Source of the DNA: Actinomycetes bacterium
GTDB taxonomy: Bacteria > Actinomycetota > Acidimicrobiia > Acidimicrobiales > RAAP-2
NCBI GenBank assembly: GCA_021806045.1
Contig: JAJZDI010000004.1
Span: 26,748 to 90,747 of the forward strand
DNA length: 64,000 bases
Direction: 5' to 3'
Part shown: one piece after another, positions 1 through 64,000 of the stretch
Position numbering within the stretch: position 1 is the first letter of the stretch
How the letters are laid out: each line of letters begins with the position of its first letter
Translations under genes and position numbers: made by a program
The notes under the pieces: model-generated
Databases searched by the model: none
What the model saw: only the letters and a program-made list of their open reading frames with translations
What the model was told of the DNA's origin: nothing

Positions 1-566
1 AGGCGGCGTTACCGAACGTGAAGATGCCGCCGTCCGAGGCGACCAGCCAGTACCCGCCACCGGTCGGCGTCGCCGCCATCCCGACCACTGGCTTGTTGAG
101 CCTCAGGGCTCCCGTCGACCCGTGGAATTTCGCGTCGCCGAAGGAGAAGATGCCGCCGTCCGAGGCGACCAGCCAGTACCCGCCACCGGTCGGCGTCGCC
201 GCCATCCCGACCACTGGCTTGTTGAGCCTCAGGGCTCCCGTCGACCCGTGGAACGATGCCGAGCCGAAGGAGAACACACCGCCGTCCGAGGCGACCAACC
301 AGTACCCGCCACCGCCTGGGACGGCAGCCATGCCGACGATCGGCTTGTTGAGCGTGAGAGCACCCGTGGATCCGTAGAACTTCGCGTCACCGAACGAGAA
401 GATGCCGCCATCGGTGGCGACCAGCCAATAGCCGCCGCCGTCAGGGGTCGCTGCCATGCCGACGATCGGCTTGTTCAACACCTTCCCGCCCATGGACCCG
501 TGGAACGCGGCGTCGCCGTAGGAGAAGACCGATCCGTCCGACGCAACGATCCAGTACCCCTTGCCG
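1..566 (-). repeat. Tandem 126-bp in-frame coding repeats
   Basis: Equivalent positions of the repeat recur at exactly 126-bp spacing (21, 147, 273, 399, 525 on the plus strand), which is 42 codons per unit. The two units closest to the window edge are almost identical in DNA, while the more upstream units have diverged. This suggests recent duplication towards the 3' end of the gene. The array continues beyond the window. Confidence 0.9.
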
Positions 567-2167
567 TCCGGCGTCCGTGCCATACCGACCGCGGTGCCTG
601 GAACGGGTGGAGCAGGAGGAACCGTGCTGGGGTAGGACGAGTCGCCGGTCAACTGGGGATCGTGGTGGAATTGTGGCCAGGCGCCAGGTTCGTTCGGAAG
701 GACGTTGGCCGGCTCGGGAGTCTCGTAGTGCAGGACGACGCCTTGGTCTGTCGCGTAGCTGTAGCCGGCGATCGTGATGCCGATCGTCCCGTTGGGATCG
801 TGCGTCACCAACGGCGCGCTCTGGAACCCGTTGTTCATTCCCCCACCCTCGCCGAGGGTGGCGATGACGTTCCCCGACTGGCCATCGAACACCTGGACCC
901 CAGCGGTGGTGGGCACCAGCAGATCCTGGTAACCGTTCCCCGTGAGGTCTGCGGTCGAGATCGATCCCTTGACCCCGCCTGCCGTCGGCCGGGACCAGGC
1001 GACGGATCCGTTCGGACCGTTCAGCACGTAGACGGAGCCCTGCAGCCCGCTGGTGCCGAACGAGGTCCCCTCCGCCACCTGGAGCTGCCCGTTGCCCAGG
1101 ATGTTCGCGATCGCCGGTCCGGGTGACGTGTCCCCGTCCAGCTGGGTCGCCCAGGCCTGGTTGCAGTTGCCGCTGGTGGTGGGCGCGATGGCCACGACGG
1201 CGTCGGTGTAGGCCGCACCGGAGTAGTAGGCGCTCGTACCCGACACGATCACCTGAGTCGTCCCGCCGAGGATGGGTCCGACCGCCGGCGACGAGCTCAC
1301 CGCCTGGTCGACCGTGTACTGACAGACGAGGCCCCCGTTCGGGTAGGGCTGGCCCTGGTTGCCCGACTGGAGGATCACCCGGATGTGCCCCCCCTGGGCG
1401 TACTGCACCCCGAACAAGTTGCCGGCGGTCGTCCCGATCCCCTCGATCACCTCGTTCTGCCCGTTGCCGTAAAGGTCGGCGATTGCCGGCGTCGACACCT
1501 CGGTGTCGCCGGAGAACCACGGGTCCCAACCAGGCAGCGGCGTTCCGGTCAACGCATTCAATGCGTACTGGGTCTGCCCCATGCTCCCCGCGGTCACCGC
1601 CTCCTGCCCTTGGAGCGTCCCGACGGCCATCGATGCCTCGACGCCGTTGGACGGCGTGGCATCCGTCGACGTGTTGAGAGCCCGGGCCTGCCAGAGGGGC
1701 GTGCCGGTCGAGGTCAGCGCCAGGTAGGAGCCGGCTGTTGGGTTCGCCACGTTGCCGAGACCCACATAGACAATGCTCGACCCGCTCCCGGTCGAGACCG
1801 ACGGCGACGAGTCGATGGCGATCCCCCCGTCGTTGTAGGGCCAGCCGGGCATGATCGATCCATCGGCCAGGTTGTAGGCGACGACGTTCCCGGCACGGTC
1901 ACCGACCACGACAGCCTTCTGGCCGCCGAAGTTGGCCACGTTGGGAGAGGACAGCGCGATCGGGGCTCCGGCATCGTTTGGATTGCCACCTGCCCCGTTC
2001 AGCGTCTGGCTCCAGACCAGCGTGAAATTCGGGGCGCTGTGGGGCAGCAATTGAGAAGCGCGCGCGGGCGCTCCGGCAGCCGACACTGCCGTGGCGGCCA
2101 ACGCCACCGAAAGTGCGCTGGCATAGGCCACGATCCGGCGGCGGCGATTGGCATGGGAACGTGTCAC
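1..2167 (-). CDS. Secreted beta-propeller protein with C-terminal 42-residue repeats (3' end outside window)
   Basis: The reading frame is open from a GTG at 2167 to the window edge, about 722 codons, so the C-terminus is missing. The GTG is preceded by GGAGGAGG. The first 40 residues form an Arg-rich start, a hydrophobic stretch and an Ala-rich cleavage region, so the protein is probably exported. Residues from about 45 to 500 hold repeated blades with motifs such as [24 protein letters not shown] and [15 protein letters not shown], typical of FG-GAP/PQQ-like propellers. From about residue 525 the chain changes to 42-residue units with the core [18 protein letters not shown]. The architecture matches the C-terminal half of the large protein at 27438-31892, without its protease-like domain. 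Likely a cell-surface or secreted binding protein; ligand unknown. Confidence 0.85.
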
Positions 2168-2423
2168 TGCGACCTCCTCCGTCAGTGCATCGACGCACCG
2201 ACCCGTGTCCTTGACCGCCGATTCTCCTCCGCGAGCATGACCGATCCGTCCGGGGCCCGTGAGATACGTGTGGCGCCGGTGGGATCCCGGCATCGACCAC
2301 CTGTGGGAAGTCGCGGCTACGTTTGTACAGGCGCCGTGAGGACGTGGGGCGATATGCGGCGCCTGCTGGCCTGGCCCATGCTGGGGTCGGTCGCGGCATC
2401 GACTGGATGGGATCTCGGACCAC

Positions 2424-4388
2424 ATGGTGGGCGACGTAGCGACAGGCGACGACCGGCGGGAGCGTGTGGCGGCCGGACGAGCCGACGCGGCACCTGGCGG
2501 CGAGGGTTCGGGCGGCGGCTCCGGGGGCGGCCCGGGAGCACGCCCGTCGCTGCGGGGCTATCTCGCCATGGCCGCCGTGCTGGTCGTCTCGGTGGGGCTC
2601 GAAGCGGCCGTCTTCCTCTTCATCAGATCGAAGGGTGTCGCCATCACCGGGGACGAGCCCCACTACCTCATCGCCGCGCGCGCGCTGACCCACTTCAGCC
2701 CGCAGGTGACATGGGCCTATGCGCTCGACCTGCACACGCACACCTTCTACAACTGGCCAGCCGGCGCGACTTTGCAGACGCCAGGCCTCATGCACGCCTT
2801 CACGGGTCCACACGGCACTGTCAGCGCGCACGGCCTCGGCATCCCCTTGCTCATCATGCCGTTCCTCGCTGCCGCCGGGAAGCACGGCGCGCTGCTCGGT
2901 TACTTCGCCATCCAGTCAGCCGGACTGATCTACCTCCATCAACGCGTGTCCCGGCTTACCGGCCTGAAGCGCGGCGGCCAGTTCGTCTTTGCCCTGGCCC
3001 TGGCCGGCCCTGCCGTCTGGATCGCAGGAACACAGATCTATCCCGACCTGCCCACCGGGATCTTCACCGCCATCGCATTCGTCGAGGTCGCCACCGTCGA
3101 GCGCTCCGGTTCGATCCCGAAGCTGAGCGCATGGGTGTTCGCGCTGTCCATGGGCTTCCTCCCCTGGATGCACGTGAAGAACTTCCTGCCGGGTGCGTTG
3201 GCCTGCGTCGCCTTCACCGTCGCCGCACTGCGCGCCTCGCGTTCGTGGCGGACGTGGCGCACGCTCCTCGTGGTCGGGGCGGTTGTCGCCGCCAGCTGGG
3301 GGCTGCTGTTCGGCTACGACCTCTACTACTTCGGCCACCTGCTCGGCCTTCCGCAGCCCCCGGTGACGGTGACGAAGACGGGGCTGGCACAGGCGCTGGC
3401 ACTCGTCTTCGACCGCCAGCAAGGACTGGCGGTCCAGGTGCCCACCACGATCCTCGGTCTTGCAGGCATGTGGATCGCTCGACGGCGCATCCCCGTCGCT
3501 GCGATCGGCACCCTCGTGGCCGGTGCCGCAGTGATGACGGTGAACGGCCTGTACATCAGCGATCCCTTCGGCGGCGACAGCCTGAACGGGCGATTCGAGT
3601 GGACCGTCGTCCCGATGCTCCTGGCGTTCGCCCCCTTTGCGTTGGCGGGGATCGAGCGGTCCCGAGCCAGGATCGTGGGCGTCGGGACAGCGATCGCCGG
3701 AGCATGGGCCTTCCAGGCGGTGCCGATACTCGCCGGCGACCACTCCTACTACAACGGCTTCTTCCCGGCTGCGCCGTGGGACCCCTCGCTGTACACAGGG
3801 TGGTGGTGGCACCTCGACCGAATCATCCCGCAGTTCACGGCGAGGAGCATCCGCGCCCAGCCACCGTTCGGCCTACCGCTCGAGATCGTGGCGATCCTTG
3901 CCCTCGCCGTCGCCGTGGTCCGGCTGGCCAACCCACGACCGTTGCAGCCACGGCGCGTGACGTCGCTCGCCCTCGGTGCCGTCGCCGCCACCGCGGTGGT
4001 CACCACCGTCACGTCCGGGGCGCTGCCTACTCACGCGCTCTCGTGGTCGGGGGCGGCCCTGGGCGGCACCCTCGCGGCGACGTCAACGGCTGCAGACAGC
4101 CCGCAGGTGGACCTCCAGGGGGTCGGCACCGGCACCTTCACGAGCACCCTCACCTATTCGATGACCGGATCCCGCCCCACGGGTTCCTACGTGGTGTCGT
4201 GCACGAGCCAGCCCGTCCAGGGTGTCAGCCACGTGGAGAAGAGCACGGGCCGGCCGCTGGCCGAGTCACGCACGTCCGTCACCACCACCATCGGGTGCCC
4301 GGCCGGCGTGATCGCCGTGCAGTTGGTGGCCGGGCCGGGAACGACGATCACGCCCACCAGTCTCAATCTCCAGAAGATCTCGGACTGA
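2424..4388 (+). CDS. Polytopic membrane protein, GT-C glycosyltransferase-like
   Basis: 654 residues. A Gly-rich cytoplasmic leader of about 45 residues precedes the first membrane segment (about 47-67). GDEPHY follows at 76-81. An acidic pair just after the first membrane helix is the hallmark of GT-C lipid-sugar-dependent glycosyltransferases such as the PMT/ArnT group, where it sits in the first outer loop. About ten further hydrophobic helices follow to residue 540. The last 110 residues form a soluble domain with two Cys (VVSCTS and TIGCPAG), presumably outside the cell. No close family is recognised, so the transferase role is inferred from topology and the acidic motif only. It diverges from the propeller gene across 256 bp. 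The start is uncertain because no clear ribosome site is visible. Confidence 0.75.
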
Positions 4389-4465
4389 CCCGAAGCCCCC
4401 CGGACTTGCCCCGGACCGTGGCCGAAGTACAGGCGAGGCCATCACCCGGTCGGGCGACCCGCAAT

Positions 4466-4483
4466 CTGACGGTGCGTTAGAAT
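4466..4483 (+). promoter_or_regulatory. Palindromic operator overlapping a -10 box (operator copy 1)
   Basis: CTGACGGTGCGTTAG at 4466-4480 is a CTGAC-N5-GTCAG palindrome with one mismatch. It overlaps TAGAAT (4478-4483), a good -10 box that ends 11 nt before the ATG at 4495. Very similar palindromes lie at 9160, 15867 and 21338. A repressor bound here would block RNA polymerase. Confidence 0.6.
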
Positions 4484-4494
4484 TGAAGCTTCCT

Positions 4495-5688
4495 ATGGAA
4501 GCGAACGACGCCGACGAGCCCATGGACCTTCGCCCGACGGCTCAAGAGGAGTCGTACCGGGCCGAGGCCCGCAGTTGGCTCGAGGTGAATGCCCCGGCCC
4601 CCGGCTCGCTTCCTTCCCTCGACACGGCCGAGGGCTTCGAGGCCCACCGGGCCTGGGAACGCCGCATGGCCGCCGACAGGTGGTCGGTGGTCAGTTGGCC
4701 AGAGGCGTTCGGTGGGCGTGGCGTCGGCATCGTCGAGTGGCTGATCTTCGAAGAGGAGTACTGGCGCGTCGGGGCGCCGCTGCGGGTCAGCCAGAACGGG
4801 ATCTTCCTGCTCGCCCCGACCATGTTCGAGTTCGGCACGGAGGAGCAGAAGGCGCGCTTCCTCCCTCCCATGGCCAGAGGCGACGAGATCTGGTGCCAGG
4901 GCTGGTCGGAACCCGACGCCGGCAGCGACCTGGCCGGGATCCGCAGCAGGGCCCGGCGGGCCCCTGCAGGGGACGGGTGGCTGCTGTCGGGCCAGAAGAC
5001 GTGGGCGTCGAGAGGTGCGTTCGCCGAGTGGTGCTTCGGCATCTTCCGCACCGACCCGGAGGCCGAGCGGCACCGCGGCCTCACCTACTTCCTCATCGAC
5101 CTGTCGACGCCCGGGGTCACGGTCCGCCCGATCCCCCAGATCGACGGCGAGACGGGGTTCGCCGAGCTGTTCTTCGACGACGTCTTCGTTCCCGACGACC
5201 GCGTCCTCGGACCGGTCGGCCGCGGGTGGGAGGTGGCCATGGCCACCGCTGGATCGGAACGGGGGCTCAGTCTGCGCAGCCCCGCCCGCTACACGGAGGC
5301 TGCGAACCGGCTGGTCGACCTGTACGCCCGTACCCGCGACGTCGACCCGGGCCGGGCCGCCCGTGCCGCAGACGACGTGGCCCGGGCGTGGATCGCCGCC
5401 GAGGCCTACCGCTGCAACACCCTGTGGACGGTGACGCGTGTCCTCGAAGGTGGGGCGGTCGGCCCCGAGGCGAGCGCCAACAAGATCCACTGGTCCGAGG
5501 CCGACCTGGCCATCCACCGGGCCGCGTTGGCGCTGCTCGGACCCGAGGCCGAGGTGCACGGCGACGGTGCGGCGAACCCGTGGCTCGATGGGTTCCTCTT
5601 CGCGCTGGCGGGACCGATCTACGCGGGTACCAACGAGATCCAGCGGAACGTGGTGGCCGAGCGCGTGCTCGGCCTGCCGAGGTCCTGA
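4495..5688 (+). CDS. Acyl-CoA dehydrogenase, large-subunit type (pair 1)
   Basis: FAD enzyme of about 397 residues for alpha,beta-dehydrogenation of an acyl-CoA thioester. The family signature GWSEPDAGSDLAG is present, and the C-terminus has the usual AGTNEIQRNVVAERVLGLP. The ATG at 4495 is chosen because the -10 box ends at 4483; an in-frame ATG at 4522 (MDLRPT) matches the start of the paralogue at 10427 and is an alternative. The next gene, 16 bp downstream, encodes a shorter, more divergent dehydrogenase. Adjacent unequal pairs are typical of the alpha2beta2 dehydrogenases of mycobacterial steroid side-chain degradation (ChsE type). A bulky or branched acyl-CoA substrate is therefore inferred; the actual substrate is unknown. 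Confidence 0.92.
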   Translation: MEANDADEPMDLRPTAQEESYRAEARSWLEVNAPAPGSLPSLDTAEGFEAHRAWERRMAADRWSVVSWPEAFGGRGVGIVEWLIFEEEYWRVGAPLRVSQNGIFLLAPTMFEFGTEEQKARFLPPMARGDEIWCQGWSEPDAGSDLAGIRSRARRAPAGDGWLLSGQKTWASRGAFAEWCFGIFRTDPEAERHRGLTYFLIDLSTPGVTVRPIPQIDGETGFAELFFDDVFVPDDRVLGPVGRGWEVAMATAGSERGLSLRSPARYTEAANRLVDLYARTRDVDPGRAARAADDVARAWIAAEAYRCNTLWTVTRVLEGGAVGPEASANKIHWSEADLAIHRAALALLGPEAEVHGDGAANPWLDGFLFALAGPIYAGTNEIQRNVVAERVLGLPRS

Positions 5689-5704
5689 GGGAGACGGGGC
5701 CACC

Positions 5705-6775
5705 GTGCGGTTCGCCTTCACCAACCAACAGCTCGAGCTGCGCGACGCGGTGCGCCAGGTTCTCGACGGGCGGTGCACGACGGGCGACGTGCGCGCCGCC
5801 TTTGACGACCCCGATCCTCACGCGAGTCGGTGGACGACGCTGGCCGAGCTCGGCATCGTGGGGATGACGGTGCCCGCCGAACACGGTGGCCTCGGGATGT
5901 CGCTCGTCGACCTGGTCCTGGTCCTCGAGGAAGCCGGGCGGGCCGCACTGCCCGAGCCGCTGGCCGAGGCCACCGCACTGGTTCCCCCGCTGCTGGCAAC
6001 CGCGGGCGGGCCCCTGGCCGACCGGTGGTTGCCGGCCATCGCCGACGGCTCGGCGATCCCCGCCGTCGGTCTGGCATCGCCGGGTGAGCCGGCGCTGGTG
6101 GCGGGCGCCGACGGCGCCGACGTGATCGTGGTCGCGGCCGGCGCCGACGGGCCCGTCCACGTGCTGGAGCGTGGGGAGCTCGAGGTTGTACCCGTGCCCT
6201 CCCTCGACCCCACCCGCCGGCTGGCCCGGATCACGTGGGCGCCCATCCCCGGTAGCGAGCTGCCGGCGGTAGGGGACGGACGCAACCTCGTCGGGGAGCT
6301 CGAAGCGCGGGCCGCCATGGCGTGCGCCGCCCAGCTGGTGGGACTGGCGGACCGGCTCGTGGCCGACACCGCCGCCTACGCGAAGGAGCGCCACCAGTTC
6401 GGCCGGCCCATCGGAAGCTTCCAGGCGGTGAAGCACCTGCTGGCCGGGGCACGGGTCCAGCTGGAGTTCGCCCGCCCGCTCACCTACGCGGCGGCGTGGT
6501 CCCTGGACGGGAATCGGCCGGATGCGCCTCGGACGGCGTCGGCCGCCAAGGCGGCCGCCTCCGACGCGGCCACAGAGGCGGCACGGGTGGCCGTCCAGGT
6601 CCACGGGGCGATCGGCTACACGTGGGAGTGCGACGTCCACCTGTTCGCCAAGCGGGCGTGGGCGCTCGCCGCAGCCTGGGGCGACGCGGCCGAGCACCGG
6701 AGCGCCCTCCTGGAATCGCTGGTCGCCGACCGTGCTGCCCGCTCGGGCGGGCATCGCACCCCCGATCAGGGCTAG
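5705..6775 (+). CDS. Acyl-CoA dehydrogenase, small/divergent subunit (pair 1)
   Basis: 356 residues from GTG 5705, preceded by GAGGGAGA. The frame stays open upstream inside the previous gene, but MRFAFTNQQLELRDAVRQ is a typical N-terminus and sets the start. It shows the C-terminal domain motifs of the family (YAKERHQFGRPIGSFQAVKH, then VQVHGAIGYTWECDVH) but lacks the SEPxxGSD flavin signature of the first subunit. That asymmetry fits a heteromeric dehydrogenase in which the two subunits share FAD and substrate sites. The stop codon TAG lies inside TAGCGT, a possible -10 box for the next gene. Confidence 0.9.
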   Translation: MRFAFTNQQLELRDAVRQVLDGRCTTGDVRAAFDDPDPHASRWTTLAELGIVGMTVPAEHGGLGMSLVDLVLVLEEAGRAALPEPLAEATALVPPLLATAGGPLADRWLPAIADGSAIPAVGLASPGEPALVAGADGADVIVVAAGADGPVHVLERGELEVVPVPSLDPTRRLARITWAPIPGSELPAVGDGRNLVGELEARAAMACAAQLVGLADRLVADTAAYAKERHQFGRPIGSFQAVKHLLAGARVQLEFARPLTYAAAWSLDGNRPDAPRTASAAKAAASDAATEAARVAVQVHGAIGYTWECDVHLFAKRAWALAAAWGDAAEHRSALLESLVADRAARSGGHRTPDQG

Positions 6776-6889
6776 CGTCTGAGGAGGGCACCACGACACG
6801 ACAGGGGTCGGTGACGACAGGGGGCGCACGGGTCCGGTGAGCACGTCAGGAAGCCTGGCGATGGGCGAGCGAACACGACGGGGGCGGGC

Positions 6890-8245
6890 GTGACCGTGCG
6901 GCCCGAGCAACCGGAGCCCTTCCTGCGGGGGTCCGCATACGGTGCCTACGGGGACGTCACCTACCCGCGAGCCGATCCGACCGATCTGGCCCGCCTGCCC
7001 GCCGACATCTGGCATGCAGCCGTCGTGCCCGCCGGGGTGCGCCTGGAGCTGGTGGGTGATGCGGAAGCCGTGGAGGTCGCCTACCGGACCTCGACCTCGA
7101 ACCTCGGGTACCGGGGGCACGGTGCCGGTGTCGGGTTCGAGCTTTGGCGGAACGGTCAGCGCGTCTGCACCGAGCTGGCAGAACTGGGCGATGGATCGGT
7201 CACCCTGCCGCTGGGCGGAGGTCCGGCCGACCGGGTCGCCATCGTCTACCTCCCGGAGGGCATGCACCCGACCATCGTCTCGGTGACGCCCGTCGGTGGC
7301 GAGATCGCCCCCGCACCACGCCGGCCGCGATGGCTCGCCTACGGCGACGCCGCAACCCAGGGCTGGCTGGCAGCGAGCCCGGCGCAGGCCTGGACGGCCA
7401 TCGCCGCCCGCAAGGTGCTCCTCGACGTTGTCAACATGGGCTATGCGGGCGCCGGCCGGTTCGAGATCGCATGCGGCGAGCAATTGGCGGACCTGCCCGC
7501 CTCGGTGATCACCATCGCCGGTGGCGCCAACTGCTGGGGGCGGATCGCCCACAACGTGGGAATGGTCCGCGAACAGGTACTCGCCTTCCTGGAGGTCGTC
7601 CGGCACGGGCACACCGAGACACCCATCGTCGTGGTGAGCCCCCTGGTGCGCCCGGACGCGGAAGCGGTCCCCAACCGGCTGGGCGCAACAATGGGCGACG
7701 TCCGCGAGGCGGTGGAGAGCGCCGTCGAGGAGCGCATGGCCGGAGGGGACAGCTTCCTGAGGCTCGTGCGGGGAGCCGAGATCCTCACTGCCGACCTCCT
7801 CGCCGACGGCATCCACCCTGATGACGAAGGCCACAAGCGCGTGGCCGCGGCCGTGGGCAAGGTGCTCGCGCAGGTCGTCCCATCGGCGCCGACACGCTCC
7901 GAGGTGGTGCGTGTGGAAGGGGTGCGCCCACCCCGCCCGATCGATACGGGACAGGCGTCCACCGCCGCCACGCCGCCTCCACCCATGGGCCGGTCGGACC
8001 GGCCGCCGCAGCGACCCCGCTCCAACCGGCCGGTCCCCGTCGCTGGCACCCCCGTCGCTGGCACCCCCGTCGCTGGCACCCCCGTCGGTCCCGCGTCCCC
8101 CGTGGACGTGACGCCGGCGACAACCCCCGCCGGGGACGGCCCCGCTGGAGGGCGCCCGGCGCCCGTCCCGGAGATCAGCACCGACCCGGACGGTCCGGCT
8201 GCCGGCTCCCCCGTCGACACGCCTGCGGTACCCACCTCCGCCTGA
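6890..8245 (+). CDS. SGNH/GDSL-fold protein with altered nucleophile motif and Pro-rich tail
   Basis: 451 residues from GTG 6890; a second GTG lies two codons on. Residues 1-135 look like the N-terminal beta domain found before some SGNH esterases. The SGNH core follows: block I reads AYGDAATQG where active enzymes have GDSxT, block III reads GGANCWGR where enzymes have GxND, and block V (DGIHPDDEGH) is intact. The catalytic Ser is thus replaced by Ala, so hydrolase activity is doubtful. From about residue 345 there is a Pro/Thr/Ala-rich low-complexity tail with three PVAGT copies. No signal peptide is evident. It follows the acyl-CoA dehydrogenase pair, so a role with acyl esters is possible but unproven. 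Confidence 0.8.
   Translation: MTVRPEQPEPFLRGSAYGAYGDVTYPRADPTDLARLPADIWHAAVVPAGVRLELVGDAEAVEVAYRTSTSNLGYRGHGAGVGFELWRNGQRVCTELAELGDGSVTLPLGGGPADRVAIVYLPEGMHPTIVSVTPVGGEIAPAPRRPRWLAYGDAATQGWLAASPAQAWTAIAARKVLLDVVNMGYAGAGRFEIACGEQLADLPASVITIAGGANCWGRIAHNVGMVREQVLAFLEVVRHGHTETPIVVVSPLVRPDAEAVPNRLGATMGDVREAVESAVEERMAGGDSFLRLVRGAEILTADLLADGIHPDDEGHKRVAAAVGKVLAQVVPSAPTRSEVVRVEGVRPPRPIDTGQASTAATPPPPMGRSDRPPQRPRSNRPVPVAGTPVAGTPVAGTPVGPASPVDVTPATTPAGDGPAGGRPAPVPEISTDPDGPAAGSPVDTPAVPTSA
8036..8080 (+). repeat. 15-bp in-frame tandem repeat, three copies
   Basis: CCCGTCGCTGGCACC occurs three times without change and encodes PVAGT repeats in the tail of the SGNH-fold protein. Length change would stay in frame. 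Confidence 0.9.
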
Positions 8246-8323
8246 CCGCCGGTATCGGAGGACGACGCCGGTCCTGACGCCAGCCATCGGCCAGGAGATG
8301 GAGCGTTCGTACCAGGCACCGGG

Positions 8324-8329
8324 TACCTT
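8324..8329 (+). promoter_or_regulatory. -10 box of leaderless SDR promoter
   Basis: TACCTT lies 6 nt before the ATG at 8336, placing the transcription start at or next to the start codon. There is no Shine-Dalgarno sequence between the box and the ATG. Confidence 0.55.
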
Positions 8330-8335
8330 CTGGCC

Positions 8336-9145
8336 ATGGGTGCTGAGAACGTCATCGAGTCATTCCGCGTCGACGGCAAGGTGGCCGTCGTCACCGGTGC
8401 CGGTAGCGGCATCGGCCGGGCCAGTGCGCTGGCGCTGGCGGGGGCGGGCGCCACGGTCGTCTGTGCCGACATCGACGGCGAGCGAGCTGCGGCGACCGCA
8501 TCCGAGATCACGGCCGCCGTCGGCAACGGCTCGCCGGCGCAGCTCGATGTGAGCATCCGGGCCGACGTCGACGCCCTGGCGACCAATACACAGCGCGAAC
8601 ACGGTGCCCTCGACGTGTGGTGCAACATCGCCGGGATCATGGTCGAGGGACCGATGATCGACACTGACGAGGCCGACCTCGATCGCATCATCGGCGTCAA
8701 CCTGAAGGGAGTCCACTTCGGCTGCCAGGCCGCGGCCCGGATCATGGCCGACCAGTCCACCGGAGGGTCGATCATCAACACCTCCTCGGCGGCGGCCGAC
8801 GCCCCGTCGGCGAACGTCTCCGCCTACGCGCTCTGCAAGGCCGCAGTGGTCCAGATGACGAAGTCACTGGCGTTCGAGGTCGGGCGCCGCCATGTCCGCG
8901 TCAACGCGGTGGCCCCGGGCTTCGTCCTCACGTCGATGACGGGCCGGTACTTCGTCCGCCCGGACGGCACCACCGACGAGGAGATGCGCGAGGCCGTCCT
9001 GGGACCGATGCGGAAGCACACCCCCCTGCGCATGATCGGCGAGCCCGAGGACATCGCCGGTGCCGTCCTCTACCTCGCGTCCGACGCCAGCCGTTTCATG
9101 ACCGGCCAGGTCCTGCGGCCGAACGGCGGCGTGGCCATGGTGTGA
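8336..9145 (+). CDS. Short-chain dehydrogenase/reductase (SDR)
   Basis: 269 residues, usual size for a classical SDR. TGAGSGIG (about 21-28) is the NAD(P)-binding loop, CADID after the second strand suggests NAD preference, and NIAG is the structural motif. The catalytic set is Ser in NTSSAAAD followed by Tyr and Lys in YALCK. The end, GQVLRPNGGVAMV, matches the substrate-loop region of the family. It probably oxidises a secondary alcohol or beta-hydroxyacyl intermediate of the surrounding catabolic genes; specificity cannot be read from the sequence. It has its own promoter and is followed by the operator-controlled amidohydrolase gene. Confidence 0.92.
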   Translation: MGAENVIESFRVDGKVAVVTGAGSGIGRASALALAGAGATVVCADIDGERAAATASEITAAVGNGSPAQLDVSIRADVDALATNTQREHGALDVWCNIAGIMVEGPMIDTDEADLDRIIGVNLKGVHFGCQAAARIMADQSTGGSIINTSSAAADAPSANVSAYALCKAAVVQMTKSLAFEVGRRHVRVNAVAPGFVLTSMTGRYFVRPDGTTDEEMREAVLGPMRKHTPLRMIGEPEDIAGAVLYLASDASRFMTGQVLRPNGGVAMV

Positions 9146-9159
9146 TCGGCCGGCCACAC

Positions 9160-9189
9160 CTGACGGCGCGTCAGAAATGTGGGTACACT
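9160..9189 (+). promoter_or_regulatory. Perfect CTGAC-N5-GTCAG operator over the -35 region, with leaderless -10 box (operator copy 2)
   Basis: CTGACGGCGCGTCAG at 9160-9174 is a perfect 15-bp palindrome. Its left half, CTGACG, also sits where a -35 box is expected, 18 bp before TACACT (9184-9189). Six nt separate TACACT from the ATG at 9196. This is the best copy of the operator shared with 4466, 15867 and 21338. Confidence 0.65.
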
Positions 9190-9195
9190 GCCGCC

Positions 9196-10395
9196 ATGGC
9201 TGAGCTGCCGAAGATCATCTCCGTCGACGACCACATCGTCGAGCCCGCGACCGTCTGGAGCGACCGCCTGCCGAAGAAGTACCTCGACGTCGGCCCGCGC
9301 GTGGTGCGGGGGACGATGCCCGAGGTGACCTACGTCGGCGGCAAGCTCACCGTGAAGGAGGGTGGCGGCTCCGTCCCCACCGACTGGTGGTACTACGAGG
9401 CGCTCAAGCGACCGCTCCTGCGGGTCGACTCCGCCGTCGGCATCCCCCGCGACCAGGTGACCATGACCGGCATCACCTACGACGACATGCGTCCCGGCTC
9501 CTACGAGGTCAAGCCCCGCCTGGAGGACATGGACACCAACCATCTCGAGGCGTCGCTCTGCTTCCCCACGTTCCCGCGCTTCTGCGGCCAGACCTTCCTC
9601 GAGGCGAAGGACAAGGAGCTCGCGCTCCTGTGTGTCAAGGCCTACAACGATTGGATGGTCGAGGAGTGGTGCGGTCCCGAGGCCCAGGGCCGGCTGATCC
9701 CCCTCACCCTGATCCCCCTGTGGGACGCAGGGTTGGCCGCCGACGAGGTCCGGCGGAACGCAGCCCGCGGAGTACGGGCCGTGTGCTTCAGCGAGATCCC
9801 ACCGTTCCTCGGGCTCCCATCGGTCCATGACCCCGACGGCTACTGGGACCCGTTCTTCGCCGCCTGCGCCGAGACGGGGACGGTGGTGAACATGCACATC
9901 GGGTCGTCCTCCAAGATGCCCTCGACCTCCGAGGACGCGCCCGCCGCCGTGGGATCCACCCTGACCCACACCAACGCCACCTTCTCCATGACCGACTTCA
10001 TATTCTCCGGCGTGCTCGTCCGGTTTCCCGAGCTGAAGCTGGCGTACGCCGAGGGGCAGATCGGCTGGATCCCCTACCTGCTCGAGCGGGCCGACATCGT
10101 CTGGGAGGAGAACCGCGGCTGGGGCGGGGTGGCCGACAAGGTCCCCGAGCCGCCGTCCACCTACTTCCGCCGCCAGATCTACGGGTGCTTCTTCAACGAC
10201 GCGCACGGGCTCCGCTCGGTGGCCGAGATCGGCGAGGACAACATCACCTACGAGTCGGACTACCCGCACTCGGACTCCACCTGGCCCCACACCCGCCAGA
10301 TCGCCGAGGAGCAGATGAAGGACCTCACCGACGAGCAGCGGTACAAGATCTGCCGGGGCAACGCCATCCGCCTCTACGGGCTCGACTTCGACTGA
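9196..10395 (+). CDS. Amidohydrolase family 2 protein (ACMSD-like TIM barrel)
   Basis: 399 residues. The frame is open from 9142, but the -10 box ending at 9189 and the conserved MAELPKIISVDDHIVEP start set the ATG at 9196. The family is a metal-dependent TIM barrel that includes aminocarboxymuconate-semialdehyde decarboxylase. Visible landmarks are VDDHIVEP at the N-terminus, NMHIGSSS in the middle and YESDYPHSDSTWPHT near the C-terminus. The N-terminal metal motif is DHxxE-like rather than the classic HxH, which is common in the actinobacterial subgroup. It heads a run with two acyl-CoA dehydrogenase genes, so it probably decarboxylates or hydrolyses an intermediate of the same pathway. Confidence 0.88.
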   Translation: MAELPKIISVDDHIVEPATVWSDRLPKKYLDVGPRVVRGTMPEVTYVGGKLTVKEGGGSVPTDWWYYEALKRPLLRVDSAVGIPRDQVTMTGITYDDMRPGSYEVKPRLEDMDTNHLEASLCFPTFPRFCGQTFLEAKDKELALLCVKAYNDWMVEEWCGPEAQGRLIPLTLIPLWDAGLAADEVRRNAARGVRAVCFSEIPPFLGLPSVHDPDGYWDPFFAACAETGTVVNMHIGSSSKMPSTSEDAPAAVGSTLTHTNATFSMTDFIFSGVLVRFPELKLAYAEGQIGWIPYLLERADIVWEENRGWGGVADKVPEPPSTYFRRQIYGCFFNDAHGLRSVAEIGEDNITYESDYPHSDSTWPHTRQIAEEQMKDLTDEQRYKICRGNAIRLYGLDFD

Positions 10396-10426
10396 TCCGG
10401 CGCCTGCGCCGCCGGCGCGCCCCGTC

Positions 10427-11638
10427 ATGGACCTCCGCCCCACCCCGTCGGAAGCAGCGTTCCGCACCGAGCTGCGTCAGTGGCTGGCCGCCGTCCTCCC
10501 CACCCTGCCCCCCAAGCCTCCCGCCCACGACTGGCCCGCCCGCCGCGCCTACGACACCGGGTGGCAACGCATGCTCTTCGATGCCGGCTACGCCGGGGTC
10601 GACTGGCCGGCCGAGGGAGGCGGGCGCGATGCGTCACCGGTCGAGCAGCTCATCTTCAAGGAGGAGCTGGAGCGGGCCCACGCCCCCTACGTGGGCGTGA
10701 ACTTCGTCGGCCTCCTGCACGCCGGCCCGACCATCGTCGCCGAAGGGAACGCCGATCAGCGGGCCCGCTACCTCCCACCGATCCTGCGGGGGGACGAGGT
10801 CTGGTGCCAGGGGTTCTCCGAGCCCGACGCCGGCAGCGACCTCGCGTCGCTGCGGACGCGGGCCGTCCGCGACGGCGACGAGTACGTGGTGACGGGGTCC
10901 AAGATCTGGACCTCACACGCCGAGGTGGCCGACTACTGCGAGCTGCTCGTCCGCACCGGCCCCGACGACAGCCGCCACAAGGGGATCACCTGGCTGATCA
11001 TGCCGATGGACGCTCCCGGGATCGAGATCCGGCCCCTCGAGACCATCGCCGGCTCCACCGAGTTCGCCGAGCTCTACCTGGACGAGGTCCGCATCCCGGC
11101 GGCCAACCGGGTGGGCGGCGAGAACGACGGGTGGCGGGTCACCATGGTCACCCTCAGCTTCGAACGGGGCACCGCCTTCGTCGGCGATCTCCTCGAGGCC
11201 ATCGAGCTCCTCGACCAGGCCGTCGCCCTGGCCCGCCGGACGGGGGCGTGGGACGACCCCGGCGTGCGCCGCCAGGCCGGCCACCTGCGGGCCGAGCTCG
11301 ACGCCCTGTGGGCGCTGACCCGGAGGAACGTCTCCCAGGCGGCCCGTACGGGCGTGCCCGGCATCGGTGGCACCGTCTTCAAGCTGGCCTACACCGAGAC
11401 CCGCCAGCGGCTGGGCGAGTTCTCGCTCGGCCTGCTGGGACGGTGCGGACTGGCGGCGACCGCTCCCGAACCGCTCGACGGCGGCGGGCCCCTGCCCACC
11501 GCGACGATGGTGGAGGACTGGCTCCGGGGCATCTCGCTCACCATCGCCGCGGGCACGTCCCAGGTCCAGCGCAACATCGTCGCCGAGCGGATCCTGGGGC
11601 TTCCGAAGGAGCCACCGGCGGCCGGCGGGGGGCGGTGA
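10427..11638 (+). CDS. Acyl-CoA dehydrogenase, large-subunit type (pair 2)
   Basis: 403 residues starting MDLRPTPSEAAF, close to the N-terminal block of the 4495 gene. It has GFSEPDAGSDLASL as the family signature and ends with AAGTSQVQRNIVAERILGLP. The gene begins 31 bp after the amidohydrolase and ends 4 bp before its partner dehydrogenase, so the three are one transcription unit. The two dehydrogenase pairs in this window are paralogous and each lies behind the same palindromic operator. The substrate is unknown. Confidence 0.92.
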   Translation: MDLRPTPSEAAFRTELRQWLAAVLPTLPPKPPAHDWPARRAYDTGWQRMLFDAGYAGVDWPAEGGGRDASPVEQLIFKEELERAHAPYVGVNFVGLLHAGPTIVAEGNADQRARYLPPILRGDEVWCQGFSEPDAGSDLASLRTRAVRDGDEYVVTGSKIWTSHAEVADYCELLVRTGPDDSRHKGITWLIMPMDAPGIEIRPLETIAGSTEFAELYLDEVRIPAANRVGGENDGWRVTMVTLSFERGTAFVGDLLEAIELLDQAVALARRTGAWDDPGVRRQAGHLRAELDALWALTRRNVSQAARTGVPGIGGTVFKLAYTETRQRLGEFSLGLLGRCGLAATAPEPLDGGGPLPTATMVEDWLRGISLTIAAGTSQVQRNIVAERILGLPKEPPAAGGGR

Positions 11639-11642
11639 TCCG

Positions 11643-12632
11643 GTGGACTTCGAGCTGAGCGACGACCAGCGGGACCTGGCCGAGGCCATCCGGCGCCTCT
11701 GTCAGGGGAGGCTCCCCCTCGCCGAGCTCCGGCGCCGGGAGCGCACCGTGCACGCCGTCGACCGCGACGGGTGGGCGGCGCTGGGAGGCGCCGGCGTCTT
11801 CGCCATGACCGTTCCCGAGGCGGACGGCGGGCTCGGCCTCGGTCTGGCCGACGCCGCGGTCATCTTCGAGGAGCTCGGCGCCGGCCTCGTGCCCGGACCG
11901 CTGGTGGCCACCTTCCTCGCCGCCGGCCGGATCGACGGCGCAGCCGACGGGTCGGCGGTGGTGGGCGTGGTCGAGCGTCCTGGAACCGCCGATCGGAGCT
12001 CCGACGTACTGCCGACCGTGGTCGAGCACCTCGACGACCTCGACGTGCTGGTCGTCCTGGACGGCAGCGGGCTCGCCGTCGTCGACCCGACCTCCGTCGA
12101 GGCCACACCGCTCGACGGCTCCCTCGATCCCCTCACCCCGCTGTGGGCGCTATCCCGCCTCCCGGCAGGCGAGCCACTGGGAGGACCCACCGAGGCGGCC
12201 CGGTGGTCCCGTGACGGCGCCGCCCTCACGGCCGCCATCCAGGTCGGCCTGGCCCGATGGGCGTGCGACCGGGCCGTCGACTACGCCAAGGAGCGCCACC
12301 AGTTCGGCCGCCCCATCGGGAGCTTCCAGGCGATCAAGCACCTCTGTGCGGACATGGTCGTGCGGACCGAGGTGGCACGGGCCGCCGTGCACGCCGGTGC
12401 GCTCACCGTTGACCAGCCCGATGTGGGCGACGCCCAGCGGGCCGTGGCCGGCGCCAAGCTCCTGGCCGACGAGGCGGCGCTGGCCAACAGCCGGACGGCG
12501 ATCCAGGTCCACGGAGGCATGGGGTTCACCTGGGAGGTGCCCGTCCACCTGGCGGCAAAGCGGGCCCGCGTACACGCGTCCCAATTCGGCACGGTCGACG
12601 ACCAGGCCTCTGCGCTGGCCGGGGGCTTCTGA
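11643..12632 (+). CDS. Acyl-CoA dehydrogenase, small/divergent subunit (pair 2)
   Basis: 329 residues from GTG 11643; MDFELSDDQRDLAEAIRRL is a typical N-terminus although the frame extends upstream into the partner gene. The C-terminal motifs VDYAKERHQFGRPIGSFQ and IQVHGGMGFTWEVPVHL are present, while the central SEPxxGSD signature is missing, as in the small subunit at 5705. Its acyl-binding half is shortened by about 60 residues relative to the partner. It probably forms a heteromer with the 10427 product. Confidence 0.9.
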   Translation: MDFELSDDQRDLAEAIRRLCQGRLPLAELRRRERTVHAVDRDGWAALGGAGVFAMTVPEADGGLGLGLADAAVIFEELGAGLVPGPLVATFLAAGRIDGAADGSAVVGVVERPGTADRSSDVLPTVVEHLDDLDVLVVLDGSGLAVVDPTSVEATPLDGSLDPLTPLWALSRLPAGEPLGGPTEAARWSRDGAALTAAIQVGLARWACDRAVDYAKERHQFGRPIGSFQAIKHLCADMVVRTEVARAAVHAGALTVDQPDVGDAQRAVAGAKLLADEAALANSRTAIQVHGGMGFTWEVPVHLAAKRARVHASQFGTVDDQASALAGGF

Positions 12633-12678
12633 TGCCGGGGGCTCGTCCGGCGCCCCGGGGGTTCCCGGTGCCGGGGGC

Positions 12679-13140
12679 TCAGCTCGCAGAACGGTCCGGG
12701 GGGATCGAGTAGGTGACCTGGGCCTTGGCCACCAACGAGTCGAGGGGGGCGGAGAACGCGTCCGCGCCCTCGGCCGGTGGGAACGTCGCCGACGCCGAGC
12801 ACAATTCGACGTCGACCACGGCCAGACGGCTCCCCAACTTGAGGAGGGTCCCCACCGCCACCACATCGACGATCGCCGGTTTGCGGAAGAAGTCGATGTG
12901 CAGGCTGGTGGTGACCGAGAGGGCGACTGGCCCGATCTGGGCGACCACCACCAGCCATGCCGCGCAGTCGGCCAGTCCCATCAGCGTCGGCCCCGACACG
13001 GTGCCGCCCGGGCGGCTGTGGGTGACGTCGACGGGGAGCCGCATGCGGATGTGGTGGTCGTCGCACGCCTCGACGATGAAGCCGTTGCGAGGTCCGGGGA
13101 AGGCGCCGTCGAGGAACGCCTGCAGCTCGTCGACCGTCAT
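12679..13140 (-). CDS. PaaI-like hotdog-fold thioesterase
   Basis: 153 residues from the ATG at 13140. The frame runs further upstream but nothing conserved precedes MTVDELQAFLDGAF. The motif HSRPGGTVSGPTLMGLADCA (about 52-71) matches the active-site helix region of acyl-CoA thioesterases of the PaaI/4HBT group, with Gly-Gly and the Asp of LAD. SLHIDFFRKP is the usual following strand. It likely hydrolyses acyl-CoA esters and could release CoA from stalled intermediates of the neighbouring pathway. It is convergent with the dehydrogenase operon and diverges from the LLM oxidoreductase. Confidence 0.87.
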   Translation of the reverse strand: MTVDELQAFLDGAFPGPRNGFIVEACDDHHIRMRLPVDVTHSRPGGTVSGPTLMGLADCAAWLVVVAQIGPVALSVTTSLHIDFFRKPAIVDVVAVGTLLKLGSRLAVVDVELCSASATFPPAEGADAFSAPLDSLVAKAQVTYSIPPDRSAS

Positions 13141-13260
13141 CTGGGGCACGCCCGAGCGTAGCGAGGCCCACCGGTGCCGCCAGGCCCGGGCACGCCACCA
13201 CCGGACGGGGCATGTCGCCGGAGCTCCCCACCACGTCCGATCGACCGCCGAGGAGGAACC

Positions 13261-14256
13261 GTGACCGCTGCCGCGCCCGTCGAGGGCCCATCCGCCCCCA
13301 CCGACTGCGTCCCCGTGCTGCCGCGGGACCGCATGGCCTTCGGGATCCAGTTGCCCATCCAGTCCCAGTCGACCATCTACGCCGAGGCGTGGGAGGCCAC
13401 GGCGGGCCCGGACGAGCTGGCCCGGGTGGCCGCCGCGTGCGACCGGGCCGGGTTCTTCTACGTGGGCGTGTGCGACCACACTGCCATCCCCGAACGGCTG
13501 GCGGGCGCCATGTCGACCACCTGGTACGACACGGTGGCCACCCTCGGCTGGCTGGCCGGGATCACCGAACGGGTCCATCTCCTCTCCCACATCTACGTCG
13601 TGGCCCTCCGCCACCCGCTCCGTGCGGCCAAGGAGTTCGCCACCCTGGACGTCCTGTCGGGGGGCAGGATCATCTGCGGCGTGGGAGCCGGGCACGTCGC
13701 CGAGGAGTTCGACCTGCTGGGCCCCCCGTTCACCGAGCGGGGTCGGGCCACCGACGAGGCGATCGCCGGGTTGGCTGCCGGGCTGGCGGATGAGTTCCCC
13801 GTCCTGCCCGGCCCGAGGTGGCCCGCCTCCGGGGTCGGCCTGCGGCCCCGCCCGGTCCGTTCGCCCCGCCCGCCCATCTGGGTGGGCGGCTCGTCCCCCG
13901 CCGCGCTCCGACGGGCGGCCCGCTACGCCGATGGCTGGCTCCCCCAGACACTGGGGCCGAACGCGGAGCTGGTCGCCCGGCTTCGGGAGCTGCGCGACGA
14001 GCTGCGGCCCGGCGCCGAGCCGCTCGACATCGGGGCCATCGCCGGCGCCGTCCACGTGGGCGAGCCGCCACCCGGGGCCGAGCTGCCCAGAGGCACGCTG
14101 TCCGGTAGCCCCGACCGCCTCCTCGAGGCGTTCGCTGCGTACGCGGCGGCGGGGGTCGGGCAGGTCCAGGTCCGGTTCCCGTCGCGCTCGGTCGGCGAGC
14201 TCTGCGACCAGATCGAGGCGTTCGGCACCGGGATCATCGGCCCCCCGGCACGCTGA
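13261..14256 (+). CDS. LLM-class (probably F420-dependent) oxidoreductase
   Basis: 331 residues from GTG 13261, preceded by GAGGAGG. It is a luciferase-like TIM barrel: FGIQLPIQSQ at the N-terminus, VCDHTAIPERL after strand two, the conserved KEFATLDVLSGGRIICGVGAGH, PPIWVGGSSPAALRRAARYADGW split over the middle, and a C-terminal GSPDRLLEAFAAYAAAGV. In actinobacteria most members with the AGH and DGW motifs use F420 rather than FMN; the cofactor is inferred. It may reduce or oxidise an intermediate of the adjacent catabolic genes. Confidence 0.88.
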   Translation: MTAAAPVEGPSAPTDCVPVLPRDRMAFGIQLPIQSQSTIYAEAWEATAGPDELARVAAACDRAGFFYVGVCDHTAIPERLAGAMSTTWYDTVATLGWLAGITERVHLLSHIYVVALRHPLRAAKEFATLDVLSGGRIICGVGAGHVAEEFDLLGPPFTERGRATDEAIAGLAAGLADEFPVLPGPRWPASGVGLRPRPVRSPRPPIWVGGSSPAALRRAARYADGWLPQTLGPNAELVARLRELRDELRPGAEPLDIGAIAGAVHVGEPPPGAELPRGTLSGSPDRLLEAFAAYAAAGVGQVQVRFPSRSVGELCDQIEAFGTGIIGPPAR

Positions 14257-14290
14257 GCGGCACCGGCACCGGCCGGCGGCAGCGCTGGTC

Positions 14291-14325
14291 GGCCACACCC
14301 GCCTGCCCGACCGGCGGGCGTGGCC
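14291..14325. terminator. Hairpin between convergent genes, candidate bidirectional terminator
   Basis: Arms GGCCACACCCGCC (14291-14303) and GGCGGGCGTGGCC (14313-14325) pair over 13 positions with one G-T wobble and a 9-nt loop. The hairpin lies between the stop of the LLM gene and the stop of the Thr-rich protein gene. There is no T-run, as is usual for actinobacterial hairpin terminators. Confidence 0.6.
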
Positions 14326-14327
14326 CG

Positions 14328-14825
14328 TCAGCCCGCCGGCGTGGTGGTCGAGGTGGTCGCCGTGGCGGCGGGCGCCGTGGTGGAGGTGGTCGTCGTGCTC
14401 GTGGTGGTGGTCGTCCCCGACCGCACCGTGGTGGTGGTGCGGGGGACGGTCGTCGTGACGGATGGCGGGCGGGTCGTCGTCGTCGACGGTGCCGTCGTCG
14501 ACGAGGCGGGGACGTGCGGCACGGTGGTCCCGGGGGGAACGGTCGTCGCCACCGGCGCCACCGTCGCCCCCGGCGAGGCCCCGGTGCCCGCCGAACCGGC
14601 CGGGGTGGACGGCTTGATGGCCAGGTACCAGCCCCCGAGGGCCAGGAAGGCCACCACCATCACCACCGTCGATCGCCGCACGGCGATCCGGCTCGAGACC
14701 GGACGGCCCAGCTGACCGAGGAACGACAGGCGGCGGGCCGTCACCTCGCTGGCCACGGCCGGCGTCGGGCCGCTTGGCGGACCGATCGCGCCGTGTGCCT
14801 CTCGTTCCCCGTCACGCGGCGTCAC
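14328..14825 (-). CDS. Membrane-anchored Thr-rich stalk protein
   Basis: 165 residues from GTG 14825. The start overlaps the stop of the mscS-like gene in a GTGA, so translation is coupled. A basic cytoplasmic segment is followed by one membrane helix (STVVMVVAFLALGGWYLAI, about 49-67). The last 85 residues are almost only Thr, Pro, Ser, Ala and Val, with runs of up to five Thr. The pattern suggests an outward-facing, possibly O-mannosylated stalk. No family is recognised. It could be a cell-wall spacer or accessory protein for the channel. Confidence 0.75.
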   Translation of the reverse strand: MTPRDGEREAHGAIGPPSGPTPAVASEVTARRLSFLGQLGRPVSSRIAVRRSTVVMVVAFLALGGWYLAIKPSTPAGSAGTGASPGATVAPVATTVPPGTTVPHVPASSTTAPSTTTTRPPSVTTTVPRTTTTVRSGTTTTTSTTTTSTTAPAATATTSTTTPAG

Positions 14826-15688
14826 CCGCCACCTCCGCTCGCCGCCGTCGGCGAGACGATGCCGGCGGCGCGCAATGCCATCGCCACCCGGTAGCGGAGC
14901 TCCCGCTCCACGTCGAACTGCTTCCCGGGGAGGGTGCGGGCGATCAGGCGGAGCCGGACGTAGCCGACGTCGATGGTCTCGACGCCGGCGATGACGGGGT
15001 TGCCCAAGAGCCGGTCGTGCCAGCGTGCATCCTGCTTCATGGTGTCGAGGACGCCCCGCAACAGGGTGGTGACCTCCTCCAGGTCCTCCTCGACGGGGAT
15101 GGGGACGTCCACCACCGCACGCGACCAGTCCTTGGACAGGTTGGTGACCTGTCGCAGCGCGCTGTTGGGCACGATGACCAGCTCCCCCCCGGCCGTACGC
15201 AGCTTGGTCACCCGCAGCGTCAGCTCCTCCACGGTGCCCGTGATGCCGGTCGTCTGGCCGGGCATGGACAGGCGGATCACGTCGCCGAACCCGAACTGGT
15301 GCTCGGCGAACAGGAAGAACCCGGCCAGGAGGTCCCCTACGACCTGCTGGGCGCCGAACCCGATGGCCACCCCGGCGACGGTGGCCGGCGCCACCAGCGT
15401 GGTGAGCGGCACCCCCAGCAGGTCGATGGCCAGCACGATGGCGACCACGAAGGTGACGGCGGTGGCCGTCCACTCGACCGCCTCGCTCACCGCCCGGGAC
15501 CGCTTGGACTCCTCGGAGACGATCACCCCCGACTCGATCTGCTCGCGGATGCGGGCGTCGATGGACGCCCGGTGGAGGCCCCCGATCCAGTGGACGAAGC
15601 GAACGAGGAGCATGGCGCCGAGCACCAGCACCACCGTCGGCAGCAGCGAGTCGCGCAGCCACGTGGGAACGGAGACAGCGGAGACCAC
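14822..15688 (-). CDS. MscS-family mechanosensitive channel
   Basis: 288 residues, close to E. coli MscS in length. Three hydrophobic helices lie in the first 130 residues. The third, pore-lining region reads ATVAGVAIGFGAQQVVGDLL, matching the Gly/Ala-rich TM3 and the following AQ..V.DL motif. The beta domain (FGFGDVIRL, then LRTAGGELVIVPNSAL) and the C-terminal alpha/beta part are present. It presumably opens on membrane tension during osmotic downshift. Start GTG 15688 is favoured by a TAGGTT box 9 nt upstream. The downstream Thr-rich gene overlaps it by 4 bp. Confidence 0.93.
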   Translation of the reverse strand: MVSAVSVPTWLRDSLLPTVVLVLGAMLLVRFVHWIGGLHRASIDARIREQIESGVIVSEESKRSRAVSEAVEWTATAVTFVVAIVLAIDLLGVPLTTLVAPATVAGVAIGFGAQQVVGDLLAGFFLFAEHQFGFGDVIRLSMPGQTTGITGTVEELTLRVTKLRTAGGELVIVPNSALRQVTNLSKDWSRAVVDVPIPVEEDLEEVTTLLRGVLDTMKQDARWHDRLLGNPVIAGVETIDVGYVRLRLIARTLPGKQFDVERELRYRVAMALRAAGIVSPTAASGGGG

Positions 15689-15697
15689 GATGGGGGC

Positions 15698-15703
15698 AAC
15701 CTA
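15698..15703 (-). promoter_or_regulatory. -10 box of mscS-like gene
   Basis: TAGGTT on the minus strand ends 9 nt before the GTG at 15688, so the transcript would carry at most a few untranslated bases. Confidence 0.45.
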
Positions 15704-15866
15704 CCATCGGGCCCCCGGGGCCCGGTCCTCCGGGGTCGGCTGCAACGGTCCGGCACAGCTCCCGTGGCGCCCGCCGGTCCCCCCCGGGTCCCCGCCGTGA
15801 GCGCACGCCCCGAGGCCGAACCCCGGCCACCCGGTGGCGTGGACAGCGGCTCGATGCCGTAATAAG

Positions 15867-15890
15867 CTGACGCTCAGTCAGTTTTATAAC
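15867..15890 (+). promoter_or_regulatory. CTGAC-N5-GTCAG operator with candidate -10 box (operator copy 3)
   Basis: CTGACGCTCAGTCAG (15867-15881) has perfect CTGAC/GTCAG arms. TATAAC follows at 15885-15890 in a locally AT-rich stretch. The spacing from CTGACG to TATAAC is too short for a -35/-10 pair, so here the palindrome is more likely a pure operator lying between the promoter boxes. Confidence 0.55.
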
Positions 15891-15915
15891 AGGTTCTACC
15901 TGACGCGGGAACCGG

Positions 15916-16001
15916 ACCGGCGTCCCGGATGCGGTCGCGAGCACCGGGACGCCGGTTGCCGGCACGCCCGGTGGGCACCGGACCACCGGGCAGGCGGTGC
16001 C
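15916..16001 (+). promoter_or_regulatory. Structured 5' leader with strong hairpins
   Basis: ACCGGCGTCCCGG (15916-15928) pairs perfectly with CCGGGACGCCGGT (15944-15956), a 13-bp stem with a 15-nt loop. Next, GCCCGGTG (15966-15973) can pair with CACCGGGC (15984-15991), or GGCACCG (15974-15980) can pair with CGGTGCC (15995-16001). These two cannot form as simple nested stems together. No T-run follows. It lies in the untranslated leader of the D-aminoacylase-like gene and could act in attenuation or mRNA stability. Confidence 0.45.
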
Positions 16002-16031
16002 GGGCCGACCGCAAGGAGAGTGGGGAACAGC

Positions 16032-17756
16032 ATGCTCGACTACGTCATCCGCAACGGCCAGGTCGTCGACGGCACCGGCGCGCCGGCGCGCAAGGCTGAC
16101 GTCGGGATCGCCGGCGGGCGCATCGTGGCCGTCGGCGAGGTCGCCGACCGGGGGGCCGTCGAGCTGGACGCCACCGGCCTGGTGGTGGCACCCGGGATCG
16201 TCGACCCCCACACCCACTACGACGCACAGCTCTTCTGGGACCCGTCGGCCTCCCCCTCCAACCTGCACGGGGTGACGACGGTGATCGCCGGCAACTGCGG
16301 CTTCACCCTGGCCCCCATCAAGGCCGAGGACCATGACTACATCCGCCGGATGATGGCCAAGGTCGAGGGGATGCCGCTCGCCGCCCTCGAGGACGGCATC
16401 ACCTGGGACTGGGAGAGCTTCGCCGACTACCTGGGCCGCCTTGAGGGGAACCTGGGGGTGAATGCCGGGTTCCTCGTCGGCCATTGCGCCGTCCGGCGGT
16501 GGGTGATGGGACACGACCGTGCCGACCAGGTCGCTACCGACGACGAGGTTGCCGCCATGACCCGCCTGCTCGCCGAGTCGATCGAGGCGGGCGGTCTCGG
16601 GTTCTCCTCGTCGCAGTCGCGGACCCACTCCGACGGCGACGGCAACCCGATCACCTCCCGCTACGCGGACCGCCGGGAGATGCTCGCCTTCTGCGAAGTG
16701 GTCCGGGACCACCCGGGCACCACCCTCGAGTACATCACCAACGGGTGCCTCGACACCTTCTCCGACGAGGAGATCGATCTGATGGTGGCCATGACCACCA
16801 CCGCCCGCCGCCCCCTCAACTGGAACGTCCTCACCGTCGACTCCCGCACCCCCGAGAAGGTCGAGCGCCAGCTCGAGGCGTCCTCCCGGGCCGCCGAGGC
16901 CGGCGGCCGCATCGTGGCGCTCACCATGCCCACGCTGGTGCCCATGAACATGAGCTTCCGCACCTTCTGCGCGCTCTTCCTCATCCCGGGCTGGGGAGAG
17001 GTCATGAACCTGCCCGTCGAGGAGCGCATGGCCCAGCTGCGCGACCCCGCGGTGCGTGCCCACCTCGACGAACTGGCCCACTCGAAGGACGCCGGCGTGT
17101 TCCGGCGCCTCTCCCACTGGGCCAACTACATCATCGGGGACACCTACTCGGAGGCGAACACCGGGCTCAGCTGGCGGGACGTCGGGTCCATCGCCGAGGA
17201 GCAGGGCAAGGACCCCTTCGACACCCTGGTCGACATCGTGCTGGCCGACGACCTGCGCACCGTGCTGTGGCCGAAGGCGAGCGACGGGGACGATGCGTCG
17301 TGGGCCCTGCGGGCCACCGTGTGGGACGATCCGCGGGCCATGATCGGCGGCTCGGACGCCGGTGCCCACCTCGACCGGATGTGCGGCACCAACTACCCGA
17401 CGTCGTTCCTGTCGGACTGCCTGCGCAGGCGCAAGCTGGTGTCGATGGAGCGCGCCATCCAGATGATGACCCAGGCTCCCGCCCGCCTCTTCGGCCTGGT
17501 GGACCGGGGACGGGTGGCCGAGGGGATGCGTGCCGACCTGTTCGTCTTCGACCCGGTGACGGTCGGCTCAGAGCCGGCCCGCCTGGTCGACGACCTGCCG
17601 GGCGGAACCAACCGGCTGGTGGCCGACGCCACCGGCGTGGTCCGGGTCCTCGTCAACGGCGTCGAGACGGTGGTGGACGGCAAGGCCACCGGGGCGACGC
17701 CGGGCACCCTCCTGCGGTCGGGGCGCGACACCGAGACGGTCGATCCGGCGGCCTGA
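16032..17756 (+). CDS. N-acyl-D-amino-acid deacylase / D-aminoacylase-like amidohydrolase
   Basis: 574 residues from ATG 16032, which has a Shine-Dalgarno sequence (AAGGAGAG); the frame is open upstream but not coding-like. It is a metal-dependent amidohydrolase with the urease-like beta domain at both ends. VAPGIVDPHTHYDAQLFWDP (about 56-75) carries the metal-binding HxH, VIAGNCGFTLAP follows, and IGGSDAGAHLDRM near residue 445 holds the conserved metal/catalytic Asp. The C-terminal APARLFGLVDRGRVAEGM is characteristic of the family. It would hydrolyse an N-acyl or cyclic amide; the substrate is unknown. Aldehyde dehydrogenase and cyclase-family genes follow on the same strand. Confidence 0.9.
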   Translation: MLDYVIRNGQVVDGTGAPARKADVGIAGGRIVAVGEVADRGAVELDATGLVVAPGIVDPHTHYDAQLFWDPSASPSNLHGVTTVIAGNCGFTLAPIKAEDHDYIRRMMAKVEGMPLAALEDGITWDWESFADYLGRLEGNLGVNAGFLVGHCAVRRWVMGHDRADQVATDDEVAAMTRLLAESIEAGGLGFSSSQSRTHSDGDGNPITSRYADRREMLAFCEVVRDHPGTTLEYITNGCLDTFSDEEIDLMVAMTTTARRPLNWNVLTVDSRTPEKVERQLEASSRAAEAGGRIVALTMPTLVPMNMSFRTFCALFLIPGWGEVMNLPVEERMAQLRDPAVRAHLDELAHSKDAGVFRRLSHWANYIIGDTYSEANTGLSWRDVGSIAEEQGKDPFDTLVDIVLADDLRTVLWPKASDGDDASWALRATVWDDPRAMIGGSDAGAHLDRMCGTNYPTSFLSDCLRRRKLVSMERAIQMMTQAPARLFGLVDRGRVAEGMRADLFVFDPVTVGSEPARLVDDLPGGTNRLVADATGVVRVLVNGVETVVDGKATGATPGTLLRSGRDTETVDPAA

Positions 17757-17777
17757 CCGCCGGGCCGGGTGGGAACC

Positions 17778-17783
17778 TAGGAT
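17778..17783 (+). promoter_or_regulatory. Possible -10 box upstream of aldehyde dehydrogenase gene
   Basis: TAGGAT lies about 70 bp before the ATG at 17853 in the short gap after the amidohydrolase gene. It could give the dehydrogenase/cyclase pair its own promoter. Confidence 0.3.
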
Positions 17784-17852
17784 GCCGGGACCGCCGCCGC
17801 CGCACGCGGCAGTCCCGACCGGCCGACGTGGCCGGACGAGACGAGGAGCACG

Positions 17853-19325
17853 ATGAGCAACCAGGTCATCACACGCGACGAGACACGGCTGCTGATCGGC
17901 GGTTCGTGGGTCGAGGCCGGCGCCGGCACCTACGACATCGTCAACCCGGCCACCGAGCAGGTCGTAGGGCAGGCCCCCAACGCGTCGGTCGACGACGCCC
18001 GGGCCGCCGCCGAAGCAGCCGCAGCGGCGTTCCCGGCATGGGCGGCCACCCCGGTCGAGGAGCGCCTCGCCCTCCTCTCCCGGGCGGCCGAGGCCATCCG
18101 GGCCCGCAACGACGATCTCGTGCCCCTGGTCATCGCCGAGACGGGCGCCACCGCCCGCGTCGGATCACGCATGCAGGTGCCCATCTGCGCCGAGCGGTTC
18201 GCCCGTTACGCACGCGACCCCCGCCACGTCGTCGAGCGTGCGCTGCCGCCGGTGGCTACCGCCGCCACCCCCCTCGCCCCCGGCGGCCTGGTGAGCGCCC
18301 TCGCCTACCGCCAGCCCGTCGGCGTGGTGGCCGCCATCGCCTCGTACAACTTCCCCCTGACCAACATGGCCGGGAAGGTGGCACCCGCCCTGGCCATGGG
18401 CAATACCGTGATCATGAAGCCGGCGCCCCAGGACCCGCTGGCCGTCGTGGCGCTGGCCCGGATCCTCGACGAGGTGGGCTTCCCCCCCGGGGTCGTCAAC
18501 ATCGTGAACTCGGCAGGCCCCGAGCCGGCCGCCGTCCTGACCGAGGTGCCCGAGGTCGACATGGTCAGCTTCACCGGCTCGACCGCGGTGGGCCAGCGGA
18601 TCGCGGCGGCCGGCGCCCCCACCATGAAGCGGATGCTGATGGAGCTGGGGGGTAAGGGCGCCGCCATCGTCTTCGAGGACGCCGACGTGAAGGCGGCCAC
18701 CACCGCCATCGCCTCAACCTTCGGCTTCCACTCCGGCCAGATCTGCACCGCGCCCACCCGGGCGGTCGTCCACCGCAGCGTCTTCGACCAGGTCACCGAG
18801 AGCCTGGCCGCCGCCACCGCCTTCATGCAGGTCGGTGACCCCACCGACCCGTCCACCATCGTCGGGCCTCTCATCACCGGCGCCCACCGGGACCGCGTCC
18901 TCGGCTACATCGAGTCGGGGCGGGCCGAGGGCGAGATCGTCTGCGGCGGGGGGAGGCCGGCGGGCCTCGACACCGGCTTCTACGTCGAGCCCACCCTCAT
19001 CGTCGGCACCAACGACATGACGGCGGCCCGCGAGGAGATCTTCGGTCCGGTGGTGGTGGCCATCCCCTTCGACGACGAGGAGGAGGCCATCGCCATCGCC
19101 AACGACAGCCCGTTCGGCCTGTACGACTACGTCTTCTCCGGCGACACCGCCCGCGCCTTCCGGGTGGCCAAGCGCCTGCGGGCAGGGCACGTCGGGATCA
19201 ACACGGCCCAGCGCAACATGGAAGCCCCCTTCGGCGGGTTCAAGATGAGCGGCGTGGGACGCGACGGCGGCGACTGGGGGCTGGAGGCGTACTCCGAGCT
19301 CCAGTCGATCATCTGGGTCGGCTGA
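17853..19325 (+). CDS. Aldehyde dehydrogenase (NAD(P)+)
   Basis: 490 residues, full length for the family. The ATG at 17853 follows ACGAGGAGCACG. FTGSTAVGQRI is the cofactor loop, MELGGKGAAIVFEDAD carries the general-base Glu, and HSGQICTAPTRAVV carries the nucleophilic Cys. NMEAPFGGFKMSGVGRDGG near the C-terminus is the usual substrate/oligomer segment. It oxidises an aldehyde to a carboxylate. The position between an amidohydrolase and a cyclase-like hydrolase suggests a ring- or amide-cleavage pathway, but the substrate is not evident. Confidence 0.94.
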   Translation: MSNQVITRDETRLLIGGSWVEAGAGTYDIVNPATEQVVGQAPNASVDDARAAAEAAAAAFPAWAATPVEERLALLSRAAEAIRARNDDLVPLVIAETGATARVGSRMQVPICAERFARYARDPRHVVERALPPVATAATPLAPGGLVSALAYRQPVGVVAAIASYNFPLTNMAGKVAPALAMGNTVIMKPAPQDPLAVVALARILDEVGFPPGVVNIVNSAGPEPAAVLTEVPEVDMVSFTGSTAVGQRIAAAGAPTMKRMLMELGGKGAAIVFEDADVKAATTAIASTFGFHSGQICTAPTRAVVHRSVFDQVTESLAAATAFMQVGDPTDPSTIVGPLITGAHRDRVLGYIESGRAEGEIVCGGGRPAGLDTGFYVEPTLIVGTNDMTAAREEIFGPVVVAIPFDDEEEAIAIANDSPFGLYDYVFSGDTARAFRVAKRLRAGHVGINTAQRNMEAPFGGFKMSGVGRDGGDWGLEAYSELQSIIWVG

Positions 19326-19354
19326 CCGCAGGCCGTCGCGACCCGAGCGCCGCC

Positions 19355-20353
19355 GTGCCCGTCCCCGTCCCCGACTCCGTGCCGAAGTCGTTCGTCGAGC
19401 TGGTCGAGCGCGTCACCAACTGGGGGCGGTGGGGGCCCGACGACGAGCTCGGCACCCTCAACCTGGTGGACGGGGCCGCCCGGCTGCGGGGGGTGGCCTC
19501 CGTCGTCGACGGCACCGCCTTCCCCCTCGGCCTCCCGCTGTCGGCCGACGAGGGCATCCAGATGGGTTTCATCCCCGGGCGGGTCAACCCGTCCCGCACG
19601 ATGATCTGCGTGAACGAGCCGCTGTCGGATGATCCCGAGTGGATCGCCTCCTCCGAGGATGTGGTGACGATGGCCACACAGTGCGCCACCCACTGGGACA
19701 GCCTGGCCCACGTCAGCTACGGCGCCGGGCCCGACGGACCGCGCCTCTACAACGGCTACCCGGCATCGTCCACCACCGGCGACGGCGCGTCCCGCCTGGG
19801 CATCGGCACCGTGTCGACCCTCGTGTCGCGGGGCGTGCTCCTCGACGTGGCCCGGACCCTCGGCCAGGAGCTCCTCCCCCCGGGGTACCCGATCACACCG
19901 GCCGACCTCGACGCCGCCTGCGCGCTTGGGCGTATCGAGGTGGCGCCGGGCGACGTGGTGCTCGTCCGCACCGGCCAGGCCGCCCACCTCGCCCTCCCGG
20001 GGCGACCGGGCATCGGGGGTGGGGCGCCTGTTCGCGATCTCGTCGCCTACACGTGGCCCACCCCCGGCCTGACCCTGGCCACGACCGAGTGGTTCCACCG
20101 CCACGACGTGGCCGCGGTGGCCACCGACACCATGGTCCTTGAGGTGTACCCGTGCGAGGACGAGGCCCTCTACCTGCCCGTCCACCTGGTCCACCTGGTG
20201 GAGATGGGGCTCACCCAGGGGCAGAACTGGTTCCTCGACGACCTGGCCGACGCCTGCGCGGCCGACGGGCGCTACACGTTCCTGCTGGATGCCACGCCCC
20301 TCCCCCTCACCCACGCCCTGGGGTCACCGGTCAACCCGATCGCCCTCCGCTGA
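19355..20353 (+). CDS. Cyclase-family metal hydrolase (kynurenine formamidase-like)
   Basis: 332 residues from GTG 19355, 29 bp after the aldehyde dehydrogenase gene. The signature CATHWDSLAHV (about 111-121) corresponds to HxGTHxDxPxH of the cyclase/KynB family, with the first His replaced and the later His, Asp and His kept. APGDVVLVRTG and AAVATDTMVLEVYP are further conserved strands. This longer actinobacterial subgroup is usually annotated only as cyclase family. It probably hydrolyses an amide or lactone-like bond and is expected to act with the two upstream enzymes. Confidence 0.88.
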   Translation: MPVPVPDSVPKSFVELVERVTNWGRWGPDDELGTLNLVDGAARLRGVASVVDGTAFPLGLPLSADEGIQMGFIPGRVNPSRTMICVNEPLSDDPEWIASSEDVVTMATQCATHWDSLAHVSYGAGPDGPRLYNGYPASSTTGDGASRLGIGTVSTLVSRGVLLDVARTLGQELLPPGYPITPADLDAACALGRIEVAPGDVVLVRTGQAAHLALPGRPGIGGGAPVRDLVAYTWPTPGLTLATTEWFHRHDVAAVATDTMVLEVYPCEDEALYLPVHLVHLVEMGLTQGQNWFLDDLADACAADGRYTFLLDATPLPLTHALGSPVNPIALR

Positions 20354-20416
20354 TCGCCGGGGCGGGCACCGCTGGCCGTCGGTCTGTCACCGTCCCGGTC
20401 CCGCCCGGCCGACGCG

Positions 20417-21313
20417 TCAGGAGGTGGCTCCCCGGGCCGTGCCCTTCGCCGTGGCTCCCCGGGCCGGTGACTTCTTGGGCGCCGCCTTGCCCTCAGCGGC
20501 GCCGACGGCGCCGGAGGGCACAGCGGCCTCGGCTGCCTGCCTGGCCTTGCGGGACCGGTCGGCCGCGGCCGACATCGAGGCACGACGGGCGGCGGCCGCG
20601 CCGCCGCCCACCACCGGGCCGGTGCGGGGCCGCGCCGGAGCGGCACCGGCCACCGCGGCGCCCTCGGGGGCGTTGCGCCCCGTCACCGCCCACAGGAGCA
20701 TCCGGGCCTGGGTGTCCACCAGTGCTGCCGTGCGGATGCCCCAGAATTCGAAGCCGTAGCGGTGCGCCGCCACCTGGGCAAGGGTGGCCACCAGCGTGCC
20801 GGCCACGGCCATGGGGTCGGGCCCCGCCGGCGACCCGTCCGGGCCGCTCTCGGCGGTGATGACGCGGGCCAGGGTGACCGTCACTGCGTTCAGGGCCCGA
20901 ACCCGCAGGCCCTGGAACCGGAGGTCGCCCTCGACGGTGGTCAGCTCGACGACGCGAAAGACGGCCTTGTTCCGCTCCCAGTAGTCCATGAAGCCTTCGA
21001 CGACACCGACCGCCGTCGACCACCCCGCCCCTGGGGACCAGTCGCCCTCGACGAGGCCGGCCAGCTCGCTGGCCCCCTCGACGAGCTCCTCGGCCAGCAC
21101 CGTGATGGCCGCCTCGACGTTCTCGAAGTACTGGTAGAAGGTGGCCGGTGACGTACCCGCCTGGCGGGCGATGTCGATGACCTTGACCGACCGCCACGGC
21201 ACCGAGACGAGCAGCTCGGCCGTGGTGGCCAGCAGGCGCTGGCGTGTGGCCCGGCCGCGGCGCCCGGGCACGCGCCCGTCGGTGGTGGCGATCGGCTGCG
21301 GGTCAGCTGCCAT
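20417..21313 (-). CDS. TetR-family regulator with Lys/Ala-rich tail
   Basis: 298 residues from ATG 21313. Residues 20-70 form the TetR DNA-binding domain (RGRATRQRLLATTAEL, then IARQAGTSPATFYQYFENVE). The ligand domain runs to about residue 220. Beyond it, about 75 residues of Ala, Gly, Arg and Lys follow, ending with PKKSPARGATAKGTARGATS, which resembles a histone-H1-like tail and is unusual for TetR proteins. Its promoter contains a copy of the CTGAC-N5-GTCAG palindrome also present before three catabolic transcription units. It is therefore the best candidate for the regulator of that set and may be autoregulated. Confidence 0.9.
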   Translation of the reverse strand: MAADPQPIATTDGRVPGRRGRATRQRLLATTAELLVSVPWRSVKVIDIARQAGTSPATFYQYFENVEAAITVLAEELVEGASELAGLVEGDWSPGAGWSTAVGVVEGFMDYWERNKAVFRVVELTTVEGDLRFQGLRVRALNAVTVTLARVITAESGPDGSPAGPDPMAVAGTLVATLAQVAAHRYGFEFWGIRTAALVDTQARMLLWAVTGRNAPEGAAVAGAAPARPRTGPVVGGGAAAARRASMSAAADRSRKARQAAEAAVPSGAVGAAEGKAAPKKSPARGATAKGTARGATS

Positions 21314-21321
21314 GGATGCTC

Positions 21322-21352
21322 ATCGTACAGAGCATCGATGACCCGGCGTCAG
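21322..21352 (-). promoter_or_regulatory. Leaderless promoter of the TetR gene with operator (operator copy 4)
   Basis: On the minus strand CTGACGCCGGGTCAT (21352-21338) is a CTGAC-N5-GTCA palindrome. Its CTGACG sits 19 bp before TACGAT (21327-21322), the -10 box, which ends 8 nt before the ATG at 21313. Overlap of operator and -35 region suggests autorepression. Confidence 0.55.
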
Positions 21353-21411
21353 ATCGCCGGGTGCGACCCCGGCGGCAGGGGTTCCGGGCTCGAGCCTACG
21401 GGCCGGTCGGG

Positions 21412-22215
21412 TCAGACGACGTGCTCGACCGGGACCGGCTGCTCGATCTCCTCGGCCTTCGTGACCTCCGAGCGCACCACTCGGCCCGCGTACAGGCGGA
21501 GGTCGAACTCCATGTAGATCGTGCCCAGCATGGTGTCGGGCTCGAGTCGGTGCACGGGGTCGATCGCCGAGCGCGACGGGTAGGTGAGCGAACCCGGACC
21601 GATGAACTGCTGGGGATCGCCGAAGGCGTCGGTGTGGACCCCGATCTTGTTCGTCCACCGGACCAGCTCGCGCACCTCGGCCCCACCGGGGGGGGCGGGG
21701 AGGTAGCGGAGGGTGAAGACCGGCGCCTCCTCGGGCATCAGCGCGCCCATGATGCCGGCGTCGAGCCGCTCGGCTGGGACCATGGTGATGGTGGCGAGCG
21801 GCGTCGAGCTCGGGCGGGCGAGCGTGGCCGTCGTCACGTCCAGCTCGCTCGAGATGTCGATCGACGCGAGCTTCTTCGGCGCACCCAGCACCTCGCGCCC
21901 GGCGGCCATGGCCGCGTCGTTGGTCACGTAGATGTACGGGATGTACATGCCGCTCTCGCCATCGTCGCTCTCGACCTGGATGAACGAGACGAACTCGGAG
22001 TAGGGGCCGATGGTGCTGTTGCCGTAGTCGGCGATGAAGACCAGGCCGATGGGTGGCGTGTCGGGCAGGTGGAGCCCGTCGGGGATCAGATCGCTCACGT
22101 CACCCGCCACCGTGAAGGCGGCGACAGCGGCCCTGCATCCCCAATACTCCACGCCACGTTGTGGGTTCATCTGGTAGAGCGGGGCGTCGAGTGGCGTTCC
22201 GTGTCGGGTCACCAT
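21412..22215 (-). CDS. Acetoacetate decarboxylase-family protein
   Basis: 267 residues. The segment GREVLGAPKKLASI (about 113-126) matches the Schiff-base Lys region of acetoacetate decarboxylase, where the first Lys of PKK is catalytic. An upstream YSEFVSFIQVES strand and the later RSEVTKAEEIEQP end also fit the family. The ATG at 22215 overlaps the end of the dehydrogenase gene by 7 bp; a GTG one codon on gives a GTGA overlap and is an equally good start. Tight coupling to an acyl-CoA dehydrogenase suggests it acts on a beta-keto acid or related product; acetoacetate itself is not certain. Confidence 0.88.
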   Translation of the reverse strand: MVTRHGTPLDAPLYQMNPQRGVEYWGCRAAVAAFTVAGDVSDLIPDGLHLPDTPPIGLVFIADYGNSTIGPYSEFVSFIQVESDDGESGMYIPYIYVTNDAAMAAGREVLGAPKKLASIDISSELDVTTATLARPSSTPLATITMVPAERLDAGIMGALMPEEAPVFTLRYLPAPPGGAEVRELVRWTNKIGVHTDAFGDPQQFIGPGSLTYPSRSAIDPVHRLEPDTMLGTIYMEFDLRLYAGRVVRSEVTKAEEIEQPVPVEHVV

Positions 22216-23564
22216 TGCGCCATCACCTCCTCGAAGTCGTAGTCGGATGTCTCGTAGTGGTCGATGAGGTCCCGTGCCGCGTCGAGGGCGAGGACCTCGA
22301 TCGTCCCGTCCTCGATCAGCAGGCACCGGGCGTCGCGCAGGAGCTTCTCCGTGAGCGACTCCCTGCTCAGGCCGAACGCCCCGCACACCTGGACCGCGTC
22401 GTGGGCGACCTCGTAGGCGACGCGCTTGGCCATGATCTGCGCGGCCCGGGAGTGCCGGGGGGACGCCCCGAGGGGTGCCTGCCCCGGATCGGCGGCCGGA
22501 CCGCCGATCCCGGCGATCGACGTACGCCGCACGTACTCGAGCGCCTGGCGGGCGTACGCCCGGGCCGACTCGATCTTCTCGAACATGGCGTACAGCGTCA
22601 GCTGGATGTTCTTGTGCCGGGTGATGGGTCCGCCGCCCTGCACCCGGTTGCGGGCGTAGGCGAGCGCCTCCTCGAAGGCGGCCCGGGCCACACCGACCGC
22701 CACCGGTGCGATGGTCGTGCTGGTCACGCACAGGAGCTGGTCGCCGAAGACGGCGTACAGCGGTCCCGACCCGATGAGCACGTTGGCGTCGGGCACGAAC
22801 ACGTCATCGAAGAAGATCTCGCCCTGGGGATCGTCCCGCACGCCGAGCATGTCGGCCGGGGCACCCTTGCGGACCCCCGGGGTGTCGAGGGGCACGACGG
22901 CGTAGAAGCTGTGGTGCAGGCTCTCGTCCGCACCGGCCTGGGCATGGACGGCGGCGTGGGTCGCCACCGGGCCCGAGCTGACCCAGGCCGACTTCTGGCC
23001 GCGCAGCACCCAGCCGTCCCCTTGACGGGTGGCGACCAACTGGCCCCGCTGGGACGAGCGGTCCATGTCGTCGCGAATGCCGAGGAGGAAGTCGCTGCCG
23101 TGGTCCGGCTCGGTGATGGCCCAGCAGCCGTGGAAGCGACCCTCTTCATCCTCGGCCCAGGGGACGAGGAGCTGCTGCTTGAGCTCGTCGCTCCCGAGAG
23201 CGGCGATCGACGAGAAGGGCAGCATGTCGGTGAGGAACGCGGTGGTCAACCCGAGACTGCCCCACCCGAGCTCCTCGAGGACGAGGGCCTGGGCCAGCGG
23301 CGACAGCGGTTCGGGGGGACCGCCATACTCGGGTGGGAGGAAGAGGCGGTGGTACCCGAGCGACTTCAGGGTGCCCATCACCTCGAAGAAGGGCGATCCG
23401 GGAGCCACCCGCTCCGCCGGCGTCATGGCGTCGAGGGCCCGCGCCGCCGGGCGGAACACCTCGGCGGCAACCCGGTGGGCCTCCGTCTGGAGCATCCGGT
23501 CCTCGTCGCTCAGCTCCTCCAGATCGAGGAACCCCACCCCCAGGTCGGTCGTCAACGCTCGCAT
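22209..23564 (-). CDS. Acyl-CoA dehydrogenase (single-gene type)
   Basis: 451 residues from ATG 23564, longer than the paired dehydrogenases. ITEPDHGSDFLLGI is the flavin signature; VQVCGAFGLSRESLTEKLLRDAR is the C-terminal helix region. The end reads IEDGTIEVLALDAARDLI in place of the usual YEGTxxIQ segment, so the active-site end is atypical. The long N-terminus (LGVGFLDLEELSDEDRMLQTEA) also differs from pairs 1 and 2. It leads a two-gene operon with the acetoacetate decarboxylase-like gene, and its promoter region carries two overlapping palindromes. Confidence 0.9.
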   Translation of the reverse strand: MRALTTDLGVGFLDLEELSDEDRMLQTEAHRVAAEVFRPAARALDAMTPAERVAPGSPFFEVMGTLKSLGYHRLFLPPEYGGPPEPLSPLAQALVLEELGWGSLGLTTAFLTDMLPFSSIAALGSDELKQQLLVPWAEDEEGRFHGCWAITEPDHGSDFLLGIRDDMDRSSQRGQLVATRQGDGWVLRGQKSAWVSSGPVATHAAVHAQAGADESLHHSFYAVVPLDTPGVRKGAPADMLGVRDDPQGEIFFDDVFVPDANVLIGSGPLYAVFGDQLLCVTSTTIAPVAVGVARAAFEEALAYARNRVQGGGPITRHKNIQLTLYAMFEKIESARAYARQALEYVRRTSIAGIGGPAADPGQAPLGASPRHSRAAQIMAKRVAYEVAHDAVQVCGAFGLSRESLTEKLLRDARCLLIEDGTIEVLALDAARDLIDHYETSDYDFEEVMAQW

Positions 23565-23586
23565 GGGATGACCATACCCACAGTTT

Positions 23587-23618
23587 CCTACTCACGGTAG
23601 GGTCCAAAGTCCCTACCG
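23587..23618. promoter_or_regulatory. Two overlapping palindromes in a divergent promoter region
   Basis: CCTAC-N5-GTAGG lies at 23587-23601, and CGGTAGGG-N8-CCCTACCG at 23595-23618 (perfect 8-bp arms). They share the middle GGTAGG half-site. They lie 23 bp upstream of the acyl-CoA dehydrogenase start (minus) and 70 bp upstream of the flippase-like gene (plus). Likely an operator for one dimer or two adjacent dimers; the nearby TetR genes are candidates. Confidence 0.6.
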
Positions 23619-23686
23619 CGCGCCTCCGGGATGTGCTTGGGATTCCCGTCCGTCGACCCCGGGGCGGGCCATGCTTGACTCTTCCT

Positions 23687-24883
23687 GTGGGCCGGCCGGA
23701 GGAACGGGGGCACGGAGAGCGCCCGGGGAGCGACACACCGGGTCTGGACGCGCCCGACAACGGGCCGACCAGCAACGGGCCGACCAGCAACGGGCCGACC
23801 AGCAACGACGCAGCCGCGGAATTCGCTGCCCGGATCGAAGAGGCCGAGGCCCATCCCCTCCGCCGGAGATCCGTGGTCACGCGGGTCCTCGTCGTCCTCG
23901 TCGCCGGCGTCGCCATCTACTTCGTCCTGCCCAGCATCGCCGACGTGCTGGGGCAGTGGCCCAGGCTCTCCACTCTCGACCCCCGCTGGCTGGTGCTGGC
24001 CATCGTGTTCGAGCTCGCCCACTTCGCCTGCACCTTCGCTCTCCAACGCCTGGCCCTGCGCACGCGGGACTGGTACCCGGTCGTCACCGCCCAGCTGGCC
24101 GGTAACGCCATCACCCTGATCGTCCCCGGCGGCGCTGCCGCAGGCGCCGGCGTCCAGTTCCGCATGCTGGCCAATGCCGGTATCGACCCGACTACTGCCG
24201 TCGGCGGGCTGACGGCGTTCTCGCTCCTCGGGGTGGGCGGGCTCCTGGCCCTCCCCCTGTTCGCCCTACCCACCATCCTGGCCGGCACGCCCGTGAACGG
24301 CGGTCTCGTCCACGCCGCCCTCCTGGGGCTGGTCGGGTTCGTGGTCTTCGCCGGACTCGCCGCCGTCGCCCTCTCGGTGGACCGCCCGCTCGCCGCCGCC
24401 GGCCGGACCATCCAGCGGGTGCGCAACCGCCTCCGCCGCTCCAGGCCGCCCCTGCACGACCTCGACCGGCGCCTCATCGAGGAGCGGGACGAGATCCGGG
24501 CCGTCCTCGGCAACCGTTGGCGTGCCGCCGTCCTGCTGTCCACCGGCCGGCTCGGCCTCGACTTCCTCTGCCTGGTCGCCTCGCTGCGGGCATCGGGAGC
24601 GCAGGCCCGGCCCGCACTGGTCCTGCTCGCCTTCGCGGTGGCGGGGGTGATCGGCATGGTTCCCATCACCCCCGGCGGCCTCGGGATCGTCGAGGCGAGC
24701 CTCAGCGGCCTGCTCGTGCTGGCCGGGGTCGGCGCCGGCAGCGCGTTCCTCGCCACGCTCACCTACCGCCTGGCGTCGTACTGGCTCCCCCTCATCGCCG
24801 GGCCCGTCGCCTACCTCGCCTACCGGCGGCGCTACGGGACCGCCCCTGCCGCACCTGCGGCGCCTGCCGGCCAGCGTCACTGA
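23687..24883 (+). CDS. Flippase-like integral membrane protein (LPG synthase TM-domain/UPF0104 family)
   Basis: 398 residues from GTG 23687; no better start or ribosome site is visible. A hydrophilic N-terminus contains three NGPTS repeats. From about residue 65 there are about eight membrane helices. IVPGGAAAGAGVQFRML and MVPITPGGLGIVEASLSGLL are the two conserved PGG motifs of this family, which includes the membrane part of lysylphosphatidylglycerol synthases and lipid-linked sugar flippase-like proteins. The catalytic aminoacyl-transfer domain is absent. It may translocate or bind a lipid in the envelope. Confidence 0.85.
   Translation: MGRPEERGHGERPGSDTPGLDAPDNGPTSNGPTSNGPTSNDAAAEFAARIEEAEAHPLRRRSVVTRVLVVLVAGVAIYFVLPSIADVLGQWPRLSTLDPRWLVLAIVFELAHFACTFALQRLALRTRDWYPVVTAQLAGNAITLIVPGGAAAGAGVQFRMLANAGIDPTTAVGGLTAFSLLGVGGLLALPLFALPTILAGTPVNGGLVHAALLGLVGFVVFAGLAAVALSVDRPLAAAGRTIQRVRNRLRRSRPPLHDLDRRLIEERDEIRAVLGNRWRAAVLLSTGRLGLDFLCLVASLRASGAQARPALVLLAFAVAGVIGMVPITPGGLGIVEASLSGLLVLAGVGAGSAFLATLTYRLASYWLPLIAGPVAYLAYRRRYGTAPAAPAAPAGQRH
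23759..23803 (+). repeat. 15-bp in-frame tandem repeat, three copies
   Basis: AACGGGCCGACCAGC is repeated three times without change and encodes NGPTS repeats near the N-terminus of the flippase-like protein. Confidence 0.9.
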
Positions 24884-24902
24884 TCCCCGTCCCTGCGCCC
24901 CT

Positions 24903-24916
24903 CCTACGGCTAGGGT
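24903..24916 (+). promoter_or_regulatory. Leaderless -10 box with a small palindrome before the KstR-like gene
   Basis: TAGGGT (24911-24916) ends 8 nt before the ATG at 24925. CCTACGGCTAGG (24903-24914) forms a CCTA/TAGG palindrome across the start of the box and resembles the CCTAC/GTAGG half-sites at 23587. It could be an autoregulatory site, but the short arms make this weak. Confidence 0.4.
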
Positions 24917-24924
24917 TTGTTGCC

Positions 24925-25527
24925 ATGGTGAGCAGGTCCGTACCGCGGACGCTGTCCCGTGCCCAGGAGGCGAGGCGCCAGCGGGTCATCGACGCTGCCA
25001 CCTCCCTGGCATTGGAGGGCGGCTACGAGGCTGTGCAGATGCGCGACGTCGCCGCTCGGGCGGACGTGGCCATGGGAACCGTCTACCGCTACTTCACCAG
25101 CAAGGACCACCTGCTGGCCGCGGCCCTCGTCAGCTGGGTGAGTCGGCTGGAGGGCCAGCTCGCCGACCGTCCCCCCGTGGGCGACACCCCGGCCGACCGG
25201 GTCATCAACGTCATCGACCAGGCCATGCGGGCCATGGGTCGCCAGCCCCGGCTGGTCGCCACCGTCTTCATCGCCCTGGCGTCGCCCGACCCCGCCGCCG
25301 TCGAGTGCCAGCAGCAGGTGGCGCTGCTCATGGAGGGCTTCATCACCAGCGCCATCGGCGAGCCCAAACCGCCCGACATCGGCGCACGCGCTCGGGTGTT
25401 GGGTCATGTCTGGTACTCCGCCCTCGTCGGCTGGGTGAACGGCTGGAGCGACATGGACCGCGTCCGCGACGAGGTGGCGGTGGCGATCCGGCTCCTCCTG
25501 CCCGAAGACCTCGCCCTGTCCGCCTGA
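24925..25527 (+). CDS. TetR-family regulator, KstR-like
   Basis: 200 residues from ATG 24925. The DNA-binding domain reads GGYEAVQMRDVAARADVAMG then TVYRYFTSKDHLL, very close to the pattern I recall for the mycobacterial cholesterol-catabolism repressor KstR. The end, AVAIRLLLPEDLALSA, also fits. KstR binds acyl-CoA (steroid-CoA) ligands. No KstR-type operator (AAC-N2-GTT arms) was noticed here. It lies 10 bp upstream of an ABC exporter and may instead control that, or the acyl-CoA dehydrogenase across the palindromes at 23587. Confidence 0.88.
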   Translation: MVSRSVPRTLSRAQEARRQRVIDAATSLALEGGYEAVQMRDVAARADVAMGTVYRYFTSKDHLLAAALVSWVSRLEGQLADRPPVGDTPADRVINVIDQAMRAMGRQPRLVATVFIALASPDPAAVECQQQVALLMEGFITSAIGEPKPPDIGARARVLGHVWYSALVGWVNGWSDMDRVRDEVAVAIRLLLPEDLALSA

Positions 25528-25537
25528 GCGGCGCGCT

Positions 25538-26464
25538 GTGCCCGCCATCGAGGTGAACGGCCTCACCAAGCGTTTCGGGCCCGTCGTCGCCGTCGACGAT
25601 CTCAGCTTCGCCGTCCCCGCCGGTCGGGTCACCGGTTTCCTCGGTCCCAACGGGGCCGGAAAGACCACGACCTTGCGCATGCTGCTGGGGCTCGTCCACG
25701 CCACGTCGGGGTCCGCCACGTTCGACGGCACCCCGTACCAGGACCTTCCCGATCCCCTTCGACGGGTCGGCGCCGTGCTGGAGGCGACGAGCTTCCACCC
25801 CGGCCGGCGCGCCATCCACCACCTACGCATGGTTGCCATGGGCGCCGGCCTGCCTCTGGGGCGCGCCGAGGAGGTGCTCGATCTCGTCGGGCTGGGCGAC
25901 GTCGCCCGGCGGCGGGTCGGTGGCTTCTCGCTCGGCATGCGGCAACGTCTCGAGCTCGCCACCGCCCTCCTGGGCGACCCCCAGGTGCTCATCCTGGACG
26001 AGCCGGCCAACGGGCTGGACCCCCAGGGGATCCTGTGGCTCCGCACCTTCCTGCGCCACCAGGCTGCGTCCGGCAGGGCCGTGCTCGTCTCGTCGCACCT
26101 GCTCTCCGAGATGGAGGAGACCGTCGACGAGGTGGTCATCCTCGCCGCCGGCCGACTCGTCATGCAGACCACGCTGGCCGGCCTGGCGGCCCGGGCGGGG
26201 AGGCACGGCGGCATGCGGGTCCGCTCGCCCGAGGCGGACCGCCTGGTGGACGTGCTGGCCGGGGCGGGAGCGATGGCCCGGCGGGTCGACGCCGAGCATG
26301 TGGTGGTGGACGGTGCGACGCCCGAGTGGCTGGGACCCATCCTGGCCCACCACCAGATCGTCTGCTATGGGCTGGCCGAGGAACGGGGCAGTCTGGAGGA
26401 CGTCTTCCTCTCGCTCACGTCCGGCGACGGGGGCGGGCCCGGATCGATCGGGCACCCGGGATGA
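25538..26464 (+). CDS. ABC transporter ATP-binding protein (DrrA/ABC-2 type)
   Basis: 308 residues from GTG 25538. Walker A is GPNGAGKTT (about 36-44), the ABC signature is FSLGMRQRLE and Walker B is VLILDEPANGLDP, followed by the switch His in VSSHLLSEME. The C-terminal 90 residues form the extra domain seen in drug- or lipid-exporter ATPases. It powers the permease encoded by the overlapping next gene. Together with the KstR-like gene it forms a regulator/exporter operon. Confidence 0.92.
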   Translation: MPAIEVNGLTKRFGPVVAVDDLSFAVPAGRVTGFLGPNGAGKTTTLRMLLGLVHATSGSATFDGTPYQDLPDPLRRVGAVLEATSFHPGRRAIHHLRMVAMGAGLPLGRAEEVLDLVGLGDVARRRVGGFSLGMRQRLELATALLGDPQVLILDEPANGLDPQGILWLRTFLRHQAASGRAVLVSSHLLSEMEETVDEVVILAAGRLVMQTTLAGLAARAGRHGGMRVRSPEADRLVDVLAGAGAMARRVDAEHVVVDGATPEWLGPILAHHQIVCYGLAEERGSLEDVFLSLTSGDGGGPGSIGHPG

Positions 26465-27258
26465 TCAGGCTCGTCCGGGCCGAATGGCTGAAGCTGCGGA
26501 CCACCGCCGTTCCCTGGGTCCTGGCCATCATCGCCGTCGTGCTCGACGCGCTCTTCATCCTCACCGTCTTCCTCACCAAGCCGAACGTCGGCGGCGTGCG
26601 GGACACGAGCGCCGGCTACATCGTCCCCCACACGGTCACCCAACTGCGCGATCTGGTCGGGGCGGGCTTCGAGACCTACCTGCTGGCCATGCTCCTCGGC
26701 GCCCTGTGCATCACCACCGAGTTCCGCCACAAGACGGTGACCACCTCGTTCCTGGTCGTACCCCGCCGCGCCACGTTCGTCACGGTCAAGTTGGTCACCG
26801 CCGCTGTGGCCGGCATCGGGCTGGCGGTGGGCGTCCTCGTGGCCACCGTCATCGGTGGCGGCGCCGCCCTGGCCGCCCGCGGCGGCTCCTTCACCGCCAT
26901 GCTCCACCAGGTACCCGCCGTCGCGCCCGGCATGCTCCTCGTCTTCGCCCTCTTCGCCATCCTCGGCGTCGGCGTCGGTTCCCTGCTCACCAACCAGGTG
27001 GCCGCCATCACCGCCCTCCTCGGGTGGTTCGTGGTGGCACAGAACATCCTGATCGGACTGGTCCACGGCGCGCTGAAGTGGGTGCCCTCCGGCGCAGCCG
27101 AAGCGGCTGCCAACTTGTCCGTCCGCAACGGCGGGGGCGGGGGCATCGTCGGGTTCGAGCTGTTCACCTGGTGGCAGGGCGCCCTCCTCCTCCTCGGGTA
27201 CGGCGTGGCCTTCGCCGCGGTGGGTTGGGCGGTCATGACCCGGCGGGACATCACCTGA
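26461..27258 (+). CDS. ABC-2 type permease
   Basis: 265 residues. The ATG at 26461 overlaps the ATPase stop in an ATGA. The start MIRLVRAEWLKLRTTAVPW is typical for ABC-2 permeases, whose N-terminal amphipathic helix contacts the ATPase. About six membrane helices follow, with EFRHKTVTTSFLVVPRR as the coupling region after the second. The probable function is export of an unknown compound with the 25538 product. Confidence 0.88.
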   Translation: MIRLVRAEWLKLRTTAVPWVLAIIAVVLDALFILTVFLTKPNVGGVRDTSAGYIVPHTVTQLRDLVGAGFETYLLAMLLGALCITTEFRHKTVTTSFLVVPRRATFVTVKLVTAAVAGIGLAVGVLVATVIGGGAALAARGGSFTAMLHQVPAVAPGMLLVFALFAILGVGVGSLLTNQVAAITALLGWFVVAQNILIGLVHGALKWVPSGAAEAAANLSVRNGGGGGIVGFELFTWWQGALLLLGYGVAFAAVGWAVMTRRDIT

Positions 27259-27309
27259 GTCCGCCCGGCGGACGGCCCGACCCCAGGTGGGGGTCCGGTC
27301 CGACCGGAC
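27259..27309 (+). terminator. Two GC-rich hairpins after the ABC operon
   Basis: GTCCGC-CCG-GCGGAC (27259-27273) starts directly after the permease stop. A second hairpin, GTCCGGT-CCG-ACCGGAC, lies at 27293-27309. Neither has a T-run. They sit between the ABC operon and the next promoter, so a terminator role is likely but not certain. Confidence 0.45.
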
Positions 27310-27338
27310 GGTCCGGGCACCGCGCCGGGCGTTCGACC

Positions 27339-27344
27339 TAGGCT
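27339..27344 (+). promoter_or_regulatory. Possible -10 box for the large secreted protein
   Basis: TAGGCT lies about 94 bp before the ATG at 27438, giving a leader that contains the GGAGGGGG ribosome site. No clear -35 box is visible. Confidence 0.3.
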
Positions 27345-27437
27345 CTCCAACGCCCGGCGGCCGGGCCTCGCCACGGCGGGCCGCGACGGTGCGGCGCCTG
27401 CGGGCGGGATGCGACGTGATGGGACGGAGGGGGAACC

Positions 27438-30400
27438 ATGGGGCATCGTCGGATTCCGGCTGGTCGTGACGCGCGCCGCCAGCTGGTGCGTCCGCGGTCG
27501 GCCGGCACGCTGGTGGCGGCGTTCGTGTCCATGCTGGCGATCACGGGCGCCGGGCTGGGACCTGCCACGGCAGGAGCCTCGCCGGCCCCTGGTGCCCACC
27601 ATGCGGCACCGAAGACCGCCGTCGTCACGGCCGACGGCCCGCTCGGCATGAACCTGACCAACGCGCTGACCGCCTACAACGCCCTGCCGGGGGCGTCGAC
27701 CAACCAGGGGGTGACCGTCGCCTACATCGAGGGGGGCATCAACTGGCACCTCGGCGACGCCGCCACCCTGGCCAACTCCGTCTACGTGAACTGGCACGCG
27801 CTGCCCGTGCCGTGCTCGGGCACCACCGTTGCCAACGCCACCATGGTCGTCAACGGCACGACCCAGCCGTGCGCCACCGTCTACTCGTCCAACCGGGCCG
27901 ACTACACGCCGGACGGCAGCGGGATCGTCAACGCCGCCCAGTGGGCGCACGACCCCCGGGTCCACGACTCGAACGGCAACGGCGTCATCGACCCGGAAGA
28001 CCTCATCGCCGCCTTCTCCGACGGGGTAGACCACACCGGCCTGGGCTACACCAACGACATCTCGGGCTGGGACTTCTACCACAACCAGAACGATCCGGCC
28101 ATGGTCGACACCGCCTACGGCCATGCCAACAGCCAGATGGACGTGATCCACCACGAGTGCCCGATGTGCATGATCATGCCGGTCAAGGCGGGCGACGAAG
28201 CCCTCGATCCGACGGACAACCTGGCCAAGGCGTGGCAGTTCGCCGCCGACGAGGGGGCCAAGGTCATCGTCTCCGTGACCGCCGACCTGGGCTACTCGCC
28301 GTTCATGCGCCAGGTCGTCGACGAGCTGCATGCCAAGGGCGTGATCATGGTCGAGTCGTCCAACGACTTCGACTCGACCGACCACCAGGGCGGGATGTAC
28401 TGGCCGTACGTGATCCCCGGGAACGGCGCCGTGGCCACCCCGAGCGGCACCGCGTGGATCCGGTCCGACCTCACGTCGTGGGGGGTCCACAACATCCTCA
28501 CCGCCGCCACCGGCGGTGGGAGCACATCGGAGTCAACGCCGACCCTGGGCGGGGTGTTCGGCCTCCTGCTCTCGTATGCGAACCTGTCCGCAAAGGACGG
28601 CCTCATCACCACCGATCCGACCGGGCCGCAGGTCCAGCAGATCGTCCAGGACACGGCCACGCCGTTCACCGACACGTCGCTCGGCTGGCCCGGTACCCCG
28701 ATCACACCCGGCGCGCCCGACGACTGGAACGAACAGTACGGCTACGGCATGCCCGAGCTCGTCAGCGCCGAGAACGACATCACCGCCGGCGTCGTGCCTC
28801 CCGCCGCGTCGATCGACTCACCCGACTGGTACACGACCTTCGACCCGACCACCCAGACGTCGCCAGTCACGGTGACCGGCACGATCGACGCCGCCACCCC
28901 CACCACGACCTTCAACTGGCAACTCGAGGCCGCCACCGGCGGGCAGCCGGCCAACGCCGCGTTCACCACCATCGGCACCGGATCGGGTACCGGATCGTTC
29001 TCGGGAACGCTGGGCTCGCTCGACCTCTCCTCCCTCCCGTCGAGCTTCTGGCAGGCACCCGCGCAGCTGTCGACCGACAAGCAGCTGTCGACCAACGACC
29101 AGTACACGGTCACCTTCCGCCTGGTCGTCACGGACGGAAGCGGCAACATCGGCGAGGACCGCCGCGCCATCGACGTGGTCCACGACCCCAGCCTCCTGTC
29201 CGGCTTCCCGAAGGCCATCGACCCCGGTAGCGCCGGCACCGGGAGCGCCGGCCCGAACGGCACGGACGCACGGGCGAGCGCCGAGGGCCAGCCACAGGCC
29301 GTCGACCTCCAGGGATCCGGCCACCTCGACCTCGTCTTCGGCGACAGCTCGGGGCTCGTGCACGCCATCGACCCCGCCACCGGGAACGAACTGCCCGGGT
29401 GGCCGGTCCACGTCCCGGCAGTGGCCAGTTTCGTACCGCACACGGGCATCAACCCCGGCTACCAGCCCATCATCACCTCCGTCGCCGTCGGCGACCTGAA
29501 CCACACCGGCGCGCTCTCCGTTGTGGTGACCACCCTGGACGGCGCCGTCGACGTCTTTGACGCCCAGGGACAGGTCGAACCCGGTTGGCCCCAGCAGATG
29601 AACCAGGGGGTGGTGGCCCCCGCCATCCCGCGTCCTCAGGAGCCCTTCACCCGGCACCCGACCGACGAAGCGCTCTCCAGCCCGGTGCTGGCCCACCTGC
29701 AGGGAACGTCCCAGCTCGACATCGTCGCTGCCGGTGGTGACGGCGAGCTGCACGCCTGGCAACCCGACGGCCAGCCCGTCCCTGGTTGGCCCGTGCGGGT
29801 GGCCCTGCCGACCGGGTTCACCGTCCACTCTGGCTACACCCTCGAGAACGACCAGCGCCTGATCGCCACGCCGACCCTGGCCTGGTTCTCCGGCCGCAAC
29901 CCCGGTGATGGGCCAGGCGGCGCCTACACCCCGCCCGACGTCGTCGAGCGAAGCCAGTACACCCAGATCCAGGGTGCCGGCATCCAACCGCTCCCCTATT
30001 CGGAGGAGTTCGCCTACGGACCCAACGGCGCACTGCTGCCGGGGTGGCCGGCCACGGTCCAGGGCCTGGTCGAGTACTACGGCTCCGCACAGGACGCCAT
30101 CACCGAGGGTGCGAGCTCGCCGTCCGCCGCATCGGTGGACGGGAGCGGGAAGGACATCGTCACCGACACCCCCGTGTGGACGCCTCCCGTCGAGCTGAAC
30201 GGCACCGGCCAGGTGGTCGGCTCACTGGGCAACACCAACGGAGCGATCTCGTCCCTGTTCTCGACGCTCGCGTCCTCGGGCGGCTCCGCCACCACGTGCC
30301 AGACCACTCCCCCGCCTGATGTGCCCATCCCCTTCAACTCCTCCGGCGCGTTCGGCATGATCGGCGGGCACCTCGCCTACGCCCAGGCCGACATCGGCGC

Positions 30401-31892
30401 CGCGTCGTTCGGCTGCCTGCAGTACCCGAACGCCGGGCTGGGCCTCAACGAGTACGAGACGGCCGTACCGGCCAACGCGGCCAACGGGGGCGCCACCCAG
30501 CAGCTGCCCGGGTTCCCTGGTCCACGCCAGGGCCAGGGGTTCCTGTCGGAGCCCATCATCACCGACGTGACCGGGACCGGTCAGGGGTCGGTGGTGGAAG
30601 GCGGCGACTCCTCGGAGATCACCGCGGTCACGGCCAACGGGACCGAGGCACCAGGGTTCCCCAAGTTCATGAGCGGCTGGAACATCTATGCGCCCATCGC
30701 TGCCGACCTCCTCTCGAACGGCCACGTCGACCTGGCCACCACCACCCGGGAGGGCTACCTCTACGTGTGGTCGACGCCGGGGAAGGCCACGGCCAACGAC
30801 CAGTGGTGGACCGGCCGGCACGACGAGTACAACTCCGGCAACTACGGCGTGGACAGCCGGCCTCCCGGTGCCCTGCGGAGCCCGTCGTGGGATGCGACCA
30901 CCCACACGGCCACGTTCGTCGCCCCGGGTGACAACTGGTACGACGGCACGGTCGCCCGCTACGTGGTGACGGTGGCGCCGTCCGGCCTGCGCTACGTCGT
31001 CGATCCGTCCGGTCCGGCGGGAACGACCCAGACCATCGTGGCGCCGCCGGGGGCGAGGGGCATCGAGGTCGTCGCCGAGGATGCCGCCGGCAACGTGAGC
31101 CCGCCCGGCATCTTCGGTTCCGCACCGCCCGCGACAGCCTCTCCCGGTTACGACCTCACTGCGTCCGACGGCGGGGACTTCGCCTTCGGCACCGCCACCT
31201 TCGCCGGCTCCATGGGGGGCAAACACCTGAACGCGCCCATCGTCGGGACAGCCGGGGCGCCGGCAGGCCACGGCTACTGGCTGGTGGCCTCCGACGGCGG
31301 CATCTTCGCCTTTGGGGACGCCACCTACCACGGATCGATGGGGGGCAAGCCCCTGAACGCACCCATCGTCGGCATGGCCGCCACCCCCGACGGAAACGGC
31401 TACTGGTTGGTGGCCTCCGACGGCGGTGTGTTCGCCTTCGGGGACGCCACCTACCACGGATCGATGGGGGGCAAGCACCTGAACGCACCCATCGTCGGCA
31501 TGGCCGCCACCCCCGACGGAAACGGCTACTGGCTGGTCGCTTCCGACGGCGGCATCTTCGCCTTCGGGGACGCCACCTACCACGGATCGATGGGGGGCAA
31601 GCCCCTGAACGCACCCATCGTCGGCATGGCCGCCACCCCCGACGGAAACGGCTACTGGCTGGTGGCCTCCGACGGCGGCATCTTCGCCTTCGGGGACGCC
31701 ACCTACCACGGCTCGATGGGGGGCAAGCACCTGAACGCACCCATCGTCGGCATGGCCGCCACCCCCGACGGAAACGGCTACTGGTTGGTGGCCTCCGACG
31801 GCGGCATCTTCGCCTTCGGCGACGCACCCTTCGACGGCTCGATGGGGGGCAAGCACCTGAACGCACCCATCGTCGGCATGGCACGGCCCTGA
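27438..31892 (+). CDS. Large secreted subtilase-like / beta-propeller / 42-residue-repeat protein
   Basis: 1484 residues from ATG 27438, preceded by GGAGGGGG. A long Arg-rich signal peptide ends near ATAGASPAP. Residues about 80-450 resemble an S8 subtilase: VAYIEGGIN at the Asp position (Glu instead), GHANSQM at the His position, ESSND at the oxyanion Asn, and GSTSESTPTLGG at the Ser position. Residues about 590-1130 are FG-GAP-like propeller blades (AVDLQGSGHLDLVFGD and similar). An Fn3-like segment follows to about 1230. The end consists of 42-residue [17 protein letters not shown] units. It is a surface or secreted protein, possibly a degenerate protease turned binding module. Its C-terminal half parallels the gene at the left window edge. 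Confidence 0.88.
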   Translation: MGHRRIPAGRDARRQLVRPRSAGTLVAAFVSMLAITGAGLGPATAGASPAPGAHHAAPKTAVVTADGPLGMNLTNALTAYNALPGASTNQGVTVAYIEGGINWHLGDAATLANSVYVNWHALPVPCSGTTVANATMVVNGTTQPCATVYSSNRADYTPDGSGIVNAAQWAHDPRVHDSNGNGVIDPEDLIAAFSDGVDHTGLGYTNDISGWDFYHNQNDPAMVDTAYGHANSQMDVIHHECPMCMIMPVKAGDEALDPTDNLAKAWQFAADEGAKVIVSVTADLGYSPFMRQVVDELHAKGVIMVESSNDFDSTDHQGGMYWPYVIPGNGAVATPSGTAWIRSDLTSWGVHNILTAATGGGSTSESTPTLGGVFGLLLSYANLSAKDGLITTDPTGPQVQQIVQDTATPFTDTSLGWPGTPITPGAPDDWNEQYGYGMPELVSAENDITAGVVPPAASIDSPDWYTTFDPTTQTSPVTVTGTIDAATPTTTFNWQLEAATGGQPANAAFTTIGTGSGTGSFSGTLGSLDLSSLPSSFWQAPAQLSTDKQLSTNDQYTVTFRLVVTDGSGNIGEDRRAIDVVHDPSLLSGFPKAIDPGSAGTGSAGPNGTDARASAEGQPQAVDLQGSGHLDLVFGDSSGLVHAIDPATGNELPGWPVHVPAVASFVPHTGINPGYQPIITSVAVGDLNHTGALSVVVTTLDGAVDVFDAQGQVEPGWPQQMNQGVVAPAIPRPQEPFTRHPTDEALSSPVLAHLQGTSQLDIVAAGGDGELHAWQPDGQPVPGWPVRVALPTGFTVHSGYTLENDQRLIATPTLAWFSGRNPGDGPGGAYTPPDVVERSQYTQIQGAGIQPLPYSEEFAYGPNGALLPGWPATVQGLVEYYGSAQDAITEGASSPSAASVDGSGKDIVTDTPVWTPPVELNGTGQVVGSLGNTNGAISSLFSTLASSGGSATTCQTTPPPDVPIPFNSSGAFGMIGGHLAYAQADIGAASFGCLQYPNAGLGLNEYETAVPANAANGGATQQLPGFPGPRQGQGFLSEPIITDVTGTGQGSVVEGGDSSEITAVTANGTEAPGFPKFMSGWNIYAPIAADLLSNGHVDLATTTREGYLYVWSTPGKATANDQWWTGRHDEYNSGNYGVDSRPPGALRSPSWDATTHTATFVAPGDNWYDGTVARYVVTVAPSGLRYVVDPSGPAGTTQTIVAPPGARGIEVVAEDAAGNVSPPGIFGSAPPATASPGYDLTASDGGDFAFGTATFAGSMGGKHLNAPIVGTAGAPAGHGYWLVASDGGIFAFGDATYHGSMGGKPLNAPIVGMAATPDGNGYWLVASDGGVFAFGDATYHGSMGGKHLNAPIVGMAATPDGNGYWLVASDGGIFAFGDATYHGSMGGKPLNAPIVGMAATPDGNGYWLVASDGGIFAFGDATYHGSMGGKHLNAPIVGMAATPDGNGYWLVASDGGIFAFGDAPFDGSMGGKHLNAPIVGMARP
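31219..31892 (+). repeat. 126-bp coding repeats with alternating subtypes
   Basis: Six boundary copies of LNAPIVG recur every 126 bp. The residue before LN alternates: KHL, KPL, KHL, KPL, KHL, KHL. Central units are almost identical in DNA, including silent positions. This suggests duplication of a two-unit (252-bp) block and recent homogenisation. Confidence 0.9.
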
Positions 31893-31926
31893 CCGGCCAC
31901 GACGGGAGACGACCGGGTGCGGCTTC

Positions 31927-31932
31927 TACGCT
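31927..31932 (+). promoter_or_regulatory. Possible -10 box for the nitronate monooxygenase-like gene
   Basis: TACGCT lies about 67 bp upstream of the ATG at 32000. The leader carries GATGAGGAGG as ribosome site. Confidence 0.3.
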
Positions 31933-31999
31933 GCAGTCGCCGGCCATTGCAGGCGGCGCACGATGAGCCGCGCAAGCGGCGAACGATGAGGAGGCAGCC

Positions 32000-32974
32000 A
32001 TGCGCACCCGACTGACAGAGGTCCTCGGGATCGACCACCCGGTCATGCTGGCCGGCATGGGAGGGGTCTCCTACGCTCCACTCGTGGCCGCCGTGTCTGA
32101 GGCCGGCGGTTACGGCTGCCTGGGTGCATCGACCATGAGCATCGACGAGATGCGCGACCAGATGGCCCGGGTCCGGGCGGCGACGGACAAGCCGTTCGGC
32201 GTCGACCTGCTCACCGCCTTCCCCGAACAGCTCGTGGCGCAGGTCGAGGCGCTCATCGAAGGTGGCGCCTCCGCGTTCGTCGCCGGTCTCGGCGTACCCG
32301 CTGACGTCATCGACCTCTGCCACCGGCACGGTCTGGTCGTCGTCAACATGTGCGGCAAGGTCGCGCACGCGAGACGAGCCGTCGACGCCGGGTGCGACCT
32401 GGTCGTGGCCCAGGGGACCGAGGCAGGGGGGCACACCGGCCAGGTGGCCACCATGCCGCTCGTGCCGCAGATCGTCGACGCCGTGGGAGGAACGGTCCCC
32501 GTGGTCGCGGCCGGTGGGATCTTCGACGGGAGGGGGTTGGCTGCCGCACTCTCGCTCGGCGCCGAAGGCGTCTGGGTCGGCACCCGGTTCATCGCCACAC
32601 CCGAAGCACACGGGGTCTCCGGCTACAAGGACGCACTGGTGTCGGCCGCCGAGGATGGCACCGTCATCAGCCGGGCGTTCTCCGGCAAGCCCATGCGGGT
32701 CATCGCCAACCGCTACACGGCCCATTTCGAAGAGCACCCGGAAGACCTGCGGCCCTTCCCCGCCCAGCTGGGCCGGTCCATGGGCGACGGTGCGTTCCAC
32801 CTCGGTGGCGGTCCTGAGACCGCAGGGGTCGACCCCGACATCGAGGGCTACCCCGCAGGCCAGGCCGTCGGTGGCATCCAGACGCTGATCCCGGCCGGCA
32901 CCCTGGTCGAGATGATGGTCGACGAGGCCACCCGGACCCTCGTCCGGCTCGGCGGCATGGCCGAGGGCGGATGA
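32000..32974 (+). CDS. Nitronate monooxygenase / NPD-like flavoprotein
   Basis: 324 residues from ATG 32000 with a good GAGGAGG site. It is an FMN TIM barrel: VMLAGMGGVSYAPLVAAVSE at the N-terminus, AQGTEAGGHTGQVATMPLVP (about 138-157) with the conserved catalytic His, and VPVVAAGGIFDGRGLAAALS plus GAEGVWVGTRFIAT as phosphate-binding motifs. Family members oxidise nitronates or act as 2-nitropropane dioxygenase-like or enoyl reductase-like flavoproteins. The real substrate is unknown. An alpha/beta hydrolase gene with its own promoter follows. Confidence 0.9.
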   Translation: MRTRLTEVLGIDHPVMLAGMGGVSYAPLVAAVSEAGGYGCLGASTMSIDEMRDQMARVRAATDKPFGVDLLTAFPEQLVAQVEALIEGGASAFVAGLGVPADVIDLCHRHGLVVVNMCGKVAHARRAVDAGCDLVVAQGTEAGGHTGQVATMPLVPQIVDAVGGTVPVVAAGGIFDGRGLAAALSLGAEGVWVGTRFIATPEAHGVSGYKDALVSAAEDGTVISRAFSGKPMRVIANRYTAHFEEHPEDLRPFPAQLGRSMGDGAFHLGGGPETAGVDPDIEGYPAGQAVGGIQTLIPAGTLVEMMVDEATRTLVRLGGMAEGG

Positions 32975-33012
32975 CGCACGCCAGGGTGACCGCCGCGACC
33001 GCCCGGCGCGGC

Positions 33013-33018
33013 TAGCGT
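33013..33018 (+). promoter_or_regulatory. -10 box before alpha/beta hydrolase gene
   Basis: TAGCGT ends 13 nt before the ATG at 33032, predicting a leader of only about 6 nt without a Shine-Dalgarno sequence. Confidence 0.4.
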
Positions 33019-33031
33019 TCCAGGCGTCACC

Positions 33032-34168
33032 ATGCGCAGGTCACCGCAGCCCCGGGGCACGAACGCCGGCCCGCACGCCGAAGGCGCCCCGAACGTCCGG
33101 GTGCGCCAGCCGGTGCCGGCCCGCCACGTGAGACAGGGTCCGGCACCCACCGTCGGCGAGGCGCTCCGGCGATCGGTCAAGTCCGAGGTGCGGATGGTAC
33201 CGGGTGTGATCACCGTGGACGGGCGGCGGGTGCGCTTCGCCGTGTCCGACAATGTCGCAGAGCACGGTCCTGGAGGTCCGGGGACGCCCCCGGTCTGGGC
33301 CGTCAACATCCACGGGTTCTTCGCAGGCGGTGGCGTCTACTGGCGGGAGAGCGCACGCCTGGCCGAGGCCCTCGGTTGGCGGGTGGTCAATCCGAGCCTG
33401 CCCGGGTTCGGAGGCAGCGATCCGCTCCCGTGGGACAACCTGTCGATGGCCGCGGTCTCCGAGCAGATCGCCGCCGTGTGCGATCACGTGGGTGCCGGCC
33501 CCGCCGTGCTCCTCGGGCATTCGATGGGAGGGGCCGTCGCGGTGCAGTACGCAGCCGGGCACCCGGAACGGACCCTCGGCATCATCTACCGCGACGGCGT
33601 GGGCACGCCGGCATGGCGCAAGCGGAGCGGACCGATCACGGCCGTCATGGCACCGTTCCTCCCCGACGTGGCCGCCTTCGCCGACCTGCTCTTCTCGGTG
33701 GCCATCGACTTCCCCGATCTGTTCATGGGCAGGGCCTACTCGACGCTGCGCGCCGTCCTTCCCGACGTGCGGCGCAACGTCCGAGCATTCGGCCGCACGA
33801 TCCCCGTCGGCGGCCTCCTGACCGCCGTCGATCAGCGAGAGCTCGTCCGGGAGCTCGTGGAGGGTAGCCAGATCCCGTTCCTTCCCCTGTGGGGGATCTT
33901 CGACCGCATCGCGCACTGGGCCACCGCCGACGAGGTCGAGCGCTCGACCGGGGTCGAGGTGCTCTGGGTGCCCGGAGGGCACTCGTGGATGCTCGCGCGT
34001 CCCCAGGGCCAGGGCGATGTGCTCCGGGTCATGGAGCGCGGGCGCCGGTTCGTCGATCAGGTCGAAGAACGGTGGCGCGAGTTCCACGGGACCGCCGCCG
34101 GAGGACCGGGCTCACATCGGGCCGGGTCCTCGCAGGCACCGGCACGGCCCGTGCGCGTCGTCAGCTGA
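33032..34168 (+). CDS. Alpha/beta hydrolase
   Basis: 378 residues. The N-terminal 60 residues are basic and low in complexity; the hydrolase fold starts near GVITVDGRRVRF. NIHGFFAGGG is the oxyanion region, LLGHSMGGAVAVQYA holds the nucleophile Ser, LWGIFDRIAHW holds the acid Asp, and VPGGHSWML holds the His. The lid between about 190 and 260 is hydrophobic. It is an esterase, lipase or dehalogenase-like enzyme of unknown substrate. A later internal GTG or ATG could be the true start (ATG at the MVPGV position), because the first 55 residues have no family counterpart. Confidence 0.87.
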   Translation: MRRSPQPRGTNAGPHAEGAPNVRVRQPVPARHVRQGPAPTVGEALRRSVKSEVRMVPGVITVDGRRVRFAVSDNVAEHGPGGPGTPPVWAVNIHGFFAGGGVYWRESARLAEALGWRVVNPSLPGFGGSDPLPWDNLSMAAVSEQIAAVCDHVGAGPAVLLGHSMGGAVAVQYAAGHPERTLGIIYRDGVGTPAWRKRSGPITAVMAPFLPDVAAFADLLFSVAIDFPDLFMGRAYSTLRAVLPDVRRNVRAFGRTIPVGGLLTAVDQRELVRELVEGSQIPFLPLWGIFDRIAHWATADEVERSTGVEVLWVPGGHSWMLARPQGQGDVLRVMERGRRFVDQVEERWREFHGTAAGGPGSHRAGSSQAPARPVRVVS

Positions 34169-34193
34169 CGGCGGACTGTGGCGCCGGCCGCGC

Positions 34194-34215
34194 GCCCCGG
34201 ACACAGAACCGGGGC
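34194..34215. terminator. Hairpin between convergent genes
   Basis: GCCCCGG (34194-34200) and CCGGGGC (34209-34215) form a perfect 7-bp stem with an 8-nt loop, between the hydrolase stop and the stop of the Pro/Gln-rich protein. It is a likely bidirectional terminator without a T-run. Confidence 0.55.
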
Positions 34216-34232
34216 TCCCGAGCGTGCGGCGA

Positions 34233-34976
34233 TCAGGTGCCTGGTGGCGACGTCATGCCTGCAGGTGCAGGTGCAGTGATCACCACCTGCGGTGCCATCC
34301 CCGAGGGCGCGTGGCGTGCCGAGGGAACGAAGGCGATAAGCAGGCCTGCAGCGACGAGGAAGAGCACGAAGCCCACGTAGCGGCGGACCAGCGCCACGGC
34401 GGGGTGGGATCGCTGTTCCTCGAGGACCTCCTCGGCACTCCGACGGCGCCAGCGGGGCTGGGCCGCCGGAGCGGCCGCCGGGGCCTGGTCCACCACCTGC
34501 CCGAAGCCGGCCAGCGGGTCGACGGCCTGGGGAGCCATGCCCGGCTGTGCGTACTGCTGTGGTGCCATGGGCTGCTGGGGCGGCATGCCCGGCTGGGCGT
34601 ACTGCTGAGGTGGCATGGGCTGGGCGTACTGCTGAGGTGGCATGCCCGGCTGGGCGTACTGCTGAGGTGGCATGCCCGGCTGGGCGTACTGCTGAGGTGG
34701 CATGGGCTGGGCGTACTGCTGGGGCGGCATGCCCGGCTGGGCGTACTGCTGGGGCGGCATGGGCTGGGCGTACTGCTGGGGCGGCATGCCCGGCTGGGCG
34801 TACTGCTGGGGCACGGCACCCGAATTGAAGAATGCGTTACCCGAGCCGTCACCGAGGTCCGATCCCGCCATGCCCTGGGGCGGCATGCCGGCGGCAGCCA
34901 TCGCTTGGGCCTGTTGGGCAGCTGCCTCCTGGGCACGCTTCTTCTCCAGCTGCTTGCGGCTGATAGCGAACTCCAT
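34233..34976 (-). CDS. Pro/Gln-repeat membrane protein coupled to the Liv-type transporter
   Basis: 247 residues from ATG 34976; a GTG one codon earlier is also possible. The ATG overlaps the transporter stop as TGATG, and GGAGG lies 7 nt before it. A charged helix (about 5-25, SRKQLEKKRAQEAAAQQAQ) is followed by nine copies of PQQYAQP in units of 9-10 residues (about 58-150). A basic linker (RWRRRSAEEVLEEQRSHP) leads to one membrane helix (FVLFLVAAGLLIAFVP) near the C-terminus. The repeat is the same as in the tail of the upstream transporter. No known family is recognised. It probably keeps a disordered domain next to the transporter at the inner face of the membrane. Confidence 0.8.
   Translation of the reverse strand: MEFAISRKQLEKKRAQEAAAQQAQAMAAAGMPPQGMAGSDLGDGSGNAFFNSGAVPQQYAQPGMPPQQYAQPMPPQQYAQPGMPPQQYAQPMPPQQYAQPGMPPQQYAQPGMPPQQYAQPMPPQQYAQPGMPPQQPMAPQQYAQPGMAPQAVDPLAGFGQVVDQAPAAAPAAQPRWRRRSAEEVLEEQRSHPAVALVRRYVGFVLFLVAAGLLIAFVPSARHAPSGMAPQVVITAPAPAGMTSPPGT
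34536..34813 (-). repeat. 27/30-bp coding repeats for PQQYAQP units
   Basis: Nine units alternate between PQQYAQPGMP (30 bp) and PQQYAQPMP (27 bp). Neighbouring units are nearly identical in DNA, with synonymous change between GGT and GGG glycine/proline codon contexts marking two sub-blocks. A related unit occurs in the transporter gene near 35110-35140. Confidence 0.9.
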
Positions 34977-37900
34977 CACGCACCTCCTACCGGGTGGCCG
35001 TTACCCGCCTGGGCACCACCGGCTCCGTTCGGATCGACCCACCCTGCCGGCGGCGCGTTGACGTAGCCGGGCGGCGGGGGTGGTGGCGCCATCTGCATCC
35101 CCGGCTGGGGCGGCATGGGCTGGGCGTACTGCTGGGGCGCTGCCGGCATCGGAGCCGCCCCGACACCGGCGGCCACCGGTTGGGGCGCAGGAGCACCGAC
35201 GGTTGCGGGCACCTTCGGTGCCGGGCGTGGCGCCACCGGGCCGGATCGGCGCACGGCGGCGTCGTCGGTACCGAGATAGGCGGCGACCACGGAGGGGTCG
35301 TTCAGCACCTCCGACGTGCTCCCTTCGGAGATGAACCGGCCGACGTGCATGCACATGAGGCGATCCGCCACCGAGGAGACGAGGGGGACGTCGTGCTCGA
35401 TGACCACGAAGGCGGCACCCGTCTGCTCGCGCAGGCCCAGGATCAGCTCGCCGAGTGCTTCGGACTCGCGCTGGGCGATCCCCGAGGTCGGCTCGTCGAG
35501 GAGGAGCACCTTTGGCCGGTGCGCCACGGCGCACGCCAGCTCGACCACCCGGCGGGTACCAGTCGACAGCTCGGAGATGAACGAGTCCCGGTAGCGCTCG
35601 AGACCCATCTCGACGAGCAGCTCCTCGACCCTGTCCCGGATCGCCTCCTCCGAGTGCACCACGGCCGACAACCCAAGAGCTTCGGCCAGCGGGTCCCGGA
35701 CCGGCACCGACTGCTCGAGGGCGGTGGCCAGCGTGTCCGCCACGGTGAGGGACGGGAACAGGCGGGCGTCCTGGAAGACACGCCCGAGTCCCTGCGAGGC
35801 ACGGCGGGCCGGGGACAGCCGGGTGATCTCCCTCCCCTCCATGGCGACATGACCGGAATCGGGGACCGTGAAGCCCGAGCACACGTCGAAGAGGGTCGTC
35901 TTGCCGGCGCCGTTCGAGCCGATGATCCCGAGGATCTCGCCCGGTGCCACGCTCAGGCTGACGTCGTCCAGAGCGGCGACACCTCCGTAGTGCTTGGACA
36001 CGCCGGCGACGGTGAACGCCGGCGGCGGCGCGCCCGGGGTACCCGGTGGCGGCGGTGCCGCCACCAACTGAGGCCCTTCGCCCGATGCTGCCGCCTGGGC
36101 GGCTCGGCGGCGTGCCCGCTTCGCTGCAGAGAGGAACACCGACCGCAGCAGCTTCGGCTGCTGGGAGAGGTCGGGTGTGGGGCCGCTGAAGCGCACGCGC
36201 CCGCGCTCCATGAAGATGGCCCTCCCCGAGATGGCCGTCGCGACGTTCACCGACTGCTCGACGATGACGACGGTCACACCGCTGGCGGCGAGCGCTCGGA
36301 CGACCTCGAGCAGGTCGGCGACGACCGACGGCGACAGGCCGAGCGACAGCTCGTCGATGAGGAGGAGCTTGGGCCGGCACAGCAGGGCCTGGGCCAGCGC
36401 CAGCATCTGCTGCTCACCACCGGAGAGGAGCCCCGCCCGCTGGTCCCGCCGGGCACGCAGGATCGGGAACATCGTGAGCACCCGCTCCATGGCGGCCGCG
36501 ATGAACGCCTGGTCCTTCATGTGATGGCGAGCCGTCCACGTGGCCAGGCGCAGGTTCTCCGCAACCGTGAGCGACGGGAAGACGCTGCGACCTCCGAGCA
36601 CCGTGACCAGACCGGCCTGCACCCGCTGCGCCGGTGTCAGGGAGCTGATGTCCTGCCCGGCGAAGCGGACGGCGCCGCGAGTGGGGGTGAGGAGCCCGGC
36701 GATGGTGCGCAGGACCGTGGTCTTGCCGGCGCCGTTCGTCCCGAGCAGGGCGACCACCTCGGTCTGCCCGATGCCGATGGCCACCTGATTGAGCACCTTC
36801 GTCCTGCTCGTGTAGCCGGCGTCCACGTCGACCAGCGACACCAGCGACAGCTGCCGGTCCGGTGGGCTGGCGTCGGGCGCCTTGCCGTCCGCTGGGCCCT
36901 CCTGGCCGGCCTCGAGGGCCTCGAGGGCACCGAGGCGGAGTGCGGCGCTGTGTGCCTTCTCGTTGATGCCGCCCGCCAGCATCAGCTCGCGTGCGCGTGC
37001 CGACTCCTCGCCCGGCTGATGCAGCTCGGACGCTTCTGCCTTGCGGCCCAGGCGCAACTCCAGGCGGGTGAGCCACCAGTCGCGGACCATGAACACGAGC
37101 GATCCCAGGCCTTCGGGGATGACGAGCAGGATGAACAGCACGCCGACGCCGGTGGCGAGGAGCTGGAGGCTCTGGACGGGGATGAGGTTGACCCCTTCGA
37201 TCACGATGGCGCCGAGGACGGCGCCGGAGATGGAGCCGAGGCCGCCGATCACCACCATGACGAACACGGTGATCGACAGGTCCGGCTGGAGGCCACCGGC
37301 CTTGATGCCCTCGACGCTCAGCTCGTAGAGGCTCCCAGCGATACCGGCGATGGCGCCGGAGATGACGAAAGCCAGGAGCTTGCTTCGCATGGGACTGACG
37401 CCGTAGGCGGCGGCACCTCGAGCGTTGTCACGCACAGCGATGATGCCCCGTCCCGTCCTGGCAAGCCGCATGTTCCGCACGCCCGCGACAACCAGGATCA
37501 GGATCGCCAGGCAGAACTCGTAGAAGGTCGCCTGGGAACCGAGGTTGATCCGGCCGAAGAGGATCGGCCGTCCCACCTGGGACGGGTTCAGCCACGGGAA
37601 GAACTGCGACGAGAGGAGGTAGGAGGAGACGGGAACGGCGAAGGCCAGGGTGGCCACGGCCAGATACAGGCCGGGGACCCGCAGGGACGGGATGCCCAGG
37701 ATCACCGCCACCACGGCGCCGACCACCGCGGCTGCCACCATCGCCACCAGGAAGTTCACGTTCTGGTGGATGAGGAGCGCACCCGCGGTGGCTGCTCCCA
37801 CGCCGACGAAGGCGAACTGCCCCAGGCTGATCTGGCCGGCCCATCCGGTGAGCACCACGATCGACACGCCGATGATGGCGTAGATGGCGACGCTGGCGCT

Positions 37901-39067
37901 CACCAATTGGTTCGACTGGCTGAAGGTGAGCGGTACCGCCACGGCGGCGGCCAGCACCACGACGCCGACCACCCACTTGGCCGCCACTACCTGCCGGAGG
38001 CGGGCCAGGTGGTGGGGGATGGGAGCCACCTCGCGGATGGCGACGAAGTCGCCCATTCCCCCGTCGTCCACGCGGGTGATCCGGTTCCGCAGGATCATGA
38101 GCATGAGCCCCAGGCCGATAGCGATGAACTGGGCCACGTCCTGGGCTGCGGCCTGGAGGGTGATGGCGTAGACGACCTCATTGACCACGCCGAGGACCAG
38201 CGACCACAGCACGGTGAGCGGCAGTGACTCCATGCCCCCCAGCACGGCGGCAGCCAGCGGAAGCAGCAGGGCCGCCGGGGTGGTGACCTGCCCGACCGTG
38301 AAGTTCCCGATGTTGGACTGGGCGGCCAGGATGGCGCCCACCCCCGAGAGGAGCGCGGCCACGATCCACGTCACCCGGCTCAGGTTCCGGACGGGGATCC
38401 CGAGCAGCAGGGCCCGCTCGGACGAGTCCGCCGCGCCCCGGATGGCCACGCCGTAGTCGGTGCGGACGAAGAACACGTAGAGGAGGATGAGGGCCACGGG
38501 AACGGCAGCCATGGCCACGATGTCGTCCCCCGTGAACGAGTTGGGGTTCAGGTAGAACGAGATGTGGATGGGGAAGCTGAAGGTGCCGGCCGACTTCTGG
38601 GGCACCAGGTTCTCGAACCCGAGCTGGGCGGCGCCCAGCAGCTGGTAGATGCCGATGGTGGCCACTGTCAGCAGGAGCCGGGGCGCGTTGGACATGCGGC
38701 GGATGAAGAGGGCCTCGACCAGCCAGCCGGTGACGACGGCGGCCACCAGCCCGAGCGGTACGGCCACCCAGTATGACCAGCCCTTGCCCTCGACCAGCAG
38801 CACGGCGACGGCCGCTGCCAGCCCGCCCATCACCTGCTGGGAGAAGTTGATGATGCGGGCCGAGCGGTAGATGAGGACCAGGCCCATGGCCACGAGCGCG
38901 TCCAGGCCGCCGACCACCAGGCCCTTGACCAGCACGCCGGCCCCGAACGGGTGGACCTTGTCGACGCCGAAGTAGGCGGCGACGAGGACCACCGCGATGC
39001 CGACGCCGATGAGGATCCTCCGTTGGGTTGCTTGGTCGCGACCGCCGGTCGCAAGAGTCGTCGTCAT
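34976..39067 (-). CDS. Four-domain branched-chain amino acid-type ABC transporter (LivH-LivM-LivF-LivG fusion)
   Basis: 1363 residues from ATG 39067, which overlaps the binding-protein stop in an ATGA. Domains in order: LivH-like permease (about 1-340), LivM-like permease (about 350-660), LivF-type ATPase (about 735-970; Walker A GTNGAGKTT, signature LLSGGEQQMLAL, LLLIDELSLGLSP) and LivG-type ATPase (about 1015-1265; Walker A GSNGAGKTT, VFQDARLFPSLTV, VLLLDEPTSGI). The second ATPase signature is ELSTGTRRVVEL, not LSGGQ. A Pro-rich tail of about 95 residues ends with PQQYAQPMPPQPGM and PPPPPPGYVNAPP. One chain therefore carries all membrane and motor parts that are normally four genes. It imports an unknown substrate delivered by the upstream LivK-like protein. 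Confidence 0.93.
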   Translation of the reverse strand: MTTTLATGGRDQATQRRILIGVGIAVVLVAAYFGVDKVHPFGAGVLVKGLVVGGLDALVAMGLVLIYRSARIINFSQQVMGGLAAAVAVLLVEGKGWSYWVAVPLGLVAAVVTGWLVEALFIRRMSNAPRLLLTVATIGIYQLLGAAQLGFENLVPQKSAGTFSFPIHISFYLNPNSFTGDDIVAMAAVPVALILLYVFFVRTDYGVAIRGAADSSERALLLGIPVRNLSRVTWIVAALLSGVGAILAAQSNIGNFTVGQVTTPAALLLPLAAAVLGGMESLPLTVLWSLVLGVVNEVVYAITLQAAAQDVAQFIAIGLGLMLMILRNRITRVDDGGMGDFVAIREVAPIPHHLARLRQVVAAKWVVGVVVLAAAVAVPLTFSQSNQLVSASVAIYAIIGVSIVVLTGWAGQISLGQFAFVGVGAATAGALLIHQNVNFLVAMVAAAVVGAVVAVILGIPSLRVPGLYLAVATLAFAVPVSSYLLSSQFFPWLNPSQVGRPILFGRINLGSQATFYEFCLAILILVVAGVRNMRLARTGRGIIAVRDNARGAAAYGVSPMRSKLLAFVISGAIAGIAGSLYELSVEGIKAGGLQPDLSITVFVMVVIGGLGSISGAVLGAIVIEGVNLIPVQSLQLLATGVGVLFILLVIPEGLGSLVFMVRDWWLTRLELRLGRKAEASELHQPGEESARARELMLAGGINEKAHSAALRLGALEALEAGQEGPADGKAPDASPPDRQLSLVSLVDVDAGYTSRTKVLNQVAIGIGQTEVVALLGTNGAGKTTVLRTIAGLLTPTRGAVRFAGQDISSLTPAQRVQAGLVTVLGGRSVFPSLTVAENLRLATWTARHHMKDQAFIAAAMERVLTMFPILRARRDQRAGLLSGGEQQMLALAQALLCRPKLLLIDELSLGLSPSVVADLLEVVRALAASGVTVVIVEQSVNVATAISGRAIFMERGRVRFSGPTPDLSQQPKLLRSVFLSAAKRARRRAAQAAASGEGPQLVAAPPPPGTPGAPPPAFTVAGVSKHYGGVAALDDVSLSVAPGEILGIIGSNGAGKTTLFDVCSGFTVPDSGHVAMEGREITRLSPARRASQGLGRVFQDARLFPSLTVADTLATALEQSVPVRDPLAEALGLSAVVHSEEAIRDRVEELLVEMGLERYRDSFISELSTGTRRVVELACAVAHRPKVLLLDEPTSGIAQRESEALGELILGLREQTGAAFVVIEHDVPLVSSVADRLMCMHVGRFISEGSTSEVLNDPSVVAAYLGTDDAAVRRSGPVAPRPAPKVPATVGAPAPQPVAAGVGAAPMPAAPQQYAQPMPPQPGMQMAPPPPPPGYVNAPPAGWVDPNGAGGAQAGNGHPVGGA

Positions 39068-40827
39068 CGGACCTGCTTTCCAGGAGCTGTGGTCTTGGTC
39101 TTGGCTGATGGCGGGGCAACCGCGCCCGTCGCCGCCGAGCCGAGCTTCAACTGGCCCTGCTGACCCGGCTTGGGGAAGGACGTCGGCGACGGGATCGAGC
39201 AGGCGAGCGGCTTGCTGAGCGGCATGGTCGTGATGTTCGAGAAGTACGGGTACTGGGTGCCCCCGTTGCACAGCTCGAAGGCGCCCTTCTGGCCGTCGGC
39301 GATGCTGGTGCCGTTCGGGTCCCACTTCATGATCTGGAACGTGGACGAGGGATCGTAGGGTCCGTACGCACCGTTCCATCCGGCGAGCTCACCGCCAGGG
39401 ATCGACTCGGGGATCGACTTCATCGCCTGCTCGAAGTTGGCCGGGGTGAGGTTGGGTCCGGCCAGCTGGAGCGCATCGAAGAACTGCAGCACGGTGGCGT
39501 AGACGAGGTTGTAGGAGGGGAAGATCTTCGCCGACGGGTCGGTGTTCCCCAGGTTGAAGGCCGTGTTGGCCTCGGCGTCGGCCAGCGGCAACGGGTAGGC
39601 GCCCGTGGTGATCAGGTGCTTGGTCTGGCTTGCCGGGTAGAGCCGCATGAACTTCTCGGTGGTGGTGGCGCCGGCCGCGTACAGCGACTGGAAGAACCAT
39701 TCCGGCTCGTAGTGATCGGCGTTGGCCGACTTGAAGTAGAACATCGGGGAGATCGGGTCGCACCCGGAGCAGATGACCGTGTTGACGCCCGCCTGCTGCA
39801 TTTCGGAGATGGCGCTCGACGCCTCGTCGCCCAGCTTGGACAGGTCGAAGGTGACCGCCGCCTGCTTCACCGGTAGCAGGTTGTACTGCTGGAGCGCCTG
39901 GTCGAGCGCCTGGGTGCAGGCAGCACCCTGGGGCGTGTTCTGGTAGACGACGCCGATCTTGATGGGCTTGCCCTTGAGCGAGCCGCCGGCGAACTGGGCG
40001 CCCACGCCCCTCAGCTGGCGGCCGAAGATGGCGGCGATGCCGTCCGCCGACTTGTTGCAGTTGGGTCCAGGGGAGTACAGCCACGGACTGTTCTGCTGGT
40101 AGTACTGCTGAGTGTGGATGTAGAGCTGGAAGGCGATGACGTGGTTCGCCATCAGGTCCTCGGTGTAGGGATCGCTGGAACCGACCAGTGAGATGTCGGC
40201 GAAGGCGTGGAGCGAGTCGGCAACGTTGACCGCGTCCGCCTCGGCCTGGGTGGCGCCGCCGCCCGTGTCCTCGGTGATGAAGTTCCCCTTGCCCACGTAG
40301 GGCTCGAGGACCACGTGGCGCCCGTAGAGCTCGAAGCTCTTGTTGAAGGTGTTGAACAGGGCCTGCATCATCTGGATGGCTTCCTGGCTGGTGCCCACGA
40401 CGTCCTTGGGCACGAGGGTGTAGAGGGCGTTCAGGATGCTCGACGTCGCCTCGCGGAACGACACGTTGATGGTCGTCGCCGTCACACCCGGTGCGGTCGC
40501 CCCGCCGTTGTTCCCGTGCCAGGCGGGCTCACAGGGCGGCGCGTAGTTCGACCACGGCACCTGGAGGACTCGCGGCCCGCAGGCGATGCCACCGGCAGTG
40601 ACCCCCGCGCCGTAGGGCGCGTTCATCGGTGTCTGACCCTTCAGGTAGGTGATGCCGGTGCCAGCCGTCGACAGCGACGAACTGGCCACCTTGGGCAGGC
40701 CCAGCAGCGCGGCCACCAGCAGCACGATGAGGGCGGCACCGAACAACTGCCGGTTCACGATGGCCCGGTTGCGCTCGCGGTGACGGGCCGGGTTCCCAGC
40801 CGTGCCCTGAAAGACTGTTCCAGCCAA
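39064..40827 (-). CDS. LivK-type substrate-binding protein, membrane-anchored
   Basis: 587 residues from TTG 40827, chosen because AAGGGGGAAC precedes it; the frame is open to 40923 without a ribosome site. One hydrophobic segment (LFGAALIVLLVAALLG, about 25-40) has no lipobox Cys, so it is an uncleaved anchor or signal peptide. The body is a type-1 periplasmic binding fold: TINVSFRE, DISLVGSSDPYTEDLMANHV, IKIGVVYQNTPQGAACTQAL, ISEMQQAGVNTVICSGCDP. It is longer than typical LivK (about 390), with extra sequence at both ends. The stop overlaps the transporter start, so both are made together. The ligand is unknown. Confidence 0.9.
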   Translation of the reverse strand: MAGTVFQGTAGNPARHRERNRAIVNRQLFGAALIVLLVAALLGLPKVASSSLSTAGTGITYLKGQTPMNAPYGAGVTAGGIACGPRVLQVPWSNYAPPCEPAWHGNNGGATAPGVTATTINVSFREATSSILNALYTLVPKDVVGTSQEAIQMMQALFNTFNKSFELYGRHVVLEPYVGKGNFITEDTGGGATQAEADAVNVADSLHAFADISLVGSSDPYTEDLMANHVIAFQLYIHTQQYYQQNSPWLYSPGPNCNKSADGIAAIFGRQLRGVGAQFAGGSLKGKPIKIGVVYQNTPQGAACTQALDQALQQYNLLPVKQAAVTFDLSKLGDEASSAISEMQQAGVNTVICSGCDPISPMFYFKSANADHYEPEWFFQSLYAAGATTTEKFMRLYPASQTKHLITTGAYPLPLADAEANTAFNLGNTDPSAKIFPSYNLVYATVLQFFDALQLAGPNLTPANFEQAMKSIPESIPGGELAGWNGAYGPYDPSSTFQIMKWDPNGTSIADGQKGAFELCNGGTQYPYFSNITTMPLSKPLACSIPSPTSFPKPGQQGQLKLGSAATGAVAPPSAKTKTTAPGKQVR

Positions 40828-41192
40828 TGTTCCCCCTTGTGCAAGGTGGCGACGATCAGGGAACGTGCCCTGCCAGCCGCCGGGCTCGACCCCCACGGGC
40901 ACTGCACACGTCGCCCGGCTCACGCTGAGTCACGGAAACGTTAGTGCAGCGCCCTGGCGCGGCGGTGGGTTTCACCTCCGCGCCGGGAGCCGATCGTCAT
41001 CCTGTCGTCCTCGGTATCCGATCCGGTCATCCGACCGTCCGAGTATTCGTCGGCGCGTCGGGCGGTCTACCTGAGCGACTTGTGCACTTCGACGATGACA
41101 TGGACAGAAACATATCGAGATGCGCCGTCCCGGGCCCGGTCCGCCAGCGCAACTACCGGTGGGAGCCGGTCGGAGGGAGCTGGTCGGAGCGG
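40828..41192. other. 365-bp region upstream of the binding-protein gene
   Basis: The region lies between the binding-protein start and the end of the GH1 gene, both on the minus strand. It is less GC-rich around 41090-41120. Possible minus-strand -10 boxes are TAACGT (40943-40938) and TATGTT (41114-41109). No convincing -35, operator or hairpin was found, and no small gene is supported. Confidence 0.4.
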
Positions 41193-42704
41193 TCAGGCGC
41201 CTGGCCGGTCCCCGGCGAGCGCGCTCCGGTCACCCCCCCGCACGGCGGCGATGGCATCCCGGTAGGCGCCGGGGGCGTCACCGCCCATGGCGTCCGTCTC
41301 CAGCCACCGGAACCCGTGCGGTCCCCGGTTCCGGTCGAGCCCGTAGAGACCGAAGCGGGGTTCGTAGGACCCCCACTCGTAGTTGTCGACCAGCGACCAG
41401 TGCCAGTAGCCACGCACGGGCAGCCCGTCGGCCACCGCGTCGGCCACCTCGCCGATGCACTCGCGCAGGTAGCGGCTGCGGTCCCAGCCGTCGAGCCGCG
41501 GGTACGAACGGTCGTGCACCACCCGGTTGCACAGCCCGTTCTCCACCACCCACAGGTCCAACCCGGGCGCCCGCGCCGACTCGAGGCGGAGCCATCGACC
41601 GAGCCCCGCCGTGTCGACGACGTCGTCCCACAGGCGGCGCCCGGGCTCCAGCGACCGCCCGCCGGCCGTGACGTGGCCCGGCAGGCGTACGTGGTTCGAC
41701 ACCACCGGGTCGTAGTAGTCGATGCCGAGGGCGTCGAGGGTCCGCTCATGGGGGCTGTCGAACACGGCCCGCACCGCCCGGCGCGCCGTCCGCATGCGCG
41801 CCGGCGCTCCCGAGCCGTAGGGGGCGGTTCGCCGGCCGAGCAGCCGCAGCGCCCGCTCGGTGGCACTGGTCGCCGGAACCAGCACCTCGTGCTGGGCCCG
41901 CCGCTCGGAGATCCAGCCGTCGAGCTCGGCGGGCTCCACCCCCATGGAGCGGGACAGCAGGAGGTCGATGAGCAGGTGGTCGAGCTCGTAGACGCTGATC
42001 GAGGCGTCGTTCGTCGTGACCTTCGCGTCGGGCCGGGCCGCATGGATGGCCTCGTAGGCCCGCACGTGCGCGGCCAGCAGGTTGTCGATCGCCGCCCAGG
42101 CGTCGGCGAAGGCCAGCGTCCGGCCCGGTGGGAACATGCCGACCAGCCAGGACGACAGCCCGACCACGTTGATCTCGTTCAGCGTCACCCACATGCCGAC
42201 CAGGTCGGCGAACGACTCGACAGCCACGTCGACCCACCGGCCGAAGTGCTCGACCGCGTCCGGCCGCAGCCAGAACTCCTCGCCCAGCCACGCCGGGTGG
42301 GTGAAGTGGTGCAGGGTGAGCAACGGCTCCATTCCCCGCTCCCGGCAGCCGGTGAGGATCGATCGGTAGCGGTCGAGCGCGGCCCGGTCGGCCTCCCCCT
42401 CCTCCGTCTCGACTCTGGCCCACTCCACCCCGAGGCGGAACGACGTGCACCCCAGCGAGGCGGCACGATCCAGCGATGCCTCGGGGTCGTCCCAGAAGCC
42501 GACCGCGTTCCCCGAGGCCTCCACCCGCCCCGTCCGCTCCCACACGCACCAGTTGTTCGCCGGCTCACCCGGGCCGTTGAAGCCGCCTTCCACCTGGAAC
42601 CCTGCCGTCGCCACGCCGAAGTGGAAGGCGTCGGGCACGAGCGGTGGGCCTGTGGACACCGTCGATGCGTCGCTGTCCGTCTGTGGTCGCGATCGTCCAG
42701 GCAT
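41193..42704 (-). CDS. Glycoside hydrolase family 1 (beta-glucosidase-like)
   Basis: 503 residues from ATG 42704. The frame extends to 42905, but the first 67 codons there lie in the upstream region of the thiolase-like gene and lack family similarity. FHFGVATAGFQVEGG is the GH1 N-terminal motif. The acid/base Glu lies in VTLNEINV (usually NEP) and the nucleophile Glu in LWVVENGLC (usually TENG). YWHWSLVDNYEWGSYEPRFG near the C-terminus is the aglycone/glycone-site motif. No signal peptide is present, so it acts in the cytoplasm on an imported or endogenous beta-glycoside. It diverges from the thiolase-like gene. Confidence 0.92.
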   Translation of the reverse strand: MPGRSRPQTDSDASTVSTGPPLVPDAFHFGVATAGFQVEGGFNGPGEPANNWCVWERTGRVEASGNAVGFWDDPEASLDRAASLGCTSFRLGVEWARVETEEGEADRAALDRYRSILTGCRERGMEPLLTLHHFTHPAWLGEEFWLRPDAVEHFGRWVDVAVESFADLVGMWVTLNEINVVGLSSWLVGMFPPGRTLAFADAWAAIDNLLAAHVRAYEAIHAARPDAKVTTNDASISVYELDHLLIDLLLSRSMGVEPAELDGWISERRAQHEVLVPATSATERALRLLGRRTAPYGSGAPARMRTARRAVRAVFDSPHERTLDALGIDYYDPVVSNHVRLPGHVTAGGRSLEPGRRLWDDVVDTAGLGRWLRLESARAPGLDLWVVENGLCNRVVHDRSYPRLDGWDRSRYLRECIGEVADAVADGLPVRGYWHWSLVDNYEWGSYEPRFGLYGLDRNRGPHGFRWLETDAMGGDAPGAYRDAIAAVRGGDRSALAGDRPGA

Positions 42705-42854
42705 CGGCTCAGCATCCCAGGGACGGGATGCCTCTGCACGCGCGGCACTAGCCTCTCGGACCCGGAGGCGGCATCGACCGGGCGCGCACCGGTGGGGAGC
42801 GCCGGGCCACCCGGCGAACAGCGAGAACGGTTCGACGGGCACCGACGAATCGAC

Positions 42855-42874
42855 GAACGGAACGGAACGGAACG
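42855..42874 (+). repeat. Pentanucleotide repeat (GAACG)4 next to a start codon
   Basis: Four perfect GAACG units end 5 nt before the ATG at 42880 and occupy the place of the ribosome-binding site. A possible -10 box, TAGCCT, lies at 42749-42754. Confidence 0.8.
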
Positions 42875-42879
42875 GCACC

Positions 42880-44433
42880 ATGGCCACCATCGACCCCGAT
42901 CGCATCCCCGTTGTCGCCGCCTGGGGTCAGTGCCTCGAGCGCTCCGCCCTGGTGCGGCCGACCGAGCTGATGGCCGTCGCCGCCGACCAGGCCCTCGCTC
43001 AGGTGCCAGCCCTGCGGGACCGGCTCGACCGGCTGTCCGTCGTCAACGTCGTGGGGCGGGTGGGACCATCGCCGGCGACGGAGCTGGCCCGCCGGCTGGG
43101 CATCGACCCGCCGGTCCGGGAGGCCACCACCATCGGTGGCAACACCCCCCAGTGGCTGGTCAACCGGGCCGCAGCCCAGATCGCACGGGGTGAGCTGCGG
43201 GCGACGCTGATCGCCGGCGCCGAGGCGCTCCGCTCGAGCAGGGAGCGGCGCCGGTTGCGCGCCGCCGGCCAGGTGGTCGCCGACGATGGCGCCCACGGGG
43301 CCGGTGCGCCGGACGTACCCCCCGATCCGGTCGTGGGGGACGACCACCCGGGACCCGGGCCCGCCGAGCTGGCCGCCAACCTGATCCTCCCCCTCTACGT
43401 CTACGCGCTCTTCGAGTCGGTGGTGGCTGCCCGGGCCGGCCACTCGGCGGACCAGCACCGGGCGGCGATGGGCGCCCTCCTGGCACCGTTCACCGAGGTC
43501 GCCGCCCGCCATCCGGTGGCCTGGTTCCCCGAGGCACGGACGGCGACGGAGATCGCCGAACCGGCACCCGAAAACCGGATCGTCGCCCAGCCCTACACCA
43601 AGCGGATGACCGCGTTCCTCGGTTCCGACCAGGCCGCCGCTCTGGTCGTCTGCTCGCTGGCCGAGGCCCGCCGGGCGGGCGTGGCCGACGGCGCCGTCTT
43701 CGTGTGGGCGGGAGCTGACGCGGTGGACGTGCGGTCCCCGACGGCGCGTCCCGATCCGGGCAGCTCGCCGGGCATCGCCGCCGCCGGGCGCGCCCTCTTC
43801 GGCGCCGCCGGTGACGCAGCCGGCTCGCCGGTCACCATCGACGACGTCGGGCACCTCGATCTCTACTCCTGCTTCCCGTCGGCTGTGGAACTGGGGGCGG
43901 CAGCTCTCGGCCTGGCCACCGACGACGCCCGGGGCCTCACCGTCACCGGCGGCCTCCCCTACTTCGGCGGACCGGGGAACAACTACACCAGCCACGCCAT
44001 CGCCACCCTGTGCGACCGGCTCCGCATGGCGGGGTCCGGCGGACCCCCTGAGCTCGGCCTGACAACCGGCCTCGGCTGGTTCGTGACCAAGCACGCCCTC
44101 GGGCTGTACGGCACGGAGCCGCCACCGGGCGGGTTCCGCCCCGGCGACACCGCCGCCGACCAGCGGGCCATCGACGAGAGCGCCGTCCCGGTGGTCCTGG
44201 ATGTCGGCGAGCCCACGACCGCCACCGTGGTGGCGGCCACCGCCGTCCCCAACGACTCGAACGAGATCGTGGCCGCACCGGTCATCGCCCGGCTGGAGAC
44301 CGGGGAGCACGTGGCAGCCGTGCCCGAGTCCGACGAGGTGGCCGCCGCGGTGGGCGCCACCGATCCGGTGTCGCTGGTCGGGACCCGGGTGACGGTGTCG
44401 GGCGCCCCTCCCCGCTACCGGATCGCCGGCTGA
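42880..44433 (+). CDS. Thiolase-like protein (TLP1 / acetyl-CoA acetyltransferase-like)
   Basis: 517 residues from ATG 42880; the open frame begins earlier in non-coding sequence. The two thiolase halves are recognisable: GGNTPQWLVNRAAAQIARGE at the place of the N-terminal active site, where thiolases have a nucleophilic Cys, and HLDLYSCFPSAVELGAAALG where thiolases have HEAFA. GGLPYFGGPGNNYTSHAIAT follows. The C-terminal 100 residues match the extra OB-like domain of mycobacterial thiolase-like protein type 1. Both classical catalytic positions appear changed, so Claisen activity is doubtful. It may bind acyl-CoA or act as a non-canonical thiolase. Confidence 0.85.
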   Translation: MATIDPDRIPVVAAWGQCLERSALVRPTELMAVAADQALAQVPALRDRLDRLSVVNVVGRVGPSPATELARRLGIDPPVREATTIGGNTPQWLVNRAAAQIARGELRATLIAGAEALRSSRERRRLRAAGQVVADDGAHGAGAPDVPPDPVVGDDHPGPGPAELAANLILPLYVYALFESVVAARAGHSADQHRAAMGALLAPFTEVAARHPVAWFPEARTATEIAEPAPENRIVAQPYTKRMTAFLGSDQAAALVVCSLAEARRAGVADGAVFVWAGADAVDVRSPTARPDPGSSPGIAAAGRALFGAAGDAAGSPVTIDDVGHLDLYSCFPSAVELGAAALGLATDDARGLTVTGGLPYFGGPGNNYTSHAIATLCDRLRMAGSGGPPELGLTTGLGWFVTKHALGLYGTEPPPGGFRPGDTAADQRAIDESAVPVVLDVGEPTTATVVAATAVPNDSNEIVAAPVIARLETGEHVAAVPESDEVAAAVGATDPVSLVGTRVTVSGAPPRYRIAG

Positions 44434-44672
44434 ACCGCACCCCGGGGATCGGCACCCTCCCGAGGACCGGCACCCCCGCCCGGACCGTGCTCGCCCGGCC
44501 GGACGGGCCGTCCGCGCTCGCGGCGCGCTACGTTCTCCCCCGGTGGCCGGCGGCCGGCACGGTGACGTGCGGAGCCGTGGTGCCACCGACCATTGCACCG
44601 ACGACGGCCCGACCGCCGTGCCGCCGAGGCGAGGGCCCGGCAGGCACGACACGGCCACGAGGGAGGACCCCG

Positions 44673-45443
44673 ATGACCGAACTGCTGCGCGAACGACAGG
44701 GCCGAGTCGAGGTCCTGACCATCAACCGCCCCGAGGCCCGCAACGCCATCAACGGCGCCGTCTCCCGCGCCGTCGCCACCGCGCTCGACGAGATCGAGGC
44801 GGACGATGACTGCTGGGTCGTCGTCCTCACCGGCAGCGGCGACAAGGCCTTCAGCGCCGGCATGGACCTGAAGGCGTTCGCCGCCGGCGAGGCCGGCGAC
44901 ATCATGGGCGCGAAGGGCGGCTTCGGCGGGATCGCCCAGCGGCAGTTCCCCAAGCCGATCATCGCCGCCGTCAACGGGTCGTGCCTGGCCGGTGGGTTCG
45001 AGATCATGCTCAGCTGCGACCTGGTGGTCGCCGTGGAGAGCGCCACGTTCGGCATTCCCGAGGTGAAGCGGGGCCTGGTGGCCGGGGCCGGCGGCCTGGT
45101 GCGCCTGCCCAAGCGGGTGGCGCCTGCCATCGCCATGGAGATGGCGTTGACCGGCGAGCCCATCTCCGCCCATCGGGCCTACGAGCTCGGTCTCATCAAC
45201 CGGGTCGTCCCGGCCGGCTCGCTCATGGAGGCCGCCCTCGAGCTGGCCGGCACCATCGCCGCCAACGCCCCCCTGGCCGTGCGCACCTCCAAGCAGGTCA
45301 TCAAGGACGCCGGCGAGGTGCCCGACGCCAAGGGCTGGGAGATCTCCAACGCGGCCATCGCACCCGTCTTCGCGTCGGCCGACGCCATGGAGGGCGCCGT
45401 CGCCTTCGCCGAGAAGCGCGCCCCCAACTGGACGGGCAAGTGA
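44673..45443 (+). CDS. Enoyl-CoA hydratase/isomerase family (crotonase)
   Basis: 256 residues from ATG 44673 with GGGAGG upstream. The crotonase motifs are clear: [26 protein letters not shown], which forms part of the CoA-binding and oxyanion region, and [21 protein letters not shown] with the second oxyanion Gly. [20 protein letters not shown] follows. It probably hydrates an enoyl-CoA in beta-oxidation. The usual first catalytic Glu region reads [16 protein letters not shown], with Glu retained. The next gene overlaps it by 4 bp. Confidence 0.92.
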
Positions 45444-45865
45444 CGGCTGCCGCCGGCCCCGATCTGGCACCGGCACTGGACGGCATCCGCCTGATCCTCC
45501 ACGTGCTGGCCGCCACCATCTGGGTCGGTGGCCAGTTCACGGTCACCGGACTTCTCCCCACCGTCCGGCGCCTGGGGGACGACGCGCCGAAGCAGGTGGC
45601 CCGAGCCCTGGCACGCCTGCTGTGGCCCGCCTACGCCGTCCTGGTCGTGACCGGGTTCTGGAACATGGCCGCCGTGCACGCCAACAACGGCGGCAGCGCG
45701 TACCAGGTCGTCCTCGGGATCAAGATCGGCGTCGTCGCCCTGGCCGGCCTGGGGGTCTGGCTCCACCAGCGGGCCACCTCCCGCCGGGGCCTGGCCATCT
45801 GGGGATCGGTGGGCGGTACGGCATCGATCGCCGCCCTGTGCCTGGGCGTGTTCCTGGCCGGCTGA
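45440..45865 (+). CDS. Small four-helix membrane protein (CopD-like)
   Basis: 141 residues from GTG 45440, overlapping the hydratase stop as GTGA. Four membrane helices are predicted by eye; the first, LILHVLAATIWVGGQFTVTG, has the His and Trp-Val-Gly pattern seen in CopD-like and DUF2269-like proteins. A conserved-looking His also lies in AAVHANNGG. Function unknown; heme or metal handling is possible by analogy only. Confidence 0.78.
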   Translation: MTAAAGPDLAPALDGIRLILHVLAATIWVGGQFTVTGLLPTVRRLGDDAPKQVARALARLLWPAYAVLVVTGFWNMAAVHANNGGSAYQVVLGIKIGVVALAGLGVWLHQRATSRRGLAIWGSVGGTASIAALCLGVFLAG

Positions 45866-45921
45866 CCGTCGTGATCCGTGCGGGCTCCCTGCTCCGAACA
45901 AGGCGGTACCCGTTCCGGGTC

Positions 45922-45927
45922 TAACCT
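45922..45927 (+). promoter_or_regulatory. -10 box for tatA
   Basis: TAACCT lies 29 nt before the GTG at 45957; the short leader carries ATAAGGAG as a ribosome site. Confidence 0.4.
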
Positions 45928-45956
45928 GGTGACGAACCCGACATAAGGAGAAACTC

Positions 45957-46187
45957 GTGCCACTCGGGCTTCCTGCCGAGATCTTCGGCGTAGACGGAAT
46001 CATCATCCTGGTCGTCGTGGTCGTCGTGCTCTTCGGTGGCTCGCAGATCCCCAAGCTCGCCCGGTCCCTCGGGTCGGCCCAGAAGGAGTTCAAGAAGGGC
46101 CTCGAGGAGGGTGCGGCCGAGGATGCAGCCCCGACCTCAAAGGCGACCAAGGCCGACACCACCACGGACGGCCCGGCAACCCCGTAG
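45957..46187 (+). CDS. tatA: Sec-independent translocase subunit TatA
   Basis: 76 residues from GTG 45957. One N-terminal membrane helix (GIIILVVVVVVLFGG) is followed by the hinge and amphipathic helix QIPKLARSLGSAQKEFKKGL and a hydrophilic Ala/Thr-rich tail. This is the TatA/E layout: the protein forms the pore-like assembly of the twin-arginine pathway for folded proteins. TatB and TatC are not in the window. It lies a short way upstream of the cytochrome oxidase genes; the Rieske protein of the bc1 complex is a known Tat substrate in actinobacteria. Confidence 0.92.
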   Translation: MPLGLPAEIFGVDGIIILVVVVVVLFGGSQIPKLARSLGSAQKEFKKGLEEGAAEDAAPTSKATKADTTTDGPATP

Positions 46188-46224
46188 GGCGCCGGGCCAT
46201 CTGGGGCACGAGCGCGGTCGGGTG

Positions 46225-46932
46225 ATGCGCGCCCCGGCCGGCGCGGCCCACCGGGTCCTGCCCTTCTGGGTCCTCCAGGCGGGTCAGCTGGGCGCAGCTG
46301 GCGCCCTGGTCGACCTGTCCATCCATCTTGCGAGGCCGCAGCTGCTCCTGGCGCTCGCCTGCCTGCTCGCCGGCGTCACCCTGCTGGCCGATGCCCCCCT
46401 CGGCGTCGTCCGCGTGCTCCCCCGCAAGCCGGCGGCCATCCTCGCCGTCGCCGTGTCCGTCGCCGCCGTGCCCGCGATGCTCGCACCGCCGCTGCGACCC
46501 GGCGTCGAGGGGGCCGTCATCGTCGTCTTCGTGGCGGTCGGCATCGCCCGTCTGGCCACCCTGACCCGGCTGGCCGTCGGTCCTGGCCCGCAGGCCCGAC
46601 CCGGAACCGCCCCCGGGGACCACGCCGGGGACCATGCTGGGGCGCGATCCGGAGGCGGGGGGACATCTCCGGCCGGCGGCAGCGACCCTGGCGAGCGGAC
46701 CATGGACCAGCGAGGGACCGGTACCGCGGCCGCCCGCCGTCTCGGCGTCGAGGCGGCCAGGCTCGCTGCCGCCGCTGAGCGCCGGCGGCCCGAGCTCGAA
46801 CGGGCCGCCCGGCACCTGGCGCGACGGGCCGGGCGGGCGGCCGGGCGGGTACAGGGGCGCCTCCGCGACCCCGAACCGGACGGGGATGGCCCGGCAGAAC
46901 CGCCAGCGGGGCCGGTCATCGGCAAAAACTGA
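46225..46932 (+). CDS. Membrane protein with Arg/Ala-rich C-terminal helix, unknown function
   Basis: 235 residues from ATG 46225; a GTG directly before it is an alternative. About four membrane helices fill residues 10-120 (for example LLLALACLLAGVTLLADAPL). A Gly/Ala-rich linker follows, then a long helix rich in Ala, Arg and Glu (RRLGVEAARLAAAAERRRPE) that could be amphipathic or coiled. No family is recognised. It sits between tatA and ctaC on the same strand. Confidence 0.65.
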   Translation: MRAPAGAAHRVLPFWVLQAGQLGAAGALVDLSIHLARPQLLLALACLLAGVTLLADAPLGVVRVLPRKPAAILAVAVSVAAVPAMLAPPLRPGVEGAVIVVFVAVGIARLATLTRLAVGPGPQARPGTAPGDHAGDHAGARSGGGGTSPAGGSDPGERTMDQRGTGTAAARRLGVEAARLAAAAERRRPELERAARHLARRAGRAAGRVQGRLRDPEPDGDGPAEPPAGPVIGKN

Positions 46933-46963
46933 CACCAGTTTCTGCTCGCGGGCCGTCGTTCGC

Positions 46964-46969
46964 TAGTCT
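46964..46969 (+). promoter_or_regulatory. Leaderless -10 box of ctaC
   Basis: TAGTCT ends 7 nt before the GTG start at 46977. No Shine-Dalgarno sequence lies between. It would drive ctaC-ctaD-ctaF. Confidence 0.55.
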
Positions 46970-46976
46970 CATCGGC

Positions 46977-47942
46977 GTGAACGCCTCGACCCCCGGCATG
47001 CCCGGTCCTCCGGGCCCTGACGCACCCGCTGCTCCCGGTCCCGGCGCGACGGCCGGCCGGTCCCGGCGACGGCGCCTCGCCCTGGCCACGTTGGCCGCTC
47101 CGGTCGTGCTGGCCGGGTGCAACTGGTATCCGACCTACGGCGCCAGCAGGGGCTCCACGGCCCAGGGGAGCGACACCTTCAAGCTCTACTCGGGGATGAT
47201 GACAGCCGGGATCGTGGTCGGCGGGATCGTCGCCGCACTGATCATCTGGTCCGTCTTCCGCTACCGGCGGCGCTCGGAGGAGATCCCGCACCAGTTCCAC
47301 GAGAACCTGGCCATCGAGGCCGTCTACACCCTGGTGCCCATCCTGATCGTCCTCGCCATCTTCGCCTTCACCGTGATCACCGAGAACAAGGTCATGGCCA
47401 CCCAGCCGGCCACCGCCACCGTCACCTCCACCGGGACACCCGTGGTCGACATCACCGTCACCGCCTTCCAGTGGGGCTGGCGGTTCGACTACCCGAACCT
47501 GAACGTCGACGTGACCGGCGAGCTCACCAACGGGCCGGACAACCACGGACCGCAGATGGTCGTCCCCGTCGGGCAGACGGTCCAGATCACCCTGGTGTCC
47601 GCCGATGTCATCCACGGGTTCTACGTCCGTGACTTCAACTTCAGCCGCTACGCGCAGCCCGGCGTGGTCAACGTCTTCGACCTGAACGTCCTCCACCAGG
47701 GCACCTACGACGGCCAGTGCACCCAGTACTGCGGCCTCTACCACTCCCAGATGCTCTTCTCCGTCCGGGCCGTGACGCCGTCCGACTTCCGGGCCTGGGC
47801 CGCCAGCGAGGTGGCAGCCGGCCACACCATCCCGAGGCCGAGCCCCATCGGCGCCCAGGGCACCGCCCCCGCCGGCACCCACATCACACCGAGTAACGCA
47901 CTCCCGTCGACGTCCACCGCGACCGCAAAGGCAGCAGCATGA
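46977..47942 (+). CDS. ctaC: Cytochrome c oxidase subunit II
   Basis: 321 residues from GTG 46977. A basic, Pro-rich N-terminus leads to a lipobox (VVLAGC), so it is probably a lipoprotein. Two membrane helices follow (about 75-95 and 118-140). The copper A centre is visible: ADVIHGF supplies the first His, and [14 protein letters not shown] supplies two Cys, a His and the Met. AFQWGWRF is the conserved aromatic electron-entry region. It accepts electrons from the cytochrome c domains of the bc1 complex and passes them to subunit I. It overlaps ctaD by 4 bp. Confidence 0.96.
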
Positions 47943-49699
47943 CGACCACCGCCGACCGCCCCGAGGTCCTGGCGCCCGAGGCCCCGGGCGGGCCCGGTCA
48001 CCACGCGCCCGAGGGCGACCATGCCCACGAGATCCACGAGCACCACGGACCGACCGGCATCCTCAAGTGGCTGACGTCGACCGACCACAAGGTGATCGGT
48101 CAGAGCTACATGATCACCGCCCTGGTCGTGTTCTTCATCTCCGGGTTCATGGCCCTGCTCATCCGTACCCAGCTCATGAGCCCGAACGGCTCCCTTCTTT
48201 CACCCCAGGTGTACAACGAGCTGTTCACCATGCACGGCAGCGTGATGCTGTACCTGTTCGCCGGCCCCTTCGCCTTCGGCGGGCTGGCCAACTACATCGT
48301 CCCCCTCCAGATCGGGGCGCCCGACATGGCGTTCCCCCGGCTGAACGCCCTCTCCTACTGGCTGTTCCTGGGCGGGTCGATCACCATGCTGTCGGGGTTC
48401 TTCGTCTCGGGCGGTGCGGCCAGCTTCGCCTGGGTGGCCTACGCACCTCTCTCCAACGCCACCAACTCGCCGGGGGCGGGCGCCGACCTGTGGCTCATGT
48501 CGCTCGGGCTCACCGGCTTCTCGGCCATCTTCACCGCCGTCAACCTCATCGCCACCATCTTCTACCTGCGTGCCCCGGGCATGACCATGTTCCGGATGCC
48601 CATCTTCACCTGGAACATGCTGGTCACCGGGATCCTCATCCTGATCGCGTTCCCGGTGCTGTTCTCCGCGGTGGTCATGCTGTTCTGCGACCGCCACTTC
48701 GGCACGCACATCTTCACCGTGCAGGGCGGCGGCGTACCCGTCCTGTGGCAGCACCTGTTCTGGTTCTTCGGGCACCCGGAGGTGTACATCCTCGCCTTGC
48801 CCTACTTCGGCGTCGTGACCGAGATCATCCCGGTGTTCTCGCGCAAGCCGCTCTTCGGCTACCGGGGGATGGTCGTCGCCACCATGTCGATCGCCGCCCT
48901 CTCCACAGGCGTGTGGGCCCACCACATGTTCACCACCGGCGTGGTCCTGCTGCCGTTCTTCTCGCTGTTGTCCCTGCTGATCGCCGTGCCGACGGGCATC
49001 AAGTTCTTCAACTGGATCGGCACCATGTGGCGGGGCCAGATCGCCTTCCGGGTTCCCATGCTGTTCTCGGTGGGCTTCCTGTTCGCCTTCCTGATGGGCG
49101 GCGTGACCGGCGTGCTGCTGGCCTCCCCCCCGGTCGACTTCCAGACCCACGACACGTACTTCGTCGTCGCCCACTTCCACCAGGTCCTCATCGGGACGAC
49201 GGTGTTCGCCGGGTTCGCCGGGTTCTACTACTGGTACCCGAAGATGTACGGCCGGATGCTGCGTGAGAGCCTGGGCAAGCTCCACTTCTGGTTGCTGTTC
49301 ATCGGGTTCTGGCTCGCCTTCATCCCCCAGTACCTCCTCGGCCTCGACGGGATGCCCCGGCGCATCGTGAACTACCCCCAGAGCCCGTCCTGGCAGACGC
49401 TGAACATCGTCTCGACCGTCGGGGCCTACATCATCGGCTTCTCGTTCCTCTTCTTCTTCATCAACCTCTTCGTGTCGTGGCAGAAGCCGGTGCGCGCCGG
49501 TGCCAACCCGTGGGACGGCCACGCGCTGGAGTGGTTCACCAGCTCACCGCCCCCCCACCACAACTACACCCACCTGCCCCTGATCCGTTCTGAGCGGCCG
49601 ACGTGGGACTACAACCACCCAGAGCACCGGACCATCGTCCACGCGCCGCGCGGCTCTGGCGCCGGCCGGGATCGTGAGCTCGAAGGAGCCAACCGATGA
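47939..49699 (+). CDS. ctaD: Cytochrome c oxidase subunit I
   Basis: 586 residues from ATG 47939. Twelve hydrophobic helices are expected. [10 protein letters not shown] holds a heme a ligand His; [18 protein letters not shown] carries the CuB His, the cross-linked Tyr and the proton-channel Glu; HHMF holds two more CuB His; and [12 protein letters not shown] holds the heme a3 and heme a ligands. The aa3-type oxidase reduces oxygen to water and pumps protons. Translation is coupled with ctaC and ctaF through ATGA overlaps on both sides. Confidence 0.97.
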
Positions 49700-50088
49700 A
49701 GGTCGAGGCCCGCCTGCTGATCATCATCGGCGTCTTCTTCGCCATCATCGCGGGCGCCTACTGGTTCACCAGCTACGAGACGGCCGGCACGCTGATGCTC
49801 ATCGGCTCCACCGGTCTCGGGCTGCTGCCGGGCGCCTACTACCTGTGGTGGTCACGGCACATGAAGCCCCGCCTCGAGGACGATCCCGACGCCACCATCG
49901 AGGAGGGCGCCGGGGAGGTGGACGCTTTCCCGTCGTCGAGCATCTGGCCCTTCATCCTCGGGGTCGGCGCCTTCTTCGCCGCCCTGAGCTTCGTCTTCGG
50001 CGTGTGGATGGCGCCGATCGCCGCTGGCTTCATCCTCTCGGCCGCCATCGGCGGCACGGTCGAGAGCCGCCGCGGCGGCACCGTCTGA
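49696..50088 (+). CDS. ctaF: Cytochrome c oxidase subunit IV, actinobacterial type
   Basis: 130 residues from ATG 49696, overlapping ctaD by 4 bp. Four membrane helices lie in two pairs separated by a hydrophilic segment ([17 protein letters not shown]). Size, topology and position after ctaD match the small actinobacterial oxidase subunit CtaF, a structural part of the bcc-aa3 supercomplex. It ends the ctaC-ctaD-ctaF unit; the facing gene codes for an unrelated kinase-like protein. Confidence 0.9.
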
Positions 50089-50157
50089 CCGGGGCACTGG
50101 CGGCCCGAGGGCACCGGCGGTCTGGCCAGGCGCCGCTGAGCGGCCCGGCGTCGGCCC

Positions 50158-50958
50158 TCAACCCCCGCCGTAGCGGCGGGCCGCAGACGCCACCCGGGAC
50201 CGGTACGGGCCCCCGAAGAGGACCGCGTGCACCAGGAGGGGCGCGATCTGCCACAACGGCACCCGCTCCTGCCACCCGTCAGCCAGTGGCGCCTCGTCCA
50301 CGTAGGCGTCCGTCACCCGTGGTGGTACGTCGCCGAAGAGAGCCAGCATGGCCAGGTCCTCCTCCGGGTGGCCGCCGTGGACCGAAGGGTCGATCACCCA
50401 TGGCCGGTGGCCCGCACCCCACACCACGTTTCCCCACCACAGGTCGCCGTGGAGCAGGGACGGCTGCCCGAAGGGGATGAGGTCGCCGAGCCGTTCGACC
50501 ACCGGTTCGATCGTCCCTTCCAGCCCGCAGCGCCGGGCCAGGTCCATCATCCGGGATCCGTAGAACGCAGGCCCGTCCCCCCACGTCGCCCGATCCACCG
50601 GGCATGCCCCGATCCACGCCGACCCGCCTCCCCACGTATCCGCCCGCGTCCGGTGTAGGCGGGCCAGCCCGCACCCCAGGCGTTCCTCGGCCGACGGCGT
50701 CCGGCGACCAGGCTCGATCCAGGGGATGACGAGCAGATCCCCCTCCGCGTGCAGGACCGGTGGCACGGCCATCCCCCCGGGGACGGCAGACAGGGCCCGG
50801 AGACCGGCGGCCTCGTCCGCAACGGCGGCGCCGGACTTCACCACCAGGTCCCGACGACCCGCCGCCACCCGCCACGCCCCGGGCCCGAGGGGGCGGACGA
50901 CTCCGAGCGGACCGAACGCGTCAGCGACGCGTCGCTGCCAGGTGCCCGACGAGACCAC
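50158..50958 (-). CDS. Fructosamine kinase-like protein
   Basis: 266 residues from GTG 50958; the start is uncertain and makes a 38-bp overlap with the phosphatase gene upstream. The kinase-like motifs are SLLHGDLWWGNVVW (catalytic loop) and WVIDPSVHGGHPEEDLAMLALFG, the typical metal-binding and following segment of the fructosamine/ketosamine-3-kinase family. The N-terminal ATP region (DLVVKSG) has the Lys. Such enzymes phosphorylate Amadori-type glycation products, which leads to deglycation. Coupling with a low-molecular-weight phosphatase is common in related bacteria. Confidence 0.88.
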   Translation of the reverse strand: MVSSGTWQRRVADAFGPLGVVRPLGPGAWRVAAGRRDLVVKSGAAVADEAAGLRALSAVPGGMAVPPVLHAEGDLLVIPWIEPGRRTPSAEERLGCGLARLHRTRADTWGGGSAWIGACPVDRATWGDGPAFYGSRMMDLARRCGLEGTIEPVVERLGDLIPFGQPSLLHGDLWWGNVVWGAGHRPWVIDPSVHGGHPEEDLAMLALFGDVPPRVTDAYVDEAPLADGWQERVPLWQIAPLLVHAVLFGGPYRSRVASAARRYGGG

Positions 50959-51394
50959 GACAGGCCGCCTCGATCCGTCCGAGAGCGAGGTCGAAGGCGA
51001 GGTCGTCCCCGCCCCACGGGTCGGGGACCTCGTCGTCTCCCGGGGTGGCGCCGGGATCGAACGACCGGAGCAGGCGGACCCGCCCGGCGTCGGGACGTGC
51101 CAGCCGGTGGACGGCGGCGACGTTCGCCCGGTCTGCGCACAGCACCAGGTCGATGGCGGCGAGTTCGGAGGCACGCAACTGGCGCGCGCGGTGCCCGGGC
51201 AGCGACCACCCCCGGCGGGACAGCGCGGCCAGGGCCCGGGGATCGGCTCCCTCGCCCACGTGGGCGCCGGTGGTCCCGAACGAGTCGACCATCACGTCGC
51301 CGTCGAGGCCGGCTTCGGCGACCAGAGCCCTGGCCACCGCCTCGGCCATCGGCGACCGGCAGATGTTGCCCAGGCAGACCATGGCGACATGCAC
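50921..51394 (-). CDS. Low-molecular-weight protein-tyrosine phosphatase-like protein
   Basis: 157 residues from GTG 51394. The P-loop VCLGNICRSPMAEA (about 6-19) has the CxxxxCRS variant: the canonical C(X)5R reads CLGNICR. The general-acid loop is VPDPWGGDD near the C-terminus, with the Asp kept. This is the usual length for the family. Arsenate reductases share this fold, but the DPWG loop favours a phosphatase. It overlaps the kinase-like gene, so the two are probably translated together. Confidence 0.92.
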   Translation of the reverse strand: MHVAMVCLGNICRSPMAEAVARALVAEAGLDGDVMVDSFGTTGAHVGEGADPRALAALSRRGWSLPGHRARQLRASELAAIDLVLCADRANVAAVHRLARPDAGRVRLLRSFDPGATPGDDEVPDPWGGDDLAFDLALGRIEAACRGLVGHLAATRR

Positions 51395-51505
51395 CGACCC
51401 AGTCTGCCGGCCAGGCGGGGTGCCGGCGCCGTCAGCTGTGGGGCGCCTATGGCTGGGGCCTACCGGCACGCCCGGGAGGGGTGCCACGGGATCGTGCCGG
51501 GCGGG

Positions 51506-52990
51506 TCAGCGCATGACCCGGCGCACCCCGGGCCCGGTGGCCAGGTGCCGAGGGGTCAGGTCGATGAACGTCGGGACGGGGATGGCCTCGAGCTCCTCGT
51601 GGCCGTCGCCGGGACGGACGTCCGCATCGAAGGTGGCGAACTCCCCCGTCGCCGACCGGGTCACGACCACGGCCCGCTTGCGCTTGCCCACGCCCTCCGC
51701 CTTCTGCATCTCCAGGCAGATGGTGCGGGTCACGAAGAAGGTGGCGATCGGCACCAGGATCACGAGGAACCGGAAGGTCACGAGGACGGTGTTCAGGGCG
51801 ATGTGGAAGTAGTTGGCCAGGACGTCCGTCGACGAGGCGCAGAAGAGCATGAAGAGGAGCATGAGCACCGACGCGCCCGCCGCTGTGCGCAGGGGCCGGT
51901 CGCGGGGCCGGTCCAGCAGGTTGTGGTAGGCGGTGTCCCTCGTGATCTTGGCCTCGAGGAACGGCCACACGATGAAGAGGTTGAAGACGATGCCGGGGAA
52001 CAGCACGGCCGGCAGGAAGACCTCGAGCGGCCACGTGTGGCCCCAGCCGACCCATTCCCAGCTGGGCATGACCCGCAACGCACCGTCCAACCATCCCATG
52101 TACCAGTCGGGCTGGACGGCATAGGAGATCTGGTACGGCTGGTACTGGCCGAACTGCCAGATCGGGTTGATCTGGGCGAACCCGCCCAGGAGGAACAGCG
52201 CGGCGGTCACCATGAACATGAACCCGGTGGTCTTCGCCATGAAGGTGGGGAACATCGGGGAGCCGACCACGTTGCGCTCAGTCTTGCCCTTGCCTGGGAA
52301 CTGGGTGTGCTTCTGCTTCACCAGCAGGCCCAGGTGGGCGGCGAGGAGGCCGACGATGACGGCCGGCACGATGAGCACGTGGAGGATGAAGAAGCGGGGG
52401 ATGATGACCCCGTTGCCGGGGTAGTTCCCACCGAAGACGAAGAACGCCAGGTACGAGCCGACCAGTGGGATCGACTCGATGATGGAGTAGGCGATGCGGA
52501 TGCCCGTACCCGAGACCAGATCATCGGGAAGCGAGTACCCGAGGAACCCGTTGACGATGCCGAGGATCAGCATGGTGATCCCGACCACCCAGTTGAGCTC
52601 GCGGGGCTTGCGGAAGGCGCCGGTGAAGAACACCCGGGCCATGTGGACGGCGATCGAGCCGAGGAAGATGTCGGCGGCCCAGTGATGGGTCTGGCGCATC
52701 AGCAGCCCGGACTTGACGTCGAACGACAGGCCCACCGTCGACGCATAGGCCTCCGACACCCGCTGGCCGCGCAGGGGTGCGTAGGACCCGTGATAGATGA
52801 TCTCGTGGGCGGACGGGACGTAGTAGAGGGTGAGGAAGACGCCCGTCGCCAGCAGCACGACGAACGAGTAGAGGGCGATCTCACCCAGCATGAACGACCA
52901 GTGGTCGGGGAAGATCTTGTCGAGGAAGGTGCGCCCGCCCTTGGAGATCCCCAGGCGGTCGTCCAGCCAGCGCAACGACTTGTCGATCAT
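51506..52990 (-). CDS. qcrB: Cytochrome bc1 complex cytochrome b subunit
   Basis: 494 residues from ATG 52990, overlapping qcrA by 4 bp. Heme ligands are in QTHHWAADIFLGSIAVHMAR and in the later helix HVLIVPAVIVGLLAAHLGLL. The quinol-site PEWY motif appears here as QPDWYMGW. About eight or more membrane helices are followed by a soluble C-terminal tail (KRKRAVVVTRSATGEFATFD). It oxidises menaquinol and sends electrons to the Rieske and cytochrome c subunits. It is the last gene of the ctaE-qcrC-qcrA-qcrB unit. Confidence 0.96.
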   Translation of the reverse strand: MIDKSLRWLDDRLGISKGGRTFLDKIFPDHWSFMLGEIALYSFVVLLATGVFLTLYYVPSAHEIIYHGSYAPLRGQRVSEAYASTVGLSFDVKSGLLMRQTHHWAADIFLGSIAVHMARVFFTGAFRKPRELNWVVGITMLILGIVNGFLGYSLPDDLVSGTGIRIAYSIIESIPLVGSYLAFFVFGGNYPGNGVIIPRFFILHVLIVPAVIVGLLAAHLGLLVKQKHTQFPGKGKTERNVVGSPMFPTFMAKTTGFMFMVTAALFLLGGFAQINPIWQFGQYQPYQISYAVQPDWYMGWLDGALRVMPSWEWVGWGHTWPLEVFLPAVLFPGIVFNLFIVWPFLEAKITRDTAYHNLLDRPRDRPLRTAAGASVLMLLFMLFCASSTDVLANYFHIALNTVLVTFRFLVILVPIATFFVTRTICLEMQKAEGVGKRKRAVVVTRSATGEFATFDADVRPGDGHEELEAIPVPTFIDLTPRHLATGPGVRRVMR

Positions 52991-53919
52991 GGACGCTCCC
53001 AGAAGCCCGGTCCGACAGGCTGGTCGTAGCCCCCCGACGACACCAGGTAGCCGGCGGCGTCGACAGCCAGCGGAAGCTGGGGCAGGGGCCGGGGAGCGGG
53101 CCCGAACTGGGGCACCGCACCGGCGCGGACGTTGAACACCGACTGGTGGCACGGGCAGACGAGCTCGGTGGTCTGCTCCTGGTACAGGCCGACAGGGCAC
53201 CCCAGGTGGGTGCACATCTTCGAGTAGCCGACGATGCCGTGGACCGTCCAGTCCGACCGGCCGGGCGACTCGAGCACCACCGGCTCCTGGCCGGCCTGCA
53301 GGCGGATGAGGATCGTCTGGTCCGGCGAGTTCCCCTCGTGGCCCTGCGGGAACACGGTCAGCACGCCGCCCACCTCGAGGTCCGACGGACGGACGCGGCG
53401 GCCGTCGACGGTGACCACCCGGGAGCCCGCCCGCCAGTTGGTGACGAACAGGGTGCGCCCCGGCTTGGGGCCGAGCGAGCGCAGCAGGGGGAAGGCGGCT
53501 ACCACGCCGAAGACGGCCGAACCCAGGGCGAACAGGCCACCGAGCACCTTGCGGCGCTTGACCACCAGGCCGCCCCGCTCGACCACGGCGGCGCTCATGG
53601 CGTCGCGCTCGTCATCGGTCGAGTGGAAGTCGTGGCGCTCCTCGACGAACGGGCCCTGGGGCATCAGGTACTTGCCCCAGGCGGCGACGCCGAACCCCAG
53701 GCCGAACAGTCCGACCCCGAGGGTGGCGGCCTGCCACTGGGTCTGGTTGCCCACCCAGAAGGCCACCCCGAAGCCGATGATGCCGATGATGCCGATCACC
53801 ATCGAGATGGCTGCGGCGGCGGCCACGGCCTGGGGCCGCTTGGCGTAGGGGGCGAGGTGCGGGTCGTCGAGGGCGGCGACCGGCAACGGCCCGGTCGTAC
53901 TGCGTCCGTCGTCGCTCAC
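52987..53919 (-). CDS. qcrA: Rieske iron-sulfur subunit of the bc1 complex
   Basis: 310 residues from GTG 53919, with GTGA overlap to qcrC. Three membrane helices are expected in the first 190 residues, as in actinobacterial QcrA. The Rieske cluster is bound by CTHLGCPVG and CPCHQSVFN (Cys-His pairs), near residues 232-258. RRKVLGG before the third helix resembles an internal Tat-type motif, as known for actinobacterial Rieske proteins. It passes electrons from menaquinol to the diheme cytochrome. Confidence 0.96.
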   Translation of the reverse strand: MSDDGRSTTGPLPVAALDDPHLAPYAKRPQAVAAAAAISMVIGIIGIIGFGVAFWVGNQTQWQAATLGVGLFGLGFGVAAWGKYLMPQGPFVEERHDFHSTDDERDAMSAAVVERGGLVVKRRKVLGGLFALGSAVFGVVAAFPLLRSLGPKPGRTLFVTNWRAGSRVVTVDGRRVRPSDLEVGGVLTVFPQGHEGNSPDQTILIRLQAGQEPVVLESPGRSDWTVHGIVGYSKMCTHLGCPVGLYQEQTTELVCPCHQSVFNVRAGAVPQFGPAPRPLPQLPLAVDAAGYLVSSGGYDQPVGPGFWERP

Positions 53920-54824
53920 GAGCGCTCTCCGATCCAGAAGCTGACGAGCATGAGGAGGCCCACACCGAAGAGGAGCCCGACGAAGCCCTCGGCCACCGGA
54001 CCCACCCCGCCGAGTCCGAACCCGCCGGGATTGGACGGGTGCTGGATGACCCCGTGGACGTAGGCGGCGATGTCGGCCGCCTCCTGGTTGGTGATGTTCC
54101 CGGCGCCGAACCGGGGCATGTTCCCCGGGCCCGACCGGATGGCCTCGACGATCTGCTCCACCGTCGCCTGGTGGAGGCTCGGAGCGTAGGCACCCTTGTA
54201 GAGGGCGTCGCCAGCGCCGGTGATGGTGTGGCAGGCGGCGCAGTTGAGCGTGAACAGGCGTCCTCCGTTGGCCACGTCCGCCTGGGACAGGGCGACCTGG
54301 GGGATCTGCACGCCGCCCGGCGCCAGGGACTGGACGTAGGCGGCGATCTCGAGGGTCTGCAGGCGGTTGAAGCGGGGCGGCTTCCGGGTGGCCTGGATGC
54401 TGGAGTCGGCGAGCGGCATGCGCCCCGTCGACACCCAGAAGTCAACGGTGCCGGCGCCGACACCACGCAGGTTGGGGGCGAGTGCGCTGCCGGCGGCGTC
54501 CGTCCCGTGGCAGCTGGAGCAGTTGGCTGCGAAGAGCTGCTCACCGGGGGGGATGCAGCTGGCCGGAAGGTTGGCGTACGAGATCGGCGACCCGGGGGCG
54601 GCCGGTGTGGTCGAGGTGATGGTGCACGGCTGGGACGTCCCCGCGGTGGCGCCGGCCCCGGCCCCGGCCCCTGCCGTCGCGGCACTGGTCGTGGCGGCGG
54701 TGGCGGGATCCGACGCCGCCCGGGCCGTCCCCGGCGCGAACGACAACAGCCCCACGACCCCTACCGCGCCGGCCATGGCGGCGGGTACCACGAATCGACC
54801 CCGGAGTAGACGACGCATCCCCAC
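53916..54824 (-). CDS. qcrC: Diheme cytochrome c subunit of the bc1 complex
   Basis: 302 residues from GTG 54824; the ATG two codons on is an alternative. A signal-like helix is followed by a Thr/Ala/Gly-rich linker. Two heme c sites are present: CSSCH (about 106-110) and CAACH (about 193-197), with distal Met candidates in GRMPLAD and GNMPRFG. A C-terminal membrane helix (GFVGLLFGVGLLMLVSFW) anchors it. In bcc-aa3 supercomplexes this subunit replaces a soluble cytochrome c and reduces CtaC directly. It starts 5 bp after ctaE. Confidence 0.95.
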   Translation of the reverse strand: MGMRRLLRGRFVVPAAMAGAVGVVGLLSFAPGTARAASDPATAATTSAATAGAGAGAGATAGTSQPCTITSTTPAAPGSPISYANLPASCIPPGEQLFAANCSSCHGTDAAGSALAPNLRGVGAGTVDFWVSTGRMPLADSSIQATRKPPRFNRLQTLEIAAYVQSLAPGGVQIPQVALSQADVANGGRLFTLNCAACHTITGAGDALYKGAYAPSLHQATVEQIVEAIRSGPGNMPRFGAGNITNQEAADIAAYVHGVIQHPSNPGGFGLGGVGPVAEGFVGLLFGVGLLMLVSFWIGERS

Positions 54825-54829
54825 GACCC

Positions 54830-55435
54830 TTACTTGAGCAGGAAGAGGCAGCTGAACAGCCCGATCCAGACGATGTCCACGAAGTGCCAGTAGTAGCTGA
54901 CGCCCTGGAAGACTGCCGTCTCACCGGGATCACCCTTGGGGCCCTTCAGCCGGCCGAGGAGGAACACCATCGCCACCAGGCCGAGGAACACGTGCAGGCC
55001 GTGAAGCCCCGTCATGATGTAGAAGAGCGACCCGTAGGCGGTGACCGTCGGATCGGTGGCTGCGTGGTGCGACAGGGTGATCCACTCGTAGAACTGGTTA
55101 CCGACGAACGCAGCCCCCATGATCAGGGTGACCACGATCCATCGCTTGGCGCTGGTGCGCTTGCCCCGCTCCTGCTGCCACACCGCGTGCTGCATGGTGA
55201 AGCTCGACGCCAGCAGGATCACCGTGAAGATGCCGGCCTGGATCGTGTCCAGCTTGGTGCCGGTCGGCGGCCACACGGACGCGTGCGACCGGATGGTGAA
55301 GAACGCGGCGAAGAGACCGCTGAAGAACATCACCTCAGAGCCGAGCCAGATCATGACACCGATCGCCAACATGGGCGGCCGGGCAGGACGGTGGCGCTGG
55401 GTGGACGGAGGCTCGACGGCGAGGGCCTGAGTCAC
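54830..55435 (-). CDS. ctaE: Cytochrome c oxidase subunit III
   Basis: 201 residues from GTG 55435. Five membrane helices are expected. WLGSEVMFFSGLFAAFF holds the conserved Glu helix, YIMTGLHGLHVFLGL the conserved His segment, and the C-terminus GVSYYWHFVDIVWIGLFSCL is diagnostic. It stabilises the aa3 oxidase core. It leads the qcrCAB genes, the usual actinobacterial arrangement in which the oxidase and bc1 genes are co-transcribed. The upstream 30 bp are AT-rich (CTAAAAACTAG) and likely hold the promoter. Confidence 0.95.
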   Translation of the reverse strand: MTQALAVEPPSTQRHRPARPPMLAIGVMIWLGSEVMFFSGLFAAFFTIRSHASVWPPTGTKLDTIQAGIFTVILLASSFTMQHAVWQQERGKRTSAKRWIVVTLIMGAAFVGNQFYEWITLSHHAATDPTVTAYGSLFYIMTGLHGLHVFLGLVAMVFLLGRLKGPKGDPGETAVFQGVSYYWHFVDIVWIGLFSCLFLLK

Positions 55436-55559
55436 GTTCTAGTTTTTAGCCGATCTCGGGGGGAGAGGGCCAAACCATCGCCTCAGGCGACCGTCACAGA
55501 CGGGACCGGCCACGTCGCAGCCGGTGTGGCGCGGCCCTCCGTCCGGCTGTTGTCCCTGG

Positions 55560-57821
55560 TCAGCGGGACCGGGCGGCCAGCGCGGCGGGAAGCGGGCGGG
55601 CGTGGACCACAACCAGGTGCCGGGTGGGCCGGGTGAGAGCCACGTACAGGGTGCGCAGTCCCCGGGTCGTCTCGCCGGCGATCACGGCCGGTTCGACCAC
55701 GACCACAGCGTCGAATTCGAGGCCGTTGGCGCCCTCGACCCCCAGGACCACCAGGGGAGCCGCCAGGGCGGAGCGACCGGCGTTGCGGGGGTCGACCGGG
55801 GCCATCCCGGCCCCCGCCAGCGCGGCGGTGACCGGAGCCACCAGGTCTTCGGGCGCCAGGACGGCTGTCCTCCCGGCACCGGCGGCGGCGACCGCCCCCC
55901 GGGTGGCCGCCACCACCCCGGCGGCGAGTCCGGCGGGCGACGGCACGGCGACGATCTCGGGCTCGGCGCCGACCCGGCGCACGGCCCGGGGCGGGACGAG
56001 ATCGGGAGCGGCCACGGCCAGCACGCGGGCGGCCACGTCGAGCACCTCGGCGGGCGTGCGGTAGCTCACCGTCAGCTCGACCATGCGGGGCGGGCGGCGG
56101 GCCGGGAGGTGGGCCAGGACCTCCCCCCAGCTCTGCGAGGCGGCCGGCGAGGTCGCCTGGGCGATGTCCCCCACCACCGTCATCGATCCCGACAGTGATC
56201 GCCGGGCCAGCATCCGCAGCTGCATCGGCGACAGGTCCTGGACCTCGTCCACGACGATGTGCCCGTAGCTGGGCTGCGCGTCCTCCTGACCGCCGTTGCG
56301 GGGACCGAGCAGGTGGCGTGCCTCGTCGACCAGCGCGGCATCGGCCACCGTCCAGCCGACCTCGTCGAAGGAGGCCGACCGCGGCCGTCGGAGCAGGCGC
56401 TGCTCATCGGCGGTGAGGACGCCACCGGCCGCGGCGGCGATCAGCGGTGGGGCGCCGAACAGGTCGTGGAGGAGCTCGTGGGGTGAGAGCTTCGGCCACA
56501 TCCGGTCGAGGACGTGGGTGAATTCGGGAACCCGGCGCACCTTGCGGGTGAAGTCCTCCAGGTCGAGCTCGCCGTCGGCAGCCGCCTCCGGCGCCTCGAA
56601 CCCGGGGAACGAGACGACCGGCCCGGGAGCGTCCAGGCCGAGCCGTTGCTGGGACTGCTGGGCCCTGTCGGCCAGCAGCCGCACGACCGCCTGCTCCACC
56701 AGCCGGCGGCGTGCGTTGTGGCTACCGGGGCGCCGGCGTGCGCTCTCGACGATCTCCCGGCTCTCGGCGGCGGTTATCCGCAGCAGGAGGGCGCCATAGG
56801 GGATGACGGCGTCCGCGGCAAGCGGCCGCTGGCGGGTGCGCACCGCCTTCGCGACCACCTTTGCCATGCGGACGTCGCCCTTCAGCCGGGCGACCTCGGC
56901 CCGCTCCTGGGCCCGGACGCGGACCTCGGGAACGAGGCCGGCCACCGTGGACAGGGTCACTCCCGTCTCGCCCAGGGAGGGGAGCACCTGGTCGATGTAG
57001 CGGAGGAACAACGGGTTGGGTCCCACCACCAGCACCCCTTGGCGCTCGAGCGGGAAACGGTGGGTGTAGAGGAGGTAGGCCGCACGGTGGAGGGCCACGG
57101 CCGTCTTGCCCGTGCCTGGGCCGCCCTGCACGACGAGGACGCCGGGCAGGGGCGACCTGATGATCTCGTCCTGCTCCGCCTGGATGGTGGCGACGATGTC
57201 GGACATCTGCCCCGAGCGGGCGCGGTCCAGGGCGGCGAGGAGGGCGGCCGGTCCACCCAGCGGCACGTCGCCGACGATGAGGCCCCCGGCCGGCCCCTCC
57301 CGGTGGGCCGCCCCGGGGGCGACGGTGGTGATCCCGCCGGCCGGGCCCCCTGCTCCGGAGAAATGCTCGTCCTCGACGCTCACCACCCGGCGCCCCTCGA
57401 TCCCCAGGTGGCGCCGGAGGAGGAGGCCCAGCGGATCGCGGCCCGTCGCCCGGTAGAACGGCTCGGCCACCGGCGCCCGCCAGTCCACGACCAGCGGTTC
57501 GTGGTCGGCGCCGTGCACGGCGAGGCGACCGATGTGGAAGGACTCGACAGCAGGTGTGTGCCCACCCGCGGGGGCCTCGTCGACCTCCCGGTCGATGCGG
57601 CCGAAGGTGAGGGCCTGGTCGCCGATGTCGAGCTGCTCCAGGCGGGCCAGGCTGGTCCGTACGATCACGTCCCGTTCTGTGCGCGACTGGAACGTGCCGC
57701 CGCGCCCCAGGTCGAGTACGGCGTCCATCATCGCCTGGGCATCGGCCCGCATGGCGTCGAGGCGCTCGTAGGCCCGGTCGACGAAGGCCTGCTCTGCCCG
57801 CAGCTCGTCCTCGACCTCCAC
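55560..57821 (-). CDS. HelD-like UvrD/Rep-family ATPase
   Basis: 753 residues from GTG 57821 with GGAGGAGG upstream. An N-terminal coiled-coil (about 1-70) is followed by a split helicase core: Walker A GGPGTGKTAVALHRAAYLLY (about 234-253), Walker B IVVDEVQDLSP, motif III VVGDIAQATSP and SYRTPAEVLDV. The C-terminal RecA-like half includes LEFDAVVVVEP and LYVALTRPTRHL. Layout and coiled-coil match HelD, which removes stalled RNA polymerase and is linked to rifampicin tolerance in actinobacteria. A DNA helicase IV-like role is the alternative. It diverges from hemE. Confidence 0.88.
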   Translation of the reverse strand: MEVEDELRAEQAFVDRAYERLDAMRADAQAMMDAVLDLGRGGTFQSRTERDVIVRTSLARLEQLDIGDQALTFGRIDREVDEAPAGGHTPAVESFHIGRLAVHGADHEPLVVDWRAPVAEPFYRATGRDPLGLLLRRHLGIEGRRVVSVEDEHFSGAGGPAGGITTVAPGAAHREGPAGGLIVGDVPLGGPAALLAALDRARSGQMSDIVATIQAEQDEIIRSPLPGVLVVQGGPGTGKTAVALHRAAYLLYTHRFPLERQGVLVVGPNPLFLRYIDQVLPSLGETGVTLSTVAGLVPEVRVRAQERAEVARLKGDVRMAKVVAKAVRTRQRPLAADAVIPYGALLLRITAAESREIVESARRRPGSHNARRRLVEQAVVRLLADRAQQSQQRLGLDAPGPVVSFPGFEAPEAAADGELDLEDFTRKVRRVPEFTHVLDRMWPKLSPHELLHDLFGAPPLIAAAAGGVLTADEQRLLRRPRSASFDEVGWTVADAALVDEARHLLGPRNGGQEDAQPSYGHIVVDEVQDLSPMQLRMLARRSLSGSMTVVGDIAQATSPAASQSWGEVLAHLPARRPPRMVELTVSYRTPAEVLDVAARVLAVAAPDLVPPRAVRRVGAEPEIVAVPSPAGLAAGVVAATRGAVAAAGAGRTAVLAPEDLVAPVTAALAGAGMAPVDPRNAGRSALAAPLVVLGVEGANGLEFDAVVVVEPAVIAGETTRGLRTLYVALTRPTRHLVVVHARPLPAALAARSR

Positions 57822-57864
57822 GACACCTCCTCCCTGTTCCCCAACCGCACACGGGGAACCTTCG

Positions 57865-57870
57865 ATTCTA
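57865..57870 (-). promoter_or_regulatory. -10 box of the HelD-like gene
   Basis: TAGAAT on the minus strand lies 43 nt before the GTG at 57821 and gives a leader of about 36 nt that includes the Shine-Dalgarno sequence. Confidence 0.45.
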
Positions 57871-57920
57871 TGCGCCCGACGCCCGCTACGGGCCGGGACC
57901 CCGCCGATGGCGGGCGGCGC

Positions 57921-57926
57921 TAGCGT
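57921..57926 (+). promoter_or_regulatory. Leaderless -10 box of hemE
   Basis: TAGCGT ends 6 nt before the GTG start at 57933. It is divergent to the HelD-like promoter about 50 bp away and would drive the hemE-hemH-hemY-lnt run. Confidence 0.6.
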
Positions 57927-57932
57927 CGCGGC

Positions 57933-59072
57933 GTGATCCCGCCAGATCCGGGCGACCCCGGAACCGACGCCGCCCCCGGCCCCCCCTCCGCTACCGACCC
58001 CGCAGGGGGGCGGCTGGCCGGCAGCCCGTTCCTACTCGCGTGCCGGCGCCGGCCCGTGACGCGGGTCCCCGTCTGGTTCATGCGCCAGGCCGGGAGGTCG
58101 CTGCCCGAGTACCGGGCCGCCCGCGGCAGCGGCAGCATCCTGGGGGCCATCGCTCAGCCCGAGCTGGTGGCCGAGCTCACCCTGCAGCCCGTGCGCCGCT
58201 ACGGCGTGGACGCAGCCATCCTCTTCTCCGACATCGTCGTCCCCGCCGCCGCCGTCGGCTTCGGCGTCGACGTCGCCCCCGGTACCGGACCGGTGGTGGA
58301 ATCGCCCCTCCGTTCCGCCGCCGACCTCGAACGGCTCCGCCCCTACGAGCCCGACATCGACGCCCCCTACGTGGCCGATGCCGTCCGGCTCGTCGTCGCC
58401 GACCTCGACATCCCCCTCATCGGCTTCGCCGGTGGTCCCTTCACCGTGGCCAGCTATCTGGTGGAGGGCGGGCCGTCACGGCACCACGCCCGGGTCAAGG
58501 CCCTGATGCACGCCGAGCCGCTGCTGTGGCACCGCCTCGTGGACCGCCTGGCCGACCACGCCGTCGCCTCCATCCGGGCCCAGCTCGACGCCGGGGCCAG
58601 CGCCGTCCAGCTCTTCGACAGCTGGGCCGGGGTCCTGGCACCGGCCGACTACCGGACGTTCGTGATGCCGGCCACCTCCCGCATCCTCGAGGAGCTCCAC
58701 GCCTCCCACCCCGGGGCGCCCTCCGTCCTGTTCGGCGTGGGCACCGGCGAGCTGCTGGCCGACATGGCCGCCACGGGCGCCGACGTGATCGGGGTCGACT
58801 GGCGGGTCCCGCTCGATGCGGCCCGTTCCCGCGTGGGGAGACGCCCGGCGCTCCAGGGGAACCTCGACCCTGCCATCTGCCTGGCCCCCTGGGAGGTGGT
58901 GGCCGGGGCCACCCGGTCCGTCCTCGGCCAGGCCGGCGACGAGCCGGGGCACGTGTTCAACCTCGGTCACGGCGTGCTGCCCGAGACGGACCCGGGCGTG
59001 CTGGCCGCCGTCGTGGACCTCGTCCACCAGGAAGGGCGGGCGGGGGTGGCGGCCCCGGGGGACGGGCAATGA
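57933..59072 (+). CDS. hemE: Uroporphyrinogen decarboxylase
   Basis: 379 residues from GTG 57933. After a Pro/Gly-rich extension of about 30 residues the family signature PVWFMRQAGRSLPEYR appears, followed by ILFSDIVVPAAAVGFGVD with the catalytic Asp, GFAGGPFTVASYL and QLFDSWAG. It converts uroporphyrinogen III to coproporphyrinogen III. It heads a run in which each gene overlaps the next by 4-14 bp. Order and partners fit the coproporphyrin-dependent heme pathway of Gram-positive bacteria. Confidence 0.96.
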   Translation: MIPPDPGDPGTDAAPGPPSATDPAGGRLAGSPFLLACRRRPVTRVPVWFMRQAGRSLPEYRAARGSGSILGAIAQPELVAELTLQPVRRYGVDAAILFSDIVVPAAAVGFGVDVAPGTGPVVESPLRSAADLERLRPYEPDIDAPYVADAVRLVVADLDIPLIGFAGGPFTVASYLVEGGPSRHHARVKALMHAEPLLWHRLVDRLADHAVASIRAQLDAGASAVQLFDSWAGVLAPADYRTFVMPATSRILEELHASHPGAPSVLFGVGTGELLADMAATGADVIGVDWRVPLDAARSRVGRRPALQGNLDPAICLAPWEVVAGATRSVLGQAGDEPGHVFNLGHGVLPETDPGVLAAVVDLVHQEGRAGVAAPGDGQ

Positions 59073-60004
59073 GCGGGCGCCTCGGCGTGCTCGTCATGGC
59101 CCACGGCACGCCCGGCCGGCCCGAGGACATCGCCGCCTTCTACACCAGGATCCGCCGGGGCAACCCGCCGCCGGCGGCGCTGCTCCACGAGCTCCAGGAT
59201 CGCTACCGGGCGATCGGCGGCACGTCGCCGCTGGCCGAGCGGACCCACTCCCAGGTCGACGGGCTCGCCGCCGCTCTCGACAGGGCCGATCCCGGCCGTT
59301 GGGCCGTCCGCTTCGGGGCCAAGCACACCGACCCGTCGATCGAGGACGCCGTGGCCGCCCTGGCCGACGCCGGCGTCACCCGGGCCGTGGCCGTGGTCCT
59401 CGCCCCCCACTTCACCGGCCCCGGCACCGGCGAGTACCTGGAGCGCGCCCGGACCGCTGCCGACGCCGCCGGCATCGAGCTGGTCCTCGTTCCCAGTTGG
59501 CACCGGGCCTCCGGGCTCGCCGACCTGCTCGGCCGCCGGGTGGTCGACGCCCTGGCCAGGCGGCCAGAGGGCACCAGCCCCGGCGAGACCCACGTGCTCT
59601 TCACCGCCCACAGCGTCCCCGTCCGGGTCGTGGACGCCGGCGACCCCTACCCTCGGCAGGTCGCCGAGTCGGCGGCGGACGCGGCGGGTGCCGCCGGGCT
59701 CGACGCATCCGGCATCGGTTGGTCGGTGGCGTGGCAGAGCGCCGGACGCACCGCCGACCCGTGGGTGGGACCCGACATCCTGGAGGAGATCCGCCGGCTT
59801 GCCGGCACCGGCAGGCGGGCGGTCATCGTGTGCCCCGTGGGGTTCGTGGCCGACCACCTCGAAGTCCTCTACGACATCGACGTCGAAGCGGCGGCGGCCG
59901 CCGCCGCGGCCGGGCTCAGCCACCTGGGCCGGACCCGGTCCCTCAACGACGACCCCGAGTTCCTGGCCCTGCTGGCCGAGGTGGTGCGCGGTGCCGGTGC
60001 CTGA
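59069..60004 (+). CDS. hemH: Ferrochelatase (probably coproporphyrin ferrochelatase)
   Basis: 311 residues from ATG 59069, ATGA overlap with hemE. VLVMAHGTPGRPEDIAAFY is the N-terminal motif; LFTAHSVPVRVVDAGDPYP contains the metal-site His, and CPVGFVADHLEVLYDIDVEA contains the conserved Glu and Asp residues. In actinobacteria with this gene order, the enzyme usually inserts iron into coproporphyrin III (CpfC) rather than protoporphyrin. The coproheme decarboxylase needed to finish that route (chdC/hemQ) is not in this window. Confidence 0.94.
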   Translation: MSGRLGVLVMAHGTPGRPEDIAAFYTRIRRGNPPPAALLHELQDRYRAIGGTSPLAERTHSQVDGLAAALDRADPGRWAVRFGAKHTDPSIEDAVAALADAGVTRAVAVVLAPHFTGPGTGEYLERARTAADAAGIELVLVPSWHRASGLADLLGRRVVDALARRPEGTSPGETHVLFTAHSVPVRVVDAGDPYPRQVAESAADAAGAAGLDASGIGWSVAWQSAGRTADPWVGPDILEEIRRLAGTGRRAVIVCPVGFVADHLEVLYDIDVEAAAAAAAAGLSHLGRTRSLNDDPEFLALLAEVVRGAGA

Positions 60005-61457
60005 CGGCAGACAGTCCGTCGTGGTGGTCGGCGCCGGCATCACCGGGATGGCGGCGGCGTGGGAGCTGGCGGGCGGGCCGGCGGCGGACGGCGTGCGGGT
60101 CACCGTCCTCGAGGCGGGCGACCGCCTCGGGGGCAAGCTCCAGGCCGTGCAGGTGGCCGACCGCACCGTCGACGTGGCCGCCGACGCGTTCGTCGCTCGC
60201 CGGCCCGAGGCCACCACCCTCGTCGCCGAGCTCGGCATCGCCGACGAGCTGGTCGAGGTGGCGACCGGGGGGGCGTCGGTCTTCGCCCGGGGGCGCCTGC
60301 GACCCCTGCCGGCCGGCCTCGCCCTGGGCGTCCCCACCCGGTGGTGGCCGCTCGCCCGCTCGGGGATCCTCTCGCCGCTCGGATCCCTGCGGGCCGCGCT
60401 CGACCTCGTGATCCCGGCCCGGTCCGGGCCGGGTGATACGCCGGCTGGCCGGCTGGCCGACCGGGCCGTCGGGGACGTGGTCGGCGGACGGCTCGGGCGC
60501 GGCGTGGTCGATCGTCTGGCCGATCCGCTCATCGGCGGGATCAATGCCGGCTCCGTCGACCAGCTCAGCGCAGCGGCAGCGTTTCCGGGCCTGGTACCGG
60601 CCGCGGCACGGGGCGGGAGCCTGATGCGGGCGCTGCGGTCGCCGCCAGCCGGCCCACGTGCAGAGGGGGGCTCGGGCGGGAGCGCGCTGTTCGCCACCGT
60701 CGCCGGCGGCACCAACGCCCTGGCGTCGGCGCTGGCCGGCGCCCTCGGGGAACGGGGGGTCGCCCTGCGCACCGGTGCCCCGGTGGCCGCCCTCGACCCG
60801 AAGGGAACCGGTTGGAGGATCGAGCTGGCCTCGGGCGAGGTGATCGAAGCGGACGGTGTGATCGTGGCCACGCCCGCGCCGGCCGCCGCCTCGCTCCTGG
60901 ACGGGGCCGCACCCGACGCGTCGGCACTCCTGGCCCCGATCGAGTACGCGTCGGTGACGGTGGTGACGCTGGTGTGGCCCGAGGCACAGGTGCCGACCCA
61001 CCTCACCGGGACGGGCTTCCTCGTGCCCCGCACGGAGCGGGTGGGCGGGCAGGCGGCGCTCATCACGGGCTGCACGTACCTCGACCGCAAGTGGCCCCTG
61101 CTGCGGCGGCCCGGCGAGGTCCTGCTGCGGGCCTCGGTCGGGCGGTTCGGGGACGAGCGAGCCGCCGCACTGGGCGACGACGAGCTGGTCGACCGGGTCA
61201 CCGGCGAGCTGGTGCGGATCCTCGGGGTGTCCGGGACCCCCACCCAGGCGGTGGTCACCAGGTGGCCCGATGCCCTCCCCCAGTACCGGCCCGGGCACCT
61301 GGAGCGTATGGCGAGCCTGCAGCTTGCCGTGGCCCGGGTCGGGACCCTCGGCGTGGCCGGTGCCTTCGTCGCCGGTGTCGGCATCCCGGCGTGCATCGGC
61401 TCGGGAAGGAGCGCCGCCCGGGACGTGCGGGCGTCGATGGTGGGCGAGCGGCGATGA
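59991..61457 (+). CDS. hemY: Protoporphyrinogen/coproporphyrinogen oxidase
   Basis: 488 residues from GTG 59991; GTG 59997 is an alternative. It overlaps hemH by 14 bp. The FAD fold starts with VVVVGAGITGMAAAWELAG and LEAGDRLGGKLQA. VDVAADAFVARRPEATTLV is the substrate-domain entry and the C-terminus VAGAFVAGVGIPACIGSGR contains the second dinucleotide motif. Oxygen-dependent HemY-type enzymes in this gene context act on coproporphyrinogen III (CgoX). It is coupled to lnt by an ATGA overlap. Confidence 0.94.
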   Translation: MPVPDGRQSVVVVGAGITGMAAAWELAGGPAADGVRVTVLEAGDRLGGKLQAVQVADRTVDVAADAFVARRPEATTLVAELGIADELVEVATGGASVFARGRLRPLPAGLALGVPTRWWPLARSGILSPLGSLRAALDLVIPARSGPGDTPAGRLADRAVGDVVGGRLGRGVVDRLADPLIGGINAGSVDQLSAAAAFPGLVPAAARGGSLMRALRSPPAGPRAEGGSGGSALFATVAGGTNALASALAGALGERGVALRTGAPVAALDPKGTGWRIELASGEVIEADGVIVATPAPAAASLLDGAAPDASALLAPIEYASVTVVTLVWPEAQVPTHLTGTGFLVPRTERVGGQAALITGCTYLDRKWPLLRRPGEVLLRASVGRFGDERAAALGDDELVDRVTGELVRILGVSGTPTQAVVTRWPDALPQYRPGHLERMASLQLAVARVGTLGVAGAFVAGVGIPACIGSGRSAARDVRASMVGERR

Positions 61458-63133
61458 GCGGCAGCGTCGTGCCGCCGGCGGCACCGGCCGGCTCCGGACA
61501 GCGCGAGGACGTCGACCTGCCCGACGACGACGGGGGGTTGCCGCCACCGGCCTCCCGCCGCCGTCGCCGCGGCGTGGTGGCGGCCACCGCCCTCCTCTCC
61601 GGCGTCGGCGTGGCGCTGTCCCTCCCCCCGTGGGGGTGGTGGGTGGTGGCATTCCCCGCCGCCGGCCTGCTCTGGTGGCGACTCGACGGCGAGCGGGCCA
61701 GGAGCCGGTTCCTGGTGGGCTGGCTGGCTGGGTTGGGCTGTTTCGGGATCGGGCTGTGGTGGAGCCGGTCCTTCTCACTGCCGGGGGCCGCCGTCCTCAT
61801 CATGGTGGAGTCGCTGTTCCCGGCGGTGGCCTGCGTGGCCGTGCCCAGGCGGGGCGGGTGGCAGCGGGCCCTCGCCTTCCCCGCCGCCATGGCGCTGGCC
61901 GAGGCCGCCCGCCAGTCGTGGCCCTTCGGGGGCCTCCCCATCGGTGGCGCCTTCCTGGGCCAGGCGGGAGGCCCCGTCCTCGGCGTGGCGAGGGTGGGCG
62001 GGCCCATCCTCGTCACCGCCGTCGTCTATGCCGCCGGTGTCGCCGTCGCCGCCGGTGTCCAGGCGCTCCTGGCGTCCCGGTGGCGCCGAGCCGGCCGGGC
62101 CGGAGGAGGTGCCGGGCCTGACCGGCCTGACCGGCCGGCACCCGACAGTGGGACCGCCGGCCCACGGGCACCGGAGGTCCTGGCACTGGCGACCGCGGCG
62201 CTGGTGGTCGCCATCGTGGTCATCGGCGCGGTCGCCCCGGACGGAGGCCCGGCCCGGAGCCGGGTGACCGTGGCCGCCGTCCAGGGCGGCGGGGTGCGAG
62301 GCTTCCGCAAGTCCCAGGTCGACCCGGCCACCGTGCTGGCGGCGGCCAACGCGGCCACGGCCCGCATGGAGGCGGAGGACGGTGGCCGCAACCCGCAGCT
62401 CGTCCTGTGGCCCGAGGACGTCGTCTCGCTCGACACCGAGCTCGGGGCCAGCAGCGAGGAGAGCGTGCTGTCGTCGCTGGCGGCCGGCCTGCACTCAACC
62501 CTCGTCGTGGGGGTGACCGAGACGGTGTCGTCCACCGCGTTCCGCAACGAGGTCGTCGCCTTCGGCCCCCATGGCACGCTGGTGTCGCGCTATGAGAAGG
62601 TCCACCGGGTGCCCTTCGGTGAGTACGTCCCCTACCGGGGGTTCTTCTCCCACCTGGCCAACCTGTCCGCCGTGCCCCGTGACGCCATCCCCGGGCACGG
62701 GACGGGGCTGCTGCCGACGCCCGCCGGTCCGCTGGGAGCGATGATCTCCTACGAGGTGTTCTTCTCCGCCCGCGGCCGGTCCGCCGTCCGGGCGGGAGCA
62801 CGGCTGCTCATCGTCCCCACCAACACGTCGTCGTACGCGACGTCTCAGGTGCCGACGCAAGAGGTGGCTGCGTCGCGTTTCCAGGCCGTCGAGGAAGGGC
62901 GGGACCTCCTCCAGGCCGCCCCCACCGGCTACAGCGCGGTGGTCACCCACGAGGGCGCCGTGCTCCAGCGATCCACGCTGGGGGCGCCCGCCGTCCTCTT
63001 CGCCACGCTCGGGCTGCGTACCGGATCGACATGGTTCGTCGATGCCGGGAACCTCCCCGTCCTCGTCCTCGCCGCCCTGGCCCTACTGGCGGCCTGGGCG
63101 GGGGTAGGCTTCGTCCTGGCCCGGCGCCGGTAG
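61454..63133 (+). CDS. lnt: Apolipoprotein N-acyltransferase with Ser at the catalytic Cys position
   Basis: 559 residues from ATG 61454. A hydrophilic N-terminus (about 45 residues) is followed by about six membrane helices, a nitrilase-like domain (about 275-520) and a last membrane helix. The catalytic Glu is in LVLWPEDVVS and the Lys in YEKVHRVPFGEYVPYRGF. The nucleophile motif, normally CYE or CFE, reads MISYEVFFSARG, so Cys is replaced by Ser (codon TCC). The enzyme transfers a third acyl chain to lipoproteins; whether this version is active is open. It is an unusual last member of a heme operon. Confidence 0.88.
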   Translation: MSGSVVPPAAPAGSGQREDVDLPDDDGGLPPPASRRRRRGVVAATALLSGVGVALSLPPWGWWVVAFPAAGLLWWRLDGERARSRFLVGWLAGLGCFGIGLWWSRSFSLPGAAVLIMVESLFPAVACVAVPRRGGWQRALAFPAAMALAEAARQSWPFGGLPIGGAFLGQAGGPVLGVARVGGPILVTAVVYAAGVAVAAGVQALLASRWRRAGRAGGGAGPDRPDRPAPDSGTAGPRAPEVLALATAALVVAIVVIGAVAPDGGPARSRVTVAAVQGGGVRGFRKSQVDPATVLAAANAATARMEAEDGGRNPQLVLWPEDVVSLDTELGASSEESVLSSLAAGLHSTLVVGVTETVSSTAFRNEVVAFGPHGTLVSRYEKVHRVPFGEYVPYRGFFSHLANLSAVPRDAIPGHGTGLLPTPAGPLGAMISYEVFFSARGRSAVRAGARLLIVPTNTSSYATSQVPTQEVAASRFQAVEEGRDLLQAAPTGYSAVVTHEGAVLQRSTLGAPAVLFATLGLRTGSTWFVDAGNLPVLVLAALALLAAWAGVGFVLARRR

Positions 63134-63206
63134 GGGAACGTCCACGTGCACGCGTCGCGCCACGGCTGGCTCGGGGGGCCAAGGACGATCGCACCATGAT
63201 CCGCAG

Positions 63207-64000
63207 ATGAGCCACATCGACGACATGCCGAAGCAACGCGACACGCCGGGGCTCGACGAGCTAGCCGACCTCACGTCAGCCGTGTCGGCTGACACCTCGG
63301 CTGGCACGGGTCGGCCCTCGGCGCCACGCCCGTGGCGCGGTCGGCGACGTGTCCTGGCGACATTGCTGACACTGCTGGCAGCCGTCGGCGCCACGGTGGT
63401 GCTCCTCGTTCTTCCCAGCGGGAGCACGGCCGCACCGGTTCCCACCACTGCACCCCTTCCGCCGCCGCCACCCGCACCTGCCACCGCGCCGGCCGGGGTG
63501 GTGGTCAAGGTCGACGCCCCGGACCCGTACGTCTATGTGGGACGGAGCCGCGACTACTTCTACTCGGCCGGGTTCGGGTACGACATCTCACCTCACGTGC
63601 AGGTCATTCCCTTCCACGACCTTCGCAACCTGGCCTCGGACGGTCCGCCCAGCGACGCCATGCCCCAGCTGCCGGCGTGGTCGTCCGGTTGGATCTGGTC
63701 GGTCGACGTCAGCCGGTCGGGCGGGATGTACGTGATGTGGTTCACCTCGCAGGCCAACGACGTGTACATGCCCAACGGGGTACTGGCGAAGTGCATCGGC
63801 GAAGCCATCGCCTCCAGCCCGCTCGGGCCCTTCGTCCCCCAACCGGAGCCGGCCATCTGCCAGCAGTGGGGCAGCCTCGACCCGCAGACCTTCACCGACA
63901 GCAACGGCTCCCGGTGGCTGATCTGGAAGGCGGACCTCAATTCGGACAACCTCGCCCACATCCCCACCACCATCTGGTCACAACGCCTCTCCAGCGACGG
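63207..64000 (+). CDS. Secreted GH43-like glycoside hydrolase (3' end outside window)
   Basis: The frame is open from ATG 63207 to the window end, about 264 codons. A cytoplasmic N-terminus is followed by a membrane helix (VLATLLTLLAAVGATVVLLV, about 50-69) and a Pro/Ala/Thr linker. The catalytic domain begins near VDAPDPYVYVGRSRDYFYSA, which matches the first five-bladed-propeller strand of GH43 enzymes with the base Asp in APDPYVY. SLDPQTFTDSNGSRWLIWKA matches the blade holding the second Asp. It is probably an anchored arabinofuranosidase- or xylosidase-like enzyme; specificity is unknown and the acid Glu lies beyond the window. Confidence 0.82.
   Translation, partial: MSHIDDMPKQRDTPGLDELADLTSAVSADTSAGTGRPSAPRPWRGRRRVLATLLTLLAAVGATVVLLVLPSGSTAAPVPTTAPLPPPPPAPATAPAGVVVKVDAPDPYVYVGRSRDYFYSAGFGYDISPHVQVIPFHDLRNLASDGPPSDAMPQLPAWSSGWIWSVDVSRSGGMYVMWFTSQANDVYMPNGVLAKCIGEAIASSPLGPFVPQPEPAICQQWGSLDPQTFTDSNGSRWLIWKADLNSDNLAHIPTTIWSQRLSSD

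Follow-up and report, generated by a model that had tools for sequence, protein, structure and literature searches.

LivJ/K-LivHMGF is a branched-chain amino-acid importer of the HAAT family (TC 3.A.1.4), and its LivHMGF core is encoded by four separate genes. Full-length ABC exporters are built as TMD-NBD repeats in one chain. A partly fused form of the Liv core is found in Streptomyces sp. NBC_00564, where WP_332880747.1 (937 aa) has an H-M-G order and LivF is a separate gene; H, M, F and G stand for the LivH-, LivM-, LivF- and LivG-like domains.

The stretch of actinomycete DNA analyzed here (64,000 nucleotides, called the window) carries a locus that resembles LivJ/K-LivHMGF in its four core domains, in its distinguishable LivF and LivG types, and in an adjacent gene for a probable binding protein. 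Unlike LivJ/K-LivHMGF, it has the four domains in one chain, and its binding protein has diverged far and seems to be anchored in the membrane. With the Streptomyces protein the window chain shares permeases fused to a LivG-type ATPase and an STG in the LivG signature, but the former has only three domains. The window chain is considered, with a probability of about 0.8, to be an ABC importer of the Liv (HAAT) type, with its permease pair and its ATPase pair in one polypeptide, working by the mechanism proposed below.

Domains and conservation of the single-chain gene

The fusion (34976..39067, minus strand) runs from an ATG at 39067 to a stop at 34978-34976 as one frame of 1363 codons with no internal stops. 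An earlier note on this DNA had reported the frame but omitted the strand; the open reading frame is indeed uninterrupted. The note's two permeases, LivF- and LivG-type ATPases and Pro-rich tail are borne out by Pfam and the sequence, and the permease-permease-ATPase-ATPase order it described is present as H-M-F-G. Pfam assigns two stretches to BPD_transp_2 (whole-protein E 1.4e-57), a further two to ABC_tran (1.6e-63), and residues 1246-1270 to BCA_ABC_TP_C (26.6 bits against a cut-off of 25.5).

All parts lie on the minus strand. The LivH-type permease domain (residues ~1-325, 38093..39067) contains one of the two BPD_transp_2 stretches, and its segment is matched in relatives. The LivM-type permease domain (residues ~361-675, 37043..37987) has its BPD_transp_2 stretch at 391-649. 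The M-F linker that follows (residues ~676-742, 36842..37042) has no room for the MFS domain carried before LivF by many relatives. The LivF-type ATPase (residues ~742-968, 36164..36844) and the LivG-type ATPase (residues ~1016-1270, 35258..36022) are assigned from Pfam and motifs, and the best solved match of the former is 1ji0. The Pro-rich tail (residues ~1271-1363, 34979..35257) is about 93 residues long with 27% Pro and contains PQQYAQP and PPPPPPGY.

The chain has the parts of a Liv-type importer. The two BPD_transp_2 stretches provide two LivH/LivM-type permease domains, and the two ABC_tran stretches, the BCA_ABC_TP_C match and a switch residue that is Gln in the first ATPase and His in the second are those of a LivF and LivG pair. 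As a one-frame fusion it departs from canonical LivHMGF, which has four separate subunits. In NCBIfam the fusion falls below the LivF (246 against a cut-off of 441) and LivG (279 against 362) equivalogs and above those of UrtE (321 against 286) and LptB (285 against 240). Since these scores sum both ATPase domains, they name no substrate, and since the LivF and LivG cut-offs are missed, F and G are used here for types, not orthologues. None of the neighbouring genes points to a substrate. One chain would fix the stoichiometry at 1:1:1:1, provided that it stays unprocessed.

A 1364-codon version of the gene, 92.7% identical, is found on a contig (L011) of a separately assembled MAG, Actinomycetes bacterium MAS3.bin127. 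When named genomes were scanned with the fusion protein, a single-protein query that reaches close relatives only, four loci were obtained and L011 was the sole full-length relative. In its own genome the window locus is the only full-length match. L011 has the same flanking genes with the same start/stop overlaps. Between the two fusions dS is 0.452 and dN 0.044 (dN/dS ~0.10), and dN/dS is low in each of the eight segments compared, including both linkers, M-F and F-G (~0.11 for residues 671-742). Synonymous divergence is lower in the ATPase half, its linker and the tail (dS 0.25-0.39) than in the permease half (0.56-0.65), a possible sign of recombination or codon constraint. Among the 32 H-M-F-G chains identified below, a long Pro-rich tail is limited to these two, with 93 residues after G in the window, 94 in L011 and 0-69 in the remaining 30.

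Fused and split relatives

The earlier note took the one-chain order to be rare and proposed an architecture search to see how widespread it is. The chain proves to be common in the order; it also occurs elsewhere in the class and becomes sparse across the phylum. Rarity within the order is rejected. Counting the MAG of L011 and 23 others that span 19 family codes, the chain was detected in at least 24 genomes, of which one lies outside the class. At least 15 of 59 order-sample genomes carry it, at least 8 of 100 in the class sample (where 22 genomes come from one small genus), and at least 2 of 198 in the phylum sample; these are lower bounds owing to the match cut-offs (E 1e-100, 1e-90 and 1e-85, respectively) and to the initial scoring of some candidates per genome. 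With the F-G half as query, matches were obtained in 27/59, 25/100 and 12/198 genomes of the same samples, and in two of the last twelve (G164 and G225) F and G are separate genes. A tblastn search of plasmids with the fusion matched 871 records, none of which covered 80% of the query at one place. Neither a one-chain Liv importer nor an MFS-LivF fusion was found described in the open-licence literature, as judged from titles and abstract openings among the matches listed.

At 144 loci, among them the window, L011 and two from plasmids, architectures were assigned on the basis of stop-to-stop frames and of blastp against the window segments and five MFS segments. All 89 order-sample matches were sorted; G144 of the class sample and the partial matches G175:C65 and G189:C97 of the phylum sample were left out. 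The commonest form is MFS-F-G (74 loci), followed by H-M-F-G (32) and F-G (27; in one of these the HM stop and F are 1483 nt apart, enough for an MFS domain unseen by blastp). The remainder are H-M-G with MFS-F (4), M-F-G (3), H-M-MFS-F-G (1), H-M-G with F (1), and loci with separate F and G (2). The M-F-G rows (L143, L149 and L152) have no detected H domain and stand outside the H-M-F-G count and the 66-row tree discussed below. Relatives from the same class and phylum (L057-L156 and L203-L242; H-M-F-G, HM with FG, or HM with MFS-FG) have the domains and motifs of the window chain; unlike it, they mostly use two genes, and many have the MFS domain before LivF.

In most of the relatives examined, HM and FG are adjacent genes. 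Of the 101 split loci (MFS-F-G and F-G together), 98 have an HM gene upstream in the same orientation, and in 86 of these 98 the two genes are in frame relation +2, so that one small indel could join HM to FG. The F domain follows the HM stop at a median distance of 66 nt in F-G rows and 1398 nt in MFS-F-G rows. The window chain most likely arose by the joining of an HM gene with an adjacent FG gene, although the tree does not tell whether a given change was a fusion or a split.

Trees point to repeated change. In a 144-row tree of F plus G, the H-M-F-G label needs eight changes, four or more of which are imposed by branches with good support. The window falls in a clade of 18 rows (17 H-M-F-G and one M-F-G, including L228 from outside the class) with a support of 100, given that the trees are quick ones with SH-aLRT support only. 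In a 66-row mixture-model tree the label needs seven changes, at least three of them forced. A single clade of all 32 H-M-F-G rows, at odds with both trees, is rejected with p-AU 0.00026 in the 66-row set, whose H-M-F-G group was defined by architecture and whose 34 other rows were picked after the 144-row tree. The group appears to have passed between fused and split forms at least twice, whatever the direction of single changes.

An error of sequencing or assembly could in principle give the same picture by joining two neighbouring genes, as split relatives mostly have HM adjoining FG in other frames and a single indel would suffice. For the window the chance of this is negligible. The L011 assembly, which is independent, contains the same gene with an identical frame and low dN/dS over the junction, which refutes a joining error here and rules out an assembly artefact as the source of the fusion; moreover, 32 of the 144 loci share the architecture, and the clade with support 100 contains 17 of these. 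An error is possible for single cases. For example, in L223 the order H-M-MFS-F-G is encoded by one frame of 1729 codons; as L223 is a single case and its sister L225 has two overlapping genes, an indel error may explain it.

A real gene might nonetheless give separate products. The chain could be cut after synthesis, or translation could restart near the M-F linker, and the working transporter would then be an ordinary multi-subunit Liv complex. This has in its favor that two adjacent genes, HM followed by FG or MFS-FG, are the commonest arrangement among the 144 loci, and that in-frame start codons occur near the linker, among them GTG758 with a 5/6 Shine-Dalgarno-like match. GTG758, however, lies inside the LivF fold, and the other starts in residues 640-760 match at no more than three of six positions, which leaves no convincing candidate for an internal start in that region. 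Residues 671-742 have a dS of 0.65 between the window and L011, without the drop that an internal ribosome site would tend to cause. Separate products are rather unlikely on these grounds, internal restart being unsupported, and the chain presumably stays whole.

The biggest surprise, an MFS domain before LivF-LivG, lies outside the window. By blastp, the frame before LivF matches MFS segments in 74 of the 144 loci. Pfam MFS_1 confirms this in L230 (7.5e-47), L207 (1.7e-33), L223 (9.3e-20) and L015, an Embleya plasmid record (1.1e-35), and the remaining MFS loci are assigned by blastp. When the MFS-LivF part of the Embleya protein was used as query, both were found in one match in 10 of 149 phylum-sample genomes. 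A tentative suggestion, somewhat less probable than its converse, is that the window chain represents one form of a modular family in which fusion and splitting recur, and that MFS-LivF-LivG beside HM and binding-protein genes is the form most often seen among the loci examined. If that form works as built, its ABC ATPases would be tied both to an importer and to a secondary transporter, and uptake could be coupled with counter-transport or efflux.

Probable asymmetry of the two ATP sites

According to the available text of PMC7756269, one ATP site is made of the Walker A and B motifs and H-loop of one ATPase together with the signature of the other. The LivF-type domain of the window has Walker A GTNGAGKTT, signature LLSGGEQQ, Walker B LLLIDEL, and a VEQ switch with Gln for His. 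The LivG-type domain has Walker A GSNGAGKTT, signature ELSTGTRR, Walker B LLLDEP, and an EH switch. In the motifs read (Walker A, signature, Walker B and switch), the substitutions are confined to one composite site, which would pair the Walker A/B and switch of F with the signature of G. The partner site, pairing the Walker A/B and His of G with the LSGGEQQ of F, is canonical in the same motifs and would be the consensus site. One degenerate site is likely in the window chain, because the Gln of the F switch and the STGTRR of G fall in the same composite site. The ABC exporters with a degenerate site described in the available text of PMC7756269 likewise have one degenerate and one consensus ATP site, but they are exporters; in the window the permeases are of importer type and come first, with the ATPases after.

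The pattern extends well beyond the window. LivF-type domains have Gln for His in the switch at 144 of 144 loci and SGG in the signature at 142, whereas LivG-type domains keep the switch His at 143 (with one gap) and have STG in the signature at 136 and SGG at none. The four other Liv loci of the same genome, where the ATPases are separate genes, also have Gln in F (4/4) and lack LSGGQ in G (4/4). The solved LivF-like ATPase 1ji0, from Thermotoga, has VEQ too in the alignment. The asymmetry thus seems to be normal for Liv systems, and not to result from fusion. The earlier note had argued from the odd STGTRR to an asymmetric transporter with one degenerate site. That conclusion gains from the location of both deviations in one site; STGTRR as something special to the window protein is rejected, STG being present in several architectures. 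In sum, the note's observation holds, its rarity fails within the order, and its asymmetry is right for a general reason.

ATP hydrolysis may be lost at the degenerate site. It may also persist there, because LivF-type domains, that of the window included, keep the Walker A Lys (143/144, one gap) and the Walker B Asp-Glu (144/144). AlphaFold2 models from two-sequence alignments had a mean pLDDT of 29.3 for the binding protein and 34.0 for the F-G half and were unusable, so the geometry of the ATP sites is drawn by analogy.

The three-gene unit and a proposed mechanism

The fusion is the middle gene of an overlapping three-gene unit, which the earlier note overlooked. Upstream is a probable substrate-binding-protein gene (39064..40827, minus strand), recognized from its sequence, hydropathy and homologues beside many related loci. 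Its start is taken at TTG 40827, the mechanical ORF beginning at 40923, and its stop overlaps the fusion ATG. Hydropathy gives one N-terminal hydrophobic segment. The window protein itself matches no Pfam family and, as single sequence or profile, no PDB entry. Of 25 aligned members taken from 83 candidates, however, 14 match Peripla_BP_6 (best E 2.5e-17). Homologues are found within the stretch at 25 of 32 H-M-F-G loci, three of them on the opposite strand, and were not found in the other seven stretches. A tblastn search of plasmids with the binding protein gave nothing useful.

Downstream is a gene for a 248-aa protein with PQQYAQP repeats (34233..34979, minus strand), whose start overlaps the fusion stop. 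It has one hydrophobic segment near the C-terminus and no Pfam match, and L011 retains it with another number of repeats. The repeats are common to this protein and the fusion tail. For its non-repeat ends, strong matches are confined to the window's own loci and L011, and L112 and L123 give weak ones (E 0.003 and 0.011). The fusion of L077, a locus of the same family, is followed by a different Pro-rich frame with PPGY repeats. A role of the 248-aa protein in clustering or anchoring is a guess.

From these features an import cycle can be proposed. The membrane-anchored binding protein would hand a small organic molecule to the two permeases, H and M, and the F and G domains of one chain would form the ATP sandwich that drives uptake, with asymmetric use of ATP at the two sites. 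The fusion probably secures assembly and equal dosage and would not bring a new activity. The Pro-rich tail and the Pro-rich downstream protein are a local addition, perhaps, as a guess, tethering the transporter at a site on the membrane.

The chain could also be read as an ATP-driven sensor or regulatory complex, or as moving substrate outward with the Pro-rich partner, instead of as a nutrient importer. The binding protein is too divergent for Pfam, the unusual repeats link the downstream protein to the tail, and an MFS domain occurs among related loci; the MFS fold often exports. Against this, binding-protein homologues, some of which match Peripla_BP_6, lie beside related loci, and the permeases belong to BPD_transp_2, a family known from importers. 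Sensing or export is therefore judged very improbable, and import by the single chain is the preferred reading.

The relatives form a natural set of one importer in split, half-fused and fully fused forms, so that one can test directly how covalent linkage affects assembly and asymmetric ATP use. For structural and single-molecule studies, a Liv importer in one chain would have the practical advantage that its subunits cannot mix. Why a secondary transporter should be fused to ABC ATPases is a question posed by the MFS-LivF-LivG relatives. If the commonest form of the modular family suggested above works as built, it would be a hybrid in which ABC ATPases are covalently linked to a binding-protein-dependent importer and a secondary transporter.

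Related loci with an MFS domain

MFS transporter domains recur among relatives of the single-chain Liv-type transporter. In 74 of the 144 loci sorted by architecture (the window's own locus counted in), one such domain precedes the LivF-LivG ATPases in the same frame, and a fused LivH-LivM (HM) permease gene adjoins. This MFS-LivF-LivG fusion is found, for example, at L230:4569-7661 (+ strand), and also in L219, L083, L113, L091 and L204, among others. At L223:2471-7657 (+ strand) a single frame of 1729 codons reads H-M-MFS-F-G; in L225, its sister locus, two genes that overlap take the place of the single frame. On the Embleya sp. NBC_00888 plasmid NZ_CP108785.1, an MFS-LivF gene is followed by an H-M-LivG gene (L015:3444-8829), an interval for which the PLSDB gene table gives zero features.

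Repeat-bearing frames

The Pro-rich partner frame 3' of the transporter (window 34233-34979) carries PQQYAQP repeats, as does that of L011, a separate MAG contig with the same fusion; the partner downstream of the L077 fusion is rich in PPGY. Elsewhere, a 1484-aa frame (window 27438-31892), without a Pfam match at 1e-4, ends C-terminally in several near-identical GGIFAFGDATYHGSMGGK-like repeats.

Binding protein and dS along the fusion

The predicted binding protein (window 39064-40827) is too diverged for Pfam and PDB searches, neither of which returned a match; 14 of the 25 aligned members of the binding-protein set reach Peripla_BP_6 in Pfam. Between the window and L011, dS in the ATPase half of the fusion (window 34976-36862) is about half that in the permease half, which suggests recombination or codon constraint.
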